Source: Candidatus Gastranaerophilales bacterium (GTDB lineage Bacteria > Cyanobacteriota > Vampirovibrionia > Gastranaerophilales > Gastranaerophilaceae). Taken from it: a stretch of 64,000 nt of DNA. The DNA is taken from assembly GCA_944325005.1 (NCBI GenBank), contig CALUYO010000005.1:62001-126000 (forward strand), read 5' to 3'. The translations under genes were made by a program, and so were the position numbers. Of this stretch, positions 1 to 64,000 are shown piece after piece. The notes under the pieces are model-generated. The model was not told where the DNA came from. It did no database searches and saw only the letters and a list, made by a program, of their open reading frames with translations. Position 1 is the stretch's first letter, and each line of letters begins with the position of its first letter.

Positions 1-588
1 TAAAATCTTTTTAATATAGTTAAATCCTCGTTTTAAGCTGGAAGTCCCGGCATTAAAACATACTTTTACATTGTTATCTTTCGCAAAGTTGACAATATCA
101 TCAAGAACTTTTGTACTATCACCGTTTAGAGGTGCTATATAAAGAAGCTTTGCATTTTTTATTGCATCAAAATTTATATCGGATTTTTTAATTTTGGCAT
201 TTGCACCGCGGTGTGCAAGGACTGTTCTGTCCCCTTGAAAACTTACCAGAATTATAGAAAATCCAGTACTGATAGAACTATCCTGTATAATATTTGAGAG
301 GTCAACTTTTTTATCTTTGAATGATTCTAATATCCCATCAGAATAAATATCATCCCCGATTTTAAATATTGCGCTTGTTTTAAAACCAAGATTAGCAAAA
401 TTACAGGCTGTATTTACACCGCCGCCGCCGACTTTTGACGCAAAGGCTGTTATTTCAACTTTTGCACCGTATGGGTAGCTCATAAACTCTGACTTTTTAT
501 TTTTGGTATAAACGGAAACAATGTTAGCATCATCACTTTCTACAAATACATCCATTGTAGCACTTCCGATAGTTATTACATCGCACAT
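1..588 (-). CDS. PfkB/ribokinase-family sugar kinase, 5' part (runs off the left edge)
   Basis: The reading frame starts at the ATG at 588, preceded by GGAGGAAGAAAAAG, and stays open for 196 codons to base 1. The N-terminus reads MCDVITIGSATMDVFVES, the usual first strand of PfkB kinases. About residues 48-62 hold VGGGGVNTACNFANLG, the glycine-rich substrate-binding segment of the family. A later AHRGANA segment also fits. The ATP site and the catalytic Asp (GAGD motif) lie outside the window, so the substrate cannot be named. Family members phosphorylate ribose, fructose, adenosine or related compounds in the cytosol. The family call is firm; the substrate is unknown. Confidence 0.85.
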   Translation of the reverse strand, partial: MCDVITIGSATMDVFVESDDANIVSVYTKNKKSEFMSYPYGAKVEITAFASKVGGGGVNTACNFANLGFKTSAIFKIGDDIYSDGILESFKDKKVDLSNIIQDSSISTGFSIILVSFQGDRTVLAHRGANAKIKKSDINFDAIKNAKLLYIAPLNGDSTKVLDDIVNFAKDNNVKVCFNAGTSSLKRGFNYIKKIL

Positions 589-713
589 CTTTTTCTTCCT
601 CCAATTACTTTTAGCTTAGCACAAAAAATTTTTTTGTTTAAATAGTAGCAAAAAAATTTTTCTTTTTATTTAAAATAATGTGTATATGTATTTCGTAAAA
701 ATGTTGGAATAAT

Positions 714-2984
714 ATGAAAATAGAAAAAGTTACCCCATTATATTACAATTATAAAGCAATACAAAAATATGATAATAAATTAAAAGCAGAAAGCGGTCAC
801 TCAGATTATACTTATAATCCGTTTGCATATAAAGATTACAATATAAACTTTACGGCCCGTCTTTTTAGAACGCCGGCAAATTTTTTTGAGCAAGAATTTA
901 ATAGAAATGGCATGCCTGATACTATGAAAACTTACCTGTTTGATGATTATGAGGACAGGCAGAATATGCCTCCGGCTCAGATGATGAAGCTGGTATTCGA
1001 TGACATGAATGAGGCAAAATCTCTGGAACAGGTTAAACATATTTATTCGGATGAACCATTATTTAATAAGTTGAACGACGAGCCCAACAGAAAGACCAGA
1101 ACCGGTGTTATTGCTGAAATTGATTTAATGAAACAGCCGGATAAATCTTTATTTAAAAATGGTAATGATAATTTAGGACTTTATATACTTAAAAAGATTT
1201 ATCTAGAAGGTAAAACCCTAAAAGAAATTAATAAAGATTTTGAAAAAGATATTTCTGTTCATTATAAGGGATTAAGTCCGATAAAATATGAAACTCTTTC
1301 TGCTTATGGAATTAAATTCCCTAATAGTGCTTTCTGGAAATCGTTTATTGCTACGCGTGAAGATTTCCCATACGAATACAAGCCAAGAAAGGTAGCTGTT
1401 CAAAGGACTGTAATTAATACAGATAATGCTATACGTAGCAAAAAGGAAATAGAAAAGAAAAAATTTGACAGTGTTAAAGACTGGGAGATTGATAAACTTG
1501 CCGATGGCTTAATTAAAGGAATAGGCAGTGAAGAAGAAACAGGGAAGCAGCTGAAAAAACATAACGTAAAAAACAAAGAAGCAAGTAATTTTGTTGCAAA
1601 ATATATGAGTGAAATAAATTCTATAGTTCTTGAAAAAGTTCATGCCTCTGAAGAAATGAAAGATTTTTATGCGAATTATGATAATTTATCCAGTTCTCAG
1701 AAAAGTATCTTTAAAGCTTACTGGAACAGCGATCCCCTGATAAAACAACAGCGTTCTGAAGCTATGAAAGATACAATTAAGCTGTTTATGGATTCGTACG
1801 GTGCAGACGGAAATAATGAAGAATTTCAAGACCTTCTTAATTATGCACGTAGTATTAAGCCAAGAAGGATGGAAGAACAAAAAGAGCATGATAAGATTCA
1901 GGCTGAATATGATGAAATGTTTGCTAATTTTGAGGTTAAACCGGAAAGTAAAGTCACAGGAGTTTTTGAAGATGTGCTAGAGCCTGTTGAAGATGTTTCT
2001 GCTGCATCTATACCTCCTGATAAAGACGATATAGAGAAAGCCCCTTCTATATCTTATGTAGTTTCACCTCTGAAACATGAAATCAGGTTAAACGGAGATT
2101 TGTCAGACACTTTTAACAAACTTATGATGTCGCAATTACTTCTTTTACCCGAAACTTTTGCTAAAAGATATATGAAATATTTTCTGGCACATCCGACAAT
2201 TAATGATAAATACAAATTATCTATGCTTATTCAGGGAAATGTTCCTGAGGGTTATGAGGATTTAGTTTATGCTAAAAAAGAGCTGGATAATATTTCTCTG
2301 GGGGTTAATAAAGATTTTACATTAAAATACCCTTATATTATTGCGGCCTGTAATCAGGCTATGGTTGAATTAATTTTTGATGTTAAACAGGAAGAAGTCC
2401 CTAAAATGCTTGAATTGAATACAGATGAGCTGATAAGACTTATAGAAAAGTCAGGGATACGGGAATTAACTCCTGAGCAAAAAAGTAAATTGGATATGAT
2501 GTATCACGATTATTTAAAACCTATAACTTCAAAGCAGGATATTAATAAGATTACTGATATGTTAATTAACTTTATTTCAAATTATGACGGAAATATAGTA
2601 TATGGTAACAGTTCTGATATGAATGCACTGATTAAACTTATAAGTGCAAATATTCAATCTAATAATGCATTGAAGAGAAATCTTTCTAAAATAATAAAAT
2701 CTTCTAAATTTATAGAAAGTTATGGTGGGACTGCAAAAATTTTATTGAAAAATGATGTCAGTGATGAAACAAAAAAAGCTAAAATGGAGCTGATGTTTGC
2801 TGATTTATTGTCTGTAAGTGCCGATAAAATGACAGATATTTTATTAGACAATAGGCGTAACCTTAGAACAATTTTAAAACCTGCCGCCCCTGAAATTTAC
2901 AATATTTTGGAAGCTAAATCATATATGAAAGATCTTTCAGCGAATGTTGACGATCTTATTAATGATCTTAAGTCTCTTATGTAG
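714..2984 (+). CDS. large lineage-specific protein of unknown function, 756 aa
   Basis: I do not recognise a known domain. The protein is hydrophilic, has no signal peptide or membrane segment, and is rich in Lys, Glu and Asp. Near the N-terminus (about residues 42-60) is NINFTARLFRTPANFF. The F-x-A/G element in it recurs near the start of several other orphans in this window. The middle (about 255-300 and 395-420) is strongly charged and probably helical or coiled. The C-terminal 300 residues are leucine- and isoleucine-rich and look all-helical. The start is the first ATG, with only a weak GGA upstream. It is a single gene ending at a shared bidirectional terminator with pnp. An effector or structural role is possible, but nothing here shows it. 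Confidence 0.75.
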   Translation: MKIEKVTPLYYNYKAIQKYDNKLKAESGHSDYTYNPFAYKDYNINFTARLFRTPANFFEQEFNRNGMPDTMKTYLFDDYEDRQNMPPAQMMKLVFDDMNEAKSLEQVKHIYSDEPLFNKLNDEPNRKTRTGVIAEIDLMKQPDKSLFKNGNDNLGLYILKKIYLEGKTLKEINKDFEKDISVHYKGLSPIKYETLSAYGIKFPNSAFWKSFIATREDFPYEYKPRKVAVQRTVINTDNAIRSKKEIEKKKFDSVKDWEIDKLADGLIKGIGSEEETGKQLKKHNVKNKEASNFVAKYMSEINSIVLEKVHASEEMKDFYANYDNLSSSQKSIFKAYWNSDPLIKQQRSEAMKDTIKLFMDSYGADGNNEEFQDLLNYARSIKPRRMEEQKEHDKIQAEYDEMFANFEVKPESKVTGVFEDVLEPVEDVSAASIPPDKDDIEKAPSISYVVSPLKHEIRLNGDLSDTFNKLMMSQLLLLPETFAKRYMKYFLAHPTINDKYKLSMLIQGNVPEGYEDLVYAKKELDNISLGVNKDFTLKYPYIIAACNQAMVELIFDVKQEEVPKMLELNTDELIRLIEKSGIRELTPEQKSKLDMMYHDYLKPITSKQDINKITDMLINFISNYDGNIVYGNSSDMNALIKLISANIQSNNALKRNLSKIIKSSKFIESYGGTAKILLKNDVSDETKKAKMELMFADLLSVSADKMTDILLDNRRNLRTILKPAAPEIYNILEAKSYMKDLSANVDDLINDLKSLM

Positions 2985-3018
2985 GTATTGATACAATAAT
3001 AATATAATGCCTATTGAA

Positions 3019-3044
3019 AAGTACCCGCTTAATAGCGGGTACTT
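3019..3044. terminator. bidirectional intrinsic terminator between the 756-aa gene and pnp
   Basis: An 11-bp perfect stem AAGTACCCGCT / AGCGGGTACTT with a TAAT loop is followed by a T-rich stretch on the plus side. It lies between two convergent genes and can serve both. Confidence 0.8.
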
Positions 3045-3059
3045 CTTTGTATTTTGTAT

Positions 3060-5204
3060 TTATTTGTTGACTTGAGCTTTTTCTTCGTCGGAAACCCCTT
3101 TAATTGTAAGGTTAACTCTGCCCTTGTCGTCAATTTTGATAACTTTAACGATAACTTCATCTCCGATATGAAGATGAGGTTCAATTGCATCAATTCTCTC
3201 ATTACAAACTTGAGAAATATGCACCATACCGTCTTTACCCGGAGCAAGCTCTACAAATGCACCAATTGGGATGATTCTTACAACTTTTCCTTTAACAACC
3301 ATTCCCGGTTCTGCTTTGAATGTTAATTCCTTAATCATTCTTTTGGCTATTTCTGCACCTTCCTGATCATTGGAAGTAATTGTAACAACTCCGTTATCTT
3401 GAATATCAATTTCAGCTCCGGATGCATCAATGATAGATCTGATTTGTTTGCCGCCCGGTCCGATTACAGTTCCGATGTCTTCAACTGGAATTGTCATTGT
3501 TGTAATGCTGGGAGCATAAGGTGACAGGTGATCTGCAGGTGCAGAAATTACTTCTCTCATTTTACCTAAGATATGTAATCTGCCTTCCTTAGCCTGAGCC
3601 AGAGCACGGCGTAAAGTATCATTTGCAATTCCTTTTGCCTTCATATCCATTTGCAAAGCAGTAATTCCAGTGTCATTACCTGTTACTTTGAAGTCCATAT
3701 CACCTAAAAAGTCTTCGATACCTTGAATATCTGTTAATACAACAGGCTCTTTCCCTTCTTCTGTTATCATGCCCATTGCAACACCGCCAATCATACATTT
3801 GACAGGAACACCGGCATTCATTAGTGCCATTGATGAACCGCAGGTAGAAGCCATTGATGTTGAACCGTTTGATTCTAATACATCAGATGTTACACGAATT
3901 GTATATCCGAATTCTTCCTGTGAGGGTAATGCCGGAACGTTTGCTCTTTCTGCCAGATTTCCGTGTCCTACTTCACGTCTTCCCGGACCTCTGAGCGGTT
4001 TTACTTCGCCTACGGAAAATCCAGGAAATATGTATTTATGCATATAAGTTTTTTCAGTCTGCGGGTCAACTCCGTCTAATTCCTGTTTCATTCCGGGACC
4101 TGCTAATGTTGCAACAGAGAGAACCTGAGTTTGTCCTCTGGTAAACACTGCAGAACCGTGTGCTCTTGGTATAACTCCTACTTCACACCAGATAGGTCGT
4201 ACATCATGAGGTTTTCTTCCGTCAGCTCTTACGCCTTCGTCTAAAATCATTGTACGCATAATATGTTTTTCTGCATTTTTAAATTCTTCAGCAACAAAGT
4301 CAATGCCTGTTTCTTCCATTATTTTTTTGCTGTAATCGTCTTCCGGAAGTGCGTCAATTTTTTCTTTAACAAGTTTTTTAGCTTCTTCAAGTTTTTCTTG
4401 TCTGTATGTTCTGTCAAAGTTGTGGTATGCATCAAAAATCATATCATGAGCTGTTTCTTCAATAATTTTTTTGATTTCAGATGTATCATATGGATTAACA
4501 AATACCTCTTTTTCAACTCCGCACTCTTTTGCAAATGCTTCCTGAGCTTCGCATTGTTTTCTGATTTCAACCTGGGCAAATTCTACAGCATTCATAATAT
4601 CATCTTCTGTTACGAATTTACATCCGGCTTCAACCATAATTACGGAATCATGTGTTCCTGCAACCACTATATCTAAATCAGATTTGTCTGCTTGATGGTG
4701 TGTGGGGTTTGCAATCATATTCCCATTTTCATCTCTAGAAACTCTTACTGCTCCGATAGGACCTTCAAAAGGCGCTCCTGAAAGCATTAAAGCACATGAA
4801 GCTCCAAGCATTGCCAGAGTATCAGGTTGATTTTGTTGATCGTAGCTGAAAAGCTGTGCAACGATTTGAATATCATTTCTATATCCTTTAGGGAAGAGAG
4901 GTCTTATCGGCCTGTCGATAAGTCTTGAAATAAGAATAGCCTTATCGCTTGCTTTTCCTTCCGAACGATTGTAACCTCCGGGAATGCGGCCAATTGCAGA
5001 CATTCTTTCTTCATAGTCTATTAGTAAGGGGAAAAAGTCTATTCCCACTCTTGGTTCTTTAGAAACGACGCAGTGAACAAACAACATTGTATCTCCGCAT
5101 CTTACTGTAACAGAACCATTTGTAGATTGGGCGTATTTGCCTGTTTCAATGGTAACTGTTTTTCCGCCTATTTCAATCTCAAATTTTTTTGTTTCCGGTA
5201 CCAT
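3060..5204 (-). CDS. pnp: polyribonucleotide nucleotidyltransferase (PNPase)
   Basis: PNPase degrades RNA 3' to 5' by phosphorolysis and is a core part of bacterial mRNA turnover in the cytosol. The 714-aa protein has the full family layout: a first RNase PH-like domain (GGYNRSEGKASDKAILISR, LIDRPIRPLFP), a helical linker, a second catalytic RNase PH domain (RADGRKPHDVRPI, GGVAMGMI, DFLGDMDFKVTG), a KH domain with GPGGKQIRSII at about 565-600, and a C-terminal S1 domain (GMVVKGKV, GAFVELAPGKDGMVHISQV). Length is normal. The start ATG has GAAAGG upstream. It stands alone on the minus strand, with prepilin-like gene 1 downstream of its promoter side. A second phosphorolytic RNase, rph, lies at 15 kb. 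Confidence 0.98.
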   Translation of the reverse strand: MVPETKKFEIEIGGKTVTIETGKYAQSTNGSVTVRCGDTMLFVHCVVSKEPRVGIDFFPLLIDYEERMSAIGRIPGGYNRSEGKASDKAILISRLIDRPIRPLFPKGYRNDIQIVAQLFSYDQQNQPDTLAMLGASCALMLSGAPFEGPIGAVRVSRDENGNMIANPTHHQADKSDLDIVVAGTHDSVIMVEAGCKFVTEDDIMNAVEFAQVEIRKQCEAQEAFAKECGVEKEVFVNPYDTSEIKKIIEETAHDMIFDAYHNFDRTYRQEKLEEAKKLVKEKIDALPEDDYSKKIMEETGIDFVAEEFKNAEKHIMRTMILDEGVRADGRKPHDVRPIWCEVGVIPRAHGSAVFTRGQTQVLSVATLAGPGMKQELDGVDPQTEKTYMHKYIFPGFSVGEVKPLRGPGRREVGHGNLAERANVPALPSQEEFGYTIRVTSDVLESNGSTSMASTCGSSMALMNAGVPVKCMIGGVAMGMITEEGKEPVVLTDIQGIEDFLGDMDFKVTGNDTGITALQMDMKAKGIANDTLRRALAQAKEGRLHILGKMREVISAPADHLSPYAPSITTMTIPVEDIGTVIGPGGKQIRSIIDASGAEIDIQDNGVVTITSNDQEGAEIAKRMIKELTFKAEPGMVVKGKVVRIIPIGAFVELAPGKDGMVHISQVCNERIDAIEPHLHIGDEVIVKVIKIDDKGRVNLTIKGVSDEEKAQVNK

Positions 5205-5321
5205 AATTACCTTTTCTTTCTCGCACTTCCTGTGCGTATTTTTTATACACTTCTATTGTTCTTTAATATTATACCGCAAACAAGAAAAAGAGTTGAAATC
5301 TATAAAGTAATGTGACGAATT

Positions 5322-6043
5322 TTACCAGGGATAGTCTTTAGTTATTTGCCAGTTATTAAGTTGTAGCAATTTTGCGCAGTATGAGTATGTGGGAGAATTA
5401 TGTCTGCATCCGTAGCGTGTGTTGTTTATTAAATTTTCAGTTGTTCCGTCCCAGCCGGCAGTGTAAGGTTCTACTGATGATTTAATACCGTTTGCATTAC
5501 TTTTATTAAAATTAAAGCTGAATACTTCTCTCTGGCTTTTTGTTATGTTACCAATCTTTGAAGCATTAGGGTAAAAAGCAATATCTATCCCTGCAGATGC
5601 TCGCATTTGTATTGCAGAACCATCTGTGAGGTATACTATTATTGAATTCTGGAGTTCGTCGGTCTGATTGCCGTCATTGTCAATCCTATATGTGCTACTG
5701 TCTGTAATTTTCAATGTATTGATATACTTTGCAAAATATCTATTGAAAAACTCTTCCATTGCATCAGAATCATTATCAACAGGGTAATCCCAAAATTCGT
5801 ATGAACCGTTGTCAACTTCTGACATTATTACGGCCTGATTAATTACAGAATAAAACTTTTTCACCCTGCTTTCTACAACTTTTTTCTGGTGATTAGCAAT
5901 TAATGCAGGCATTGTTAAAGCCGCAACAACACCTATAATCCCGAGTGTAATTAAAACTTCCGCTAAAGTAAAACCTTTAAAACCCTTTATTCCCGTACCT
6001 TTTTCGGGGGGGGGGCGATTTTTAATGCTTGTAAATACATCAT
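5322..6043 (-). CDS. prepilin-like gene 1, phase-variable, out of frame in this sequence
   Basis: This is a type IV pilin or pseudopilin-like protein. From about 5985 down the frame encodes GFTLAEVLITLGIIGVVAAL, the prepilin peptidase recognition and N-terminal helix (G-1, F+1, E+5). A globular domain follows, ending in NNWQITKDYPW like gene 2. No start codon exists in the frame of the core. The only ribosome-binding site (AGGAGG, 6049-6054) precedes ATGATG at 6038-6043, whose frame enters a run of ten C and stops soon after (leader MMYLQALKIAPPP, then a stop). The span is 722 bases, so one extra C would give an open 240-residue protein. I read it as an intact gene in the OFF phase; a sequencing miscount of the run is the main alternative. 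Confidence 0.85.
6006..6015. repeat. homopolymer run of 10 G (C10 in the coding strand) in prepilin gene 1
   Basis: Ten consecutive G on the plus strand, 28 bases inside the start ATG at 6043 and just before the prepilin core. A run of 11 (or 8) would fuse the leader to the FTLAEVL frame; the ten present do not. Long G/C runs are classic slipped-strand mispairing sites. Confidence 0.9.
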
Positions 6044-6066
6044 TTTAGCCTCCTTTTATATAATTT

Positions 6067-6095
6067 ATTATTTACTATTTCCCCTAAAAAGTCAA
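6067..6095 (-). promoter_or_regulatory. promoter of prepilin gene 1
   Basis: The minus strand reads TTGACT, a 17-base spacer ending in ATAGTA, then AATAAT. The same arrangement with the same spacer length is found before all six prepilin-like genes in the window. Confidence 0.75.
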
Positions 6096-6112
6096 TATTA
6101 CATTTCTTAAGT

Positions 6113-6934
6113 TTACCACGGGTAGTCTTTTTCTATTTGCCATCCATCCATCATAATTAATGCCGCACACCAGAAGCCATCACGATCTTTGCTGCATCCG
6201 CGACCGTTTCCGTCTCTGATATAATCCCTGTCATACCCATGCTCACCTTCTACGGCATTTGTAATCCCTATGCCGGCAGGGACAAATTTTTTATCATGTT
6301 GCATTGTGAAGGCAAAAACATCCCGGCCGTATTTGTTAGGAAGCCTAAAACCGTTTAAATCTACTATAACATTCATAGCAGGTCTGTTTGTCCCTGCTTC
6401 TGCAATATAATCTGTTGCTATAATCATAGTACCATCGGCAAGTACAAATTTGGGGTTATTAACCAAATCGCCGTATGAATTACAACTGTTCCCTTTTGCA
6501 CATAAATATGTAATATCTGTTGGAAATTCTCCGACTTCGTATGTTTCAACTACCTGTAAATAGGGCTTAAGATACTGGTTAAAGAATACAATTGTTTCTT
6601 TATTTTTTCCGAAATCCCAATATTCTATAGGTCCAAAATCTTCTTCTGCGCGGGTTATTGCCTGGCTCATCACAGAATAAAACTTCTTTAATTTGGTAAC
6701 GGTTTCCTGTTTTTGATATTTTGCAATCAGTGCAGGCATTGTTAAAGCTGCAACTATACCTATAATTCCGAGTGTAATTAAAACTTCTGCCAGTGTAAAG
6801 CCATTTGAATAATTGTGATGTTTCATATCACTATTATGGCATATTTTTTTAAAAAAGTAAAGCGTTATGCCTAAAATGCTTATTATATTTGCGTTTCGGG
6901 GGGGGGGCAGTCTTAAAGCATCTCTATTAAACAT
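6113..6934 (-). CDS. prepilin-like gene 2, reads through its C10 run (ON), with an alternative internal start
   Basis: Type IV pilin-like protein. With ten C the frame from the ATG at 6934 (SD AGGAGG) is open: MFNRDALRLPPPRN, a spacer, then NGFTLAEVLITLGIIGIVAAL and a globular domain ending GWQIEKDYPW. The leader before the processing site would be unusually long (about 45 residues) and partly hydrophobic. A second ATG at 6826 (MKHHNYSNG, then FTLAEVL) gives a more normal 9-residue leader and has its own leaderless promoter, so it may be the main start. The C-terminus resembles gene 1, so the two adjacent genes look like a diverged tandem pair. It may encode a pilus subunit or minor pilin assembled by the machinery that PilT (36.5 kb) retracts. 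Confidence 0.88.
   Translation of the reverse strand: MFNRDALRLPPPRNANIISILGITLYFFKKICHNSDMKHHNYSNGFTLAEVLITLGIIGIVAALTMPALIAKYQKQETVTKLKKFYSVMSQAITRAEEDFGPIEYWDFGKNKETIVFFNQYLKPYLQVVETYEVGEFPTDITYLCAKGNSCNSYGDLVNNPKFVLADGTMIIATDYIAEAGTNRPAMNVIVDLNGFRLPNKYGRDVFAFTMQHDKKFVPAGIGITNAVEGEHGYDRDYIRDGNGRGCSKDRDGFWCAALIMMDGWQIEKDYPW
6833..6861 (-). promoter_or_regulatory. internal leaderless promoter of prepilin gene 2
   Basis: The minus strand reads TTTACT, 17 bases, CATAAT, then exactly six bases (AGTGAT) before the ATG at 6826. The spacing predicts a transcript beginning at or next to the start codon. It lies between the C10 run and the prepilin core, so it would bypass the run. Confidence 0.6.
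6898..6907. repeat. homopolymer run of 10 G (C10 coding) in prepilin gene 2
   Basis: Ten G located 27 bases inside the ATG at 6934. Here ten is the in-frame length. The flanking leader bases (6908-6940) are almost identical to those of gene 6 (55248-55280). Confidence 0.9.
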
Positions 6935-6956
6935 TTTTCATCCTCCTGACTTTTTT

Positions 6957-6985
6957 ATTATTTACTATTTTTTTTGTTTTGTCAA
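6957..6985 (-). promoter_or_regulatory. promoter of prepilin gene 2
   Basis: TTGACA, 17-base spacer ending ATAGTA, AATAAT on the minus strand, followed by AGGAGG and the ATG at 6934. Same cassette promoter as the other five prepilin genes. Confidence 0.8.
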
Positions 6986-7007
6986 TATATTATAATTTAT
7001 GCATTAA

Positions 7008-7029
7008 AAAAGCCCTTTTAGGGGCTTTT
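7008..7029 (-). terminator. intrinsic terminator of the 98-aa gene
   Basis: Stem AAAAGCCC / GGGCTTTT with a six-base loop. On the minus strand it is followed by a T run, just past the stop at 7066. Confidence 0.75.
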
Positions 7030-7065
7030 CTATCATAATATAGACAAATAAGAATTAATTTTGTG

Positions 7066-7362
7066 TTAAAAATGCATATCAAAAGATGAAGGCATTCCGT
7101 TAATTTTTTCATCTTCCATCCTCATTGCAGAACCTATCGTGAAACTTTCAGCATAGAGTTTGTTAATTTTATAATTAATATCTCCGGTAAATACTTCTTC
7201 ATTGTCCTCAAGAAATTTGAACAAAGGTTCTGTCGGACTTTTTACAAGGTTTGTTAGAGAATCTCCTGCCTGTTTGAGTGTTCTTTCACCTATTTCCGGT
7301 ACCTTTACATTCATTCCGAAAGGTTTATATGGTCTGTTAAATGAAGCTCCTGTATCTGTCAT
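7066..7362 (-). CDS. small protein of unknown function, 98 aa
   Basis: I do not recognise this protein. It is soluble, with no signal peptide or membrane helix. The N-terminus MTDTGASFNRPYKPFGMNV carries two short aromatic-glycine elements like those at the start of other orphans in the window. The rest is charged and probably helical. The start ATG at 7362 has AGGGAATT upstream, and the gene ends at a good terminator, so it looks like a real single-gene unit. Confidence 0.65.
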   Translation of the reverse strand: MTDTGASFNRPYKPFGMNVKVPEIGERTLKQAGDSLTNLVKSPTEPLFKFLEDNEEVFTGDINYKINKLYAESFTIGSAMRMEDEKINGMPSSFDMHF

Positions 7363-7463
7363 TTTAATAATTCCCTGTTAACTAAGCACATTTAGTTAAT
7401 CGGAAATATCTGGAAAAAAGTTTAATATTTTTATTATTTTATTTTACAATTTGTAATAATTTA

Positions 7464-7991
7464 CTATGTATTTTTTATGCTGTTAACATTTATTTTTCTG
7501 CCGCTTTCTTTATAAAATGTCTGTACCATTTTTGAGAAAGTTTCACGGGGCAAGTTCCCTTTTATGCATTCTTGCCATATTTCTTTAAAATATTTTTGCT
7601 GATTTTTGACCGGAAATTTTTTTATAAATATACCCATATTATCGCTGGATCTTGTGTTGTTATCTTCAGCACAGGCTAGTGCATAATTGTATAAAAGATT
7701 TGACCCGCCTTCGGATTTTGGCCGCATGTGTTCTATTGTTACAATTGACGGGCGTAATATGTCATATCCGATTGCATCTGAGGCAGCCAACTGATGTTTT
7801 GTTATAAATGCATTTACACTTGTTCGTGATGTCGGAAGTTTTGCTGTTATTAAACTTATTCTTGTTTTAAGTTTTTCATCAGGCATTCCTTCCAGTGCTT
7901 CATTCAAGTCATATTTAAATGCTTTATTGCTGAACTTAATTTTAACGGGCTCTCTGTTTATTGTTTTTATTGCAGTATCACAGAAATTCAA
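7464..7991 (-). CDS. HNH-nuclease-like C-terminal half of a frameshifted gene
   Basis: The protein carries an HNH-like block, TIEHMRPKSEGGSNLLYNYA followed by ACAEDNNTRS. The E-H, P-K-S-x-G-G and downstream N fit the beta-beta-alpha metal site of HNH nucleases, though the second cysteine pair is degenerate (CAED instead of CxxC). The same frame stays open upstream of the ATG at 7991 to about 8130 (DFQLTEKFINKILSLT and so on). It abuts in a different frame the end of the next gene, which carries the matching N-terminal CxxC half. The two together correspond to the single intact paralogue at 8888-9853. I infer one original gene of about 457 codons split by a frameshift near 8130-8140. Whether this half is translated alone is unclear. 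Confidence 0.6.
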   Translation of the reverse strand: MNFCDTAIKTINREPVKIKFSNKAFKYDLNEALEGMPDEKLKTRISLITAKLPTSRTSVNAFITKHQLAASDAIGYDILRPSIVTIEHMRPKSEGGSNLLYNYALACAEDNNTRSSDNMGIFIKKFPVKNQQKYFKEIWQECIKGNLPRETFSKMVQTFYKESGRKINVNSIKNT

Positions 7992-8131
7992 AATATCTTT
8001 TCTGTTTAAAATCTCTGCATGTTTGCTTATTTGAGATATAATTAACAGCTGAAGTTCTTTTTTTGATAAGTTATTTCTCTCGATGTCGCGTGTTTCAGTT
8101 AGGCTTAGAATTTTATTAATGAATTTTTCAG

Positions 8132-8836
8132 TCAGTTGAAAATCGGATGTGTTAACGGTTCGGTTAATTTTAAAATTCTATTGGCCATATACTCATCTTT
8201 GATAGTATCGCTGACCCGTTTAATTTTATAAGCAAATTCTTTTCCGCTGAATTCTTCCGGAATATATTCTTTTTCCTGCAGTCTGTATTTGGAAATTTGC
8301 AAAAGCTTCTTGTATTTTGTTTTCCATCCATGAGGGATTTCTCCGGTTAGTTCTGCGAGTTCTTTAAATATTGGCAGCTGTTCTTTTAGTAATTCTTTAT
8401 TTGCTTTCGGGTATAGTTTTTTTATTGCTTCTGAGAGCCTTATATTCGGTTCGTCGAAAGCCATTATTGTAATTTGTTTTAGGGCCTCTTTTTCTGTGGG
8501 ATGCAAGTAGTCAATGTATGAAAACATCTCCTGTGCAAAATTTTTAATTGAACCTGAGAAAATGCCGTTATTTTTTAGTTTTGCAACTGCTTTGTTGCTT
8601 AGAAGCGGGCGTCCGCAGTAAATACAGTGGATAGTTCTATGGTTTAGTATATTTTTAAAATCTCCGCCGCTTCTTATTGCAGTGAAAGACGGCTGACTTT
8701 TAACAAATATATCATTATTGAACAGGCAGTAATTAGTTCTTCTTGCGGGCTCGCTGTTATAAGAATAATCATACTGATTATTCTTAAAATTTACTGTTGG
8801 CTTTAATATATTAGCTATTAAAGGTATTATCCTCAT
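8132..8836 (-). CDS. CxxC N-terminal half of a frameshifted HNH-like gene
   Basis: The protein has QPSFTAIRSGG near residue 50, then a zinc-knuckle segment HRTIHCIYCGRPLLS (CxxCG) that matches YRIPCLCCGMEML in the neighbouring paralogue. A helical region HPTEKEALKQ aligns with HPVERQVFNM there. It lacks the C-terminal HNH block, which lies downstream in another frame (7464 to about 8130). The ORF ends LTHPIFN while the other frame continues DFQLTEKF, so a single-base change explains the split. The start ATG at 8836 follows CATTAT plus six bases, the leaderless arrangement seen elsewhere in the window. It may be a decaying gene or a sequence error. Confidence 0.6.
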   Translation of the reverse strand: MRIIPLIANILKPTVNFKNNQYDYSYNSEPARRTNYCLFNNDIFVKSQPSFTAIRSGGDFKNILNHRTIHCIYCGRPLLSNKAVAKLKNNGIFSGSIKNFAQEMFSYIDYLHPTEKEALKQITIMAFDEPNIRLSEAIKKLYPKANKELLKEQLPIFKELAELTGEIPHGWKTKYKKLLQISKYRLQEKEYIPEEFSGKEFAYKIKRVSDTIKDEYMANRILKLTEPLTHPIFN

Positions 8837-8887
8837 ATCGGGATAATGTCCGTAAATATTTTTTTTTGCTATTTTGTAAATAAAGTT

Positions 8888-9853
8888 TTACGTTATTTCT
8901 GATAACTTACTGATATCCAGACTGATTATTCCATCAGAGAGAGTTTGCAGCACATGTTTTAAATTTGTTATGTATTCTTTTTTACATAATCCTTTTTTAC
9001 AAAGAGAAATAAGCTTATCTGCCTGAATTTGAGTGTTTTGCGGCATATAGGGATTTTCTTCAATTTGAACTGATATTGGGTAGTGATGTCTTGAATTATT
9101 GCAATAAGAACATTCAAGAGCAAAATTCAAAGAATTATTCATTCCGTTCATGCATTTGGGCAGTAAATGCTCAAAGGTTCCAACAGACGGATGTACCAAA
9201 TTTAGGGCAATAATATTTGATTTTTTTCGTGAATTTTTAACTACGAAAGCACACACTTCATCGCTTGAGCGCGGTAATCTCCTTGCAATTTCAATAATTT
9301 CTTCTTTAAGTTTTTTGTTTTCGATATTTTTTAGAATATTTTTTAATTTATGGATAAAAATTCTTCTTGAAAATGGTTTATGCGGCTCCGGATCAAATAT
9401 TATGTCATTTGTTTTAATCATAAGTTTTCGAAGCTGCCTTGCTGACTTTTTCGGTAAAATGCGTCTGTAAAAGCTGATTTTATTAAATATGATGCTCTGA
9501 ATTTTTACAAGGGCAAGTTCATGTATATCGCGTTTCATTTCTAAAAGTTCTTTGAAATTTTTATCAGGATATTTTGCTGACATGCTTTTGAACATGTTGA
9601 AAACCTGTCTTTCAACGGGGTGCATAATTTTTTCAAAGGGTGCTAATATATGTATTGCTTCTGAGGCAGGGCCTGATAGTTCTTTAATATCCAGAAGTTG
9701 TGAATAAATGTCCGGATGGAGCATCTCCATTCCGCAGCACAGGCATGGAATACGGTAATTGAGCAAATTCTTTAACTCTTTTCTTGTCAGAGGAATTTCG
9801 GGAATTTTACATTTGAACTTAATATTTTCCGTTTTAAATACTTTTTTCTCCAT
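8888..9853 (-). CDS. CxxC / HNH-like protein, 321 aa (intact paralogue)
   Basis: This lineage-specific protein resembles HNH nucleases. An N-terminal CLCCG (about residue 37) may pair with a C-terminal ECSYCNN to form a structural zinc site. Between them FEHLLPKCMNGMNNSLNFAL supplies E-H, P-K and N of the HNH pattern, with HH following at about 258. The middle is helical and strongly basic, fitting nucleic-acid binding. A short NIKFKCKIP element lies near the start. It is the intact counterpart of the split gene downstream. No immunity gene, methylase or integrase is adjacent, so a role in restriction or mobility is not supported. The family call is moderate and the function unknown. Confidence 0.6.
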   Translation of the reverse strand: MEKKVFKTENIKFKCKIPEIPLTRKELKNLLNYRIPCLCCGMEMLHPDIYSQLLDIKELSGPASEAIHILAPFEKIMHPVERQVFNMFKSMSAKYPDKNFKELLEMKRDIHELALVKIQSIIFNKISFYRRILPKKSARQLRKLMIKTNDIIFDPEPHKPFSRRIFIHKLKNILKNIENKKLKEEIIEIARRLPRSSDEVCAFVVKNSRKKSNIIALNLVHPSVGTFEHLLPKCMNGMNNSLNFALECSYCNNSRHHYPISVQIEENPYMPQNTQIQADKLISLCKKGLCKKEYITNLKHVLQTLSDGIISLDISKLSEIT

Positions 9854-9906
9854 ACTTACCCGCCGGGATTAATGCTCAATTATATTATTCCCGTTTATGC
9901 AGAAAT

Positions 9907-10512
9907 TTATACTCCCGGAGGCGGTTGAATGTATAGAGGTTTTAGTTTTCTCCAATTCCCTTCATCATCTTTTTTTTCTGCTAAATCAGCCAGAATTTCT
10001 CCAAGCTGGTAATTTTCAGACTGGTATGAAATTCCGCCGAGAAGCGGTTTTAATTTATCGTCAGTAATTACTGTATAATTTCCTGATTTAATTATCTCCT
10101 GAACTTTTTCAAGCTGGACGGCTCCTTTAATCTCTCCGTCGCAGTATAAATAAGCACAATTTTTTCTCGCATCAAGAGCAACAAGCGGATTTTTTTTAGC
10201 CAGCTGTGCCAGAATTTCAAGAGAAGATATTCCTGCAGTTTTGCAGTTCAACTGCTGAGCCATTACACGAGCAACTGTTACGCAGGCGCGTATTCCGGTA
10301 AAACTTCCAGGTCCTATATTTACTGCTATAAGATTAATATTCTGCGGTTTTATATTATTTTCTGATAAAATCTCCTGTAATGTTGAGATTAAAAATGCAG
10401 AATGATATTTATTATCTTTGTTTTCAACAATTCGGGATGAAAGAATATTCCCGTCACGTTTTAAAACTGCATACATTTTATCAAGACAAGTGTCAAATGC
10501 CAGTGTTATCAT
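9907..10512 (-). CDS. tsaB: tRNA threonylcarbamoyladenosine biosynthesis protein TsaB
   Basis: TsaB is the partner of TsaD in making the t6A base at position 37 of ANN-decoding tRNAs. The sequence shows the ASKHA-fold start MITLAFDTCLDKMYAVL and the family hallmark NIGPGSFTGIRACV at about residues 65-79, followed by GISSLEILAQ and LDARKNCAYLY. At 201 aa it is slightly short in the C-terminal lobe, as many TsaB are. Its ATG overlaps the stop of tsaE by four bases, so the two are translationally coupled at the end of a yebC - GGDEF - tsaE - tsaB run. Confidence 0.93.
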   Translation of the reverse strand: MITLAFDTCLDKMYAVLKRDGNILSSRIVENKDNKYHSAFLISTLQEILSENNIKPQNINLIAVNIGPGSFTGIRACVTVARVMAQQLNCKTAGISSLEILAQLAKKNPLVALDARKNCAYLYCDGEIKGAVQLEKVQEIIKSGNYTVITDDKLKPLLGGISYQSENYQLGEILADLAEKKDDEGNWRKLKPLYIQPPPGV

Positions 10513-10970
10513 TTTGATAGGCCCTCAATTATTTCATCTTTTCCGGCTGATTCAAATTCATATGTTCTTGAATCATCGTCATTATATTTTACGTTAATTT
10601 TTATATGATCAAACGGAGCTTCATTTTGATTAAATTCAGCCCATTCTACAAAAGTAGCCTGTTTGCCTTCCGAGTATTCCCTCAATTCATCATAAATAGT
10701 TTTTATTCCTTCATTTTCAAGCCTGTAAAGGTCAAAATGGTAAATAGGAATTGAACCTGTATGATATTCGTTAAGAATTACAAAGCTCGGACTTGTTACT
10801 TTTTCCTTTACATCAAGTGCATCTGCCACAAGTTTTACAAAAGCTGTCTTACCTGCGCCGATTTCTCCGTAAAGGTTAATAAAGCACCCGTCTTTAATTA
10901 GCGATGCGAATTTATATGCAAGTCTTTTTGTATCTTCAAGGTTATGGCATATCTGCTGAAATTTCTTCAT
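10509..10970 (-). CDS. tsaE: tRNA threonylcarbamoyladenosine biosynthesis ATPase TsaE
   Basis: TsaE is the small P-loop ATPase of the TsaBDE complex for t6A. The Walker A motif GEIGAGKTAFVK lies near residue 33, and TSPSFVILNEY and HFDLYRLE follow, both typical of the family. I choose the ATG at 10970 (MKKFQQICHN) rather than upstream codons, because the extra 26 residues (to 11048) are very basic, lie inside the GGDEF gene and do not match the family. With this start it overlaps the 3' end of the GGDEF gene by about 29 bases and the start of tsaB by four. Confidence 0.92.
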   Translation of the reverse strand: MKKFQQICHNLEDTKRLAYKFASLIKDGCFINLYGEIGAGKTAFVKLVADALDVKEKVTSPSFVILNEYHTGSIPIYHFDLYRLENEGIKTIYDELREYSEGKQATFVEWAEFNQNEAPFDHIKINVKYNDDDSRTYEFESAGKDEIIEGLSK

Positions 10971-12291
10971 ATACTTCTGCCCTGTTCCTTCCGTTTTCTT
11001 TGGCTTTATATAATGCTTTATCTGCCTTTTGCAATACTTTTTTTTCATTATCTCCGTTAGTATATTCAGAGATGCCTAAGCTTATTGTAACACTAATAAT
11101 TTTTTCATTTGCGTCTGCATTAATTTTTGAAATATCTATTTTAGTATTTTCAACAGCTTTTCGAAGCCTTTGAGCGACCATTTCAGCCTCTTCAAGTTTT
11201 GTGAATGGCAGAATTATCGCAAATTCTTCGCCGCCGTATCTTCCGGCAATATCGTAATCTCTCAGCTGGTGTTTAATTACTGCTGATACGTGTTTTAAAG
11301 CTAAATCGCCTGCAGCATGACCGTAAGTATCGTTTACATTTTTAAAATAATCGATATCAGTCATAATTACGCAAAGGTTGCGTTTTTGACGTTTTGCTCC
11401 CGAAACTTCCTGCTTAATTCTTTCTTCCAGCTGGCGTCTGTTATAGAAACCTGTAAGGGCATCAAGTGTTGCGTGTTTTAGAATTTCAGCATAAACGTTT
11501 GCCCTGTTGATAGTTGTTGCGGCTTGATTTGTAAGCTGCTCAAGATAGCTGATTTCTTTTTCACTAAGAATATTGTCTGTACTTTTTGTGACAATGCAGC
11601 CAAGGAGCTTATTCTCGCTTATAAGAGGAAACAATCCGATTTTTTTATCAGGAGTTAAAACGTATTCTGATTTGTTATGAAGGCATTTTAACAGTTCAAA
11701 AATTTTTTCATCCTTGCAGGCAGAAGGCCAAACAAGTTTATTATTTATAAAAATGTAGATTAAATGCCCGCATACAAATTTGTCAATCATTTCACCTATA
11801 ATAGGGATTATGTAGCTGTTTTCATATTGTGTTTCTATAATTTTTGCTATATTTTTCATCGCATCATGGAAATCAATATTTTTTTGCATCTTTTCAGAGA
11901 GAATAACATTTTGTATCTTTAGAGAAATCAGGTATGAGGCCACATTTAAAAATTCAAGTCCGTCATTCTCAGGTATTTTTGCAAAATCAAGCATTCCTAT
12001 TAGTTTTTGTCCCTGATAAAGTGCATAGAATAATTTATTATTTTCTAATATATACTTTTTACCTTTTAATAATTCAAATGTTTTGTATAGCTTTTTAGCG
12101 TTATTTTTATCGCCAAATTCGTCTATTGACATCCAGCTTTTGGAAAAATCCCTTAAGCATTCGGAGGTAAAGTCATAAATATAAATGTTTACGGTCTGAA
12201 AAATCTCTTCAAGAATACGTGTAATACCCTGAGCATTACACGTATCATTAAGTTTTATTGATAAATTCTCAATATCTTTTAATTTCTGCAT
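10942..12291 (-). CDS. GAF-like sensor with GGDEF diguanylate cyclase domain
   Basis: This enzyme makes cyclic di-GMP from two GTP. The C-terminal domain begins at about residue 277 (LDALTGFYNRRQLEE) and has the active-site loop GGEEF near 353, with DIDYFKNVNDTYGHAAGD upstream. An RDYD five residues before GGEEF matches the inhibitory I-site (RxxD), so feedback inhibition by product is likely. The N-terminal 270 residues lack membrane helices and look like one or two GAF-type sensory domains. The gene overlaps yebC by one base and tsaE by about 29, so it is co-transcribed with housekeeping translation genes. No PilZ or EAL protein was seen in the window. Cyclic di-GMP often controls type IV pili, which are prominent here. 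Confidence 0.9.
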   Translation of the reverse strand: MQKLKDIENLSIKLNDTCNAQGITRILEEIFQTVNIYIYDFTSECLRDFSKSWMSIDEFGDKNNAKKLYKTFELLKGKKYILENNKLFYALYQGQKLIGMLDFAKIPENDGLEFLNVASYLISLKIQNVILSEKMQKNIDFHDAMKNIAKIIETQYENSYIIPIIGEMIDKFVCGHLIYIFINNKLVWPSACKDEKIFELLKCLHNKSEYVLTPDKKIGLFPLISENKLLGCIVTKSTDNILSEKEISYLEQLTNQAATTINRANVYAEILKHATLDALTGFYNRRQLEERIKQEVSGAKRQKRNLCVIMTDIDYFKNVNDTYGHAAGDLALKHVSAVIKHQLRDYDIAGRYGGEEFAIILPFTKLEEAEMVAQRLRKAVENTKIDISKINADANEKIISVTISLGISEYTNGDNEKKVLQKADKALYKAKENGRNRAEVYEEISADMP

Positions 12292-13040
12292 TATGAATCC
12301 AGTTTTTGCAATATATCATCGGAAATATCAAAGTTAGCATAAACATTTTGAACATCATCATGTTCTTCTAATTTGTCGAGCAATTTAAGGATCTGATCAG
12401 CAGTTTTTTCATCCGTAACTTCTACTGTATTCTGCGGAATTCTTGTAAGTTCAGAAGATACGCTTTTGAACCCTTCTGCTTCAAGACCTTCAACAACTGT
12501 CTGGAAATTTTCAGGAGAGGTGATTACTTTATATTGACCTTCATCCTCTGTTACATCTAGCGCATCAAGGCTTATAGCCGCTTCAAACAGTTTGTCAAAA
12601 TCAACACTTTCATCAAAAGTTATAACGCCGCGCTGGTCGAACATCCAGCCTACACAACCGGTTGCGCCTAAACTTCCGTTATATTTTGTGAAGAAACTTC
12701 TTATGTCTCCGGCTGTTCTGTTTCTGTTATCGGTCATTGCTTCGATAACAACAGCAACACCGCCGGGTGCATATCCTTCATAGATTAATTCTTCGTAATT
12801 ATCAGCAGAACCTGCTCCGGCTCCTTTTTCAATTGCTCGTTTAATATTATCGTTTGGCAAGCCGGCTGCTTTAGCTTTTTCAATAGCAGTTCTTAAACGA
12901 AAATTGCCGGCGGGGTCAGGACCGCCGAGTCTTGCTGATACAATTAATTCTCTTGAATACTTCTGAAAAACAACTGCACGTTGTGAGTCTACTTTAGCTT
13001 TTTTATGTTTAATTGTTGACCATTTTGAGTGTCCTGACAT
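12291..13040 (-). CDS. yebC: YebC/TACO1-family translation factor
   Basis: The 249-aa protein starts MSGHSKWSTIKHKKAKVDSQ and carries RELIVSARLGGPDPAGNFRL, PNDNIKRAIEKGAG, YEGYAPGGVAVVIEAMTDNR and GCVGWMFDQRGVI, all diagnostic of YebC. Members were long annotated as DNA-binding regulators. More recent work on the family assigns a role on the ribosome in relieving stalls, notably at proline runs. That is of interest here because the six prepilin leaders encode PPP. It heads the minus-strand run yebC - GGDEF - tsaE - tsaB. Length and motifs are normal. Confidence 0.95.
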   Translation of the reverse strand: MSGHSKWSTIKHKKAKVDSQRAVVFQKYSRELIVSARLGGPDPAGNFRLRTAIEKAKAAGLPNDNIKRAIEKGAGAGSADNYEELIYEGYAPGGVAVVIEAMTDNRNRTAGDIRSFFTKYNGSLGATGCVGWMFDQRGVITFDESVDFDKLFEAAISLDALDVTEDEGQYKVITSPENFQTVVEGLEAEGFKSVSSELTRIPQNTVEVTDEKTADQILKLLDKLEEHDDVQNVYANFDISDDILQKLDS

Positions 13041-13108
13041 ATTTATACCTCGTTTATCTTATACTTTATAACCTTATTTTAACACAAAAATTCATTATAT
13101 GTTATTTT

Positions 13109-13717
13109 CTAAAAAAGATATTCACCGTGCAAATCGCTTCCGCCGGTTTTTATTAGATGATATTTATCGGCAATTTTTTCTACAGTTTCTGCTTTATGAA
13201 ATTTTATAATACCCCTATGCCTTTTATACGGGTAATAAACCTCAAGCCCGTCAAGCCCGTATGAAATTAATTTTTTTATAAATCCTTCAAAATTAACAGC
13301 CCAGCAGCAGGCAGGATGTGCAAGTACTGCAATCCCTCCGGCATTATGAATTGCGTTTATTAATTTTTTTATATCCCGCTTTGAAAATATGCGCACAATA
13401 TCTAATTCTGTTTCTTTTTTTGATTTGGCGCAGAATGAAAGAAGTTCTGCATTGTTAACGTCAATATTATAAGCAAGAAGATGCATAAATACATAACCGC
13501 ACCACACATCAAATTCTACGGCCGGAATTAAAATATCGTCCTTGACCAGCTTGTGTGCCTCAACTGTGTTATGATCACAAATAGCTATTTTTTTGTATCC
13601 CTTTTCTCTTGCTTGACGTAAAATATCAAATACATCAGCTTTTCCGTCTGAAAAATCAGTATGTATATGCAGGTTCACTTTATTATTTAAAAAATCTTCT
13701 TTTGTAAAATTTTTCAT
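13109..13717 (-). CDS. PHP-domain metal-dependent phosphoesterase
   Basis: The PHP motifs are present in order: NLHIHTDFSDGK (motif I, HxH), CDHN (motif II), a central metal-binding region, AVLAHPACC (motif III) and GGSDLHG (motif IV). The 202-residue protein resembles YciV-type phosphoesterases acting on nucleotides or short RNA and is not fused to a polymerase. I start at the ATG at 13717 (MKNFTKEDF). A TATAAT lies 15 bases upstream, so the 5' leader is very short. It is divergent from the membrane-protein gene at 13765. The specific substrate cannot be told. Confidence 0.85.
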   Translation of the reverse strand: MKNFTKEDFLNNKVNLHIHTDFSDGKADVFDILRQAREKGYKKIAICDHNTVEAHKLVKDDILIPAVEFDVWCGYVFMHLLAYNIDVNNAELLSFCAKSKKETELDIVRIFSKRDIKKLINAIHNAGGIAVLAHPACCWAVNFEGFIKKLISYGLDGLEVYYPYKRHRGIIKFHKAETVEKIADKYHLIKTGGSDLHGEYLF

Positions 13718-13764
13718 ATTTGTAATAAAATTATTATACAATAAAATTATTTAACAGGAGAGTT

Positions 13765-14751
13765 ATGGCTAAAGTTGATAAAAGCGTCTGGGTTATTTTT
13801 TTTGAAGGTATAAAAATTTATGCTTTAAATATTCATAAATTCTTGTTATATATGACTTTTCCTGTTCTGGGACAAATATTAGGTATGTTTATGATATTTG
13901 GCTTAACTTACTGGTATACCCAAAATCTTCAGGATTTAACGGATAAATATCCCTCATTGAATAATATGTCAACTATGCTTGTTTGTATAGCATTAACTGT
14001 TATTCCGGGGCTTTTAATCTGGGCAAAAGCATTCTGGGATTATCTTGTTTCATACGGAGCTTTAAATTCTATGACTGACGGATATTTAAATACCGGCAGA
14101 GTTTATGATTTCAAGGCTCATAACAGTGTTGTGATAAATAAAACATTTTCTTTTATATTTTTATGGTTTTTGTTTAGTATTTTTACCTTAATTGCGGTGA
14201 TTCCTGTTTTTTGGATTATAGGTTTCGTATTTTTTATTTACTTTATCTTAATTTTTCAGGTGTTTACATTTGAAAACGGGCTGTCACCTGTGGGATATTT
14301 TAAAAGAAGTTTAATGCTTATTAAAGGGAAATTTGCGCGTACATTTCTTTTGATGACGCTTCTTGTTATTTTTACTTATTATTTATTGCCGGCCGGATTA
14401 GGAGTAATTTTTGATGCATCTAATTTAACACAAAAACTTGCAAAGATTTTTGAAGTTTGGGCATATAGTTTACCGCTGGAACCTCTTGAACCGTTTAAAG
14501 TTACTCCGGCATTAATCGGTAGTGAACTCGTTAAGGAACTTATATTTTTTATTGTTGTAGGTTTTACTTTGCCGGTAAGGAGTATTTGCTGGACATTGTG
14601 GTATAACAATCTTACTTCAGACAGTGATGTTTTGCCTGTAAAATCTAAAAAGAAATCTAAAAAAACTACGGCAAAAACTTTCAAAATCGAAAAAAGAGGG
14701 ATTGATCCCGAGATTATAAGACGTGCAAGACTGGAGGATGATGAATACTAG
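13765..14751 (+). CDS. multi-pass membrane protein of unknown function, 328 aa
   Basis: I do not recognise a named family. There are about six hydrophobic segments: around residues 22-48, 70-90, 125-170 (probably two), 190-215 and 255-275. A basic lysine-rich C-terminal tail (KSKKKSKKTT) is probably cytoplasmic. The layout resembles DUF-type membrane proteins with glycerophosphodiester-like or transporter-accessory folds, but no motif supports a function. The start ATG has AACAGGAGAG before it. The next small gene starts four bases after the stop, so they form an operon leading into rph. Confidence 0.75.
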   Translation: MAKVDKSVWVIFFEGIKIYALNIHKFLLYMTFPVLGQILGMFMIFGLTYWYTQNLQDLTDKYPSLNNMSTMLVCIALTVIPGLLIWAKAFWDYLVSYGALNSMTDGYLNTGRVYDFKAHNSVVINKTFSFIFLWFLFSIFTLIAVIPVFWIIGFVFFIYFILIFQVFTFENGLSPVGYFKRSLMLIKGKFARTFLLMTLLVIFTYYLLPAGLGVIFDASNLTQKLAKIFEVWAYSLPLEPLEPFKVTPALIGSELVKELIFFIVVGFTLPVRSICWTLWYNNLTSDSDVLPVKSKKKSKKTTAKTFKIEKRGIDPEIIRRARLEDDEY

Positions 14752-14754
14752 GTT

Positions 14755-14970
14755 ATGTTTATCTGCAAGAACTGTAAATCTGTTGATAAATTTGAATTGA
14801 TGTTTTCACCTGACTATCGCGGGGAAAAGAAGTTTTTGCAGGAATATAACAAAAACGGCGATATTGAAATTACTGTTGACGGGTACAAGTTTATTCCTGA
14901 TTTGCAGTTTATGAACGACCATGCTGTATGCAGATATTGCGGACAAATTTATATGTGGGACTATGAATAA
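14755..14970 (+). CDS. small zinc-ribbon protein, 71 aa
   Basis: The protein has CKNC at residues 4-7 and CRYC near 61-64, which can bind one zinc as a four-cysteine ribbon. Between them is a compact acidic and aromatic region. It lies four bases after the membrane-protein gene and 12 bases before rph, so it is probably co-expressed with both. Such small ribbons often bind RNA or partner proteins. The function is unknown. Confidence 0.7.
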   Translation: MFICKNCKSVDKFELMFSPDYRGEKKFLQEYNKNGDIEITVDGYKFIPDLQFMNDHAVCRYCGQIYMWDYE

Positions 14971-14982
14971 GAGGATAAATTA

Positions 14983-15687
14983 ATGAAAAGAGAAGGCAGA
15001 GCTAATAATGAAACAAGAGAAATAAAATTTACTAAAGATTATACGAAGCATGCTTTGGGTTCGGTGCTTGTTGAATTTGGTGATACAAAGGTGATTACAA
15101 CCGCATCTGTTGAAGAGGGCAAACCAAAATGGATGGATAAGGATGAAAAAAGAGGATGGATTACCGCAGAATACTCTCTTCTCCCGTCTGCACCAAATAC
15201 AAGATGCCAGCGTGAGAGAACCAAAATTTCAGGCAGAACTCAGGAAATTCAAAGACTTATAGGAAGAAGCCTTAGAGCATGTGTTGATCTTGAAAAAATA
15301 CCTGACTTGACAATAACAATAGATGCGGATGTTATTCAAGCAGATGGCGGAACAAGGACTGCAAGTATTTGTGGCGGCTTTCTTGCACTTAAAATTGCTG
15401 TTGAAAAATTAATGGCAAATGGCACTCTGGAAGAAAATCCTATAATCGAACCTGTGGGAGCGATTTCTGCGGGAATTGTTGATGGAGAAGTAAGACTGGA
15501 TCTGGATTATATTGAGGATTCTCATGCACAGGTGGACAGTAATGTTGTCCTTACAAAAAGCGGAAAAATAATTGAGTTTCAAACAACAGCAGAAGGCGAG
15601 CCATACGAACAACAACAAATGCTGGAGATTTTTAAAACCGCTCAAGAAGGAATAAAAAAAATAGTTGCGATGTATGATTTAATTTAG
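14983..15687 (+). CDS. rph: ribonuclease PH
   Basis: RNase PH trims tRNA 3' ends by phosphorolysis. The 234-aa protein has the family signatures MKREGRANNETREIKF, GSVLVEFGDTKVITTASVEE, AEYSLLPSAPNTR, RTQEIQRLIGRSLRA and DADVIQADGGTRTASICGG. Length is normal. The start has GAGGATAAATTA upstream. It is the last gene of the run starting at 13765. Both phosphorolytic exonucleases (pnp and rph) are thus within 10 kb but not in one operon. Confidence 0.97.
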   Translation: MKREGRANNETREIKFTKDYTKHALGSVLVEFGDTKVITTASVEEGKPKWMDKDEKRGWITAEYSLLPSAPNTRCQRERTKISGRTQEIQRLIGRSLRACVDLEKIPDLTITIDADVIQADGGTRTASICGGFLALKIAVEKLMANGTLEENPIIEPVGAISAGIVDGEVRLDLDYIEDSHAQVDSNVVLTKSGKIIEFQTTAEGEPYEQQQMLEIFKTAQEGIKKIVAMYDLI

Positions 15688-15749
15688 TATAATATTTGAG
15701 TATAGAAAAAGGTATTTAACTTAGACACGAAAATTAACGAAAGGGGAAA

Positions 15750-16058
15750 ATGATGAAAAAATTATTGATTGCTTCTTTAGTATTGGTTATGTGCGGTGCA
15801 GCTGCTGTTTATGCTGCTGATTCAGAACCTACAACTTACACAGAACAGTTTATTCAAAAGCATACACAGAAAATTGTAGATAAAGAAAAACAATTACAGC
15901 AGGAACAGCAGGCAAGAGAAGAAGCTCGTGCAAAACAAAAAGAGGAACTTCAAAAGAAAATTGAAGCAAACCAAAAAGCAAGACAAGATGCTGCTAATGC
16001 AAGAAAACAAAAAATAGAAAAGAAAAAACAACTCTGGAATGAATTAATTTCTGAATAA
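15750..16058 (+). CDS. small exported coiled protein A, 102 aa
   Basis: A clear Sec signal peptide (MMKKLLIASLVLVMCGAAAVYA, cut after AYA-type residues) precedes an almost purely Gln, Lys, Glu, Ala and Arg region that should form one long helix or coiled coil, ending KKQLWNELISE. AAGGGG lies five bases before the first ATG. The next gene, 12 bases on, has the same design and the same IEKKK ending, so they are diverged tandem copies. The function is unknown; a periplasmic or surface-associated role follows from the signal peptide. Confidence 0.75.
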   Translation: MMKKLLIASLVLVMCGAAAVYAADSEPTTYTEQFIQKHTQKIVDKEKQLQQEQQAREEARAKQKEELQKKIEANQKARQDAANARKQKIEKKKQLWNELISE

Positions 16059-16069
16059 GGAGAAATTTT

Positions 16070-16393
16070 ATGAAGAAAAAATTAACTTTATTGTTAGCAG
16101 TAGCTATAATGTCTATGTCTTCAGTATATGCAGCAGAGGCTCAAGGTCCTATTTCAAAATGGCTAGACAATTTGACTGGTTCTGTTGCTCAAAAAGAGCA
16201 GAGAGCTCATCAAAAATCCGTTGAACGTCAGCAAAAATTAGCAGCTAAGCAGAAGGCTAGAGAACAAAAAATTGCAAAGAAGAAAGCTAAAGCAAGGCAA
16301 AAGCAATTGGAACGCCAGAGAAAACAACAGCAACAGCAAAGAAAAATTGAAAAAAAGAAAAGTTTAATAAAAGAATTGTTCTCAAATGATTAA
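16070..16393 (+). CDS. small exported coiled protein B, 107 aa
   Basis: The signal peptide MKKKLTLLLAVAIMSMSSVYA is followed by a very basic, Gln- and Lys-rich helix containing runs such as RQRKQQQQQRKIEKKK and ending IKELFSND. It parallels protein A just upstream (shared KxR repeats and the IEKKK-xLxxEL ending), but is more basic, so the two may differ in partner. It has GGAGAAATTTT before the ATG and a good terminator after the stop. Confidence 0.75.
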   Translation: MKKKLTLLLAVAIMSMSSVYAAEAQGPISKWLDNLTGSVAQKEQRAHQKSVERQQKLAAKQKAREQKIAKKKAKARQKQLERQRKQQQQQRKIEKKKSLIKELFSND

Positions 16394-16401
16394 TTTAAAA
16401 A

Positions 16402-16428
16402 GCCGTCATTTACAAATGGCGGCCTTTT
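16402..16428 (+). terminator. intrinsic terminator after the exported coiled proteins
   Basis: Stem GCCGTCATTT / AAATGGCGGC (one G-U pair) with a two-base centre, followed by CTTTTTG. Confidence 0.75.
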
Positions 16429-16480
16429 TGCATTCAATAAAACTCTGTGATACAATTATTATAAAAAGCGGAGTTATTTT

Positions 16481-18100
16481 ATGCAGACATTGATCAGAAC
16501 TCTTACTGGGGCTCAAATTATATTAGAAACATTAAAAAAGTTTGGTGTTGATACAATATTCGGTTACCCCGGAGGAATTGTTCTATCTGTATATGATGAG
16601 CTTGGCAGACAAAATGATATAAAACATTATCTTATGCGTCATGAACAATCGGCAGTGTTTGCGGCCGAGGGGTATGCCAGAGTGAGTGGAAAATGCGGTG
16701 TTGTTATTGTTACCTCAGGTCCCGGAGCTACGAATATTGTCACTGGAGTTGCAGATGCTTATCTTGATGGATGTCCGCTTATTGTTATAACGGGTCAGGT
16801 TTCTGCTGAACTGCTTCATCAAGATGCTTTTCAGGAAGTTGACATTATTGATATTACAAAATCCTGTACTAAAGCTAATTTTCAGGTTAAACGGGCTGAA
16901 GATTTAGAAAATATACTTGTTGAAGCATATATTACTGCGATGTCTGGAAAACGTGGGTCTGTTGTTGTCGATATAACAAAAAATGTTTTTTCTGAAACTG
17001 CTGAATTTAATCCTGAAATTTCAGTTGCGCTGGATAAACCGTCTATTCCTGAAACAGATATTGATTTAGCTTTAAATGCAATATTTTCTGCAAAACGACC
17101 TTTAATTATAACAGGAGGCGGGCTTATACAAGCAGAAGGGGCTGCTGAAATTTTGGAATTTGCAGAACTTTTGAATATTCCTGTAGTTTCAACGATGATG
17201 GGTCTTGGGGCATATCCTGCTGATAGTGAGAATTATTTGGGGATGATTGGTATTTTCGGACATCCCTCTGCGAATAATGCTGTTAGAGAAAGTGATTTGA
17301 TTTTTGCAATCGGAGCACGTTTTAATGACAGAATTAGATGCTGTTTTTCTAATAATGAACTCGCTAAAAAACTTATTCATCTGGATATTAATCAAAATGA
17401 AATTTCAAGAGTTATTCCAGCTGCTATATCTATTGCGGGTGATGCTAAAGATGTGCTTAAGCGAATGGTTCAAAAGGTAAAGAGTTCTGAGCATAAGAGA
17501 AATTTTGGATGGACAAATCTTATAGCAAAAAAATCACTTGTGCCATTGAAAAGGTCATCTGCAATGCATTCTTTTGAACTTATGCAGGAAATAAATAATT
17601 GTCTTAAAGATAAAGATTATGTAGTTACAACTGAAGTAGGACAGCATCAGGTATGGGCAGCTAGATATTTAAAATTTGACAAACCGCGTAAATTTATAAC
17701 TTCCGGTGGGCTTGGAGCAATGGGATTTGGTTTCCCTTCAGCAATAGGAGCATGTATTGCTAAAAAAGAACCTGTAATTTGTATTGCAGGTGATGGGTCT
17801 TTTCAGATGAATATTCAAGAACTTGCAACTTGTGCAGAATATAATTTGCCAGTAAAGGTGTTTATCGTTAACAACGGTTATCTTGGTATGGTACGGCAGT
17901 TTCAGGAAAAAACTTGTAACAAAAGGTATTTCGCTACAAAAATTTCTAATCCGGACTTTATCAAGCTGGCGGACAGCTATGGTTTAAAAGCAATTCGTGT
18001 TGATAATATTTCCGGTATTAAAAATGCGATAGAGACCGCATTTGCTGATGGAGAGCCTTTTTTAATTGATTTTGTCGTTGAACCGGAGGAGTTGTTATAG
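16481..18100 (+). CDS. ilvB: acetolactate synthase-type ThDP enzyme, large subunit
   Basis: The enzyme condenses two pyruvates (or pyruvate plus 2-oxobutyrate) to start branched-chain amino-acid synthesis. The 539-aa protein has all three ThDP-enzyme domains: the N-terminal PYR domain with GYPGG and the catalytic Glu in RHEQSAVFAAEG, the central domain (PLIITGGG), and the PP domain with GDGSFQMNIQELATCAEYN-type metal binding. TSGPGATNIVTG is typical of AHAS. The C-terminus ends soon after the PP domain, a little shorter than usual. No ilvN or ilvC is adjacent, so the regulatory subunit must be elsewhere or absent. A different ThDP carboligase cannot be excluded. A pilin-like gene follows five bases after the stop. 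Confidence 0.85.
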   Translation: MQTLIRTLTGAQIILETLKKFGVDTIFGYPGGIVLSVYDELGRQNDIKHYLMRHEQSAVFAAEGYARVSGKCGVVIVTSGPGATNIVTGVADAYLDGCPLIVITGQVSAELLHQDAFQEVDIIDITKSCTKANFQVKRAEDLENILVEAYITAMSGKRGSVVVDITKNVFSETAEFNPEISVALDKPSIPETDIDLALNAIFSAKRPLIITGGGLIQAEGAAEILEFAELLNIPVVSTMMGLGAYPADSENYLGMIGIFGHPSANNAVRESDLIFAIGARFNDRIRCCFSNNELAKKLIHLDINQNEISRVIPAAISIAGDAKDVLKRMVQKVKSSEHKRNFGWTNLIAKKSLVPLKRSSAMHSFELMQEINNCLKDKDYVVTTEVGQHQVWAARYLKFDKPRKFITSGGLGAMGFGFPSAIGACIAKKEPVICIAGDGSFQMNIQELATCAEYNLPVKVFIVNNGYLGMVRQFQEKTCNKRYFATKISNPDFIKLADSYGLKAIRVDNISGIKNAIETAFADGEPFLIDFVVEPEELL

Positions 18101-18104
18101 AGTT

Positions 18105-18731
18105 ATGGCAGGTAAAAAACGTACTTTAATATTATTTGGCTGCTATCTGATAGTTCTTTTATGTGCAGTTGTATATTGTACTTTATACCTCATTGATCAG
18201 AGTGCAAGGGAATCTTTTAAAAAACTTTATTCATCATATACACAGGCTTTATATACTACTGTAAACAATATGGCCGGTGAAACCGGCTGTTATTTAAGTT
18301 CTGATAAAAATATAGAAAGTGATATTTCAGGATGCACAGAGTTTTATAAAAATTTTGCAACAAATCTCAGAGTTACAAAGTATTGTAAAAATAATGCTCT
18401 ATCTCAGGGATGTTTGCCAGTTTATAAGAATTATACCGTGTCTAAAAGCTGTGCTGGGTTTTCTGAAAGTATGATGAATAAATTCAATCAATCTTTTGTT
18501 ATGTCAGATAATACAAGTTTAACAGTATTTAATATGCCTGCAAATGTTCCGCAGCCGCTTTTTGCTGTTGACAGTAACGGTAAATTAGGTCCTAATAAGA
18601 GCGGATATGACCTTTTTAGTATTGTAATAATGAGAAATTCGCACGGAAATTACTATTTTCATCCGAATGTAACATATTGTCTGCCCGTTGAAAAAGGCGG
18701 AATTAATAATATTCAGGATGTTTATAAATAA
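18105..18731 (+). CDS. pilin-like paralogue without a prepilin processing motif, 208 aa
   Basis: The protein has an N-terminal membrane helix (about residues 8-30, LILFGCYLIVLLCAVVYCTL), but no G-FTLAE site. The rest aligns with prepilin-like gene 3 at 23.9 kb: a helix with SARESFKKLYSSYTQAL, a cysteine-spaced CTEFYKNFA segment like CEEFYDKLT there, VDSNGKLGPNKSGYDLFS like LDINGKKGPNKWGYDIFS, and a YCLPVEKGG end. I start at ATG 18105 because upstream in-frame codons lie inside ilvB. It lacks the C10 leader and promoter of the other six and seems to be co-transcribed with ilvB. It may be an uncleaved pilin-derived membrane protein. Confidence 0.75.
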   Translation: MAGKKRTLILFGCYLIVLLCAVVYCTLYLIDQSARESFKKLYSSYTQALYTTVNNMAGETGCYLSSDKNIESDISGCTEFYKNFATNLRVTKYCKNNALSQGCLPVYKNYTVSKSCAGFSESMMNKFNQSFVMSDNTSLTVFNMPANVPQPLFAVDSNGKLGPNKSGYDLFSIVIMRNSHGNYYFHPNVTYCLPVEKGGINNIQDVYK

Positions 18732-18733
18732 TG

Positions 18734-19336
18734 TTAATCCATCTGGGAGTATACCCGTTTAATTTCCTGAATATCCTGCCACATAAGCCATTTTGGACTC
18801 CCTTTTTCTCTGGAATCGTTTCGTAATAAATAAGACGGGTGGAAAATCGGCATCATTTTGGACATATAAGGACCTTCAAACCATCTGCCCCTGAGTTTTG
18901 TAATCCCCTGTGTTGTATTCAGCAGTGAATTTACTGCAACACGTCCGCAAAGAAGTATTATTCTCGGTTGTAATATTTCAATTTGTGCATCAAGATATTC
19001 TCTGCAGGCTTCTTTTTCTTCCGGAAGCGGGTCACGGTTGTCAGGCGGACGGCATTTCAGTGTGTTACATATATAAACATCTTTTTGTCTTGATAATCCT
19101 ACTGATGCAAATATTTTGTCAAGCAGCTGACCTGCTTTGCCGACAAAAGGTTCTCCCTTTTGATCTTCATAATAGCCTGGAGCTTCCCCGATAAGCATAA
19201 GTTTATGATTTGGAATGCCTCCTGAAAAAACAATATTTGTTCTAGTTTTTCCAAGCGGACATTTCTGGCAGGAAAGACATTTTCCTTTTATTTCTTCAAG
19301 TTTTTTAATTTCATTATTTGTTGCTTCCCGGTACAT
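18734..19336 (-). CDS. family 4 (Fe-S) uracil-DNA glycosylase
   Basis: The enzyme removes uracil from DNA. N-terminal CLSCQKCPLGKTR supplies two of the four cluster cysteines. GEAPGYYEDQKGEPFVGKAG is the catalytic motif of family 4 (GEAPG-x-E-D). CNTLKCRPPDNRDP and CREYLDAQI supply further cysteines, and HPSYLLRN is the C-terminal active-site histidine motif. At 200 aa the length is standard. The gene overlaps the 3' end of the XRE gene by 23 bases on the same strand. Confidence 0.93.
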   Translation of the reverse strand: MYREATNNEIKKLEEIKGKCLSCQKCPLGKTRTNIVFSGGIPNHKLMLIGEAPGYYEDQKGEPFVGKAGQLLDKIFASVGLSRQKDVYICNTLKCRPPDNRDPLPEEKEACREYLDAQIEILQPRIILLCGRVAVNSLLNTTQGITKLRGRWFEGPYMSKMMPIFHPSYLLRNDSREKGSPKWLMWQDIQEIKRVYSQMD

Positions 19337-19544
19337 TTTTGAATAAGTCTTCTATAGGAATTTCAAGAGCGTTTGCGATGTCAAAAACGATAAAGGCGGA
19401 TGGTGTCTGATATGCATTTTCAATATTTTTAACAGTATCTTTGTGTACTCCAATCAATTCTGCCAGCTTTTCTTGAGAAAGTCTTTTTCTCGTTCTCTCT
19501 GCTCTAATATTATCTCCTAATATTTTTAATCTTTCGTCTCGCAT
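19314..19544 (-). CDS. XRE-family helix-turn-helix regulator
   Basis: A compact Cro/CI-type DNA-binding protein: LGDNIRAERTRKRLSQEKLA then ELIGVHKDTVKNIENAYQTP forms the HTH at about residues 9-52, and IANALEIPIEDLFKN closes the domain. There is no extra sensing domain. I start at ATG 19544 (MRDERLKIL), six bases after a GATAAT box, so the mRNA is probably leaderless. An upstream in-frame TTG at 19568 is less likely. It is divergent from a small gene at 19640, with two operator-like repeats in between, and overlaps the uracil-DNA glycosylase gene. It may repress itself and the small gene. Confidence 0.85.
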   Translation of the reverse strand: MRDERLKILGDNIRAERTRKRLSQEKLAELIGVHKDTVKNIENAYQTPSAFIVFDIANALEIPIEDLFKNVPGSNK

Positions 19545-19550
19545 ACTTTT

Positions 19551-19579
19551 ATTATCAGGTCTTGACAAAAAACAATCAA
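19551..19579 (-). promoter_or_regulatory. leaderless promoter of the XRE gene
   Basis: The minus strand reads TTGATT, 17 bases, GATAAT, then six bases to the ATG at 19544. Confidence 0.6.
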
Positions 19580-19580
19580 G

Positions 19581-19613
19581 TGAGTATATTTATAATACAA
19601 GTGAATATATTCA
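19581..19613. promoter_or_regulatory. two operator-like repeats between the XRE gene and its divergent neighbour
   Basis: A perfect 12-bp palindrome TGAATATATTCA (19602-19613) and a near copy TGAGTATATTTA (19581-19592) are 21 bases apart, two helical turns. They overlap a plus-strand promoter TTGACA (19562-19567), 17 bases, TATATT (19585-19590). This is the expected layout for XRE dimers controlling the divergent pair. Confidence 0.6.
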
Positions 19614-19639
19614 TCTAATTAGGTAAGAAAGTAGGTTGT

Positions 19640-19849
19640 ATGCAAAATAAAATTCTTAAAAAAATGATGTGCTATGAAGCTGATTTGCAGGAAATCAGAA
19701 ATTTTTTCCAAATCCTTTATAATTGCATTGAAAATAACAACGACTGCTATTATCTTCAACAGTTTGTCAAAATTATTGAAACAAAACTGGATAGCTTTGC
19801 CGAAAATTATGAAGAATTAAATAATAAGATATGGGGTTTACTTAATTAA
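19640..19849 (+). CDS. small helical protein divergent from the XRE regulator, 69 aa
   Basis: The sequence MQNKILKKMMCYEADLQEI is followed by an all-helical, acidic stretch ending NNKIWGLLN. There is no signal peptide or known domain. It is driven by a promoter overlapping the operator-like repeats and faces the XRE gene head-to-head, so it is the likely target or partner of that regulator. An antitoxin-toxin or phage-remnant role is possible, but no motif supports it. Its end overlaps the M16 protease gene tail-to-tail by eight bases. Confidence 0.6.
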   Translation: MQNKILKKMMCYEADLQEIRNFFQILYNCIENNNDCYYLQQFVKIIETKLDSFAENYEELNNKIWGLLN

Positions 19850-21173
19850 CATCCGGTTCAAGTATTGAAATAACGGCATTATCAATTTTTAAATATTTTC
19901 TTATTGTATTTTCCAAATCTTCAATGGTTATATCTTCAACGTCTTTCAAATAATTTTCAATAAGCTTCAAATCCTCGCATACAGTCATATAATAACCTAT
20001 TGTTTCACCTATTTCAGAAACGGTTTCCGCTGCAAATGCAAAACGGGATTTAATCTTTTTCTTAGCTTTTTCAAGTTCTTCTTCTGTAATTTTATTTGTC
20101 AAGAGATTTTCTATTTCTTTTTTTACAAGTTCAATTGCCAAATCTCGCTTTTCCGGTTTAAAGTTAGCTTGAACAAAGAAATTATTGCCGTCTTTAAATT
20201 GGTAATGCTCGGCATTTGCCATATTAAAAATTGGTTCCGGCTGTTTTTCTATCAAATTCTGGTATAATCTTGAACTTGTGCTTTCGCCTAAAATTATGCT
20301 TATAATATCAAGTTCAATATTTTCTTTCAATTGGTTAGCCTTTGGTCCTAAAAAGCCAATCATTAGGTATGATGTATTTGTTTTAGCCTTGTTTTTTACA
20401 ACAATTGTATGGTCGGTCGGTGTATCAATTTCATTAGATTTTTTAGGAGCGTTCGGGCGGCCTTTAAAATCAAATTCTTTTTCAACTTTTTCTAAAACTT
20501 TTTGTTTATCAAAATCCCCGACAATAATTGTTGTCATATTTTCAGGTGAGTAGAAAGTTTTATAGTAATTCATAATTTCATCGCGTGTAACCTGCGAGAT
20601 AATTTCCGGTGTACCTATGACATCGCGTTTATACGGGTGTTTTTTATACATATTGAAGTTACAGGCGTTATAAACTTTTGTCCAGTTCTGGTCTTTGCGC
20701 ATTCTGATTTCTTCAATTACAACATGGCGTTCGCGTTTATCCGTAACTTTCGGATTATTGAGATCAAAGGGCGCTCCTATTTCTTCTTCCGGCAATACAG
20801 GGTCAAGCATCATATCTGCGTGAAGTTCGATTGCAAGGTTAAGGTCGCAATCCTGCGGTCCTTTGGGAAGAGTTACATAATAGAAAGTATAATCTTTCCA
20901 TGTTGCAGCATTTACGATTGCTCCTTTTGCTTCAAGAGTTTTATCAAAATATCCTGCCTTGTGTTTGTGTGTCCCTTTGAACATCAAATGTTCAAGAAAA
21001 TGCGAAATTCCGTTGTTTGTGTCATCTTCGTTTATTGAACCTGTTTTAACCCAAGTGCTGACATTTACAAGTTCGCCTTCTTTGTGTGCCAGAACAATTT
21101 TGTGACCGTTTTCTCTTTCATAAATTTCCACACCTTCTGTAAGGTACGGATATTTTACTAAACTCTTCTTCAT
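19842..21173 (-). CDS. M16-family zinc peptidase
   Basis: The inverted zinc motif HFLEH (residues 58-62) lies in NNGISHFLEHLMFKGTH, with the distal Glu about 75 residues on in LAIELHADMML. The second, inactive M16 domain follows (YYKTFYSPENMTTIIVGDFD, then a C-terminal LYQNLIEKQP region). At 443 aa it is a typical two-domain bacterial processing-peptidase-like (PqqL/YmxG) protein. A 35-residue insertion around DPVLPEEEIGAPFDLNNPKV is slightly unusual. There is no signal peptide, so it is probably cytosolic. It is divergent from nanE. Confidence 0.93.
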   Translation of the reverse strand: MKKSLVKYPYLTEGVEIYERENGHKIVLAHKEGELVNVSTWVKTGSINEDDTNNGISHFLEHLMFKGTHKHKAGYFDKTLEAKGAIVNAATWKDYTFYYVTLPKGPQDCDLNLAIELHADMMLDPVLPEEEIGAPFDLNNPKVTDKRERHVVIEEIRMRKDQNWTKVYNACNFNMYKKHPYKRDVIGTPEIISQVTRDEIMNYYKTFYSPENMTTIIVGDFDKQKVLEKVEKEFDFKGRPNAPKKSNEIDTPTDHTIVVKNKAKTNTSYLMIGFLGPKANQLKENIELDIISIILGESTSSRLYQNLIEKQPEPIFNMANAEHYQFKDGNNFFVQANFKPEKRDLAIELVKKEIENLLTNKITEEELEKAKKKIKSRFAFAAETVSEIGETIGYYMTVCEDLKLIENYLKDVEDITIEDLENTIRKYLKIDNAVISILEPDVN

Positions 21174-21233
21174 CTTTTTTAACCTCTTTTCCTCATTATA
21201 ACCTAAAAATTTTATTTGGGTTATAATTGTTTT

Positions 21234-21917
21234 ATGAATATTATTAATCGTTTAAAGGGAAAAGTTATTGTATCCTGTCAGGCAATGCCATCTGAGCCTT
21301 TGTATCTTGAAAAATGTATGGTTGCAATGATGAAATCCGTCGTAAAAGGCGGAGCCGGCGGGTTGCGGGTCGCAGGTGCAAGAGATGTTAAAAATGCCAA
21401 ACATCTTTTTGATGTTCCTGTTATTGGTTTAACAAAGCCTGATATTATTCCTTCAAACTGGCAGGAGATAGTTTATATTACACCTACGTTGAAAGAGGTT
21501 ATTGAGCTTGTTGAGGCGGGGGCAGATATTATTGCTTTTGACGGGACAATGAGAGAAAGACCCAACGGTGCAAAACTTGAAGAATTGATTAAATATGTAA
21601 GGATTAACAATAGAGTTTCGATGGCGGATATTTCTACCTTGGAAGAGGGTTTGAATGCTGAAAAACTCGGGGCGAATATTCTTTCAACAACTTTATCAGG
21701 TTATACTCAATTCTCTCAGAACCGCGGAGCAGGTCCTGATTTTGAACTGTTAAAGCAGCTTGTTGATAATACAAATTTGCCTGTTGTTCTTGAAGGGCGC
21801 ATCTGGGAGCCTGAAGAAGTTGATAAAGCGTTTGAAATAGGGGCGCATTGCGTTGTTATAGGCTCTGCTATTACAAGACCGCAATTGATTACGAAAAGAT
21901 TTATACAGAGGGGGTAA
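21234..21917 (+). CDS. nanE: N-acetylmannosamine-6-phosphate 2-epimerase
   Basis: NanE converts ManNAc-6-P to GlcNAc-6-P in sialic-acid and amino-sugar use. The TIM-barrel protein has VIVSCQAMPSEPLYLE, GGAGGLRVAGARDV, VPVIGLTKPD, ADIIAFDGTMRERP, MADISTLEEG and GRIWEPEEVDKAFEIGAHCVVIGSAITRP, all NanE hallmarks. The ATG at 21234 lies six bases after TATAAT, so the mRNA is probably leaderless. It starts a plus-strand operon nanE - ROK kinase - small protein - UbiA-like. No nanA or transporter is adjacent, so sialate use in full is not shown. Confidence 0.95.
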   Translation: MNIINRLKGKVIVSCQAMPSEPLYLEKCMVAMMKSVVKGGAGGLRVAGARDVKNAKHLFDVPVIGLTKPDIIPSNWQEIVYITPTLKEVIELVEAGADIIAFDGTMRERPNGAKLEELIKYVRINNRVSMADISTLEEGLNAEKLGANILSTTLSGYTQFSQNRGAGPDFELLKQLVDNTNLPVVLEGRIWEPEEVDKAFEIGAHCVVIGSAITRPQLITKRFIQRG

Positions 21918-21922
21918 AGGTT

Positions 21923-22795
21923 ATGGCTTTAAAAAAGGCTCTTGCAATTGATGTCGGCGGGACTAAAATTTATAATACGATAATTAACCAAAAAGGTGAA
22001 ATTATTTCTGAGGTTGAAAAGCACAATACCCCGAAAACTTTTAATGAAATAAAAGCCCTTTTTGAAGAAATTATTTCCAAATACGAACGTCAGGTTGATG
22101 TTATTGCTTTTGCAACATGCGGTGCTGTTAATAATTCCAATGACGGAATTTTAGGTTCAACCGGAAATATTGCCAGAGAATACCCTTCAATGGATTTTAA
22201 AAGTTTAAGTAAAAAGCGTGTTTTTGTTGAAAATGACGCAAATGCTGCAGCGTGGGCAGAGCATATAATCGGTTCATCAAAAGGGATGCCTTATTCTGTA
22301 ATGTTAACTCTCGGAACAGGTGTTGGAGGCGGAATTATTCTTGATGACAAACTTTACAAAGGTAAAAGCGGTGCTGCAGGCGAGATGCATTTTAAAATGC
22401 GTACGGATAAGCACAGAAAATGCACCTGCGGAAGCTGGGATTGTTTTGAAGCTTATGCATCAGGTACAGGTTTGAAAAAAACTGCCGAAGAAATATCTGG
22501 AGATCCAGATATTACAACATACGATGTTATTGAAAATAAAGACAGACCTTTAATGAAAAAAATTCTTGAAAAATGGCAGAATGATATTTTAGAAGGTATG
22601 ATAGGGCTTGCAAATATCTTTGACCCTGATTGTATAGTGCTTTCAGGTTCAATGGCAGAATTTGTTGATATTGATTATCTTGAAAAAGAAGCTAATAAAG
22701 AAATTGTTACTACTCCTTTTAAGGTTGTAAAAGCATCTGCCGGAAATTATTCGGGAATGATTGGGGCAGCGCTTCTTGCATTGGGGGTAAAATAG
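21923..22795 (+). CDS. ROK-family sugar kinase, probably acting on amino sugars
   Basis: The ATP-binding start ALAIDVGGTKIYNTIIN, the catalytic ENDANAAAWAEH and the ROK zinc motif (KCTCGSWDCFEAYASG, near residue 165) are intact. The pairing with nanE, five bases after its stop, suggests an N-acetylmannosamine kinase (NanK-like) or a GlcNAc kinase. I start at ATG 21923 (MALKKALAIDV), preceded by GGGGGTAAAGG. The longer in-frame extension lies inside nanE and is not family sequence. Confidence 0.9.
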   Translation: MALKKALAIDVGGTKIYNTIINQKGEIISEVEKHNTPKTFNEIKALFEEIISKYERQVDVIAFATCGAVNNSNDGILGSTGNIAREYPSMDFKSLSKKRVFVENDANAAAWAEHIIGSSKGMPYSVMLTLGTGVGGGIILDDKLYKGKSGAAGEMHFKMRTDKHRKCTCGSWDCFEAYASGTGLKKTAEEISGDPDITTYDVIENKDRPLMKKILEKWQNDILEGMIGLANIFDPDCIVLSGSMAEFVDIDYLEKEANKEIVTTPFKVVKASAGNYSGMIGAALLALGVK

Positions 22796-22796
22796 C

Positions 22797-23015
22797 GTGG
22801 GAAAGTCCAAAAAGCGTATTATTTATAAGGGGAAAAATCTTCAATTTACAAATCTTACGCGCGAAGAAGCTGTAAAAACAACTGCAGAATTGTTAAAGAC
22901 TGATAAAAAGGAAGCTTATTCTCTTATAACTCTTTTTGGTTTGACCGCAGAGGAAATTCTGGAAGCTGGCGCAAGCTATGAGGATGTTAAAGGAATGGAA
23001 AGTCTTTTGGGATGA
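22797..23015 (+). CDS. small protein of unknown function, 72 aa
   Basis: It starts at a GTG (22797), eight bases after GGGGGT, with the ROK kinase stop immediately before. MGKSKKRIIYKGKNLQF is basic. The rest (TREEAVKTTAELLKTDKKEA and EEILEAGASYEDVKGMESLL) is helical. No domain is recognised. It overlaps the UbiA-like gene by four bases, so it is translationally coupled in the nanE operon. Confidence 0.65.
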   Translation: MGKSKKRIIYKGKNLQFTNLTREEAVKTTAELLKTDKKEAYSLITLFGLTAEEILEAGASYEDVKGMESLLG

Positions 23016-23890
23016 TTAAAACAATTTTATTCTGGCTTGAAAATTCAAGAGTTTTTTCACTGCCTATAACTTTATTATCGTGGCTTGTAATTTTTGTTTA
23101 TTCTCTGAAAGAGGGAGGAAATATTTTGAATGGTGCTGTTGCGCTTATAGGTATTGCTTTTGCCCATCTCGCAACAAATTTATTTGATGATTATATTGAT
23201 TATAAAAAATTAACTGAAAACTCACAAAAGTGTAAGTGTTCTTATATAAAAGAAGGAAAAGCGGCATTAGATGATGTTTTAAAAGTTGTTTTTATTTACT
23301 GTTTCTTTGCCTGTTTGGCAGGTCTTTTTCTTCTTTTAAGATGCGGTTTGCCGGTAATAGGACTTGCATTAATCGGTGGGATTATAACTTTAATTTATGC
23401 TAAACTTTCTCAAAAAGGTTTGAGTGAACTGGCTGTAGGTATAGCTTTCGGACCATTACTTTTCGAGGGCGTTTATTTTGTAATGACCGGAAAATTTTCT
23501 CTTGTTGTTTTGATTATGTCGCTTGCGGTTGTTATGTTTACAATCGGACTTCTTTATGTGCATACTCTTTTGGATTTTGAGGGTGATATGTATGCGCATA
23601 AAAAGACTTTAGTATGCAGAATTGGTGATAAAGGTAAAGCTTTAAAAGGTGTTTTCATTGTTTACGGTCTTGGGTATGTATTTACGCTTATGCTTGCTTT
23701 TCTGCTGAAAAATTATTTAATTTTACTGACTTTGCTGCTTGTTCCTTTAATTTTTGATATGTATAACTCTATTAAAACCTTTACATGCGGAGGCGAGGTC
23801 AAAGAATTTTATTTCAGACTTTTAAAGGCAAGAAACCTTATGGTTTATTTTGCAATTTTAATTGTTTTATCTTTAATCGTCAATATTTGA
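23012..23890 (+). CDS. UbiA-family prenyltransferase-like membrane protein (MenA-like)
   Basis: This is a polytopic membrane protein with about eight hydrophobic segments. The first aspartate motif NLFDDYIDYKK (about residues 67-77) matches NxxxDxxxD, and the second region DFEGDMYAHKKTL (near 190) matches the second magnesium-binding motif of UbiA enzymes. These attach prenyl chains to aromatic or other acceptors, as in menaquinone synthesis. At 292 aa the length fits MenA. The context (amino-sugar genes) does not point to quinones, and no other men genes are present, so the acceptor is uncertain. Its 3' end overlaps prepilin gene 3 tail-to-tail by 18 bases. Confidence 0.8.
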   Translation: MIKTILFWLENSRVFSLPITLLSWLVIFVYSLKEGGNILNGAVALIGIAFAHLATNLFDDYIDYKKLTENSQKCKCSYIKEGKAALDDVLKVVFIYCFFACLAGLFLLLRCGLPVIGLALIGGIITLIYAKLSQKGLSELAVGIAFGPLLFEGVYFVMTGKFSLVVLIMSLAVVMFTIGLLYVHTLLDFEGDMYAHKKTLVCRIGDKGKALKGVFIVYGLGYVFTLMLAFLLKNYLILLTLLLVPLIFDMYNSIKTFTCGGEVKEFYFRLLKARNLMVYFAILIVLSLIVNI

Positions 23891-24615
23891 TAACATCTCA
23901 TTAGGTGTTTTTCCGCCTTCTTCTACCAGTGAGCATACCTGTTGCATCTTAAAGATGCCCGGTTGGTTCTCAGCAAGTGCAAAAGAAAAAATATCATATC
24001 CCCATTTATTTGGTCCCTTTTTCCCATTTATGTCCAATGCAAAGACCCCAGCATAACTATTTATTTCAGGTCGTGGAATACTATATGTAAATATTATTGT
24101 GCCGTCATTAAGAACGAATGCCCAATTTCTGTTGAGTATGTTGTTTTGTCTGTAGCCGCTGCAGCCGGTTATTGAAGAAGTATCTTCATATTTTTTTATT
24201 GTATCAACTCCCTGATATTTCGGAACACAGTTGTCATCATAGGCGTTCCCCTTACAAGTTTTAATTACATTCATCTCTCTGGTAAGTTTGTCATAAAATT
24301 CTTCGCATTGAGAAAAATCAGCCTGAACCCCATCATTATTTGCAATTACACTGTTTGAATAATAACACAAAGGTATTGCACCTTCTTTAACTTCTAACAA
24401 CCTTATAGCATTATAAATATTAGAATAAGCTCTTTTAAATTGTGATTCAAGAGCTTTTTCTCTATACTTTGCAATCAAAGACGGCATGGTAAGAGCCGCA
24501 ACTATACCAATAATCCCAAGCGTAATTAAAACCTCTGCAAGAGTAAATGCTCTAACCTCTTCTCCCGTCGTTAGTTTTTCGGGGGGGGGGCAACTCTCAG
24601 CTCGCTTATATCCAT
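23873..24615 (-). CDS. prepilin-like gene 3, phase-variable, out of frame in this sequence
   Basis: A type IV pilin-like protein. The core frame encodes RAFTLAEVLITLGIIGIVAAL then MPSLIAKYREKALESQ, a globular domain with several cysteines, LDINGKKGPNKWGYDIFSFA, and the end CSLVEEGGKTPNEMLSNIDD. The core has no start codon of its own. The ribosome-binding site AGGAGG precedes ATG 24615 (leader MDISELRVAPPP), which enters a C10 run and stops two codons later. The span is 743 bases, so one added C would open 247 residues. The closest relative in the window is the pilin-like gene at 18.1 kb. The processing site has Ala at -1 instead of Gly. Confidence 0.85.
24581..24590. repeat. homopolymer run of 10 G (C10 coding) in prepilin gene 3
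   Basis: Ten G, 25 bases inside the ATG at 24615. Ten gives a stop (MDISELRVAPPPKN, then TAA); eleven or eight would join the leader to FTLAEVL. Confidence 0.9.
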
Positions 24616-24636
24616 AATTTTCCCTCCTTTTTCTTT

Positions 24637-24665
24637 ATTATTTCCGATTTTAATGTTATTGTCAA
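24637..24665 (-). promoter_or_regulatory. promoter of prepilin gene 3
   Basis: TTGACA, 17 bases, AATAAT on the minus strand. The spacer end is TCGGA rather than TAGTA. The -35 box overlaps the stop region of the upstream amylase-family gene. Confidence 0.75.
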
Positions 24666-26956
24666 GCTCTTTTTAATTCATACACTCTGAATTCGCTTGC
24701 ATCAAGTTTATCAAAATGCAATGTAGATGTTTCCGAATCAAAATTGCTTGATACAAATTCATAACCGTCAATATAATATTCTTTTTGAATAGTATAATCA
24801 GACGGCAGATTAATCGTTTTATCAAAAACCGGTTCTCCATGCATAATTTCTGAATAACTCTGGTTATTTTCGTCAAACATTGTTACACGTTCGTTTGTGT
24901 ATTTATAATTTGATACAACAAGGTAGGCAGTTTTTTCCGGAACTTTTGAAATAATCCATGCAGAAAAGCCGTCATCATCCTGGATTATTATTTGGGCTTC
25001 ACCGTTTGATATTATCTGGTTATTTTTTACAAATACATCTATTGCGTTGAATTTTTTATAGAAGTCGTAATGCTTTTCACGGGGCATTGATATTTCTTCA
25101 CCTATAACACTTTCTATTCCTCGTTTTGTAAAGCTTTCATCCCCGTCAACATAGAGCATAGGACGTTCTGCAAATTTCCCGCCGGGTAAAAATTTATATT
25201 TAAACCATTTATATAATGCACCGTTTTCTCCAAGTTGTCCCGGATATTGATCTATACATCTAAATTCTCCGTCCTGATTATTGTATGTTTTTAAAATAGA
25301 AAGTTTTTCTCCGTCTTTAAAATTTACATTATAATTTGCAAGATGCTGATTATCCTCTGTTATTTTTTCAGGAGTTTTCTCACATTGGGATACAATATCG
25401 TTTCCCCATAAAAGATCAAAATTCATGCCTTTATGGTATTCTTTGAGAAAATCATCCCATAACATATATTCGGCAAGAGCCCCAAAATAAGGAATTTTGT
25501 TTTTCATAGTTTTATTAAGTTTATTGAGCACAACTCTTGGTGCTCTATAGCTTATTGGTCTGCCTTTATCTTCTGAGACTTTATCTACGATATGATCAAT
25601 ATGATCTACTCTGAATCCGTCAAAATTATATTCTTTCTGCAGATTAACCATGTAGTCTACAAAGTAATCTATCACAGCAGTATTGAAACTTCCGTTTTCA
25701 AGATAGCAGAAATAATAAGGTGTCTGGCAGTCAAGGTTTGCAAAGTTAGTAACATCTTCTCCTTTATAATCATAATGCTTAAAGGTTGGATAACCGCCGC
25801 ACTCGCTCATTTTGTCATAAACAGGAACTCCTGCGGAACACCATGCGCCTCCCGGAGCGGGCCATAAGCCTTCTTTTATCAGTTCCTGTATAGCCTCAAT
25901 CTGTTTTGTAATATCATCTTCCGTAAGTTTTTGGTTTGGTTTAAAGTCATGAATTTTAGCTACAATATCTCTTGCGCGTTTATGAATTTTTGCCTGATTT
26001 TCTTTTTGCATCATAATATCCGAGAGTTTTTTCTTTGCCTCGGTCATTAGACTGTCAAAAGTGTCGTAAATATTTTTGTAATGTGTGCTTAAATCTCCCG
26101 AAGTACCATTTTGAGAATCTTTATAAATGTTTTTAACAAGTTCAACATCTTCATCATCAAAAGATTCCGGCATATTTTTTGCAATTCTGTCTATATTTTC
26201 GTCCAGTTCTTTATTTAATATATTAATATCAAACCATCTGGCAATTTCTGGATTTGCAAGAACTGCTTTTGAAAATCGTCCGGTCTGCGGAAGTATATCA
26301 TAAATTACCGGATGCCCCGCAAGTTGGGACAGAGCAATAAATGTTTTTACCTGTTCTTTTGCATTCAAGCCTGTAAGTTTTTCAATATTTTCATCAAAAA
26401 GTTTTTCGCTAATTTCTGAACTTTTAGGAAGATAGGCACAGCCAAATTCTCTCGGGTGAAACGGAATTAAATATATTGTTGTATTAAATATATTATTTTC
26501 TAAATTCCCGGTAGGTAAAATAAGAAGCTGGCGAAGCCAGTCCATAAATTTCCCTGTTTCTTTAGTTTTATTTCCGTCGCCAAGTCCCGCAAGATTTATA
26601 AGTTTTATGTCATGTCCTTCTTTCTGAATCCAGGATGAATTTTTTACATTATTCCTTGCAAGAACACTTATTTTATCATTAGTAAAAATAAATTGTCCGT
26701 TTTTTAAAACACCGTTATCTGCCCATTTTATTTCCAGCCCGTATAAAATTTCTTCAGGAGTGAGTTCCTCAAGAGCTTTAATATATGGATAAGGAAGGTA
26801 GCCGTATTTTTTTATTAAACTGCTTAATTCCTGCTTTCTTGTATCTGATATTTTATCTGAAGGATAAGCTTGTTTTAAAGCTGTATATACTTTATTTAAT
26901 CTTTCACATTTATCTTCTTGTGCGCTATTCTTTTTCCCGAAAAGGAATTCCAACAT
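24662..26956 (-). CDS. GH13 (alpha-amylase family) glycoside hydrolase or transglycosidase, 764 aa
   Basis: The catalytic barrel is in the C-terminal half: FDGFRVDHIDHI (about residue 453) supplies the nucleophile Asp in the GH13 region II pattern, FGALAEYMLWDD gives a likely acid/base Glu, and a GVPVYDKM segment lies upstream. The first 350 residues hold no recognised domain and are unusually long, with IYLIPFHPREFGCAYLP. There is no signal peptide, so the enzyme acts in the cytosol on alpha-glucans, maltodextrins or sucrose-like sugars. glgA and pgi are in the window, which fits glycogen turnover. Substrate and reaction direction are unknown. AAAGGGAGTG precedes the ATG. Confidence 0.75.
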   Translation of the reverse strand: MLEFLFGKKNSAQEDKCERLNKVYTALKQAYPSDKISDTRKQELSSLIKKYGYLPYPYIKALEELTPEEILYGLEIKWADNGVLKNGQFIFTNDKISVLARNNVKNSSWIQKEGHDIKLINLAGLGDGNKTKETGKFMDWLRQLLILPTGNLENNIFNTTIYLIPFHPREFGCAYLPKSSEISEKLFDENIEKLTGLNAKEQVKTFIALSQLAGHPVIYDILPQTGRFSKAVLANPEIARWFDINILNKELDENIDRIAKNMPESFDDEDVELVKNIYKDSQNGTSGDLSTHYKNIYDTFDSLMTEAKKKLSDIMMQKENQAKIHKRARDIVAKIHDFKPNQKLTEDDITKQIEAIQELIKEGLWPAPGGAWCSAGVPVYDKMSECGGYPTFKHYDYKGEDVTNFANLDCQTPYYFCYLENGSFNTAVIDYFVDYMVNLQKEYNFDGFRVDHIDHIVDKVSEDKGRPISYRAPRVVLNKLNKTMKNKIPYFGALAEYMLWDDFLKEYHKGMNFDLLWGNDIVSQCEKTPEKITEDNQHLANYNVNFKDGEKLSILKTYNNQDGEFRCIDQYPGQLGENGALYKWFKYKFLPGGKFAERPMLYVDGDESFTKRGIESVIGEEISMPREKHYDFYKKFNAIDVFVKNNQIISNGEAQIIIQDDDGFSAWIISKVPEKTAYLVVSNYKYTNERVTMFDENNQSYSEIMHGEPVFDKTINLPSDYTIQKEYYIDGYEFVSSNFDSETSTLHFDKLDASEFRVYELKRA

Positions 26957-27057
26957 TTTTACACTCCCTTTTATACTATTAATTATTTATAAAAATATTA
27001 TAACATGATAAATAAATTAAGTATAATTTGAATATTAATTGTATTTTTTACAATAAT

Positions 27058-27075
27058 ATTACCAACATGGGTAAT
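27058..27075. promoter_or_regulatory. inverted repeat upstream of the NarL-type regulator
   Basis: ATTACC / GGTAAT with a six-base centre, about 80 bases before the ATG at 27157. A second, looser repeat (TATCAT, 27093-27098; ATGATA, 27114-27119) lies nearer the gene. These are candidate sites for a dimeric regulator such as the gene product itself. The rest of 26957-27156 is AT-rich without other structure. Confidence 0.4.
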
Positions 27076-27156
27076 GGATTAACACTTATAGATATCATTA
27101 AATAGTCATGTCGATGATAATTTATAAAAGCAATTTATGAAGGAGAGGTGAAAACA

Positions 27157-27846
27157 ATGACACAAAAAGCGGCAGAAGTTCAAACAAAACCAATAAGTGT
27201 AATTATTGTAGAAGATTTTAAACTGACAAGAGTGGGGTTAAGATGTGCATTAAATGCTAATGATGATATAAACGTCGTAGCAGAAGCAGAAGATGCTGTA
27301 GAAGGTTTAAAACTAATTGAGCGGCACAAACCTGATGTTATCCTAATGGATTTGGGACTGCCGGGAATGAATGGTATTGAAGCCATGGTTAAATGTAAAG
27401 AAATGATGTTTGATACAAAAATTATTGCCTTAACCTCTCATGACAGATGCGAAGAAGTTATTGCCGCTTTAAGTTCGGGAGCAAGTGCTTATTGTTTGAA
27501 AGACATTGACCCGAATAAACTTGCAGATGTTGTGCGCGATGTTTCTACAGGAGTATGCTGGATTGATCCTATGGTCGCACAAATGACTTTAAACTCTTTG
27601 CCCAAAATTGATAATATTGGAATTCTTCCTGGAAAATCAAATACTGATGGTCGTGTTCCTCTGACAGAACGAGAATTTGAGGTATTAAAACATCTTGTTT
27701 CAGGGAAAAGCAATACTGAAATTGCAAAAGAACTCATTGTAAGTGTTCATACTGCAAAAGCTCATGTTTGTTCGATTTTACAAAAAATGTGCGTAAATGA
27801 CCGAGTACAGGCTGCGGTCAAAGCTGTTAAAGAAGGTATGGTGTAA
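27157..27846 (+). CDS. NarL/FixJ-type response regulator
   Basis: The receiver domain has SVIIVEDFKLTRVGLR with the acidic pocket, the phosphoacceptor Asp in VILMDLGLPGMNG, Thr in IALTSHD and the conserved Lys in YCLKDID. The C-terminal LuxR-type HTH is LTEREFEVLKHLVSGKSNTE followed by IAKELIVSVHTAKAHVCSIL. I choose ATG 27157 (MTQKAAEV), which has GAGGTG six bases upstream, over GTG 27148. No histidine kinase is adjacent, so it is an orphan. An inverted repeat lies upstream and a perfect terminator follows. Confidence 0.95.
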   Translation: MTQKAAEVQTKPISVIIVEDFKLTRVGLRCALNANDDINVVAEAEDAVEGLKLIERHKPDVILMDLGLPGMNGIEAMVKCKEMMFDTKIIALTSHDRCEEVIAALSSGASAYCLKDIDPNKLADVVRDVSTGVCWIDPMVAQMTLNSLPKIDNIGILPGKSNTDGRVPLTEREFEVLKHLVSGKSNTEIAKELIVSVHTAKAHVCSILQKMCVNDRVQAAVKAVKEGMV

Positions 27847-27874
27847 ATTTAACTTAAGAAGCAATTTATAGAGG

Positions 27875-27903
27875 AAAAGAGGATTTATATTAAATCCTCT
27901 TTT
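27875..27903 (+). terminator. intrinsic terminator of the response-regulator gene
   Basis: A perfect 13-bp stem AAAAGAGGATTTA / TAAATCCTCTTTT with a three-base loop, then CTGCTTTTTT. Confidence 0.85.
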
Positions 27904-27921
27904 CTGCTTTTTTATATTTAT

Positions 27922-28371
27922 TTATACTAAATGATTAAACATGTTTGATATACCTTCAGTATCTTCTCCTAAACTTGTATGAATTTTGTTAATTAAGTTA
28001 CTTTTATCTTCCTTACTTGCCATATATTTATCATATTTTTTAGGAATAATCTGTAATGTATCGAAAATTTTTACAAGTATATCAGCTTTTTCATTATCGG
28101 ATTTTTTATAGATAAAATTTTTAAACCATTCTTTTGATGTATATGCTGTTTGCGGACGAGGAATTATTTCAGCAACGTGTCCTTTTCCGAGTCTGAAAAT
28201 ATGGTTTTTGCTGTTGTTATCATAAACTAATCCAAGCACTCCGGCCTTATCTTTTGTCATTTCTTCAAATATCGCTCTGGTATTTTTTAATCGGTCGGAA
28301 TGTTCAATACAATTAGAAGCAATGCTAAGTTTAGCATTAAAAGATGTATTGTCATTAATTTTTAAATCCAT
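27922..28371 (-). CDS. lineage-specific protein of unknown function, 149 aa
   Basis: No known domain is seen. The N-terminus MDLKINDNTSFNAKLSI carries the S/N-F-x-A/G element at residues 9-15, as in several other orphans here. The body is soluble, basic and helical, with HVAEIIPRPQTAYTSKEWFK. The start ATG has AAAGGG upstream. It is a single gene on the minus strand facing the response regulator tail-to-tail. Confidence 0.65.
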   Translation of the reverse strand: MDLKINDNTSFNAKLSIASNCIEHSDRLKNTRAIFEEMTKDKAGVLGLVYDNNSKNHIFRLGKGHVAEIIPRPQTAYTSKEWFKNFIYKKSDNEKADILVKIFDTLQIIPKKYDKYMASKEDKSNLINKIHTSLGEDTEGISNMFNHLV

Positions 28372-28462
28372 ATGTTTTCCCTTTCATTTTTTGTTGTAGT
28401 TGAAAACATATGATAATTTTTTTTTGCTATTAACGTAGCAAATTGGTAATCTTTCTTAAAAT

Positions 28463-28975
28463 TTACCTGAGTTCCGCTATAATTTTTTCAACATTACGTT
28501 TCAATGTTTCATAATCCAGATTATTTTCAATAATGTAATCCCAGTCCGTTACATTATCAAGTCCGGTTTCTGTTATATCATTTTCTCCGATTAGCTCTCC
28601 ACGGGAAGCCCTTGTTTCTCTTGAAGCTTCAACTCTTATCGCAACAGCACCTGCTGATTTAAAAACTTCGTATTCATGCGGCACTCTGACATCAGTAACT
28701 ATTATATTTCCATCCTGTTCAATAATTTTTTTTAACCAGTAATCAGGATCCTGTTCTCTGCCCCAATTACCAAGATTTATTAAATCCTGTCTGTAAACAG
28801 ACTTGTTTTTTTCTATTTCTTCGTAAGTCAATCCTTTTTCAGCACCATAGGTCAATTTTATAATATCACCCATTGCGCACCTTCTGAAATCAGGCATTTC
28901 TTTGAGCATAATTTTTGCTGCCGTGTCTTTACCTGAATATTGTTTACCTGAAAATATTATTATTTTGTTTGCCAT
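28463..28975 (-). CDS. P-loop kinase resembling phosphomevalonate / dNMP kinases
   Basis: Walker A is FSGKQYSGKDTAAKI at about residues 8-22. The lid region has RQDLINLGNWGREQDPDYW, then IIVTDVRVPHEYE and a GLDNVTDWDYIIENN end. This arrangement (SGKD, R-x2-L-I, R-x-DP-x-W, TDVR, GLDN-x3-D) matches the animal-type phosphomevalonate kinase fold and phage-type deoxynucleotide monophosphate kinases. At 170 aa it is near that size. Which substrate it uses cannot be told. A mevalonate pathway would be unexpected in this lineage, so a nucleotide substrate seems more likely. AAAGGCGG precedes the ATG. Confidence 0.7.
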   Translation of the reverse strand: MANKIIIFSGKQYSGKDTAAKIMLKEMPDFRRCAMGDIIKLTYGAEKGLTYEEIEKNKSVYRQDLINLGNWGREQDPDYWLKKIIEQDGNIIVTDVRVPHEYEVFKSAGAVAIRVEASRETRASRGELIGENDITETGLDNVTDWDYIIENNLDYETLKRNVEKIIAELR

Positions 28976-29130
28976 AGGCCGCCTTTCATAAATAAAGTTA
29001 TCATAACTTAGTTTTTTTGTACACTCTTTTTCTGTTACATTTTTAACAAAAAATTTGCAATTTTGTTATGTTCATCATAGCATAGATAAGCACGTATTTT
29101 ACGTTTGATTTAGTGTAAAAAATACAATAT

Positions 29131-30015
29131 ATGGAATATGTTATGGCTTTAAATTTTCAGGAACTTGTCTTTAATTTACAAAAATTCTGGTCGGATTACG
29201 GTTGTATAATTCAACAGCCTTATGATATTGAAAAAGGGGCATCGACCATGAACCCTGCGACTTTTTTGCGTTCATTGGGGCCTGAACCATGGAATACTGC
29301 AATGATTGAACCATGTAGAAGACCTACTGATGCAAGATATGGCGAAAATCCAAACAGACTGGGACATTACTATCAGTTTCAGGTTATTTTAAAGCCGTCA
29401 CCAGATAATGCTCAGGAACTTTATTTAAAAAGTCTTGAAGCTATGGGAATTGATTTAAAAGAACATGATGTAAGATTTGTTGAAGATAACTGGGAATCCC
29501 CTACTCTTGGTGCGGCCGGTGTCGGCTGGGAGGTTTGGCTTGACGGGATGGAAATTACACAGTTTACTTATTTTCAACAGGTTGGCGGTGTTGAGGTTAG
29601 ACCTGTTGCTCTTGAATTAACTTACGGGCTGGAAAGAATTGCAATGTATCTGCAGAATAAAGAGTCTGTATACGATATTATGTGGAATGATACGCTTAAG
29701 TATGGCGAAATTTTTCTTCAAAACGAAATTGAACAATCAAAATATAATTTTGAAGTAAGTGATGCAAAGGCTTTGTTTACTATGTTTGATTTGTATCAAA
29801 AAGAAGTTGATAATTGTATTAACGCAAAGCTTGTTCTTCCCGCTTACGATTACGTTTTAAAATGCTCGCATACATTTAATTTATTGGATGCAAGAGGCGT
29901 AATCAGTAAAGATGAAAGAATTAACTTTATAAACAGGGTTAGAACAATGGCTTCTGCTGTTGCAAGATTATACGTAGCACAGAGAGAAGAAATGGGTTTC
30001 CCTCTCTGCAAATAA
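29131..30015 (+). CDS. glyQ: glycyl-tRNA synthetase alpha subunit
   Basis: GlyQ is the catalytic core of the alpha2-beta2 type glycyl-tRNA synthetase. The sequence is diagnostic: [70 protein letters not shown] and [11 protein letters not shown]. The length is normal. The start could be ATG 29131 or ATG 29143 (MALNFQEL); the latter fits the family better and has GGA upstream. The beta subunit gene glyS is not in the window, so the two subunits are unlinked here. The heterotetrameric type fits bacteria of the cyanobacterial branch. Confidence 0.97.
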
Positions 30016-30030
30016 TAATAAGGAAAATAA

Positions 30031-31623
30031 ATGGCTGAAAAATTTCACCGTGCGACATTTACTCGCAATTTTTTAAAAACTATTACAAGGATTAAAAATC
30101 CTGATGAAATGCTTGCTGAGGCAAAAGCAGAAGGGTTAGAAAAAACTCTTGGAGTTTTTGATTTAATTATTCTGGGTGTAGGAGCTATTATCGGCTCAGG
30201 AATTTTTGCGGTTGTTGGTATTGCTGCCGCAGGCAGTGCTGATGGATCAGCACTTGGTGCTGGACCGGCTCTTGTTGTTTCAATGATAATTGCCGCTATT
30301 GCTTGTATTTTTTCTGCGCTTTGTTATTCTGAATTTGCCACAATGATTCCTGTCGCAGGGGGGGCTTATACATATACTTTTGCGACTCTTGGAGAATTTG
30401 CCGCATGGATGGTCGGCTGGGTTTTGATGCTTGAATATGCAATCGGATTTATAGCGGTTGCGTGTGCTTGGTCAAATCATTTTGTACAATTTTTAAGCGG
30501 ATTTGAAAAAATCCTTCCTGCATGGCTTGCTCATCCTCCGGTTTGGCTCGTTAACGATGCATTCAGTGCGGCTAAGATTGCGTCAAGTGACCCTTCAGTC
30601 AGCATTCCTACAATTTTCGGACTGCCTGTTTGCATAAATCTGCCTGCAATTGTAATAGTTTTGTTAATTACAATGATTCTTGTAAAAGGTACAAAAGATT
30701 CTACCAAAATGGCCGGTTTAATGGTATTTATAAAACTTGCTGTTATTGCATTATTTGTTGTCGCAGGGGCATTTTTCGTAAAGCCTGAAAACTGGACTCC
30801 TTTTGCCCCGAACGGTGCTGCCGGTATTTTTGCGGGTGCATTTTTGATTTTCTTTGCATATATAGGTTTTGATGCTCTTGCAACTGCTGCAGAAGAGTGT
30901 AAAAATCCACAAAAAGATTTACCTGTCGGTATTATCGGCTCGTTAATAATTACAACGATTGTTTATGTTTCTGTAGCTCTTGTTTTAACAGGGCTTATGG
31001 ATACAAGCACTGCAGTGCCTCTGCCTTTTTTAAAGGCTCCTATGGCATATTGTATGTCTTTGCTTAATATGAACTGGGCTGCAGGGTTGATTTCAATCGG
31101 GTCACTTGCTGGTTTGACTTCTGTACTGCTAGTTTTACAAATGGCTTCAACAAGAATTTTGTATGCTATGAGCAGAGACCATTTTATTTCTCAAAGATTT
31201 CAAAAATTACATCCGAAATTTCATACTCCGGCTCTTTTGACATGGACTGTTGGAATTTTAGCCGTTGTCGGGATTTTGACTTTAAACCTTGATGTTGCTG
31301 CGGAACTTTGTAATTACGGAACATTTACTTCATTTATAATAGTTTGTGTTGCAGTTTTAATTTTGCGAAAGACAGACCCCGATAGGCCTCGTCCTTTTAA
31401 AGTGCCCTTTTCTCCGATAATACCGGCTTTGGGAATTATAACATGCGGAGGTTTAATGATTTATAAATCATTACAGCCTTCAGGATCAGCTTTATTATTC
31501 CCTGTATGGTTAGGTGTTGGCGCAATAATTTATCTTCTTTACGGTTTTGTAAGAAACAGACAAAATGAAAATAGAATTCATAATGAAAAAGTGGAACTTA
31601 AAAAACAAGAAATGATGAAATAA
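30031..31623 (+). CDS. APC-superfamily amino-acid permease 1
   Basis: A 530-aa polytopic membrane transporter with about 12-14 helices. GVGAIIGSGIFAVVGIAA is the unwound helix 1 substrate site of APC transporters, and AGGAYTYTFATLGEFAAWMV follows. The C-terminal motif LRKTDPDRPRPFKVPFSP is typical of the cationic amino-acid transporter (CAT/YfnA) branch. It is 15 bases after glyQ, and its stop overlaps the start of a second, closely related permease by one base (TAATG). The substrate is not shown; the CAT branch favours basic or broad-range amino acids. Confidence 0.9.
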   Translation: MAEKFHRATFTRNFLKTITRIKNPDEMLAEAKAEGLEKTLGVFDLIILGVGAIIGSGIFAVVGIAAAGSADGSALGAGPALVVSMIIAAIACIFSALCYSEFATMIPVAGGAYTYTFATLGEFAAWMVGWVLMLEYAIGFIAVACAWSNHFVQFLSGFEKILPAWLAHPPVWLVNDAFSAAKIASSDPSVSIPTIFGLPVCINLPAIVIVLLITMILVKGTKDSTKMAGLMVFIKLAVIALFVVAGAFFVKPENWTPFAPNGAAGIFAGAFLIFFAYIGFDALATAAEECKNPQKDLPVGIIGSLIITTIVYVSVALVLTGLMDTSTAVPLPFLKAPMAYCMSLLNMNWAAGLISIGSLAGLTSVLLVLQMASTRILYAMSRDHFISQRFQKLHPKFHTPALLTWTVGILAVVGILTLNLDVAAELCNYGTFTSFIIVCVAVLILRKTDPDRPRPFKVPFSPIIPALGIITCGGLMIYKSLQPSGSALLFPVWLGVGAIIYLLYGFVRNRQNENRIHNEKVELKKQEMMK

Positions 31624-33176
31624 TGGAATTAAAATCTATAATCACTAATGCTTTAAAAAAGAAAAGCCCCGATGAATTAATAGCTGTAAGTAAAAAATCA
31701 GAGTTGAAAAAGACTTTGAACGTGTTTGACCTAATTGTTTTAGGTATCGGCGCTGTTGTTGGTACAGGTATTTTTACAATAATCGGAACTGCTATACAAG
31801 GTGGTCCGGAAAGTGTCGGAGCAGGTCCTGCTATTATTATATCAATGGTTCTGGCAGCAATTGCTTGTGTATTTTCAGCTCTTTGTTATTCCGAAATTGC
31901 TGCAATGATTCCTGTTGCAGGTAGTGCTTATACATATACTTACGCGACTATGGGCGAATTTATGGCATGGATGGTCGGCTGGATTTTAATGCTTGAGTAT
32001 GCAATAGGCAATATTACGGTTGCATGCGCGTGGACGGGATATTTTGTGCAGTTCCTCAAAGGTTTTAAGCATATATTGCCGGATTTTATTGTGAATTTCC
32101 CGTTATGGCTAAGAACGGATTATCGTTATATGTTTTCATACTGTGATAAATTCGGGCTTGATCCGCATACTCAAATGCCGTTTATTTTTGACAAAATTCC
32201 TGTTGCTATTAATATTCCCGCTATGGTAATTGTTCTTTTTCTTACTATTTTGCTTATCAAAGGTGTAAAAGAGTCTACAAGATTTGCCAGTATTATGGTA
32301 GGTGTAAATATGTTTATGATTTTGTCATTTATTGTTGTAGGTGCGTTTTATGTAAAACCTGAAAACTGGACACCTTTTGCTCCGAACGGTTTTGAAGGCA
32401 TATTTATGGGAGCATTTTTAATCTTTTTTGCATATATAGGATTTGATGCAATTTCAACAACTGCTGAAGAAACTGAAAATCCCCAGAGAGATTTACCGAT
32501 TGCAATCCTTGGAACTTTAATAATCTGTACGATTTTATATGTATGTGTTGCGCTTGTTTTAACTGGTAATGTTCCTTTAGGTCAAATTGATATTCAGGCG
32601 CCTATAGCTCATGCTATGCGTGCAATCGGGATGGATTGGTTTGCAGGTCTTATATCAATTGGTGCGTTGTGTGCTTTGACATCTGTTCTTTTGATTTATC
32701 AGCTAGGAACAACAAGAATTTTATATGCAATGAGCAGGGATAGATTTTTGCCGAAATCATTGCGGCTTATTCATAAAAAATACAGAACTCCTCATGTTTT
32801 GACATGGATTTCAGGTATTGTGGTAATAGTGTGTGCTTTATTTATGGATTTGAATATTTCTGCTGAACTTTGCAATTTCGGGACATTTACTTCGTTCATA
32901 ATAATATGTATTGCAGTTTTGATTTTGAGAAAAACTGATCCGGACAGACCACGTCCTTTTAAAGTCCCGTTTTCACCATTATTTCCTATTTTGGGGATTA
33001 TAACCTGCGGAGGTTTAATGGTTTATTCAATGAAATTTTTGACAACATCGTCATTGTATTTTCCTCTGTGGCTTTTGATGGGGCTTGCAATTTATGCAGG
33101 TTACGGCTATAAACAAAAACGTCTTGAGGAAAAAGTTAAAATTCAAAGACAGAATAAAGCCAAAGTTGAAGTATAG
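31623..33176 (+). CDS. APC-superfamily amino-acid permease 2
   Basis: It has the same architecture as its upstream neighbour, with GIGAVVGTGIFTIIGTAI in helix 1, AGSAYTYTYATMGEFMAWMV, and the same LRKTDPDRPRPFKVPFSP C-terminal motif. The two are clearly a tandem duplication, similar along their whole length but diverged in the loop around residues 155-190. The ATG overlaps the previous stop, so expression is coupled. Two permeases in one operon after glyQ suggest amino-acid scavenging. Confidence 0.9.
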   Translation: MELKSIITNALKKKSPDELIAVSKKSELKKTLNVFDLIVLGIGAVVGTGIFTIIGTAIQGGPESVGAGPAIIISMVLAAIACVFSALCYSEIAAMIPVAGSAYTYTYATMGEFMAWMVGWILMLEYAIGNITVACAWTGYFVQFLKGFKHILPDFIVNFPLWLRTDYRYMFSYCDKFGLDPHTQMPFIFDKIPVAINIPAMVIVLFLTILLIKGVKESTRFASIMVGVNMFMILSFIVVGAFYVKPENWTPFAPNGFEGIFMGAFLIFFAYIGFDAISTTAEETENPQRDLPIAILGTLIICTILYVCVALVLTGNVPLGQIDIQAPIAHAMRAIGMDWFAGLISIGALCALTSVLLIYQLGTTRILYAMSRDRFLPKSLRLIHKKYRTPHVLTWISGIVVIVCALFMDLNISAELCNFGTFTSFIIICIAVLILRKTDPDRPRPFKVPFSPLFPILGIITCGGLMVYSMKFLTTSSLYFPLWLLMGLAIYAGYGYKQKRLEEKVKIQRQNKAKVEV

Positions 33177-33236
33177 ATAGGTAAAAAAATATTAAATTAT
33201 CCTCTCTCTGCTTGTATAAAAAACTTGAGTACATAT

Positions 33237-33261
33237 AATAAGTGTATAAAGTGTACTTATT
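33237..33261. promoter_or_regulatory. inverted repeat upstream of pgi
   Basis: AATAAGT / ACTTATT with an 11-base centre, about 35 bases before the pgi start and near TATAATA. It is a candidate operator; no regulator is known. Confidence 0.35.
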
Positions 33262-33294
33262 AAGAGAGAAAGGTTATTTTAAGAAGGGGTAAAT

Positions 33295-34683
33295 ATGATA
33301 AAACTAGACTATAGGTATTCCGACGAAATGGTTATCGGTCATGAAAACGGCTTAAATCTGCAGGAAGAATTCGATAAGTACAAGGATACTATAGCTCATA
33401 TTATCGCCGACTTAAATAAAAGAAAAGATAAACCAGGTCAGTGGCTTCAATGGATGAATTTAGGATACAGTGAGGAAACTGTCTGGTATGTTAAGGAATA
33501 TGCCGCTATGGTTCAAGGACGTTTTGATAATATTCTTGTTCTTGGAATCGGCGGTTCTGCTCTTGGAGGTCTTGCTGTTACTGAGGCTCTTTTAAAGCCG
33601 TACTGGAATTTGCTCAGCGAAGAACAAAGAAACGGCTTCCCAAAAATCTTCTTTTTGGACAATATTGATCCTGATACAATAAAAGGTCTTTTGGATATTT
33701 TGGATTTAAAGAAAACTTTAGTTAATGTTATTACTAAATCAGGTTCTACTGCAGAAACTATGTCACAATTTATGATTGTTAAAGACAAACTTGAAAAAGA
33801 ACTAGGTGATACATACAGATATAATATTGTTGCAACTACTGATAAAAAAACCGGAATATTAAGACAAATTGCTGAGCAGGAAGGTTATAAAACTTTTGTT
33901 GTTCCAGATGATGTAGGCGGAAGATTTTCTGTATTTTCTGCCGTAGGGCTTTTGCCTTTTGCTCTTGTAGGACTTGATATTGATGAAATTATGAACGGTA
34001 TTAAAGATATGGATTTAGCTTTGAAAAATACCGATATAAGAGAAAATATTGCAGCTCAAAATGCTTTAATTCATTACCTTATGGATACCAAAAAAGGTAA
34101 GAATTTATCTGTTATGATGCCTTATTCAAGCAGATTAAAATATGTTTCAGACTGGTACGTGCAGCTATGGGCTGAGTCTTTGGGCAAAAATAAAGATAAA
34201 GATGGAAATGATGTTCATATTGGTCCTACTCCTATTAAAGCTCTCGGGGCAACTGATCAGCACTCACAAATTCAGCTTTATAATGAAGGGCCAAATGACA
34301 AGGTTATTAATTTTATTAGAGTTGCAGAGTTTGATAATACACTGGAAATACCTAATATTTTTGAATATACCGGAATTGGTTATCTCGGTGGAAAGACGAT
34401 TAATCAGTTGATTAATGCAGAAGCTGATTCTACAAGAGTAGCTTTATCAGATTACAACAGACCGACTATAACCATTACCCTTGAAAAAGTTGATGGATAC
34501 AATGTTGCCCAATTGCTTTATATGCTCGAGGTTCAAACGGCTATTGCCGGAGAATTGTATAACATTAGTACATTTAATCAACCGGGTGTTGAGCAGGCTA
34601 AAAATTATACTTATGCTTTAATGGGCAGGGTTGGTTATGAAGAATCTGCACAGGCTTTGCAGGAAAAAATGGCTGCAGTTTAA
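33295..34683 (+). CDS. pgi: glucose-6-phosphate isomerase
   Basis: Pgi interconverts glucose-6-P and fructose-6-P. The SIS-type sugar-binding region VLGIGGSALGGLAVTEAL, VITKSGSTAETMSQFM, GGRFSVFSAVGLLPFAL and the C-terminal AKNYTYALMG are recognised. The 462-aa length is of the short bacterial type. GAAGGGG precedes the ATG. It is followed 25 bases on by a small exported protein and then trxB, perhaps as one operon. It links the glycogen (glgA), amino-sugar (glmS, nanE) and glycolytic steps seen in the window. Confidence 0.95.
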   Translation: MIKLDYRYSDEMVIGHENGLNLQEEFDKYKDTIAHIIADLNKRKDKPGQWLQWMNLGYSEETVWYVKEYAAMVQGRFDNILVLGIGGSALGGLAVTEALLKPYWNLLSEEQRNGFPKIFFLDNIDPDTIKGLLDILDLKKTLVNVITKSGSTAETMSQFMIVKDKLEKELGDTYRYNIVATTDKKTGILRQIAEQEGYKTFVVPDDVGGRFSVFSAVGLLPFALVGLDIDEIMNGIKDMDLALKNTDIRENIAAQNALIHYLMDTKKGKNLSVMMPYSSRLKYVSDWYVQLWAESLGKNKDKDGNDVHIGPTPIKALGATDQHSQIQLYNEGPNDKVINFIRVAEFDNTLEIPNIFEYTGIGYLGGKTINQLINAEADSTRVALSDYNRPTITITLEKVDGYNVAQLLYMLEVQTAIAGELYNISTFNQPGVEQAKNYTYALMGRVGYEESAQALQEKMAAV

Positions 34684-34708
34684 TATAAGCAGACATGAGA
34701 ATTATTAA

Positions 34709-35212
34709 ATGACTAATATATTTAAAAAGTTTTTAATTTTATTGTTTGTTCTAATATCCGGTTTTGCTGCTAATGCAGAAACTTTGAAATCCGGTATTTC
34801 AATGGTAGGTGCTGTTCCTAATTCTTTTTATGGAAGCTGGCGTGTTCAGGCAAAAATTGATAAACAGTCCGGCAATCTTTACTTTAAACCTGTTACGGTT
34901 GATTTTTGGAACTTATCAAGAACTGGTGACGTCATAAATTTAAACAATCCGTTTACAGAGGTTAGCGCTTCTGTTAAACTGGATTATGTTGATGGAAATA
35001 TTATAAGATTTTCCAGAACAGAGGAGTATGACGGTAATAAAAAATTAACTGATACGGTTGATTTAAGACTTAACGGTGATACATTTACCGGTGTTAATTA
35101 TTTAACGTTAGAAACTTTTTCAATTCAGGATAAATCCCTTATAAAAAAAGATACTGCTGTTTATATCTTAAAGGGAGAAAAGATCTCTGGTACAAGTATT
35201 ACGGGAAAATGA
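34709..35212 (+). CDS. exported protein of unknown function, 167 aa
   Basis: A Sec signal peptide (about residues 1-23, ending FAANAE) precedes a beta-rich domain with SFYGSWRVQAKIDK, SVKLDYVDGNIIRFSRTEEY and DTVDLRLNGDTFTGVNYLTL. The alternating pattern suggests a small lipocalin-like or beta-sandwich fold. There are no cysteines or lipobox. It lies between pgi and trxB on the same strand with short gaps. The function is unknown. Confidence 0.7.
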   Translation: MTNIFKKFLILLFVLISGFAANAETLKSGISMVGAVPNSFYGSWRVQAKIDKQSGNLYFKPVTVDFWNLSRTGDVINLNNPFTEVSASVKLDYVDGNIIRFSRTEEYDGNKKLTDTVDLRLNGDTFTGVNYLTLETFSIQDKSLIKKDTAVYILKGEKISGTSITGK

Positions 35213-35222
35213 GGATAAAATA

Positions 35223-36161
35223 ATGGAGCAATTAAATTTTGATACAGTTATTTTAGGCGGTGGTCCTGCTGGGCTGTCTGCCGCTATATATGCATCAAGA
35301 GGCGCTGTCTCTACTGCGATAGTTGATTTGAATATGCTTGGCGGACAGCCTTCAAATTATCTGGAACTTGAAAATTATCCCGGATTTCAGGTTATCGGCG
35401 GATATGATTTAATGGAAAAATTTGAGGAACATGCTGATAAATTTGGAGTTCATAAGTTTCCTATGCAGGAAATTCAGAAAGTAGACTTGCAAACTAAAAC
35501 GATATATACAAAAGAATATGAATTTAGGGCTAAAACAATTATTATTGCAACAGGTGCACAACCAATGAAACTTGGCGTAGCCGGAGAAAAAGAATTTGTA
35601 GGACGCGGAGTTAGTTATTGTGCTGTATGTGATGGAGCTTTTTATAAAAACAAAGTTGTTGCTGTTGTTGGCGGAGGAAATGCTGCAGTTGAAGAAGCAA
35701 TGTATCTTACGAAATTTGCGGATAAAGTCTATGTAATTCATAGGCGAAATGAACTCAGGGCGGATAAGATAGTTCAAGATAGAGCTTTTAAAAATGAAAA
35801 AATTGAGTTTATTTGGGATTCCGTTGTAAAGGAAATTCAAGGAGATAATCTTGTTACTACTGCTGTATTGGAAAATGTAAAAACAAATGAAATATCTAGT
35901 TTGTCAGTTAACGGTGTATTCCCTTATATTGGTATGACACCTAATGTCGATCTTTTTACTGGGCAACTCGAGCAGGACTCAAGAGGATTTATTGTAACGG
36001 ATGAAACAATGGCGACTTCTGTTGATGGTGTTTTTGCCATCGGTGATGTAAGAACAACACCTTTAAGACAGGTTATAACTGCTGCGGCTGACGGCGCTGT
36101 CGGTGCAGTTTATGCTGTTAAATATTTAGAGACTTACAAAGAGGCCGTACCTTCTCGGTGA
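35223..36161 (+). CDS. trxB: thioredoxin reductase (NADPH)
   Basis: The 312-aa flavoprotein has the FAD-binding GGGPAGLSAAIYASRG at the N-terminus, the redox-active CAVC in SYCAVCDGAF (near residue 137), the NADPH motif VVGGGNAAVEEAMYL and the C-terminal FAIGDVRTTPLRQVITAAAD. The layout and length are standard for bacterial TrxB. It is 11 bases after the exported protein gene. No strong plus-strand terminator follows it. Confidence 0.96.
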   Translation: MEQLNFDTVILGGGPAGLSAAIYASRGAVSTAIVDLNMLGGQPSNYLELENYPGFQVIGGYDLMEKFEEHADKFGVHKFPMQEIQKVDLQTKTIYTKEYEFRAKTIIIATGAQPMKLGVAGEKEFVGRGVSYCAVCDGAFYKNKVVAVVGGGNAAVEEAMYLTKFADKVYVIHRRNELRADKIVQDRAFKNEKIEFIWDSVVKEIQGDNLVTTAVLENVKTNEISSLSVNGVFPYIGMTPNVDLFTGQLEQDSRGFIVTDETMATSVDGVFAIGDVRTTPLRQVITAAADGAVGAVYAVKYLETYKEAVPSR

Positions 36162-36181
36162 GCAGATAACTATCAAATAGC

Positions 36182-36209
36182 AAAAAAAAGTTGCCTGATT
36201 GAAGGCAAC
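36182..36209 (-). terminator. intrinsic terminator oriented to the minus strand in the trxB-pilT gap
   Basis: Stem GTTGCCT / AGGCAAC with a six-base loop, preceded on the plus strand by eight A (a U8 run on the minus strand). No minus-strand gene precedes it, so it may end a small RNA transcribed from the 36210-36487 stretch. That stretch is AT-rich, with several weak minus-strand -10-like boxes (for example TATAAT on the minus strand near 36402). Nothing else was seen in this 326-base gap except a GATATAAT box before pilT. Confidence 0.55.
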
Positions 36210-36487
36210 ATTAAATAAACACGAGGATATTAAGAGAGAGAGTATAAAAAATAAACCTTTTCTTTTAATCTTTATTCTTACACAATTTCAGAATTTGATT
36301 ATTATTTAATATCCGATTATTGATTTTTCCAATTATTAATCTTGAATTTCCCTTACATTTATATAAAGGATTTTGTTCTTTGAAAATTTCCTTTTTTATA
36401 TTATATGTTACATTTTTGTTACATAAAATATATTATTGTCACTTATTAAAAAAAATGATATAATCTTTTTGAATTGAAAGGATTAAT

Positions 36488-37603
36488 ATGGCTGAAAATT
36501 ACTCAAATTCTAAATTTAATATAATATCTTTCCTGAAAAAAGCGGTTGCAGTTGGTGCTTCAGATGTACATTTACAGGTTGATGAGCATCCTGCAATAAG
36601 AATAGACGGTAAGATTACAAAGGTTGACATGCCTGTTCTGACAGAGGATGATATATCGATTGCCTATGATATTCTTCTCCCTGTACACTTTAAAGGTAAG
36701 GTAAATTCAGTATTTGATTTGGACTTTGCGTATGAAATACATGGTGTATCCCGTTTCAGGGTAAATTTGAGCAGACAGCTCGGAAAAAGTGCTCTTGTAA
36801 TAAGGACTATCCCTTATAATATTAAAAAAGTCGCAGAGTTGATGCTTCCGGAATCAATTGAGCAATTTGCGACTTTGAATAACGGACTTGTATTAATTAC
36901 AGGGCCTACTGGATCAGGAAAATCTACTACAATTGCTTCGCTTATTGACTATATAAATTTGAATTATCCGAAACATATTATTACTATTGAAGACCCTGTA
37001 GAATTTATATTCACCAATAAAAAATGTCTGGTATCTCAGCGTCAGGTTCTGATTGACACACCTTCTTTTCCGGATGGTATAAAATATGCTTTAAGACAGG
37101 ATCCGGATGTTATATTTATCGGTGAAATTAGAGACAAAGAAACGGTGACAGCTGCATTAAAAGCCGCAGAAACAGGCCATCTTGTTTTTGCAACAATTCA
37201 CACAAATGATGCTATTCAGACTGTTAACAGAATTGTAAATATGTATGAACCTTCTGACAGAGAATTTGTCAGGGGGCAATTGGCCTCAATCTTGAGAGGT
37301 ACAGTTTCACAAAAACTTATACCTATTTCAAACGGTACAGGTCGTCGTCCTGCATGTGAAGTCCTTGTTGTAACACCAACTGTTAAAGATTTTATAGAAA
37401 AAGATAAGCTGGAAGAGATTTATGAACTGGTTAAAAAGGGTTCTTTCAACAACATGATTACAATGAATACTTCTTTATACAGGTTATATGAACAGGAGCT
37501 TATTACAGAAGATGTTGCAATGTCTTATTCTGATAACAAAAATGAATTGCAGCAGATGTTCCGTGGAGTATTCCATGGAACGTTCGGTCCGTCTGGTAAA
37601 TAA
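36488..37603 (+). CDS. pilT: PilT-type pilus retraction ATPase
   Basis: PilT is the cytoplasmic motor that depolymerises type IV pili in twitching, surface sensing and DNA uptake. The 371-aa protein has the PilT N-terminal domain (ASDVHLQVDEHPAIRIDGKI), Walker A GPTGSGKSTTIASLIDYIN at about 140, the Asp box IITIEDPVEF, Walker B ALRQDPDVIFIGEIRDKETV and the His box FATIHTNDA. The usual AIRNLIRE near the C-terminus is not obvious; GSFNNMITMN stands at that place. AAAGGA precedes the ATG. It supports active pili and so gives context to the six prepilin-like genes. Confidence 0.93.
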   Translation: MAENYSNSKFNIISFLKKAVAVGASDVHLQVDEHPAIRIDGKITKVDMPVLTEDDISIAYDILLPVHFKGKVNSVFDLDFAYEIHGVSRFRVNLSRQLGKSALVIRTIPYNIKKVAELMLPESIEQFATLNNGLVLITGPTGSGKSTTIASLIDYINLNYPKHIITIEDPVEFIFTNKKCLVSQRQVLIDTPSFPDGIKYALRQDPDVIFIGEIRDKETVTAALKAAETGHLVFATIHTNDAIQTVNRIVNMYEPSDREFVRGQLASILRGTVSQKLIPISNGTGRRPACEVLVVTPTVKDFIEKDKLEEIYELVKKGSFNNMITMNTSLYRLYEQELITEDVAMSYSDNKNELQQMFRGVFHGTFGPSGK

Positions 37604-37628
37604 AATTTTTTAAGTTAGAGATAGTTGT

Positions 37629-38390
37629 ATGAATAATTTTGTAACGGATGCAATTAATCTTAAAGCATATAATTTGAGTGAAGCAGACAAGATTATTGTT
37701 ATGTATTCAAGAGATAAAGGGCTTATAAGAGGCGTTGCCAAAGGCGTAAAAAAGCCAAAGAGCAAACTTGGTGCAAGGATGGACTTACTTGTCGCCAACA
37801 AGCTTATGTTGTATAAGGGAAAAAATCTTGATAGAATTTGTCAGGCGGAAGCTCTAAATACTTTTCAAAATACGCGCCGTAATATGGATAAAATTTTCTA
37901 TTCTATGTATATTTCTGAAGTTGTAAGTAATTTTGGTGTGGAAGATGACCCTTGTTCAGGAGAAGTTTATGATCTGCTTTATAAGGCTCTGGAAAAAATT
38001 TCTAATGCTTCTGGTACAGTAGAAATGATGATTGCTGTTATTAAATTCCAGTTAAAAATGATGCAGATTTCAGGGCTTGGAGTAGAACTTGATTGTTGTT
38101 TATGCTGCGGAGAGCATGTGGGTGCGGAAAACATGTTTTTTTCTTCTCAAATGGGGGGGATAATATGTAAAGCGTGTAATGCTAATTATAGATTGCGCTC
38201 TGTTATGCACTATAAATTGAGAGATTTTTTAAATGCATGTTTGCAATATGATTTTGATTACAAATCTGACTATGAAGATAAAGCTAATGAAAAAGTTTGT
38301 TTGGTTTGCTTTGAACTTTTAAAGGAATATATAAATATCCATTCTTCTAAAAAGTTCAATTCAACTTCTATTCTTCAAGAAATAAAATAA
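37629..38390 (+). CDS. recO: DNA repair protein RecO
   Basis: RecO anneals single strands and loads RecA with RecR. The N-terminal OB fold (INLKAYNLSEADKIIVMYSR and DKGLIRGVAKGVKKPKSKLG) and the C-terminal helical domain with a four-cysteine zinc site (CCLCCGEH and CKACNA) are present. At 253 aa the length is normal. It follows pilT by 25 bases and may be co-transcribed. Its stop is ten bases from the convergent end of prepilin gene 4. Confidence 0.93.
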   Translation: MNNFVTDAINLKAYNLSEADKIIVMYSRDKGLIRGVAKGVKKPKSKLGARMDLLVANKLMLYKGKNLDRICQAEALNTFQNTRRNMDKIFYSMYISEVVSNFGVEDDPCSGEVYDLLYKALEKISNASGTVEMMIAVIKFQLKMMQISGLGVELDCCLCCGEHVGAENMFFSSQMGGIICKACNANYRLRSVMHYKLRDFLNACLQYDFDYKSDYEDKANEKVCLVCFELLKEYINIHSSKKFNSTSILQEIK

Positions 38391-38399
38391 GTTATAAGT

Positions 38400-39161
38400 T
38401 TACTTGCATTTTGTTTTGCCTTCCCAGGAAAGATCATTACATTTTAAATAATCCATGTTTTCGTTGTATAAAACCCATGCAGTGCAACCGTACATATTAG
38501 AATTGCTAAATCCCGGGTATGGTTTGTCAATTGTTTTATTGCATGCTTGTTCAAATTCATACATACTTTCTTTTATCCCTGATGGTACTATGGCATCTTT
38601 GGTCAGGAAAAAACTGAACCTGTCCCTTCCATTCTCATTCGGGAGTTTATGTCCGTTGAGGTCAACTGATATTGCTCCGCAGACATGCTGTAATGCATTT
38701 TTTTTATTCCCTTTACTATAATTGAAACTACATTCTCCTGTATATGTTCTAAATGTTACTCTAGTTCCGTCTGACAAAATAACACTTCTTGCGATATTTT
38801 TATTAGTCAATTCTACTGGAGGAACACACACTTCTTTAATTGTACTTACATCCATATCTATACAATTTTGAGACAGCTGCATATGTTTTGCCATGTTTGT
38901 TGCAAAAATGAAATGACTATTTTCATCATACATTTCCCCCATTCCCCACTCATCAGGAGTTCCGTTTTCGGATACTGCCATAATAAATGCCTGGCTAATT
39001 GTAGAATAAACTTTTTTAAGCTGCGCAACTCTTTCTTTGTTTTGTTTGTCACTAATAAGTGACGGCATAGTCATGGCTGCAACCACTCCAATAATCCCAA
39101 GTGTGATTAGCACTTCAGCTAAAGTAAAAGCGTCAAAATGTTTTGGTTTTATGTGATGCAT
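38400..39161 (-). CDS. prepilin-like gene 4 with internal leaderless start; upstream phase-variable leader out of frame
   Basis: A type IV pilin-like protein. From ATG 39161: MHHIKPKHFDAFTLAEVLIT, the hydrophobic helix, and a globular domain with cysteines ending NENMDYLKCNDLSWEGKTKC. It is closely similar to gene 5 at 46.6 kb throughout. The ATG at 39161 has a perfect leaderless promoter. Upstream, a second start (ATG 39292, SD AGGAGG, leader MLSTKAFKIAPPP) enters a C10 run and stops. The span 38400-39292 is 893 bases, so one added C would fuse this leader in frame to the pilin through a 30-residue spacer. The gene can therefore be made with or without the switch. Confidence 0.88.
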   Translation of the reverse strand: MHHIKPKHFDAFTLAEVLITLGIIGVVAAMTMPSLISDKQNKERVAQLKKVYSTISQAFIMAVSENGTPDEWGMGEMYDENSHFIFATNMAKHMQLSQNCIDMDVSTIKEVCVPPVELTNKNIARSVILSDGTRVTFRTYTGECSFNYSKGNKKNALQHVCGAISVDLNGHKLPNENGRDRFSFFLTKDAIVPSGIKESMYEFEQACNKTIDKPYPGFSNSNMYGCTAWVLYNENMDYLKCNDLSWEGKTKCK

Positions 39162-39167
39162 AACATC

Positions 39168-39196
39168 ATTATAAAATATTATAAAATGTTTGTAAA
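39168..39196 (-). promoter_or_regulatory. internal leaderless promoter of prepilin gene 4
   Basis: The minus strand reads TTTACA, 17 bases, TATAAT, six bases (GATGTT), then ATG 39161. Prepilin gene 2 has the same geometry. Confidence 0.7.
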
Positions 39197-39254
39197 GTAT
39201 ACAATCACAATATTTAAGTAATCGCCTGTGATACTTTAATGACCGGTATTTCGC

Positions 39255-39264
39255 GGGGGGGGGG
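39255..39264. repeat. homopolymer run of 10 G (C10 coding) upstream of prepilin gene 4
   Basis: Ten G, 28 bases inside the leader ATG at 39292. With ten C the leader ends MLSTKAFKIAPPPRNTGH, then a stop. With eleven it runs into the prepilin frame. Confidence 0.9.
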
Positions 39265-39314
39265 CGATTTTAAAAGCTTTAGTACTCAGCATTTTCAACC
39301 TCCTGACTTTTTTT

Positions 39315-39343
39315 ATTATTTACTATAGTTTATAATTTGTCAA
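39315..39343 (-). promoter_or_regulatory. promoter of the prepilin gene 4 leader
   Basis: TTGACA, 17-base spacer ending ATAGTA, AATAAT on the minus strand, followed by AGGAGG and ATG 39292. Confidence 0.8.
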
Positions 39344-39440
39344 GTTTTTATATTATTTTTTAAGCTAAAAGTTCTTTTAAATATTTAAAACCGTATCCAA
39401 CTCTCTTACCATTATTATTTTCCTCTTTTTCAGATATAAT

Positions 39441-39581
39441 TTATGCTCCTCCCGGAACAATGCCGCCCTCTGTTAATTCAAATGAAAAAGTGTCTTTGCC
39501 CATAACATATTTAGAGAGCAGGCCGCTGCCATAGTTCAACTTTAAAGGATCTAAAGAATATTTGTAAAATTTTGGGTTACG
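39441..39581 (-). pseudogene. C-terminal relic of a prepilin-like gene
   Basis: On the minus strand this stretch encodes KYVMGKDTFSFELTEGGIVP and ends GGA then stop, a typical pilin C-terminus (compare GYDIFSFALAEN in gene 3). It is preceded by in-frame stops and has no start or prepilin helix. It lies in the 406-base gap between the gene 4 promoter and clpB. The remainder of that gap holds the gene 4 promoter at its left and an AT-rich clpB promoter region at its right. Confidence 0.55.
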
Positions 39582-39698
39582 ATTTAATTATTCAAAAGAC
39601 AAAAGAAAAATAATTAATTAAACATTAATTTCAATGACTTTTTACAATTTAACGTTAAAATATAATTATAAGATATTTTGTAAAAGGAGTTGACGTGT

Positions 39699-42296
39699 AT
39701 GCCAGATTTTGAAAAGTTTACGAATTATTCTCAGGAGCTTTTGAATTCTGCGGGTGCTATTATGCAGTCACATAAGAATTCAGAAATGCAACCGGAGCAT
39801 ATTATGCTTGCCATGGTTAAGGATAATGGTGCTATAAAAGATTATTTAACGGAATTGAAACTTTTAAATCAAGGTTTTATAGATAAAATAGTTTCTGTTG
39901 TAAATTCTTTTCCTACAATTTCTGGTCCGCCTTCCGGACAGGTATTTCTTTCAAATGTAACATATAGACTGCTGGATCTGGCAGGACAGCAGGCGGAAGA
40001 ATTTAAGGATGATTTTATCAGTGCAGAGTCAATTTTGCTTGCTATGACAAGACTTGATAACAGTCCTATACAATTGCTTTTGAAAAATTATAATGTTGAT
40101 GCGCAAAAAGTTTTAAATGTAATGAAAAAAATAAGGGGTAATAAAAAAGTGGATAATAAAAATGCAGAAGAAAATATGAAAGCGCTGGAAAAATTTTCAA
40201 CAGATTTAACAGCTCTAGCAAGAAAAGGAAAATTAGATCCTGTTATAGGTCGTGATGAAGAAGTTAGGCGTATAATTCAGGTTTTAAACAGAAGAACAAA
40301 AAACAATCCGGTTTTGATAGGCGAACCGGGTGTCGGAAAAACCGCAATAGTTGAAGGTCTTGCACAACGTATTGTAAGAGGCGATGTTCCTGAAAGCTTA
40401 AAAGATGTTAAACTTGTTTCTCTTGATATGGGGGCTCTTGTTGCAGGAGCAAAATTCCGCGGAGAATTTGAAGAACGTTTGAAAGCCGTGTTGAAAGAGG
40501 TTGAAAATTCAAACGGTGAAATTGTAATGTTTATTGATGAACTTCATACAGTCGTTGGAGCAGGTGCTACAGAAGGGTCTATGGATGCAGGAAACCTTTT
40601 AAAACCAATGCTTGCAAGAGGTGTTTTGCGGACAATCGGCGCTACTACCATAAACGAGTATAGAAAATATATTGAAAAAGATCCAGCCTTGGAAAGACGT
40701 TTTCAGCCAGTACTCGTTGGCGAACCGTCTGTTGAAGATACAATTTCTATTCTGAGAGGCTTAAAAGAAAAGTATGAAGTTCACCATGGAATTAGAATAC
40801 TTGACAGCGCGTTAATAGCAGCCGCAAAGTTGTCTGACAGGTATATTACAGACAGATTTCTCCCTGATAAAGCAATTGATTTGATTGATGAAGCGGCATC
40901 ATCTTTGCGTATTGAAATTGATTCTATGCCGGAAGAAATTGATAAAATGATGCGTCAGAAAATACAGCTGGAAATCGAAAGAGAAGCTCTTAAAAAAGAA
41001 GATGATGAAGATGCTAAGGCAAAAGTTGCTGATTTGACAAAACAAATAGATGATTTGGAAGCTAAAATTTCTAAACTTAAAGCTCAATGGGAGCAGGAAA
41101 AAGCTTCAATTACAGGTGAAGCAGGTATTAAAGAAGAAATAGAAAAAGTTAAAAACAAAATCGAAGAGGCTGAACGTAATACAGATTTGCAGACGGCTGC
41201 AGAACTTAAATACGGCAGGCTGCTTGAACTTGAAAAACAGTTAAAGGCTGTGCAAAATAAGGAAAAAACGGATAATAAGCTTCTTAAAGAAGAAATAGAT
41301 GACGAAGATATTGCAAATGTAGTAAGCAAGTGGACTGGAATTCCTGTTAATAAGCTTGTGGAAAGTGAAAAACAAAAACTTCTAAATATGGAAGAAATTT
41401 TGCATAAACGTCTGGTAGGCCAGGAAGAAGCTGTTGATACGGTTGCCGATGCCATTCGTCGTGCCCGCTCAGGCTTAAAGGATCCTAAACGTCCGATAGG
41501 TACCTTCTTATTTTTAGGTCCGACAGGCGTTGGTAAAACGGAGCTTGCAAAATCTCTTGCCGAATTCATGTTTAATGACGAAGATGCTCTTATTCGTATT
41601 GATATGTCGGAATATATGGAAAAACATAATGTATCAAGACTTGTCGGTGCTCCTCCGGGATATGTCGGGTATGATGAAGGCGGTCAGTTAACGGAAGCTG
41701 TCAGAAGAAAACCTTATTCGGTTGTTCTTTTTGATGAAATTGAAAAGGCCCATCCGGATGTATTCAACATTATGCTTCAAATATTTGATGACGGCCGCTT
41801 AACTGATTCAAAGGGAAGAACTGTTGACTTCAAAAATACATTAATCATTATGACTTCTAATATCGGCAGCGATATAATCCTTGAAAATACTTTGAATTCT
41901 TTGGTATCACAGCAAAATTTGGAAGAAACTAAAGATAAGGTTTTGGAAGTTTTGAGAAGCAGGTTTAAACCTGAATTCTTGAACAGAATAGATGAAACTA
42001 TATTCTTTAGAGCCTTGAATATGCAGGATTTAACTAAGATAGTCGATATCCAGATGGATTATTTAAGAAAACTTCTTAAAGATCAGGAAATAGACTTTGA
42101 CATAACAGATGATGCTAAAGAATTTCTTGCAACCCGAGGCTTCAACCCAGTATACGGTGCAAGACCTCTGAAACGCGTTATAAGACAGTTAATAGAAAAC
42201 CCGTTATCGAAACAAATTCTTGCACAGAAATTTCTGAGAGGTGATAAAGTAATCATTGATGTTGATAACGATGAGATAACTTTCAGGAAACAATAA
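39699..42296 (+). CDS. clpB: ClpB-type disaggregase chaperone
   Basis: ClpB works with DnaK to rescue aggregated proteins. The 865-aa protein has the N-terminal Clp repeat domain, a first AAA+ domain with [19 protein letters not shown] and [15 protein letters not shown], a long coiled M domain (about residues 405-530, rich in Glu and Lys), and a second AAA+ domain with [32 protein letters not shown] and [14 protein letters not shown]. The long M domain separates it from ClpA/ClpC. I start at ATG 39699, nine bases after AAAGGAG. No CIRCE element was seen upstream. Confidence 0.96.
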
Positions 42297-42312
42297 ATTA
42301 ATAAATCTTAAT

Positions 42313-42335
42313 GGGGACAGATTTTATTCGTCCCC
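42313..42335 (+). terminator. intrinsic terminator after clpB
   Basis: Stem GGGGAC / GTCCCC with an 11-base loop, followed by TTATTTATT; a modest U tract. Confidence 0.55.
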
Positions 42336-42364
42336 TTATTTATTATTTGATATAGAATTGTTAT

Positions 42365-43039
42365 ATGAATGTAATACAAATACAAACGAATATATCTTTC
42401 GGGTTAAATTATAATACCCATCGAAAAATAGCTCAAAGAGTTATAGAAAAAGAATATCCGCAGTTGCGTAAGTATGCGCCGGTTATAAAAAGTGCAGTGC
42501 AAAAACCTGACTTTGATGAAAAAGGGTTTAACTTTAATACCCATTTTTATTACCCTGACGAAAATATATTTAGACCTCGTCAAAGCTTTTTTGATTTTGA
42601 TGGTGTACATAATGCCAGAGTTAAATTTAATGAACATATAGATAACTTCTTTACTGCTTCTAAATATTTCAGATATACTGAAATGGCAGATGAAGCAGGT
42701 CGGGCAAAACATTTTCTTGATGATATGAGCGTTGGCTTCCATGTGCATAGAGGAAATATTCTTCAAAAATGGAAAGAAGCAGGAATACATAAGCGTTTTG
42801 AGGATTACATTTATAATAATGAAGACGTTTTCATAAAAAATGCACAAAGAGTACCCGTTGAATTTAAAACTAAGGAGTTTGATGACATTTTTATGAGTGT
42901 TGTCAACTATGCTAAAAATATGGAGCTTCCTGATGATAAGCATTTTAGTAAATGGGCAGAACTTGCTCAAAATACTGTCAATGTGGCGATGGATGCATCT
43001 AAGGTTTTCCTAAATAAGATTTCAGAATTTTTGCCTTAG
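42365..43039 (+). CDS. zinc-dependent phospholipase C-like protein, 224 aa
   Basis: The pattern NTHRKIAQRV near the N-terminus, NFNTHFYYPDEN, HNARVKFNEHID and a central AGRAKHFLDDMSVGFHVHRG recalls the histidine- and aspartate-rich active site of zinc-dependent phospholipase C and P1-type nucleases (the ALHFLQD...PHH region). It begins MNVIQIQTNISFGLNYN, with the S-F-x element but no signal peptide. The ATG lies six bases after a TAGAAT box, so the mRNA may be leaderless. If the assignment holds it would cleave phospholipids or phosphodiesters. The match is by motif only. Confidence 0.55.
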   Translation: MNVIQIQTNISFGLNYNTHRKIAQRVIEKEYPQLRKYAPVIKSAVQKPDFDEKGFNFNTHFYYPDENIFRPRQSFFDFDGVHNARVKFNEHIDNFFTASKYFRYTEMADEAGRAKHFLDDMSVGFHVHRGNILQKWKEAGIHKRFEDYIYNNEDVFIKNAQRVPVEFKTKEFDDIFMSVVNYAKNMELPDDKHFSKWAELAQNTVNVAMDASKVFLNKISEFLP

Positions 43040-43052
43040 GATTACCTCTTTT

Positions 43053-43886
43053 TTATTTTAGCCATAATGTAAATATAACATTTTTATCCTGCTCCGGAAT
43101 AATTTCAATTTCTTTGCCGCGGAATGCTGTGCCGAAATAGTTGAAAAATTGAGCAATTCTTTTACTTTTATACTGTAATATATCAAATCCGTTGATTGCT
43201 AAAGGTGTGTTTATAGTTATAATTTCGCCATCAACTGTTTTTGTCTTAAACTGTTTAAAATCAAGTTCGGCGTTATCATAATACCATCCGTTTTCGCTTA
43301 CATAATCTACTGTTCCATAAATAGGTGTATCTTTTTTTATGTATAGTTTTCTATTTTTATAAATATCTTTTACTGAAATAAATTTTATTTTATCTCCGAC
43401 TTCAATTTCGTCATAACAGGTTGAAATTGTTTGAGCCGGTTTAATTTGAACCGGAGTATCTTCCGAGTTTATGTAATCGCTAAAAAATAATGTAAGTTTT
43501 GTTTTTTCAGGTTTAAGTACCACTTCTCCGCCTCTAATAATCCCAATGACCGGAACGGCTCCTGTTTCAGCCATTTCCTGATATTTTTTATGTTCTCCGC
43601 CTTTGATAAATATTTCTCCGTTTAAAATCTTATCAGAGTTTTTGTATTTAAAATTATTTATGAGAATTGATGCCTGCTCTCCTGCAAATCCGTTCGGTGT
43701 AATCTCTTTTACAAGTCCTGTTACTAATTCTCCGGTTGCGACATCTTTAAATTCTACTGTAGTTCCTGCCTGAAGATTTTTATCGGCAGTTGTAATTTTA
43801 TTTAGAGGTGTTATTGTAACAGGAACTTCTTCAGCTGAAGAAATTCCTGTTAATAATATACAAATAAGTATTAATCTTTTTAGCAT
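43053..43886 (-). CDS. exported beta-rich protein of unknown function, 277 aa
   Basis: A signal peptide (MLKRLILICILLTGISSA) is followed by beta-rich sequence with KITTADKNLQAGTTVEFKDV, VIGIIRGGEVVLKPEKTKLT and ISTCYDEIEVGDKIKFIS, suggesting two or more small beta barrels like those in envelope-assembly proteins. Its ATG overlaps the stop of the upstream M48 protease gene by one base, so the two are coupled and may act together in the envelope. No named domain is recognised. Confidence 0.65.
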   Translation of the reverse strand: MLKRLILICILLTGISSAEEVPVTITPLNKITTADKNLQAGTTVEFKDVATGELVTGLVKEITPNGFAGEQASILINNFKYKNSDKILNGEIFIKGGEHKKYQEMAETGAVPVIGIIRGGEVVLKPEKTKLTLFFSDYINSEDTPVQIKPAQTISTCYDEIEVGDKIKFISVKDIYKNRKLYIKKDTPIYGTVDYVSENGWYYDNAELDFKQFKTKTVDGEIITINTPLAINGFDILQYKSKRIAQFFNYFGTAFRGKEIEIIPEQDKNVIFTLWLK

Positions 43887-44596
43887 TATAAGTCTCCGTT
43901 TTGCATTTGTTTCAATTTACGTCTTTTTTGTTTTTGCTGAAACTCTGTAATATCTTTATTCATACTGTATACAAAGTTTTTATATGACGGAGTCTTAGTA
44001 TACGGGGAATCAAGGTACTGCGGGTATTTAACATAAATATACTTGTACATATCTATTAGTCTTTTAGAGCCTTTAGGGTGTGTATAAGTACATCCCCAAT
44101 CCCAAACAGGTTCACCAAAAATTTTATTTCCCATAGTAATTGCAGCAATCGGGTCGTATCCGGCTTTTACCATATAATCAATACCGTTTAAATCTGCTTT
44201 TTGCTCATACTTTTTTGAATTTGCATTCATTGCCATATATTTTGCCATACCGCCGTATGCTTCAACTGAATGTGCAATTTCATGCGACAGTATATACGCA
44301 AGCTCATCATCGTTATCTATATAAAGAAACATTCCTGAATAAATAGTGACAGTTTTGTCATACAGGTTAGAGTTTGCGTTAATTGTTTTCTTTGTACTGT
44401 CTACAAAGATAGGCACTCTTTTAGGTATTGCATTAGCCATCATAATTTTCTGCCCTACCTGTAGAACTTTTTCTTCATCAATCCCTTTTTTCCTCCAGAA
44501 ATTATTAAAATTTACATTGCGGATAACCATAACTTCTTCTGCAAATGAGCATGTGCCAATTAACAGCACACTGAATAAAATCAAAAATCTTTTCAT
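43886..44596 (-). CDS. M48-family exported zinc metalloprotease
   Basis: A signal peptide (MKRFLILFSVLLIGTCSFA) leads a short M48 domain. The HEXXH motif is HEIAH in AYILSHEIAHSVEAYG, and the downstream zinc ligand lies in YEQKADLNGIDYMVKAGYDP. THPKGSKRLIDMYKY is the usual M48 C-terminal element (HP-x-s-R). It is related to BepA/LoiP-type periplasmic proteases that maintain the envelope. I start at ATG 44596 because GAGGA lies six bases upstream; the longer frame to 44623 adds no family sequence. It is coupled to the exported protein downstream. Confidence 0.88.
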   Translation of the reverse strand: MKRFLILFSVLLIGTCSFAEEVMVIRNVNFNNFWRKKGIDEEKVLQVGQKIMMANAIPKRVPIFVDSTKKTINANSNLYDKTVTIYSGMFLYIDNDDELAYILSHEIAHSVEAYGGMAKYMAMNANSKKYEQKADLNGIDYMVKAGYDPIAAITMGNKIFGEPVWDWGCTYTHPKGSKRLIDMYKYIYVKYPQYLDSPYTKTPSYKNFVYSMNKDITEFQQKQKRRKLKQMQNGDL

Positions 44597-44747
44597 AATA
44601 ATTCCTCTTTTATTATCACGCATTCATAATATACCATTACAAAAAATATTTCAAGATGATGTAAAACTTTTATAAGGATATTTTATTTTGAATTTTTCAA
44701 TGATATAATATTTTGTAAAGTATTCAGATTATTGGAGAGCAGAAAAT

Positions 44748-46592
44748 ATGTGCGGAATAGTAGGATATGTCGGTAATAAACCGGTTGTTGATATATTGGT
44801 TGACGGTCTGGAACAATTGGAATATAGAGGTTATGATTCTTCCGGTATTGCTGTTATGTGTGACAGTGAGATTAAAGTTTATAAAGCTATCGGCAAATTA
44901 CAAAATTTAAGAGAAGAACTAAAAGGGCATGAAAATGAGTTTTCACAATCCACAATGGGTATCGGTCATATAAGATGGGCTACTCATGGAGCCCCTACAC
45001 TGTTGAATGCACATCCGCATACTTGCACCTGCGGAAATCTCGTTGTTGTTCATAATGGAATTATAGAAAATTATAAAGAATTGCGTGAAGAACTTACAAA
45101 AGATGGTTGTGTTTTTAGATCTCAAACAGATACGGAAGCTGTTGCTCATCTTGTAGCAAGAAAATATGCTGAATGTAAAAATTTAACTGAAGCCGTCCGG
45201 CTTGCATCTGAAGAAATTGATGGGGCCTACGCATTATGTGTAATGCATAATGACTGCAAAAATACGCTTGTCATAACAAAAAGAAATGCTCCGCTCCTTG
45301 TTGGAATAGGGGATGGAGAATATTTTGCGGCGTCTGATGTTCCGGCAATTATTAAGCATACAAATAAAGCAGTGTATCTTGAAGATAACCAGATTGCTAC
45401 TTTAACTCCTGATAGTATGGCCCTTATTGACATAGAAGGTAATAAGCTATCTCCAAAAATTGAAGTATTGCCATGGGAACCTGTTGCTTTAAGCAAAATG
45501 GGTTATAAACACTTTATGCTTAAAGAAATTCATGAACAACCGGATGTTATAAGAAATATTCTTGTCGGCAGACTTCATGCTCCTGATGAAAATATTATTC
45601 TGAATGAAGTTAAATTAAATCGAGAAACTTTAAAAAATCTTGACAGAATACAAATAATTGCCTGCGGAACTTCTTTGCATGCCGCAATGATAGGTAAATA
45701 TCTGATAGAAAGTTTCTGTGGCATTGCGGTTGATGTAGAGGCTTCCAGTGAATATATTTACAGAAAAACTGTTACCAATGAAAGAACTCTTGTAATCGGT
45801 GTTTCTCAGTCTGGAGAAACTGCTGATACTTTAACTGCGATTAAGCAGGCAAAAGCAAAGGGATCACATATATTGATAATTACAAACAGACCAGACAGTG
45901 CTATGGCAAGAGAAGCCGACAGTTTAATTCCTGTAAATGCGGGTATTGAAGTCTCTGTTGCCGCAACAAAATCTTATATAGCACAGCTTATGGCATTTTA
46001 TCTTTTATCTTTATACATGGCAGAAATTAAAGATAGTATTGCAGCTTCGACTCTCACATCATTGAAAGCGGAATTGATGCTTTTGCCTCAAAAGATTGAA
46101 CAAATCCTTGCTCATAAAGAAAATATTCAAACTGTTGCCAGAGTGTATGCAAATACAAAAGATTTTATTTATATTGCAAGGGGGATTAATTTCCCGACTG
46201 CACTGGAGGGTGCATTAAAACTTAAAGAAATAAGTTATATTAATGCAACGGGATATCCTGCAGGTGAATTAAAGCATGGACCTATTGCAATGCTTGATGA
46301 AACAATGCCTGTTTTATCAATATTGATGAATGGTTCTGTTTATGAAAAGCTGCTCTCGAACAGTGAAGAAGCAAAAGCCAGAAATGCAAGAATGATAGCT
46401 TTAACAAATTCAAAAGATGAAAAATTGAAAGATTTATTTGAACATATAATAAATGTTCCGGATGTTCAGGAGTTATTTTCTCCGATTATTGCAATAATTC
46501 CTTTGCAGCTTTTGGCTTATTATATTGCTGAATTTTTGGGTAAAGATGTTGACCAGCCGCGTAATCTAGCTAAGTCTGTTACGGTTGAATAA
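44748..46592 (+). CDS. glmS: glutamine--fructose-6-phosphate aminotransferase
   Basis: GlmS makes glucosamine-6-P, the entry to peptidoglycan and other amino sugars. MCGIVGYVGNK gives the N-terminal cysteine nucleophile of the glutaminase domain. The two SIS domains follow (VIGVSQSGETADTLTAIKQA and a C-terminal GYPAGELKHGPIAM), and the end DQPRNLAKSVTVE is diagnostic. At 614 aa the length is normal. The 125 bases upstream are AT-rich and too short for a glmS ribozyme. A perfect terminator follows. Confidence 0.97.
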   Translation: MCGIVGYVGNKPVVDILVDGLEQLEYRGYDSSGIAVMCDSEIKVYKAIGKLQNLREELKGHENEFSQSTMGIGHIRWATHGAPTLLNAHPHTCTCGNLVVVHNGIIENYKELREELTKDGCVFRSQTDTEAVAHLVARKYAECKNLTEAVRLASEEIDGAYALCVMHNDCKNTLVITKRNAPLLVGIGDGEYFAASDVPAIIKHTNKAVYLEDNQIATLTPDSMALIDIEGNKLSPKIEVLPWEPVALSKMGYKHFMLKEIHEQPDVIRNILVGRLHAPDENIILNEVKLNRETLKNLDRIQIIACGTSLHAAMIGKYLIESFCGIAVDVEASSEYIYRKTVTNERTLVIGVSQSGETADTLTAIKQAKAKGSHILIITNRPDSAMAREADSLIPVNAGIEVSVAATKSYIAQLMAFYLLSLYMAEIKDSIAASTLTSLKAELMLLPQKIEQILAHKENIQTVARVYANTKDFIYIARGINFPTALEGALKLKEISYINATGYPAGELKHGPIAMLDETMPVLSILMNGSVYEKLLSNSEEAKARNARMIALTNSKDEKLKDLFEHIINVPDVQELFSPIIAIIPLQLLAYYIAEFLGKDVDQPRNLAKSVTVE

Positions 46593-46600
46593 TGAAATTG

Positions 46601-46629
46601 AAAAGAGCCTTATTTAATAAGGCTCTTTT
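46601..46629. terminator. bidirectional terminator between glmS and prepilin gene 5
   Basis: A 13-bp perfect stem AAAAGAGCCTTAT / ATAAGGCTCTTTT with a TTA loop and a T run. It abuts the stop codon of the convergent prepilin gene. Confidence 0.85.
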
Positions 46630-47459
46630 TTATTTACATTTAGTTTTACCTTTCCATGTTAAATCATCACATTTTAAATAGTCCATATTTTCGTTATATA
46701 GAACCCAGGCTGTGCACGCATACATATTTTTATCACTAAAACCGGGATAGGGGGTGTCGATTTTTCTATTACAAGCTCTTTCAAACTCGTGTGTATCTCC
46801 TTGTATTCCAAAGGGAACTAAAGCATCTCGCGTGACATAGAAACTGAATCGATCTCTGCCATTCTTGTTAGGCAGTCTGTTTCCGTTTAGGTCAACAGAA
46901 ATCGAGCCGCATGCATGTTGTAGTGGGGTACTATTTCCTTCTCTGCTATAATTCCCGTTACATTGACCACTCCAGACTCTGAAACTTACCCTGGTCCCGT
47001 CCAATAAAATAACACTTCTAGAGAATTGTTTTCCGCTAATATCTGGCGGCGGGTTACATACTTTTTCAACAGTACTATCGTCCATATCAATACAATTATG
47101 CGACAACTTCATGTATTTAGCAATATTCTTTGCCATGATGTAATGCGAGTTTTCATCATACATTCCACCCATCCCCCATTCATCAGGGGTTCCGTTTTCT
47201 GAAACAGCCATAATAAATGCCTGGCTAACTGTAGAATAAACTTTTTTAAGCTGCGCAACTCTTTCTTTATCCTGTTTATCACTAATAAGTGCAGGCATGG
47301 TCATAGCTGCAATAACCCCGATAATACCAAGTGTGATTAAGACTTCAGCAAGCGTAAAACCATATGACGAATTTTTAAAACGACAGAAATACCTTATAAT
47401 GTAGACTAAATAAGGTTCTCGCGGGGGGGGGGCACTCTGAATGCTTCTTGTTTAAACAT
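46630..47459 (-). CDS. prepilin-like gene 5, phase-variable, out of frame in this sequence
   Basis: A type IV pilin-like protein. The core frame encodes SSYGFTLAEVLITLGIIGVI then MPALISDKQDKERVAQLKKV and a domain nearly the same as gene 4, ending NENMDYLKCDDLTWKGKTKC. No start codon exists in that frame before the core. The ribosome-binding site AGGAG precedes ATG 47459 (leader MFKQEAFRVPPP), which after ten C reads RENLI and stops. The span is 830 bases, so one added C opens 276 residues. Unlike gene 4 it has no internal start, so its expression would depend wholly on the run. Confidence 0.87.
47423..47432. repeat. homopolymer run of 10 G (C10 coding) in prepilin gene 5
   Basis: Ten G, 27 bases inside the ATG at 47459. 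Ten is out of frame with the prepilin core; eleven or eight is in frame. Confidence 0.9.
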
Positions 47460-47492
47460 TGTTTAATCTCCTATTTATCTTTATTATTTACT

Positions 47493-47521
47493 ATTATTTA
47501 CTATTATTGGAAATTTGTCAA
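47493..47521 (-). promoter_or_regulatory. promoter of prepilin gene 5
   Basis: TTGACA, 17-base spacer ending ATAGTA, AATAAT on the minus strand. An 11-base tandem copy of AGTAAATAATA follows it. The spacer start (AATTTCCAATAA) is shared with gene 6. It overlaps the divergent promoter of the small gene at 47542. Confidence 0.8.
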
Positions 47522-47535
47522 CTTGTTGTTATAAT
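47507..47535 (+). promoter_or_regulatory. leaderless promoter of the 53-aa gene, overlapping the prepilin 5 promoter
   Basis: TTGGAA, 17 bases, TATAAT, then six bases (GTTTAT) to ATG 47542. Confidence 0.6.
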
Positions 47536-47541
47536 GTTTAT

Positions 47542-47703
47542 ATGATTCTATCGGAAATTGTAAAAGTTAATAAAATTGAAAGTTTTGATAATATTTATAT
47601 TGAAAATGAATTGATTAAATCCGGCAAAATTCCTGTTCGTTGGGCTATTGTTGATGTTGACGATAACTATATTATGGTCTGTGTTTCATATTTAAATAAC
47701 TGA
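47542..47703 (+). CDS. small protein of unknown function, 53 aa
   Basis: MILSEIVKVNKIESFDNIYI, then a short beta-rich acidic end (WAIVDVDDNYIMVCVSYLNN). No domain is recognised. The ATG lies six bases after a good TATAAT, and a longer frame from TTG 47515 would overlap the promoter, so I use 47542. It lies head-to-head with prepilin gene 5 with overlapping promoters, so the two may compete for RNA polymerase. Confidence 0.55.
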   Translation: MILSEIVKVNKIESFDNIYIENELIKSGKIPVRWAIVDVDDNYIMVCVSYLNN

Positions 47704-47825
47704 TTAATATATATTCACACAATATTTGCTTTTCAATGTTGTTGGTTGTACACTGTTTCTTAATGGAGTGGCCGGGTTGGAATTAAAAGACTTACCGGCG
47801 TTAAAAAAATTAAGGAGAAATTGAA
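47704..47825 (+). promoter_or_regulatory. metK upstream region with a GC-rich hairpin
   Basis: This 122-base gap contains GCCGG (47771-47775) and CCGGC (47795-47799), which can pair around a 19-base purine-rich loop, then an A-rich stretch and GGAG eight bases before the metK ATG. It is unusually GC-rich for this genome's leaders. The size would suit a small SAM-sensing pseudoknot, but it does not match any SAM riboswitch consensus that I can recall with confidence. Confidence 0.35.
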
Positions 47826-49100
47826 ATGACACCAAGAAACTTTTTATTTACTTCCGAATCTGTTACGGAAGGGCACCCCGACAAAGTATGCGATCAGATT
47901 TCTGATGCTATTTTGGACGAATTTTTGACAAAATATCCACAGTCAAGAGTTGCAGCAGAGACAACTGTTACTACCGGTATGGCGCTTGTTTGCGGTGAAA
48001 TTACTTCTGATTGTTATGTTGATATTCCGTCTGTTGTTAGAAATACTATTAAAAATATCGGCTATTCAGGAGCTTCAGGAGGCGGATTTGATGCTGATAC
48101 ATGTGCAGTATTGACAAGTATTGACGAACAGTCCTGCGATATTGCGGGCGGCGTAAATAAGGCTTTTGAATCAAGAAGCGATAATGCTGATACTTCAACT
48201 TCAGAAACTGAAAATATAGGGGCAGGCGATCAGGGTATTATGTTTGGTTATGCTTGTAACGAAACACCTGAATTAATGCCTTTACCGATTAGTCTTGCTC
48301 ATAAATTATCATATAGACTTGCTCAGGTAAGAAAACAGGGAATTTTAAATTATCTTAGACCTGACGGCAAATCTCAGGTTACTGTTGAATATGTTGACGG
48401 TAAACCTTCAAGAATTCATACAGTATTGATTTCAACACAACATGACCCTGAAATTAACGGAGAATGTGACAACAGCAAAGTTCAGGAAATTATAAAAAGA
48501 GATATTACTGCATACGTAATTGATGAGGTTTTTGCTCATGAGGCAATTAAACTTGACAGCGATACAAAAATTCTTGTAAACCCGTCAGGTAGATTTGTTG
48601 TAGGCGGCCCTCAAGGTGATGCCGGTTTGACAGGCCGTAAGATTATTGTTGATACATACGGCGGCTATTCAAGACACGGCGGCGGTGCTTTTTCCGGTAA
48701 AGATCCAACAAAAGTAGACAGATCTGCTGCTTATGCTGCAAGATGGGTTGCTAAAAATATTGTTGCTGCAGGTTTGGCTGAAAAATGCGAAATTGAACTT
48801 GCTTATGCAATCGGTGTTGCAGAACCTGTTTCAATCATGGTTGATACATTTGGTACAGGTAAGATTTCAGATGATGAAATTTCTATTTTAGTATCTAAAA
48901 ACTTTGATTTAAGACCGGCATCAATTATTAATCAGTTTGACCTTCGCGGTTTGCCTGCTAAAAACGGCGGTAAATTCTACCAGTTGTTGGCTGCTTACGG
49001 TCATATGGGAAGAACTGATATTGATGTTCCATGGGAAAGAACAGATAAGGCAGACGCACTAAAATCTCAGGCATGCGGGTGCTGTTCTTGTTCAAAATAA
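47826..49100 (+). CDS. metK: S-adenosylmethionine synthetase
   Basis: MetK makes SAM from methionine and ATP. The 424-aa protein has [20 protein letters not shown] at the N-terminus, [12 protein letters not shown] at about 138, and [20 protein letters not shown] and [16 protein letters not shown] in the middle, all catalytic signatures. It is slightly longer than typical because of a C-terminal tail ending ACGCCSCSK, with four cysteines in seven residues, which I have not seen in other MetK proteins. A hairpin leader precedes it and a clear terminator follows. Confidence 0.97.
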
Positions 49101-49109
49101 TTTGAAAGT

Positions 49110-49139
49110 CAGGAGAGTTTTTTAGCTCTCCTGGTTTTT
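49110..49139 (+). terminator. intrinsic terminator after metK
   Basis: An 8-bp stem CAGGAGAG / CTCTCCTG with an eight-base loop, followed by GTTTTTA. Confidence 0.85.
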
Positions 49140-49152
49140 ATATGGTGATTTT

Positions 49153-50304
49153 ATGTGTATAAAAAATTTTTTATTATCAATTTTTATCTTATTGTCGTTG
49201 TTTTGTTTTGGGATTGGCAATTCTTATGCAAATACTGATAATATTTATGTGTTTAATGTCAGTATGCACGATAAAAATTTGGAAAAATTTATTATAAAAT
49301 CAAGGGAAGTTTTTGAATACAAACAAAAACAAAATTTACTGAAAACAGCTATAAAATCAATCGACAGGACATTTATAACAAAGGATAAGGCTGATGATAT
49401 TTCGGCACTGTGTTATGAACTTGCAGAGAACGCGAAATTTTATGGTGATTATGATGCTGCTTTAAAATGGTACTGGGCAGGAGCTAATGTGTATAAGAAT
49501 CCCGGGACTTATGAAAACAACCATATGGTGTTAGGACATCTTTTTAACGGTTTTGATATAACTAATAAGGCAGAACAAAATGATAATACAAAAGATTTGA
49601 AAAAGATGTTTTTGCTTGAAATCGAAAAATCCCAGTTAGGGCTTGCAGATAAGTATCCGAATATTTTTAAAGATATATTTGAATCTCTTGCGGATTATTA
49701 CAGCAATCTGAATGATGAGCAAAAGGTTTTTCAATATCAACAAAAGGCTGACAAAGCTTACGCGAAATATTTGAAAAAAAATCCGGTAGAATTAGAAGCT
49801 GAAGGTATAAAAGTTTATATATCCAATCCAAAAGTTGCTAAATACATTGACGCCGTATATAATACTGACAATTACACTGAAAAACAAAAAAATCTTATGC
49901 TGGCAGTTAATACTATTGATAAAAACAATATAAATACCCAGAATGCTTTAACTGTTGCTATTATTAATTGCTGGATCGGTCAAAATGCGAAAGAGTATGC
50001 TGATATAAATATGGCGGCTGAAGCTTTTTTAAGAAGCTATAAAATGCTGAAAGCCAAAAATATTCATAAAAATAATCGAATAGCTCTGTATTGTTTGGGG
50101 AATATTTATTATTTTTCACAGCTATCTAAAGATGAAAAATTTACGATTTCTATATTGGAAGAATTAGTTGAAACCCAGAGCGAATATGAAAAAATATACT
50201 CAAAAGTTTTTTCAGAATATTATAAAAATCTGGCCGAATATTATAAAAATGACAGTTCTAAATATGATTATTATCTCAGGAAAGCCAATGCCCTTGAAAA
50301 ATAA
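49153..50304 (+). CDS. exported protein with two internal repeats, 383 aa
   Basis: A signal peptide (residues 1-26, ending NSYA) is followed by two copies of a helical module of about 170 residues. The first has EYKQKQNLLKTAIKSIDRTF and DYDAALKWYWAGANVYKN; the second has TEKQKNLMLAVNTIDKNNIN and DINMAAEAFLRSYKMLKAKN. Each ends in an LGHLFNG or LGNIYYF segment. This looks like an ancient internal duplication of TPR-like helices. It is probably periplasmic, with no known function. GGTGA precedes the ATG. Confidence 0.7.
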   Translation: MCIKNFLLSIFILLSLFCFGIGNSYANTDNIYVFNVSMHDKNLEKFIIKSREVFEYKQKQNLLKTAIKSIDRTFITKDKADDISALCYELAENAKFYGDYDAALKWYWAGANVYKNPGTYENNHMVLGHLFNGFDITNKAEQNDNTKDLKKMFLLEIEKSQLGLADKYPNIFKDIFESLADYYSNLNDEQKVFQYQQKADKAYAKYLKKNPVELEAEGIKVYISNPKVAKYIDAVYNTDNYTEKQKNLMLAVNTIDKNNINTQNALTVAIINCWIGQNAKEYADINMAAEAFLRSYKMLKAKNIHKNNRIALYCLGNIYYFSQLSKDEKFTISILEELVETQSEYEKIYSKVFSEYYKNLAEYYKNDSSKYDYYLRKANALEK

Positions 50305-50380
50305 TATAAATTTCGCAAAAATTTTTATGTTCGATTTTTATAATAAAGTATTAAGATTAAAATAATAAGGAGAAAAATTA

Positions 50381-51016
50381 ATGTTACCTGTTTTACCGCA
50401 GATAAACCAGAGAAATATAATGCCAAACCCTGTAACAAGTTTTACCCCGAATAGATATATGCCTTTATTGATGCCGAATGATGCAATTCATCCTCAGGCA
50501 AGTGTAATCGGAAATGTTATTATCGGACGTGATGTTAATATTGCACCTTTTGCCTCTGTAAGAGGTGATGAGGGGACACCTATTTATATAGGTGAAGGGT
50601 CAAATGTTCAGGATGGCGTTGTAATTCACGGGCTTAAAAATGGACGTGTAAAAAAAGACGGTCAGGAATATTCAGTTTATGTCGGCAAAGATGTAAGCCT
50701 TGCTCATCAATCGCAGATTCACGGTCCTGCAAAAATCGGGGATAATGTCTTTGTAGGCATGCAGGCATTTGTTTATAAGTCAGAAATAGGAAATAATGTT
50801 GTAATTGAACCGGCTGCAAAGGTTATTGGTGTTAAGGTCGCTGATAATAGATATATTCCCGCCGGTGAAGTTGTAAAAACTCAGGAGCAGGCAGATAAAT
50901 TACCTGTTATTACTGATGATTATGCTAATAAAGATATGAACCATGAAGTTGTAGAAGTTAACAAAGAACTGGCATACTCATACCCTGCAAATTATTATAT
51001 GGCAAATTTTGTATAG
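50381..51016 (+). CDS. gamma-carbonic-anhydrase / CcmM N-domain-like protein, 211 aa
   Basis: A left-handed beta-helix protein with hexapeptide repeats (HPQASVIGNVIIGRDVNIAP). Zinc-ligand positions are kept: QDGVVIHGL, then SLAHQSQIHGPAKIGDNVFV with His spaced as H-x4-H. The stretches EYSVYVGKDV, AKIGDNVFVGMQAFVYKSEI and RYIPAGEVVKTQEQADKLP follow the N-terminal domain of cyanobacterial carboxysome protein CcmM closely. There are no RbcS-like repeats after it and no carboxysome genes nearby. It may be an active bicarbonate enzyme or a relic of the shared ancestor with photosynthetic Cyanobacteria. GGAG precedes the ATG. Confidence 0.82.
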   Translation: MLPVLPQINQRNIMPNPVTSFTPNRYMPLLMPNDAIHPQASVIGNVIIGRDVNIAPFASVRGDEGTPIYIGEGSNVQDGVVIHGLKNGRVKKDGQEYSVYVGKDVSLAHQSQIHGPAKIGDNVFVGMQAFVYKSEIGNNVVIEPAAKVIGVKVADNRYIPAGEVVKTQEQADKLPVITDDYANKDMNHEVVEVNKELAYSYPANYYMANFV

Positions 51017-51021
51017 CTTTT

Positions 51022-52155
51022 TTAGTTTATATTAATTTGTTTTAAGTCAAAATCAGTTTTTTGTTTGCTGCGTTTAATGAGATATGCTGCAATAATTGCT
51101 GTGGCAGGTACGCAGGCAAGAATTGCTATGCTTCCTGTAAGTGCCGATAAAATTTCTGTTGCAACCTGATTAAGGTTAAAAAATTTATTCATATCAATAT
51201 TGCTTGATAAAAGAACAAGCGGAAGTGCACTTCCAAGATATACAAGTATTAATGTATTTGACATTGTTCCTATAATGTCCCGTCCGACGTTCATCCCTGA
51301 CTTAAATAGCTGTTTTATTGTAAGAGATTTATCAGTTTCATAAATTTCATTGACTGTACTTGCAATTGAAACTGCTGTGTCCATTAAAGCTCCGAGTGCA
51401 CTTATAATCATAGAGGCTGCAAGTATACCTGTAAAAACCAAGTCTGGTCTTGCGGTATATAAAAACATGTTTTCTTCTCCCGCAAATCCTGTCAGATGTG
51501 CGAAATAAATTGCGAGCATAGAAAGGCCCCCTGCAAATATGAGACTGAGTGCAGTTCCTATAATTGCTGATGAACTTTTTGAATTAAAGCCTCCGACAAG
51601 ATATATAGTTATTACTGTCGATAATATTCCTGTCAGTACTGCAGATGCAATAGGACAAAAACCACTTAAAATCATTGGCATAAGCATAAAAAATACAAGC
51701 GCAATTGTGGAGATTATTGAGATTATGCTTGTAAGGCCCTTCTTTTTCCCTATAAGCAGTAATAAGCAGAAAAATATGCCTGTAAAAATATAAATTTGAT
51801 TATCTCTTTTGATATCTGCAATAAAAAAATCGACATCTTCCGGAGTTGATACAGTATCTGAGACCGGTTCAACATGTAAAACAACCTTGTCACCCTTTGA
51901 AAGATTTATATCATAAGCTGGATTGCCCGTAAGCATATTATCAATAATTCGTTCGGTTCCTTTAAAATTTCCGGTTAGAACTTTGACGGTTACTGATTGC
52001 TTTGTAGTTTGTTCTCCTTGTTCTAAGTCTTCTGCATCTTCATATTTAATACTCTCAACAATTCCAGTTTCTGATGGCAAGACGATTTTATCATCCGCAT
52101 AGCATGTTTGAACAAAAACAAGAAATAAAAATAATATAACTATAAATTTTTTCAT
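51022..52155 (-). CDS. YibE/F-family membrane protein
   Basis: A signal-like helix (residues 1-20) leads a soluble beta domain (about 25-110, with VTVKVLTGNFKGTERIIDNM) that should lie outside the membrane. About eight membrane helices follow, including KKKGLTSIISIISTIALVFF and SALGALMDTAVSIASTVNEI. That order and the AGD/GALMDTAVSIA motif define the YibE/F family. Its role in bacteria is not established; transport or envelope homeostasis is suggested. It lies nine bases after ruvB on the same strand. Confidence 0.85.
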   Translation of the reverse strand: MKKFIVILFLFLVFVQTCYADDKIVLPSETGIVESIKYEDAEDLEQGEQTTKQSVTVKVLTGNFKGTERIIDNMLTGNPAYDINLSKGDKVVLHVEPVSDTVSTPEDVDFFIADIKRDNQIYIFTGIFFCLLLLIGKKKGLTSIISIISTIALVFFMLMPMILSGFCPIASAVLTGILSTVITIYLVGGFNSKSSSAIIGTALSLIFAGGLSMLAIYFAHLTGFAGEENMFLYTARPDLVFTGILAASMIISALGALMDTAVSIASTVNEIYETDKSLTIKQLFKSGMNVGRDIIGTMSNTLILVYLGSALPLVLLSSNIDMNKFFNLNQVATEILSALTGSIAILACVPATAIIAAYLIKRSKQKTDFDLKQININ

Positions 52156-52164
52156 GATAGTCCC

Positions 52165-53241
52165 TTAAAATAAATTTTGCTGTTCTGCTAAGTTAATATT
52201 TTTGTATCCTAAATGTCTGTAAGTTGCAGGAGAGACTTTTCTTCCGCGAGGAGTGCGCTGAAGCAGTCCGGCCTGAAGAAGAAAGGGTTCACATACATCT
52301 TCAATTGTTCTGACATCTTCTCCGATTGCCGCAGCAATTGTTTCAATCCCGACAGGGCCACCGTCGTATTTTTCTATTATCAGTTTTAAAAGACTTCTGT
52401 CAGTGTTATCAAGCCCGTAGTTATCTATTTTCAGGATATCAAGTGATTTGTTTGCTATATCTTCTGTTATTTTACCGTCATGTTTTACGAGAGCATAATC
52501 CGAGACACGTTTAACAAGTCTGTTTGCAATACGCGGGGTTCCTCGAGAACGTTTGGCAATTGCGTGCGCGCCTTCTTTTGTTATTTCGATATTTAGAATT
52601 CCTGCCGTTCTTGTAATTACCTGAGCTAATTCTTCTTCAGTGTAAAATTCAAGCCTGTGGATTATTCCGAAACGATCGCGAAGCGGCCCCGATAGTTCTC
52701 CGGCTTTTGTAGTTGCACCTATAAGAGTAAATTTTGGAAGCGGAATACGCAAAGTTTTAACAGTCTGAGATTTCCCTGTAGTCATATCAAGGGAAAAATC
52801 CTCCATTGCAGGATATAAAATTTCCTCAGCAACTTTATTTAACCTGTGAATTTCATCAATAAATAAAATTTCACCGCCTTTTAATGACATTAAAATTCCG
52901 ATAATGTCTCTGGGCCGCTCCAGAGCTGGGGCGGATGTTATTTTTATATCAACTCCCATTTGTCCGGCAATAACACCGGCGAGGGTCGTTTTCCCGAGAC
53001 CCGGCGGACCGTAAAACAGCAGATGATCAAGCGGTAAACCGCGTTTTTTTGCAGCTTCTATTGAAATCTTTAATGTTTCTTTTAATGCGGACTGACCGAT
53101 ATAGGTATCGAAAGATTTCGGACGGATACAATTTTCAAAATTTTTATCATTTTCAAGACATTCACATTTTACAACCGAATTTTTTTTCTTTTCGGTAATT
53201 GTTTTATGTTGAAAATCATTGTCGTCTGCTATTATACTCAT
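52165..53241 (-). CDS. ruvB: Holliday junction branch-migration helicase RuvB
   Basis: RuvB is the hexameric AAA+ motor of the RuvABC complex. The 358-aa protein has [20 protein letters not shown], Walker [20 protein letters not shown], Walker [12 protein letters not shown], sensor 1 [19 protein letters not shown] and the C-terminal winged helix [20 protein letters not shown]. The first 35 residues are an extra lysine-rich extension. ruvA and ruvC are not in the window. Confidence 0.97.
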
Positions 53242-53309
53242 TGTTTTTCCTTTATATTTATGGTAGCATAAAATTAAAGGTAAGAAAAGTATATTAAGAA
53301 GGAGAAGCT

Positions 53310-54479
53310 ATGAAAGTATCAGAACGTTTAGAACAAATTCCGCCTTATTTATTTGCAGAAATTGACAGAAAAATTGCAGAAGCTAAGGCTAAAGGTATAG
53401 ATATTATAAGTCTGGGTATCGGCGATCCTGATACACCTACGCTTGCTCCTATAGTTGAAGAAATGCACAAGGCAATTGATAATCCTAAGAATCATGATTA
53501 TCCTCCATATAACGGAACTGAAAAGTTTAGAAAAGGTGCATGCGAATGGATGAAAAAACGCTTTGGTGTTGAACTTGATCCGGATAAAGAAATGCTTGCT
53601 AATATTGGTTCTAAAGAAGCTATTGCGCATGTTTTCTTTGCTTTTGTAGATAAAGGTGACTATACGCTTGTTCCCGACCCAGGTTATCCTGTTTATCACA
53701 ACGCAACAATATTTGCAGGCGGAACTCCTTATGAGATGCCGTTATTAGAAGAAAACGGATATCTCCCTGATTTTGATAAAATTCCTGAAGATATTGCAAA
53801 AAAATCAAAGATTATGTTTTTGAATTATCCTAACAACCCAACAGGTGCTGTTGCGGATTTGGACTTTTTTAAAAAAGCTGTTGATTTTTGTAAAAAGTAC
53901 GATATTTTGTTATGTTCTGATATGGCTTATTCAGAAATGACATATGACGGCTATAAAGCTCCTTCTGTTTTACAGGTTGAAGGAGCAAAAGATGTGGCTA
54001 TTGAATTTTACTCTCATTCAAAATCCTATAATATGACAGGCTGGAGGGTCGGGTTCGTCTGCGGTAATGCAGATGCTGTCAAAGCGTTAGGTACAATTAA
54101 AAATAACATTGATTCCGGAACTTTTAAAGCAATTCAGGATGCAGCAACTGCGGCTTTTAATGTTGATACAAAATATATAGAAGATTTAAACAAAATGTAT
54201 CAGGAACGTAGAGATGCTGCAGAAGAAGGGTTTAGAGAGCTAGGCTGGAATGTTAAACCTTCTAAAGCAACTTTCTATCTGTGGCTTCCCGTACCTAAAG
54301 GGATGACTTCTGAAGAATTTGTAACGGTTATGCTTGAAAAAGCACATGTTGTTGTTCCTCCAGGAAACGGCTACGGGAAATACGGTGAAGGATACTTCCG
54401 TGTTGCACTTACAAAAGATGTTGTTACTATAAAAGAATGTATCAGACGTATGAAGGAAGCCGGAATTAGATACGCTTAA
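53310..54479 (+). CDS. dapL: LL-diaminopimelate aminotransferase-type class I aminotransferase
   Basis: DapL converts tetrahydrodipicolinate directly to LL-diaminopimelate in lysine and peptidoglycan synthesis, the route used by Cyanobacteria, chlamydiae and plants. The 389-aa protein has SLGIGDPDTPTLAPIVEEMH, NHDYPPYNGTEKFRKGACEW, SKEAIAHVFFAFVDKGD, NYPNNPTGAVAD and the PLP lysine in SKSYNMTGWRVGFVCGN. These match the shorter DapL branch. A general aspartate aminotransferase cannot be fully ruled out. GAAGGAG precedes the ATG. It ends just before the convergent prepilin gene 6. Confidence 0.85.
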   Translation: MKVSERLEQIPPYLFAEIDRKIAEAKAKGIDIISLGIGDPDTPTLAPIVEEMHKAIDNPKNHDYPPYNGTEKFRKGACEWMKKRFGVELDPDKEMLANIGSKEAIAHVFFAFVDKGDYTLVPDPGYPVYHNATIFAGGTPYEMPLLEENGYLPDFDKIPEDIAKKSKIMFLNYPNNPTGAVADLDFFKKAVDFCKKYDILLCSDMAYSEMTYDGYKAPSVLQVEGAKDVAIEFYSHSKSYNMTGWRVGFVCGNADAVKALGTIKNNIDSGTFKAIQDAATAAFNVDTKYIEDLNKMYQERRDAAEEGFRELGWNVKPSKATFYLWLPVPKGMTSEEFVTVMLEKAHVVVPPGNGYGKYGEGYFRVALTKDVVTIKECIRRMKEAGIRYA

Positions 54480-54510
54480 CTTATTAATGATTTATAATAG
54501 GTAATGTGGA

Positions 54511-55274
54511 TTACTTGCAGCTGGATTTACCGTTCCAATCGAGTTCATTGGGGCAGTGCAGGTAGTCCATATTTTCTTTAAATACTACCCATGCTGTACA
54601 ATACCAGCCCTCTCCTGTTTTGGGATTGCAGTACTGCCAGCCGGATGTTTTTGGGCTCATGCCTGTCCCGATAGGTAGAATTTTATCATTACCATATATC
54701 ACAAAATAGAATATATCTCTACCTAATGTATTTGGACCGTTGTTACCATTTAGGTCTACTGTATACGAGAAACATATATCAGTACTTGATGAACATAGTG
54801 GGTCTGTTATGTGTATAGCGACGGCTGTGCCATCACCTTGTCTGAAATTGTAATAAATTTCGTCAGAAAAATTTTCCGTTCTATCGTTACCTTTCAAATC
54901 TTTAAATCGGCCTTTATCCCCCGGTGCACAATTGTTATTGGCTGTAAGGCCGCAATCTTCGGTGATTTTTAGCTGTTTTTTCAAGTTATTTCCGACTAAA
55001 GTCAGTCCGGTGCTATCATCAGTAATACCCCAGTTTAAAATGGGGCCGTTTTCATTAACTGCCATTAAGTATGCATTTGATAGTGTCTGATAATGCTTTT
55101 TTAATTTGACTACAGTTTCTTTTTCTCTATGATTAGCAATTAACGACGGCATAGTCATCGCAGCCACTACCCCAATAATCCCGAGCGTAATTAAAACTTC
55201 TGCTAGCGTGAATCCATTAGAACCGCTTATGTTTCGCGGGGGGGGGGCAGTCTCAAAGCATCTCTATTAAACAT
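54511..55274 (-). CDS. prepilin-like gene 6, phase-variable, out of frame in this sequence
   Basis: A type IV pilin-like protein. The core frame encodes SNGFTLAEVLITLGIIGVVA then MPSLIANHREKETVVKLKKH, a cysteine-rich domain and the end KENMDYLHCPNELDWNGKSS, like genes 4 and 5. The core has no start of its own. The ribosome-binding site AGGAG precedes ATG 55274 (leader MFNRDALRLPPP, almost the same DNA as gene 2), which after ten C reads RET and stops. The span is 764 bases, so one more C gives a leader of 21 residues directly before the FTLAE site and an open 254-residue protein. This is the cleanest example of the switch. Confidence 0.88.
55238..55247. repeat. homopolymer run of 10 G (C10 coding) in prepilin gene 6
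   Basis: Ten G, 27 bases inside the ATG at 55274. With ten C the frame ends PPPRET then TAA; with eleven it continues PPPPRNISGSNG into FTLAEVL. Confidence 0.9.
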
Positions 55275-55311
55275 TTTTCATTCTCCTATTTTTTTTTCTT
55301 TATTTTTTTTT

Positions 55312-55340
55312 ATTATTTACTGTTATTGGAAATTTGTCAA
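55312..55340 (-). promoter_or_regulatory. promoter of prepilin gene 6
   Basis: TTGACA, 17-base spacer ending ACAGTA, AATAAT on the minus strand. A long A-rich leader then leads to AGGAG and the ATG. Confidence 0.8.
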
Positions 55341-55376
55341 TATTGATAAATAATATATTTAGATGAGTTAATATCC

Positions 55377-55405
55377 TTGTATACATAGTTACTGCGTGGT
55401 ATAAT
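55377..55405 (+). promoter_or_regulatory. leaderless promoter of the 1171-aa gene
   Basis: TTGTAT, 17 bases, TATAAT, six T, then ATG 55412. No ribosome-binding site is present. Confidence 0.65.
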
Positions 55406-55411
55406 TTTTTT

Positions 55412-58400
55412 ATGGAATGTCCAAAATGCGGTTTAGAAATTGATGATAAAGCAATGGTTTGCCCTAATTGTAAAAAGGTGCTTAAGCTTGCCTGCCCTAT
55501 TTGCAAAACTATTAATGAAAGCAACACTTGCAGAAAGTGCGGCTATGTAATTATTACCAAGTGCCATAACTGTGGAAAAATAAATCAGACATTTTCAAAA
55601 AAATGTAAAAAATGTGGTTTTGATACAGAAAAAAGCGTCATAATGAATGAATCTAATACGGATGATTTTGTTATGTTGACTATTGATTTCCCGAATATGG
55701 ACGAAATGAAAAATTATCTTGGTTCTGCCAAGCTTTTGAACAAGTTTAAAATTAATCTAGATAATCTTATCAAGGAATATACAAAATCTGTTGGTTTACG
55801 CCGTCAGCTGATAGGCAAAACATATGTTATAAGATGCGATAAAGATTATACATTCAACAGCTCTGCATCTACTGCATTAAAAACCGCAATAGATCTTTTA
55901 AATCTTATTACTGCTATGAACTGTAAACTTACTCAGAAAAAAAATGCTACTGTTAGATGCAATATGTTTCTTTTGAAACGAAATATTGAGGATGATCCTA
56001 ATAATATTGATTCCGGTTACAATATCAGCCTTTTAAATCAGAATGCTAAAAATCGTGATGATAAAATTTTAAATACTTTTCAGGTATTAACTGATGATAA
56101 TGTAAGTGATGCTATAGGCTCTGACTATAAAATTTCTCCTCTTAACTCTGTAATGGTAAATGATCAAATGGTGATGTTTTATGAGGTAGACTTAAGAGAA
56201 CATGTAAAAATTGAATATCCTGAAGAGGAAGAAGATAAGGAAATTGAAATTCCAAACTTTGTTCAAAATATGCTTATAGAGCAGGATAAACTGGACGGTG
56301 AAGCTTTAAACAATCTCGATTCACCGGGGGATCCTGATGCTATTTATGATATAGAAACAATTAACTTTGAACAGATAAATGCTGAATTTATTAGAACAGA
56401 GAATATTGATGTGCTTTATCATATTCTTAATAAATTTCAAACAGTTCCCAAAGGAATTGTTGCTATAAAAACTGCTGAAATGTATAAACCCTATACTTTA
56501 AAAGTTTTGAATGCTGCTGCAGAAACAGGTAAATTTAATAATATTATATCTATTACCTGTTATGATGAGATGAAATATTCTCCGTATTCATTTTTTAGAG
56601 ATTTAGTTTCTGCTATTTTTGAATATACTGTTTCTCAGAAACTATTTTTTCAGAATGATTTTTCTATGTTTGCATCTGTTGATCCTGACGGATTGATAAA
56701 AGATTTGATAACTTTGCAAAAACGTGATGGCAATAATACCGAAGATACACGTTATGTATATTTTGATATATTTCTTACTTTACTTCAAATTATACCTAAA
56801 ACGTTAATTTTTATAGAAGATTTTGATAAAATTGATGCAAGCTCCTATGATGTTTTAAAATATCTTTTCGAGGCTTTTGAACAGCTTGATATAAGCGTTT
56901 TAATTTCTTATGATAAGGATTTCTCGCTGCACAGAGATTGCCACTTCTTACTCAGCAAACCTTATTATACTGAAATATCTCTTAAGCCGACTTCTTTTGA
57001 AAAACTAATTGAAGAAAATAAAATTTATTACCGTAATATTTTACACAATTTTTATTTTCAGAGAGTTGCAAAATATGCCTGCGGCAGTAGTTTATTCATT
57101 GATATTGCAATTCAATATTTGATAGAATCGGGAGTTTATGCTGCAGATGATGACAGTATTGAAATGATAAATCCTAAAACTATAATTATTCCGTCAAGTT
57201 TGGATAAACTTGTAGCAAGAAGATTTAATCTTCTTCAGGATGATGCTGATGCTATGAAGTTTTTGACATCAATTATTCTTCTGGGGACACGTATTGATAT
57301 GGGGACAATTGACAGTCTTGAATATGAACATAAAGATGAAATTATTGAAAAACTTTCCAATATGGGTTTTCTATATCAATATAATAACTGTATTTATTTC
57401 CCGAACTATAATCTTTTGAGAGATAATCTCTTAACTACAATAAGCAAAATTTATCTGGAAGAAGTTGCTAAAGATTTGTTTGAAAAAGTGTTTAATGATG
57501 ATATGCCCAGTCCGGTAAAAGCTTATTTATACGGACTTTTGGGTGATGAAAACAATGAACGCATACAATGGGAGCAGCTTGCTGATATAAACCTTTCACT
57601 CGGAGATTTTAGTTCATACCTGAATTGTACAAATAAAATTCTGGAGCTTCTGGACAAAAATGATGATCCGGAGCAGGCTGAAAGCATTGCGCATTATAAA
57701 ACGCATTTGTATGAGGATATTTCTAATAATCTGTATGATTATATTCCGGATAAAACTTCGGATATAGCCGCGACTACATTAAAAAATCTTGAAAAAACAA
57801 CTGATGTCGACAGAATAATTCTTTTATGCAATAAAATGATTAACGGTTCTCTGGCCGCCGGAAACTACAATCATGCTCTTGAATTGACGCATAAAGTTTT
57901 ATCATTACTCCCGCCTTCTTCATTGAATCCGTCTGATCCGAATTTTAACAGCTATTTCTTTTTAATGTCTGTTATACATATTCAAATACTTTTTAATATC
58001 GGAGCACTGGCTGATTGTCTTGATGTTGGATATAAGGTTTTGAATATCATAAACAGTCAATCTATTGTGTCTTTGAAACCTGATTATATGTCAGAGGATG
58101 ATTTTCAGTCATTAATTGTCGACTCTGCCGGGTATGTAGCCCTTGCGAACGTGCTCTTGCTTCTGGGAAATGTTCAGGAATTTTTGAAAATTTTGAGAGG
58201 AGATTTAAACTGTATTCCGCAGTCTTATGATTTGTTTGTTGCTCTGCAAAATCTTATACATGGTCAGAAAATTGCCGGAGTTTCTCAAAATATTTCTGAT
58301 AATGACCGTTTTGGCGGGGTAATTCTGAATATTATTAATGCTTTTCATAATTTTTCAGGTGATTATACGCAATTTGCAGAAGATATATACAGGGCTAAGG

Positions 58401-58927
58401 TTATTGCAAAACAAAACAGGCTTCATCAGCCAGAACTTTTTGCGGACTTAATGATCGGTTATGCATATATGCAATTAGGTTCATATAAAAAAGCAGAATC
58501 TATTATATATAAAATTATTAAAGCAACAAATAATAATGGTATGACTACTCTTTTATATGTTGCATGGTATGTTATGAGTGAACTTCATTTGAAGCAGAAT
58601 AAATATGATGTTGCTTTTGGCATTATAAATAATTCTCTTATTCAGCTGGAAAAAAATAATACTACAAGTGAATACCTGTTAATGCTCTTTAAGTATAACA
58701 TGTATAAGGTTATGATGTTTAAAAAGCAATATGAAAAGGCTGAAATTTGTATAAGCCATGCCAGATATGTTGCGGAAAAATACGGAATTAATTTTGTGTT
58801 TGATACTGACGCAAACCATTATATTGCAGTAGAGGAAGATGAGGTAACTCTTGAGGAGGCCGGAATTTTATTAGATGCAGCGCCTTCTCAACAGAATGAT
58901 GTTAATTCAGGAAGCGAGGGAGTATGA
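55412..58927 (+). CDS. large zinc-ribbon / degenerate ATPase / TPR protein, 1171 aa
   Basis: The N-terminus has a string of zinc ribbons (CPKCG, CPNCKK, CPICK, CRKCG, CHNCG, CKKCG within the first 75 residues). A region of about 150 residues follows that could be a degenerate cyclase-like domain, then an acidic linker. Residues about 330-700 resemble a STAND/AAA ATPase: a Walker B-like LIFIEDFDKIDASS is clear, but the expected P-loop segment (KGIVAIKTAEMYKPYT) lacks GK-S/T, so ATP binding may be lost. The C-terminal 450 residues are TPR-like helices. The order recalls soluble adenylate-cyclase and STAND signalling proteins. It overlaps glgA by four bases, suggesting a role tied to glycogen. 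The ATG is leaderless. Confidence 0.65.
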   Translation: MECPKCGLEIDDKAMVCPNCKKVLKLACPICKTINESNTCRKCGYVIITKCHNCGKINQTFSKKCKKCGFDTEKSVIMNESNTDDFVMLTIDFPNMDEMKNYLGSAKLLNKFKINLDNLIKEYTKSVGLRRQLIGKTYVIRCDKDYTFNSSASTALKTAIDLLNLITAMNCKLTQKKNATVRCNMFLLKRNIEDDPNNIDSGYNISLLNQNAKNRDDKILNTFQVLTDDNVSDAIGSDYKISPLNSVMVNDQMVMFYEVDLREHVKIEYPEEEEDKEIEIPNFVQNMLIEQDKLDGEALNNLDSPGDPDAIYDIETINFEQINAEFIRTENIDVLYHILNKFQTVPKGIVAIKTAEMYKPYTLKVLNAAAETGKFNNIISITCYDEMKYSPYSFFRDLVSAIFEYTVSQKLFFQNDFSMFASVDPDGLIKDLITLQKRDGNNTEDTRYVYFDIFLTLLQIIPKTLIFIEDFDKIDASSYDVLKYLFEAFEQLDISVLISYDKDFSLHRDCHFLLSKPYYTEISLKPTSFEKLIEENKIYYRNILHNFYFQRVAKYACGSSLFIDIAIQYLIESGVYAADDDSIEMINPKTIIIPSSLDKLVARRFNLLQDDADAMKFLTSIILLGTRIDMGTIDSLEYEHKDEIIEKLSNMGFLYQYNNCIYFPNYNLLRDNLLTTISKIYLEEVAKDLFEKVFNDDMPSPVKAYLYGLLGDENNERIQWEQLADINLSLGDFSSYLNCTNKILELLDKNDDPEQAESIAHYKTHLYEDISNNLYDYIPDKTSDIAATTLKNLEKTTDVDRIILLCNKMINGSLAAGNYNHALELTHKVLSLLPPSSLNPSDPNFNSYFFLMSVIHIQILFNIGALADCLDVGYKVLNIINSQSIVSLKPDYMSEDDFQSLIVDSAGYVALANVLLLLGNVQEFLKILRGDLNCIPQSYDLFVALQNLIHGQKIAGVSQNISDNDRFGGVILNIINAFHNFSGDYTQFAEDIYRAKVIAKQNRLHQPELFADLMIGYAYMQLGSYKKAESIIYKIIKATNNNGMTTLLYVAWYVMSELHLKQNKYDVAFGIINNSLIQLEKNNTTSEYLLMLFKYNMYKVMMFKKQYEKAEICISHARYVAEKYGINFVFDTDANHYIAVEEDEVTLEEAGILLDAAPSQQNDVNSGSEGV

Positions 58928-60369
58928 AAATTTTATTTGCTGCGGCAGAAGTTGCACCTTTTTCAAAAGCAGGGGGACTTGCAGATGTGGTCGGGAGTTT
59001 ACCCAAATATATTGAAAACGATGCTGAAATTGCAATTTTTACACCGTTGCATGGTTTAATTGACGTTAATAAATGGGGGATAAAAGAACTTGAAAACTCA
59101 TCTCTCTGGCTGACATTTAACGGTATGGGACATAAATTCAGATTGTTTATGTGTAAACTGCCAGGGACTGATATTAATGTATTTTTTGTTCATAATGACT
59201 GGTATTTTTCCTGTTTCAAAGATGTTTATCCTAAATGGCTTGACCCCAAATATGAGCATGAAAGATATATTGCCTTTTCCCTTGCAACAATGGAATATGC
59301 AAAATTATTGAATTTCAGAGCAGATATTATTCATGCAAATGACTGGCATACCGCAATGATTCCTGTTTATCTTCACAGTAATTACAGATTTGACGATTAC
59401 TGGAAAAATACAAAATGTGTATTTGAAATCCATAATTTGGCATATCAGGGTGTATGGTTTGAAGATGTTCTTGATTTTGCGAATATGCGTAAAGATATTG
59501 TATACAATGAATGGGGTGTTGAGCACTACGGCAAAGTTAACTGGATGAAAGGTGCTATAAATTATTCTGATAAAGTTATAGCAGTTTCTCCGACTTATGC
59601 AAAAGAAATTCTTACCGGCGAGTACGGTGAGGGGATGGATTACACACTCCGTATGAATCAGGGAAAACTTGTCGGAATATTGAATGGAATTGATTATGAT
59701 ATTTTTAATCCTAAAACGGATAAAAATATCGTAAAACGATATGATGTTAAATCCGTGAAGTATAAAGAAGAGAATAAGAAAAAAGTATGTGAAGAATTCG
59801 GGCTGACATACAATCCTGACAGACCTATGTTTGCAATGGTTTCTCGACTTGTCGGACAAAAAGGTATTGATTTAATCCGCCAGTGTGAGCGTGAATTAAA
59901 GAGTTTAAATGCTGATTTTATCTTTTTGGGAAGCGGAGAAAAAGATTATGAAAATCTTTTAATTTGGCTTTCAAATAATTCATCAAATATTAGAGCATAT
60001 ATCGGTTACAGAGGAGATCTTGCTAATCAAATTTATGCAGGTTGTGATTTTTATTTAATGCCTTCTAAATTTGAACCTTGCGGATTAAGCCAGTTAATAG
60101 CTATGCGTTATGGTTCACTGCCCGTTGTAAGAGCAACGGGCGGGCTTGAAGATACTGTTACCGGTTATCCCTTGAATGATTCTACAGGATTTAAATTCTG
60201 GGGATATTCCGGCTGGGATATGATGCAGGCAATTTATTGTTCGTTAAGTGTTTATCAGGATAAATATACATTTAATGCTATGAGAAAATCTGCTATGGAA
60301 GCTGATTTTTCCTGGGGAAGAAGTTCTGCGGTGTACCTGAATATGTATAAAGAATTGACCAGTATGTAG
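58924..60369 (+). CDS. glgA: glycogen synthase (ADP-glucose type, GT5)
   Basis: GlgA extends alpha-1,4-glucan from ADP-glucose. The N-terminal lobe starts MKILFAAAEVAPFSKAGGLA with the KxGGL sugar-nucleotide motif, HANDWHTAMIPVYL follows, and the C-terminal lobe has RLVGQKGIDLIRQCE and MPSKFEPCGLSQLIAMRYGS with the catalytic E-x7-E. At 481 aa the length is standard. The ATG overlaps the stop of the 1171-aa gene, so the two are translationally coupled. With the GH13 enzyme and pgi it supports storage glucan metabolism. Confidence 0.95.
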   Translation: MKILFAAAEVAPFSKAGGLADVVGSLPKYIENDAEIAIFTPLHGLIDVNKWGIKELENSSLWLTFNGMGHKFRLFMCKLPGTDINVFFVHNDWYFSCFKDVYPKWLDPKYEHERYIAFSLATMEYAKLLNFRADIIHANDWHTAMIPVYLHSNYRFDDYWKNTKCVFEIHNLAYQGVWFEDVLDFANMRKDIVYNEWGVEHYGKVNWMKGAINYSDKVIAVSPTYAKEILTGEYGEGMDYTLRMNQGKLVGILNGIDYDIFNPKTDKNIVKRYDVKSVKYKEENKKKVCEEFGLTYNPDRPMFAMVSRLVGQKGIDLIRQCERELKSLNADFIFLGSGEKDYENLLIWLSNNSSNIRAYIGYRGDLANQIYAGCDFYLMPSKFEPCGLSQLIAMRYGSLPVVRATGGLEDTVTGYPLNDSTGFKFWGYSGWDMMQAIYCSLSVYQDKYTFNAMRKSAMEADFSWGRSSAVYLNMYKELTSM

Positions 60370-60415
60370 CATAGTAAATTTGCCATCACTTGTATTTTAT
60401 GGGCATAATATTACT

Positions 60416-61312
60416 ATGGAAAATAATTTGAGAAAAGAATACATCAAATTACACATTTCTGTATTACTTGCGGGATTAACTGGTATTCTCGGGAAGCTTA
60501 TTACCATAAATGCCTTATTTCTTGTGTGGTATAGAATGGCTATGGCTTTTATGGTATTCTATCTTATTTTATTTTTCATACACAAACTCCCAAAAGATAA
60601 TCTCAAAGATATAGTGAAAATAAGCGGGTTAGGGATGCTTTTGACTCTTCATTTCTTATTCTTTTTTGCAAGTATAAAGTTTGCGAATGTTGCGGTTGGC
60701 GTAGTTTGTTATTCTCTTGAAGGCTTTTTCACTGCAATCTTTGAACCGCTGATTTTGAAAAAGCCTTTCAGCCGCAATAATCTATTATGCAGTCTTATCG
60801 CAGTGGGCGGTATAAGCTTAATTTTTCATATTGATCCTCTTTTCCGTACTGGCATACTTCTCGGGATTATATCAGCGGCATTAATTGCTCTTTATACAGT
60901 ATTAAATAAGATCATTGGAGAAAATAAAAGTTCAAAAAATATGCTTTTTTATGAGCTTTTCGGTGGCTCTATTCTCCTTTCAGCAGTTGTTTTTCTATGT
61001 GTTTGTTCCGGTATTATGAGTTTTGAAATTCCGTCTTTAATGAATTTTTCCTATCTTTTTATACTGGCTTTTTTCTGTACAATTTGTCTTTATATTTTGC
61101 AGATACATATTCTTCGAACGCTTTCTGCCTTTACGGTAAGTTTATACGGTAATTTTGAACCTATCTATGGAATACTCCTTGCTATAATTTTTCTCGGAGA
61201 GGGGCATGAGTTAAGTCTTTCGTTTTACACAGGTATGTGCTTAATTCTGCTGTCTGTATTTCTGCAGTCTCTGCAAGGGAGAAATGTCTTAATCAAAAAA
61301 GATGCTAATTAG
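60416..61312 (+). CDS. EamA (DMT)-family transporter
   Basis: A ten-helix membrane protein with two EamA repeats: the first around residues 10-135 (NALFLVWYRMAMAFMVFYLI, FASIKFANVAVGVVCYSLEG) and the second around 150-290 (GILLGIISAALIALYTVLNK, SAFTVSLYGNFEPIYGILLA). These export or import small metabolites or amino acids; the substrate is unknown. I start at ATG 60416, which is six bases after CATAAT (leaderless type). The frame from 60380 would include the promoter. Its last codons (KKDAN) are part of a palindromic terminator shared with the convergent gene. Confidence 0.88.
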   Translation: MENNLRKEYIKLHISVLLAGLTGILGKLITINALFLVWYRMAMAFMVFYLILFFIHKLPKDNLKDIVKISGLGMLLTLHFLFFFASIKFANVAVGVVCYSLEGFFTAIFEPLILKKPFSRNNLLCSLIAVGGISLIFHIDPLFRTGILLGIISAALIALYTVLNKIIGENKSSKNMLFYELFGGSILLSAVVFLCVCSGIMSFEIPSLMNFSYLFILAFFCTICLYILQIHILRTLSAFTVSLYGNFEPIYGILLAIIFLGEGHELSLSFYTGMCLILLSVFLQSLQGRNVLIKKDAN

Positions 61313-61325
61313 CATCTTTTTTTGA
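61293..61325. terminator. bidirectional terminator lying inside the 3' ends of two convergent genes
   Basis: TCAAAAAAGATGCTAA / TTAGCATCTTTTTTTGA is a near-perfect palindrome (one extra T). It holds the stop codons of both the EamA gene and the minus-strand gene at 61305. Both proteins end KKDAN because they read the same palindrome. Confidence 0.75.
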
Positions 61326-62198
61326 TAATTTGTTTTTGGCTTCTGTAATAAGATTTGTTGGTTTATGTTGTAAGTTATTATCTTTTGCTGATTGAGTTTT
61401 ATCAGTAGAATTTTCAGAAGCCGGTTTTGACTTATCGTAAGTATTTTTTGTATCTTTATGAGTTTCTATCGGTTTATCATTTCTGCACATCCAAGCTTTT
61501 GTTTTGTCTGCCAGAGGTGTTGCAATAAACGGCACTATAATACGTTTAGCAAAGAGCGTTGCAGCTGCAAGTGAAGTTAAGTAACTGAATGCATTTTTTA
61601 ATCCTTTTTTGTCTGCTTCCCTTGCAATATGGAAGTCTTTCCCAGAGATACCTTTCAGTTTATCGATTTTATTAAGTTTTGCTTTTAAAGCTTTATCAGC
61701 GGCTCTTGTGAAGTTTTTCCCAAATAATTTGTCAAATATTTTATCCTGAACTTTTCTGTTAGAAATAGTAAAGAACATTAATAATTGCATTGCAATCATT
61801 AAACCGCCGTTAGCCAAATCCAGTGCTGCAACAAATTTTCGTTTGTCTTCAGGAATTTTTTCATTATTTAAACTCTGTTTTACATATAAGTAGCATCCAA
61901 GTCCATCTTTGAGAACAATAGAAGTTACGCCAATCATCGACATAAATTTAGCATTATCTGCTTCATAATTAGGAAATACTTTATTTTTCATCCATTTATT
62001 CTCGGAAAGCCACTTAATTGATTTTTGTCCCCAGTTCCTTTTGTAACCTATAACACCTAGGGTTGCAGCCCCTGCAACAGTAGCTGCATCAATTATATTT
62101 TTTGTTCTTTTACGGCTTTGATTTGTTTCTTTGCTGCCTTCAAAGGATGTATTATTGATTTTATCTGTTTTTACCGGATTAACTGCGAGAATAGCCAT
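61305..62198 (-). CDS. lineage-specific membrane-associated protein, 297 aa
   Basis: No known domain is seen. The N-terminus MAILAVNPVKTDKINNTSFE contains the N-x-S-F-x-G element at residues 16-21. A short hydrophobic stretch (AATVAGAATLGVIGYK) and two or three further hydrophobic segments around 90, 130-150 and 205-225 suggest a membrane-bound protein. The C-terminus is a hydrophilic Ser, Thr, Lys and Asn-rich tail. Its start overlaps the stop of the 472-aa gene by one base, so the pair forms an operon with similar N-terminal design. Confidence 0.65.
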   Translation of the reverse strand: MAILAVNPVKTDKINNTSFEGSKETNQSRKRTKNIIDAATVAGAATLGVIGYKRNWGQKSIKWLSENKWMKNKVFPNYEADNAKFMSMIGVTSIVLKDGLGCYLYVKQSLNNEKIPEDKRKFVAALDLANGGLMIAMQLLMFFTISNRKVQDKIFDKLFGKNFTRAADKALKAKLNKIDKLKGISGKDFHIAREADKKGLKNAFSYLTSLAAATLFAKRIIVPFIATPLADKTKAWMCRNDKPIETHKDTKNTYDKSKPASENSTDKTQSAKDNNLQHKPTNLITEAKNKLSKKDAN

Positions 62199-63616
62199 TA
62201 TTTCACCTCGCTGTTCTTGGTTGCTTTGTCAACCAGTTCTTTAGCTTCATTGTTATGTTTTTTGCTTGAAAGGTTAGGAAATACTGCATCCATAAATCTC
62301 GGGTATATCCAGTTAAGAAGCGAACAGCTTACAGGCAGAATTGCGAGTGCTCCAACCAGAGTTGCAATACGTTTTACGCCTTCAATGTGTTTTTTAGTTA
62401 AGGTTTGGAGTTTGCCGGCCACTTCTTCCGCAAAGATTTTATCAGCTAGTCTGAATTCATGTCCGGCCTGTTTGGAGGCTTTAATCTGCTGCGCAAACAT
62501 TTGTTCGATATCACTTACTGTTTTATTTTCCGATATTTCTTTTTTTACTTTATTTAAAAATTCTAATGCTTCATTATGTTCATTAATTCTTTGCGCTACA
62601 CTTTTATTTACTTCTTCAATTACCTGTTCTTTAGATGTAAAGTTTTTGTATTTTTCAACGTGTCCTTTCATCTTTTCAACTTTTTCTTTCATTGCATCTT
62701 TACCAGCCGAGGCAAGTATTCTTGTTTCTGAAACTATATCCAAAAGATGCTGATTTGCTTTATTATGTTTTAAAGTCTTATATTTTGATTTAAGAAATTC
62801 GCTTATATCTTTAACATTGTCAGTACTGTTAATCTTAGCATCCATTTCATTCAAAAGATTTTTGGATAAATCATAATTATTTCTATAGAATTCACTTCTT
62901 TCTATTCTTTTTTTCAATTTAACATTTTGGCAAACTTCAAGTTGATCATTTTCTGCTTTTATAAGATCATCAACTGTTTGGTTAAGTAGTTCTTTATATT
63001 TTGCACTATCTATTTGTTTAAGACTGGTTTCTCCTTTAATATTATAATAAACAGTGTTATCTTTTCTTAGAATATTCAGCAGATTTTTATTTTGTTTATC
63101 AATATATTCTTTAGTTTTATCTAAAAGTTGCTGTTTAGAAAGGCCTGGATATAGCTTTTTCATAGATTTCAATACGTAATCTTTATCTTTAAACGGTGTT
63201 TTATTACATTCAATATTCATAGCACCTTCATTTGCCATTGAGTTAATTTTTTTGACAATTGGAATCGTAAATAATCCCTGCGTCGCGATTGCCAAAACAG
63301 CTGATATTGGCTGTCTCCAGGCCGAATAAGTTCTTGTATCTTCATCGGTTTTTGAAAGTGGATTATATTTAATAAATACAGGTGCAAGAAGTCCTGTTCC
63401 GAATGCATTTATACAAATATCCTGAAATTCCCCAATATTATTTTTTAATTTGTTAAGCCCTTTTAAAAATGGTGAATTTAATCCGTTTATTTCTTTTTGT
63501 ATAACTCCCTGAGGGATTGTTCCCGAAAAAACAATTTCATTCTTACTGTTTTTCAGATTTCTCTGTGTGTTATACGCATTACCTGCGATATTAAAATTTA
63601 CCTTTTCTACACTCAT
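62198..63616 (-). CDS. lineage-specific protein with long helical middle, 472 aa
   Basis: No recognised domain. Near the N-terminus EIVFSGTIPQGVIQ gives the F-x-G element at about residue 31. Hydrophobic segments occur at about 65-85 (AFGTGLLAPVFIKYN) and 92-110 (ISAVLAIATQGLFTIPIVKK), and near the C-terminus (RIATLVGALAILPVSCSLLN). Between them lie about 280 residues of charged helix, likely coiled coil. The design (membrane segments at both ends around a helical bundle) matches the gene downstream, to which it is coupled. The function is unknown. Confidence 0.65.
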   Translation of the reverse strand: MSVEKVNFNIAGNAYNTQRNLKNSKNEIVFSGTIPQGVIQKEINGLNSPFLKGLNKLKNNIGEFQDICINAFGTGLLAPVFIKYNPLSKTDEDTRTYSAWRQPISAVLAIATQGLFTIPIVKKINSMANEGAMNIECNKTPFKDKDYVLKSMKKLYPGLSKQQLLDKTKEYIDKQNKNLLNILRKDNTVYYNIKGETSLKQIDSAKYKELLNQTVDDLIKAENDQLEVCQNVKLKKRIERSEFYRNNYDLSKNLLNEMDAKINSTDNVKDISEFLKSKYKTLKHNKANQHLLDIVSETRILASAGKDAMKEKVEKMKGHVEKYKNFTSKEQVIEEVNKSVAQRINEHNEALEFLNKVKKEISENKTVSDIEQMFAQQIKASKQAGHEFRLADKIFAEEVAGKLQTLTKKHIEGVKRIATLVGALAILPVSCSLLNWIYPRFMDAVFPNLSSKKHNNEAKELVDKATKNSEVK

Positions 63617-63678
63617 TTTTTCTACCTAAAAAGATGAAACCTTCCATATATATAGAGGATGAAACATAATAAAAATTG

Positions 63679-64000
63679 CTAGTTTAGTATGTTATTGTTA
63701 AGTTTTGTAAATTTAATCACTGTCCAGTTCCCTTTCTGCTCAAGTTTAATTATAGTGAGCTTTTTCAGCATATCTTCAAATGTTTTATTTTTTATATATG
63801 AGAAAACTAAAAATAATAACGGTTCTTTTTTATAAATATTTTCATTTGTAGTTATTATTTTCATGTTATCTGGAGAATAAAACGATACACTGTTTAATAC
63901 GACCATTACGACGCTCTGGCCGTTCTGTATATTATTAAAAATTTCGTTATTAAGCATGCTCTCAAAATAAGGATTGTTGTCAGACGAAAATATTGTTTTG
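63679..64000 (-). CDS. protein of unknown function, 3' part (start lies beyond the right edge)
   Basis: The frame is open from the right edge of the window to the stop at 63679, encoding SSDNNPYFES before an internal Met and then SVVMVVLNSVSFYSPDNMKI and a basic end (WTVIKFTKLNNNILN). An ATG at 63957 exists, but the upstream codons are also coding-like, so the true start is probably outside. No domain is recognised. Confidence 0.5.
   Translation of the reverse strand, partial: KTIFSSDNNPYFESMLNNEIFNNIQNGQSVVMVVLNSVSFYSPDNMKIITTNENIYKKEPLLFLVFSYIKNKTFEDMLKKLTIIKLEQKGNWTVIKFTKLNNNILN

Follow-up and report, generated by a model that had tools for sequence, protein, structure and literature searches.

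Neisseria carries a poly-G tract in pilC, and its pilE varies by recombination with silent copies. In Campylobacter jejuni, 28-29 poly-G/poly-C loci with lengths of about 8-12 are set ON or OFF by length modulo 3 (PMC4965091). The nearest described mechanism is that of the sortase pilus clusters bbr_0113 and bbr_1889 of Bifidobacterium breve UCC2003, in which a G-tract within the gene splits the pilin ORF into two frames, most cells are out of frame, a one-base change fuses the ORFs, and in-frame forms are enriched in mice (PMC9187656). A literature search on phase variation in Gastranaerophilales and Vampirovibrionia found no description. The prepilins analysed here resemble the Neisseria system in combining type IV pilus proteins with poly-G tracts, but differ from it in that every prepilin is equipped with a tract and a start of its own. 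An intragenic tract splitting a pilin ORF, a predominantly out-of-frame state (predicted here), fusion by one base and a gut commensal host are shared with B. breve; its two sortase-dependent pilus operons stand against some 87 type IV prepilins here, and the available part of that report notes neither a replication-locked orientation nor a second promoter, both of which are suggested here (PMC9187656). Tens of G/C tracts in reading frames, their lengths and ON/OFF switching by length modulo 3 are common to C. jejuni as well but, unlike its 28-29 loci, 87 of 99 tracts here belong to a single gene family, in which the ON length hardly varies (PMC4965091). The present system is thus set apart by its one-family scale, its nearly uniform ON length, a strand rule and a subset of genes with a second promoter-like start (P2).

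The window, i.e., the whole 64-kb stretch of DNA analysed, comes from a Candidatus Gastranaerophilales gut bacterium, whose genome (G000) comprises 2.0 Mb in 27 contigs. We consider it about 75% probable that some 87 prepilins of this genome are frame-switched by a G/C run and OFF by default, and that gene 4 of the window belongs to a subset with a P2 leader. The elements of the gene 4 locus, read directly from the sequence unless another basis is given, are as follows:

39338..39343, minus strand: -35 element TTGACA of the cassette promoter (P1)
39315..39320, minus strand: -10 element AATAAT of P1, spacer 17
39299..39304, minus strand: Shine-Dalgarno sequence AGGAGG of the switchable ORF
39290..39292, minus strand: distal ATG, start of the switchable ORF (frame computation)
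39265..39280, minus strand: conserved tract flank AAAGCTTTTAAAATCG before the C10 run (flank alignment)
39255..39264, minus strand: C10 tract, the frame switch (tract and frame analysis)
39191..39196, minus strand: -35 element TTTACA of P2
39168..39173, minus strand: -10 element TATAAT of P2, spacer 17
39154..39168, minus strand: operator-like dyad TGATG-TTATG-CATCA, covering +1 and the start codon
38400..39161, minus strand: gene 4, a prepilin of 253 aa from the proximal ATG (ORF and profile matches)

The order is P1, AGGAGG, ATG 39292, flank, C10, P2, ATG 39161 and the pilin motif AFTLAEVLITLG, with GATGTT as the 6 nt between the P2 TATAAT and ATG 39161. The original prediction had placed TTTACA-17-TATAAT six bases before this ATG, 3' of the C10 run and the cassette promoter, and was right in both coordinates and geometry. 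No promoter-like site within 800 bp scores better than P1 and P2, each with 11 of 12 matches; the region holds 15 such sites compared to 4.0 +/- 1.9 in shuffled sequence. The gene 4 protein carries the cleavage/methylation motif (A)FTLAEVLITLGIIGV; it scores 21.7 bits against PF07963 (N_methyl; cut-off 21.2) and exceeds the cut-off of TIGR02532. Genes 4 and 5 both have this motif with a hydrophobic helix and pass both profiles. Gene 4 is therefore predicted to encode a type IV prepilin-like protein, which would be processed by prepilin peptidase and assembled into a fibre.

With C10, the ORF from ATG 39292 stops after 18 codons, while C11 (297 codons) or C8 (296 codons) produces an in-frame fusion to the prepilin. 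Since the run is part of an ORF that starts at ATG 39292 behind a good Shine-Dalgarno sequence, a feature absent from the original prediction, the switch works on the reading frame; a promoter-spacing switch was rejected because the run is 3' of P1 and within the ORF. The upstream start had been predicted to be switchable: it exists, and it acts by frame (10 out, 11 in) rather than via its promoter. The other tract prepilins of the window were located as follows, by frame computation except for the P2 variant, which was read from the sequence:

6006..6015, minus strand: C10 of prepilin gene 1 (ATG 6043), needs C11
6898..6907, minus strand: C10 of the other dual-start gene (ATG 6934), in frame already at C10
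ATG 6826-6824, dyad 6815-6831, minus strand: P2 variant TTTACT-17-CATAAT-6-ATG of the other dual-start gene
24581..24590, minus strand: C10 of prepilin gene 3 (ATG 24615), needs C11
47423..47432, minus strand: C10 of gene 5 (ATG 47459, body 46630-47373), opened by C11
55238..55247, minus strand: C10 of prepilin gene 6 (ATG 55274), needs C11

Five of the six window cassettes are thus closed at C10 and open at C11, the exception being the cassette at 6898-6907, which is open at C10. Gene 5 lacks an in-frame ATG in the stretch from the run to the pilin motif, its first start in the ORF list lying inside the hydrophobic segment, so that it should be made through the tract only; we confirmed in this respect that its sole start is the switchable one. 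Where the tract is ignored, annotation will assign wrong starts to tract prepilins, and pilins such as gene 5 will lose their N-terminal motif. Genes 4 and 5 share the cassette of P1, Shine-Dalgarno sequence and tract, and their bodies are common from the motif onward (73% protein identity), whereas the stretch from tract to motif is unrelated.

Across G000, 95 prepilin-motif matches and 99 distinct G/C tracts of at least 8 were found, 88 of the tracts being exactly 10 long; 87 of the 99 open into a prepilin frame, and no open prepilin frame follows the remaining 12. The roughly 87 prepilins share a 5' switch made of P1, a Shine-Dalgarno sequence, an ATG, 7-10 codons and the G/C run. The distance from ATG to tract ranges roughly from 19 to 36 nt, the frame behind the tract shifting along with it, so this is not one frozen sequence. 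After removal of duplicates, 72 of 78 scorable prepilins with a tract of 10 need one additional base, two are ON and four need one base less, while five of six with a tract of 11 are ON. Before duplicate removal, 73 of 80 with length 10 needed +1, compared to an expected one third (p ~3e-27). The tract prepilins of relatives behave alike (length 10 needing +1, 97/102; length 11 ON, 13/16; length 9 needing -1, 18/22). Neither ATG, GTG nor TTG occurs between tract and motif in 64 of the 87 own tract prepilins, whose translation must therefore cross the tract. Overall, the pattern fits translational phase variation with OFF as the probable default. The same kind of G10 tract was also seen inside a gene for a GT-D fold glycosyltransferase (PF08759, E 1e-19) at about G000:C5:42579-42588, so the switch is not limited to prepilins.

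Tract lengths were taken from assemblies, seemingly short-read MAGs in which some contigs end at tracts, and the counts summed over genomes G000-G023 of the genus are 1033 for length 10 (~89%), 70 for length 11 and 62 for length 9. A single genome of the genus holds up to 165 C10 tracts. C10 was absent from 15 examined genomes of other genera in the order. From the sharp modal length we infer that ten is a mutational equilibrium and that the genes are tuned one base off. In a second clade, made up of Candidatus Scatousia excrementigallinarum and two other genomes (G044-G046), the sense-G tracts measure 11 or 12, and most of them leave the frame closed by a single base of opposite sign; their orientation is not blockwise but mixed within contigs (G044 and G045, loci L294-L323). 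As in contingency genes, an in-frame repeat sets ON or OFF by its length, and near-identical alleles differ in repeat length, albeit in few pairs. The loci L378 and L379 are 99.7% identical over 1365 bp with 3 SNPs and a sole indel, C10/C11, corresponding to OFF/ON, although they lie in bins of different species and one contig may therefore be misbinned. Further close paralogue pairs are one base apart (L065/L066, G11/G10; L431/L432, C10/C9), and G001 and G003, compared with a view to estimating slippage, share only one near-identical tract. Several contigs of G000 (C2, C5, C6, C10, C12 and C21) have an end no more than about 250 bp away from a tract, and the tract cassettes thus seem to break assembly. 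It is very improbable that the assemblies under-call a true length of 11 by one base and that all genes are ON. Homopolymers are error-prone, annotated G-tract lengths can be wrong, and in B. breve the G-tract annotation differed from the population; the same study gives correct reads of synthetic G11/C11 tracts about 94-97% of the time (PMC9187656). C9, C10 and C11 moreover occur together in single assemblies, and the second clade is off in the opposite direction, both of which argue against under-calling.

The tract carries its G on the leading strand, as judged by GC skew, whatever the gene direction, and the flank before C10 (consensus AGC-nn-T-n-AAR-n-Y-G) is common to sense-C and sense-G genes in the same DNA orientation. 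Because tract orientation is fixed, genes of one strand read it as glycine and those of the other as proline. Among the tracts listed for G000, sign changes occur only on contigs C2 (109-129 kb) and C10 (30-55 kb); two were found among those listed for G041; and among the contigs listed for G042, three are uniform (C1, 45/45; C2, 15/15; C4, 9/9) and contig C3 has one switch. Large-scale GC skew places the tract G on the G-rich strand (+0.062 in the window, +0.087 at 36-55 kb of contig C10 of G000), and the skew of contig C7 is negative where tracts read C; it is near zero in some stretches, where the link to the leading strand is weak. No replication origin was found via a DnaA signature in the sequence stretches examined. 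Taken together, it is strongly suggested that replication sets tract orientation, which in turn suggests that orientation matters for how the element slips. Tentatively, and with the odds against it, the tract and its oriented flank (AGC-nn-T-n-AAR-n-Y-G-C10-G, G-run leading) may together be a dedicated replication-coupled slippage element, whose orientation and flank would set the length of ten and the switching rate, and which prepilins of either direction would host as Gly (co-directional) or Pro (head-on), so that repertoires ranging from tens of genes to well above a hundred are kept exactly one base away from ON.

An alternative explanation is programmed slippage at the RNA level, either by +1 stuttering of RNA polymerase or by a -1 shift of the ribosome on G10/C10, giving a fixed product fraction per gene with ten kept as the slippery length. 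This would account for a length held tightly at 10 (~89%) even though it closes the frame, something hardly expected of a tract that is free to drift. We nevertheless regard it as unlikely: near-identical alleles differ in the length of the DNA itself, which favours replication slippage; sense-G and sense-C tracts are both used, the choice following the chromosome strand rather than the mRNA; the second clade holds 11 or 12 and would need the opposite shift; and the glycosyltransferase gene has the same kind of tract. Under phase variation by replication slippage, the run, which by its sequence nearly always has ten bases and closes the pilin frame by one base that an eleventh restores, would slip between 10 and 11 and turn on single pilins in a few per cent of cells or lineages, the whole pilin repertoire being OFF by default. 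A single uncultured gut genus seems to possess an unusually large phase-variable repertoire within one gene family, with OFF as its uniform default. The link between orientation and replication makes it testable in general whether leading or lagging placement sets how homopolymers slip and the length at which they equilibrate.

Of the 87 own tract prepilins, at least 15 have a long leader that includes a promoter-like P2, and so do 16 among the relatives examined, sister species included. In 34 distinct modules, the -35 element stands at exactly 17 nt in 12/12 sense-C and at 16 nt in 20/22 sense-G modules, other spacings accounting for 0-4. The -35/-10 hexamers at 16-18 nt agree with sigma-70, as a match of sequence and not of activity. 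An ATG follows 6 or 9 nt past the -10 element in 15 modules (one of them with a Shine-Dalgarno start as well), a Shine-Dalgarno sequence with ATG at 36-39 nt in 11, no in-frame start in six, and another arrangement in two. ATG 39161, at 6 nt from the -10 element and with no Shine-Dalgarno sequence, has leaderless geometry, and a leaderless mRNA is predicted from the P2 of gene 4. On the plus strand of the window, the non-pilin ORFs at 21222 and 55400 (MNIINRLKGKVIVSCQAMPS, MECPKCGLEIDDKAMVCPNC) also have a start 6/7 nt after a TATAAT and no Shine-Dalgarno sequence, suggesting that leaderless starts occur in this organism.

Promoter-like sequence is easily met in such leaders: when the gene 4 leader is recoded synonymously, 47% of the versions likewise reach a promoter score, and 31 promoter-like leaders were seen compared to ~22 predicted by synonymous recoding. 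The P2 of gene 4 alone is thus not improbable, so that the case rests on the recurrence of the module, whose conservation is not purely promoter evidence because the leaders are related by descent and coding. That P1 alone is used, the TATAAT before ATG 39161 being a coding accident of an AT-rich leader, would agree with these recodings and with the six modules that have no start codon; it is rather unlikely given that 34 modules from several species keep the -35 element at a fixed 17 or 16 nt, that a Shine-Dalgarno sequence and ATG come after P2 in 11 of them, and that two further window ORFs have TATAAT-6/7-ATG starts.

Directly after the P2 -10 element lies a dyad of the family form GTGAT-N7-ATCAC, with only two exact matches in 464 kb, both in P2-type prepilin leaders. 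The dyad covers +1 and the start codon and six of the 34 modules are without an in-frame start, so a constitutive P2 is unsupported; this suggests a regulated rather than a constitutive promoter, with a putative operator. Two of the six window genes had been described as combining a switchable and a constitutive-type start with the same geometry: the two starts hold (ATG 6826-6824 and ATG 39161), and the constitutive character does not. A dispersed mobile repeat was considered for P2 and rejected, as the dyad search matched prepilin leaders and a few near-chance sites, and so was a general regulon, the exact dyads in 464 kb being confined to two such leaders. We also weighed whether P2 and its dyad form a DNA element at which recombination or an exchange of leaders takes place, with arms round a 7-nt core and an incidental likeness to promoters. 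Dyad arms reach ~12 bp around this core in some copies and leaders are exchanged between tract and motif, but homology breaks at the tract and the pilin motif and not at the dyad, making this improbable.

The closest homologues of the gene 4 body in other species (L349/L259, L350/L260 and L348) have the C10 tract and no P2-ATG. Together with the unrelated stretches of genes 4 and 5 between the shared cassette and the shared body, this indicates that P2 belongs to an exchangeable leader and not to a pilin type, leaving unproven the original prediction of a constant subunit and a switched copy. For gene 4 we favour a regulated second start in this leader: P2, just before an in-frame ATG, is expected to give a tract-independent leaderless transcript, and the dyad over its start would make its use regulated. 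The prepilin peptidase should cut off the leader, so both starts would yield an identical mature pilin. The P2 subset may illustrate how some pilins could escape the lottery.

Ahead of the genuine FTLAEVLIT motif, some leaders of the sister species (among loci L354, L369, L372 and L235) have an additional FTLAEG(A)THV-like stretch; others of this set are filled with palindromic repeat-like sequence (KMLKQVQHD) with the frame kept, as if the cleaved leader tolerated insertions. The prepilin L142 (G000:C8:73784) has a broken tract (G7-A-G) in a cassette otherwise of the sense-G type, and is possibly a locked, decayed switch. In many sense-G genes, e.g., L006 and L046, the Shine-Dalgarno sequence AAAGGAGC is complementary to AGCTCCT right after G10, a possible hairpin that would hide the ribosome site in sense-G cassettes.

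Follow-up and report, generated by a model that had tools for sequence, protein, structure and literature searches.

The gene at positions 50381–51016 (+) of the 64,000 nt stretch of Candidatus Gastranaerophilales DNA analysed here (the window) is an intact open reading frame of 211 codons with an ATG start, and AAGGAG, a probable ribosome-binding site as read from the sequence, lies 8 nt before that start (50367–50372, +). NCBIfam profiles, structure matches and an AlphaFold2 model point to a Cam-type gamma-class carbonic anhydrase, and Pfam to hexapeptide repeats. The gene is present in a single copy, with one match in the 2.0 Mb genome holding the window, and its nearest relatives are found in Candidatus Gastranaerophilales MAGs (Melainabacteria), the ten nearest loci encoding proteins 88–95% identical to the window protein. 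Comparison of the gene with ten nearest relatives (L002–L008, L010–L012; 55 pairs) gave a pN/pS of 0.115, so that the frame is a real gene under purifying selection. No N-terminal hydrophobic segment was seen by eye in the 211 aa protein, which is therefore probably cytoplasmic. The Melainabacteria have been described as the non-photosynthetic sister group of the cyanobacteria, lacking carbon fixation, with the Gastranaerophilales inferred to be fermenters (PMC4040986). Literature searches on carbonic anhydrase in Melainabacteria, Gastranaerophilales or Vampirovibrionia, and on the carboxysome or CcmM in Melainabacteria, yielded no paper on this enzyme as judged by titles and the start of abstracts, nor was a paper found for two of its features, the lysine replacing the proton-shuttle residue Glu84 and the C-terminal YPxxYY tail.

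The gene order glmS-metK-Cam-YibE/F-ruvB-aminotransferase is kept in part or whole in L002–L013, that is, in 12 of the 48 loci scanned with ten window genes. At the remaining 36 loci only the carbonic anhydrase was matched, the exceptions being L025, which gave a weak hit to the aminotransferase (32%), and L030, which gave a pilin-like one (26%). No conserved partner gene was found across the 19 loci with clustered neighbours, non-Cam genes being common to at most 4 of them, and an operon partner was rejected, the gene neighbourhood being conserved among the twelve nearest loci but not beyond them. A 383 aa frame just upstream of the carbonic anhydrase (49153–50304, +) has a signal-peptide-like start, judged by eye, and no Pfam match. 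Two further frames, of 224 and 218 aa (46630–47304 and 54511–55167, both −), have similar pilin-like starts (MTMPALI and MAAMTMPSLI) and likewise no Pfam match.

Active site, acidic loop and C-terminal tail

Alignment to Cam predicts three zinc ligands, His83 (Cam His81; 50627–50629, +), His109 (Cam His117; 50705–50707, +) and His114 (Cam His122; 50720–50722, +). All three are invariant in alignment A1 (36 sequences), as are the equivalents of Asn73, Gln75 and Asn202, and the three histidines are present in all 30 Gastranaerophilales rows. The His117 ligand of Cam comes from the neighbouring chain. The prototype gamma-carbonic anhydrase, Cam of Methanosarcina thermophila (PDB 1THJ, 1QRL), is 53–57% identical to the window protein depending on the method, and the two share the fold and, in Cam numbering, H81, H117, H122, R59, D61, E62, N73, Q75, D76 and N202. 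They differ at three of the Cam positions compared (W19→F, E84→K and Y200→E in the window protein), in the length of the acidic loop (28 aa in Cam, 18 aa in the window protein) and in the C-terminal YPxNYY tail carried by the window protein. In Cam, Glu62 and Glu84 have been credited with proton transfer, Trp19 and Tyr200 with tuning; Glu84 is reported to be important in Cam, and some gamma-carbonic anhydrases to be inactive (PMC4519908).

The shortened acidic loop comprises residues 84–100 (GLKNGRVKKDGQEYSVY; 50630–50680, +), within which Lys86 takes the place of Cam Glu84. Among 30 distinct Gastranaerophilales rows this position is lysine in 26, glutamate in three (L029, L030, L031) and arginine in one (L032). 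Counted from H81, the loop is 18 aa long in 30 of 31 Gastranaerophilales rows (21 aa in L031), 19 aa in 54/54 CcmM rows and 27–38 aa in the other Cam groups; Bacillota, Desulfobacterota and archaeal-type Cam have loops 9–10 residues longer than that of the window protein, and elsewhere in the phylum (Caenarcaniphilales, families f7 and f16) the loop measures 27–29 aa. Because of its 18 aa loop and Lys at position 84, the window protein is a variant, placed with Cam by overall similarity and by trees, and not a typical member. The short loop of CcmM has already been published, in a review which also states that Thermosynechococcus CcmM lacks Glu62 and Glu84 (PMC4519908). In our alignment, glutamate occupies the Glu62 and Glu84 columns in 45/52 and 42/52 CcmM rows, respectively, and the mismatch may be a matter of how the loop is aligned. 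A zinc histidine has been lost from some cyanobacterial CcmM domains (H81 in 2/52 rows, H122 in 2/52), and L107, L141 and L154 are among the CcmM domains without a zinc histidine or other catalytic residues.

Arranged by loop length and by the residue at position 84, the proteins form a stepwise-looking series, from the Bacillota protein L033 (27 aa, E84) through L031 (21 aa, E84), L029 and L030 (18 aa, E84) and L032 (18 aa, R) to most other Gastranaerophilales (18 aa, K). A CcmM-looking GRV motif in the loop is present in the relatives of the window protein and in L028, and absent from L026/L027 and L029–L032. Since the most CcmM-like letters sit in derived Gastranaerophilales members, the short loop looks convergent. 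The loop was most likely shortened stepwise inside the Gastranaerophilales, independently of CcmM; we infer this convergence from the aligned sequences, the branch order of L026/L027, L028 and L032 not being fixed by the trees.

Close to the C-terminus lies a lineage-specific tail, YPANYYM (residues 201–207; 50981–51001, +), recognized by motif counts and pN/pS. After a linker of variable length, YPxxYY occurs near the C-terminus of all 31 distinct Gastranaerophilales proteins (L002–L032), 29 of them with the form YPxNYY (L023 and L024 vary), and in the last 35 residues of none of 114 distinct homologues from other groups. YP.NYY was found in no other frame of the window, and all 61 near-C-terminal matches to the tail motif among the frames of the examined loci are Gastranaerophilales Cam. 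Over 55 pairs of near relatives pN/pS was 0.111 for residues 1–200, 0.491 for residues 208–211 and 0.051 for the tail itself, a rough value from seven codons only. The tail is not resolved in the AlphaFold2 monomer, in which pLDDT falls below 50 from residue 207. Since the earliest Gastranaerophilales branches already have both the tail and a shortened loop, the two may be linked.

Relationship to Cam and CcmM

The original prediction described a CcmM-type carbonic anhydrase domain with a hexapeptide helix, closer to the carboxysome protein than to general gamma-carbonic anhydrases. The hexapeptide repeats are borne out by Pfam (PF00132, E 1.3e-15), and the motifs that were quoted (EYSVYVG and others) are present in the translation. 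The RYIPAGEVVKTQEQADKLP pattern, taken as a mark of CcmM, is also found in Cam (RYIPAGMVVTSQAEADKLP) and is therefore not CcmM-specific. With every score of the window protein lying below the curated cut-off of its model, the best of the listed NCBIfam models was Cam (NF040597, 261.6 bits against a cut-off of 380), followed by CcmM (NF053794, 182.3 against 550), PaaY (67.7), CaiE (61.0) and the Gram-positive model (42.0); the NF040597 cut-off was passed in none of the 382 genomes of the class that were searched. The claimed closeness to CcmM thus holds against PaaY, CaiE and the Gram-positive model and fails against Cam. Comparison with solved structures in the PDB gave the same order (Cam 217–222 bits, CcmM 132–148 bits). 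The structure prediction that had been suggested as a check was run as a monomer (AlphaFold2, mean pLDDT 79.7; 55–67 for the other four models), and its best fold match was M. thermophila Cam (Z 31.8, rmsd 1.1 Å over 195 residues), ahead of CcmM 3kwc, which has the fold in common (Z 29.5, rmsd 1.8 Å over 194 residues).

Mean identity of the window protein was 57.2% to Bacillota (6 rows), 56.1% to archaeal-type Cam (2 rows), 53.7% to Desulfobacterota (16 rows) and 37.1% to CcmM (54 rows, maximum 40.6%), and in the all-group alignment these means barely shifted when the loop was left out. The Cam-type enzymes of Bacillota and Desulfobacterota (for example L033 and Syntrophus L035; maximum identity 62%) have phenylalanine at position 19 in 22/22 rows, as does the window protein, but differ from it in their 27 aa loop, in Glu84 (22/22 rows) and in having no YPxNYY tail. 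The gamma-carbonic anhydrase domain of CcmM from beta-cyanobacteria (PDB 3KWC, 7D6C) shares with the window protein the fold, the zinc site and a short loop, yet keeps Glu84 in 42/52 rows and Trp19 in 43/52, both replaced in the window protein, and forms its own clade. CcmM is, moreover, described as a fusion with RuBisCO-small-subunit-like domains encoded in a carboxysome locus (PMC5853843); full-length CcmM frames are mostly 543–816 aa long, whereas the window protein stops at 211 aa, with no Pfam match to a RuBisCO-small-subunit-like part. Members of the CamH/PaaY/CaiE/YrdA subclass have the left-handed beta-helix and zinc site in common with the window protein and matched its model with 23–33% identity; the seven CamH rows average 27% identity to it and have a 9 aa loop and no letter in the Glu62 column. 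The sequence comparisons indicate that the window protein is most likely a Cam-type gamma-carbonic anhydrase, closer to CcmM than to CaiE, PaaY or CamH, and closer still to Cam. Model score, length, domain make-up, clade and genome content all spoke against membership of CcmM, which was therefore rejected; what stands of a CcmM-type domain is a loop of CcmM length.

For the trees, 139 domain rows were aligned, with exact duplicates and L104–L106 left out and L157 unused, and reduced to 109 by removal of five degenerate CamH rows, the fragment L088, L047 and 23 of the 30 CcmM rows L048–L077. The Gastranaerophilales rows were monophyletic at 100% in all five finished careful trees. In the 109-row tree the 30 Gastranaerophilales rows formed one clade (100/100) inside Cam, with CcmM outside it, its branch 1.33 changes per column long and adjoining the longer CamH branch (2.02), an adjacency that the program flagged as a possible artefact. 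The window protein was excluded by the CcmM rows, including the 309 aa form, at 97–100% bootstrap in five of five finished trees, and fell inside the Cam rows in three of them (the 109-row tree, the 55-row tree and that without the loop columns), the deep forks being weak. Gastranaerophilales and the Bacillota protein L033 were joined with 94/81 (109 rows), 94/90 (55 rows, a set to which Caenarcaniphilales rows and a divergent second paralogue had been added), 94/86 (without the loop columns) and 55/87 (a set without long outgroups), and the fork was unresolved in one further set and not starred in any tree. A quick tree without CamH agreed on this grouping (SH-aLRT 89).

Four finished AU tests, in answer to the phylogenetic check put forward with the original prediction, did not reject Gastranaerophilales and CcmM as one clade (p 0.366–0.568), an outcome put down to the very long branch of CcmM, and the firm placement elsewhere that would have refuted the prediction was not obtained. 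The AU results depend on sampling, since the smaller sets (43–55 rows) were picked by hand. The tree held to this clade was 2.89 lnL better than the free tree in one hand-picked set (p-AU 0.568) and 1.19 better in the set without long outgroups (0.552), but 3.32 worse in another set (0.366) and 3.80 worse without the loop columns (0.408). When CcmM, whose placement rests on about 200 alignment columns, was grafted onto 75 backbone branches with the loop columns kept, the Gastranaerophilales stem was best (p-AU 0.805), followed by the Thaumarchaeal stem (1.1 lnL behind), Gemmatimonadota (2.0) and archaeal-type Cam (6.9), none of which was rejected; without the loop columns the Gastranaerophilales stem came third, 1.13 lnL behind (p-AU 0.711). 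Attaching CcmM just within the Gastranaerophilales, close to L029 and L031, was not rejected, and a placement inside the window protein's own subgroup was (p 7e-5 and 0.002). Trees whose bootstraps were not completed, and which carry no support values, placed CcmM on the Gastranaerophilales stem when the loop columns were kept and next to archaeal-type Cam when they were removed. The identity of ten slow CcmM rows is much the same to Gastranaerophilales (40.4%), Bacillota (40.8%) and archaeal-type Cam (42.4%), which does not favour the suggestion that the gene preserves a pre-carboxysome form of the domain. On these alignments the gene may be connected with the origin of CcmM, with little positive support beyond the loop.

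Proposed role and alternative readings

Our preferred hypothesis, to which we assign a probability of roughly 0.77, is that the gene encodes a stand-alone, cytoplasmic, probably trimeric Cam-type gamma-class carbonic anhydrase without a carboxysome role, in a genome that also encodes a beta-class carbonic anhydrase. The enzyme would interconvert CO2 and bicarbonate in a fermentative bacterium, by attack of a metal-bound hydroxide on CO2 as in Cam, and protons would be released through Glu64 (Cam E62) and buffer in place of the missing Glu84. The YPxNYY tail may be packed onto the trimer close to the trimmed loop, or it may dock to a partner. The protein is most likely active and stand-alone, and Lys84, the short loop and the YPxxYY tail would mark a new Cam variant. 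If this ordinary reading is true, non-photosynthetic relatives of the cyanobacteria carry a Cam-type carbonic anhydrase, and the gene should be neither annotated as CcmM nor read as a carboxysome relic. A natural Cam with a trimmed acidic loop and a replaced Glu84 could show how much change the gamma-carbonic anhydrase proton shuttle tolerates, and the conserved tail is a concrete motif for testing.

An unlikely alternative is that, of the living enzymes outside carboxysomes, this one is the nearest sister of the CcmM gamma-carbonic anhydrase domain, descended from the same Cam that was recruited into the beta-carboxysome and keeping its pre-carboxysome form. A short-loop Cam would then predate the split between photosynthetic and non-photosynthetic lineages or have passed between them. 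One branch would have fused to RuBisCO-small-subunit-like repeats and built the beta-carboxysome; the other would have remained a free enzyme, with loss of Glu84 and gain of the YPxNYY tail. The loop lengths of 18 and 19 aa, the occurrence of both hosts in one phylum, the first and third ranks of the Gastranaerophilales stem among the grafts, the two sets in which the held tree was likelier and the bootstrap-incomplete trees with loop columns are all in keeping with such a history, and the enzyme would, were it true, allow the origin of the CcmM domain to be studied against a free-living counterpart. The grouping is, however, absent from all five finished careful trees, the held tree was less likely in two sets, the slow CcmM rows are no closer to Gastranaerophilales than to Bacillota or archaeal-type Cam, and the deep Gastranaerophilales rows (L029–L032) do not have the GRV motif. 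Simple vertical descent, moreover, does not explain the short loop, because the loops of Caenarcaniphilales, f7 and f16 are of 27–29 aa.

We consider it more doubtful again that the protein is a catalytically dead or weak Cam homologue acting by binding, in a scaffolding or regulatory role for which the YPxNYY tail would be the docking motif. The replacement of Glu84 by lysine in 26/30 rows, together with those of Trp19 and Tyr200, would fit such a reading, as would a tail more constrained than the body of the protein, the altered zinc sites of Cam homologues in families f7 and f16 of the phylum and reports that some CcmM proteins are inactive (PMC5226100). Against this, the zinc histidines are kept throughout the Gastranaerophilales rows and, with the Asn73, Gln75 and Asn202 equivalents, throughout alignment A1, Thermosynechococcus CcmM is reported to be active despite its short loop (PMC4519908), and the 19 loci share no conserved neighbouring partner gene. 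It is very improbable that the protein is not a carbonic anhydrase but a hexapeptide acyltransferase: PF00132 and weak matches to acyltransferase models would allow it, but these matches score 30.2 (LpxD-type), 29.8 (GlmU) and 29.6 bits (LpxA-type) against 261.6 for Cam, and the protein has the zinc site and the greater part of the Cam active site.

Genome content and distribution

The original prediction had noted a gamma-carbonic anhydrase in an apparently non-photosynthetic genome with no RuBisCO or carboxysome gene in the window. The enzyme does occur in a non-photosynthetic relative of the cyanobacteria, and the second observation can be extended: neither the RuBisCO large chain (PF00016) nor the BMC shell protein (PF00936) was matched at E 0.001 in 58 genomes, including that holding the window (G000), with the RuBisCO and BMC controls positive in 5 and 2 of 14 named genomes, respectively. 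A beta-class carbonic anhydrase with CSDSR and HDDC motifs is encoded in the same genome (L196, G000:C3:96251–96679). Cam as a replacement for a lost beta-class enzyme was rejected, the latter being found in 18/23 Cam-bearing and 16/20 Cam-lacking genomes tested. Cam proper is present in 33 of 382 genomes of the class and 10 of 26 of the same genus, so that its distribution is patchy; of the 35 genomes with a match at E 1e-25 or better, two (G1167, G1250) owed it only to a divergent paralogue.

This second paralogue (L189–L193, from G1167, G1250 twice, G1271 and G1213; family f43, genus g146) is about 34% identical to the window protein, with RADEGTPFYIG or a close variant, a long loop and the zinc histidines apparently kept. 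In families f7 and f16, the Cam homologues L078, L081–L084 and L089 have longer frames in which the domain starts near residue 94–134; with one or more zinc histidines replaced, they are probably not catalytic. Second CcmM copies of 309 aa (L086 and L087, from G298 and G002) occur beside full-length CcmM in family f8, and satellite short ccmM copies have been described (PMC5853843). One cyanobacterial genome has a match to the CcmM model (G051:C1:2888000–2888500) inside a reported open frame of 24,396 aa, which could be a giant protein or an artefact.
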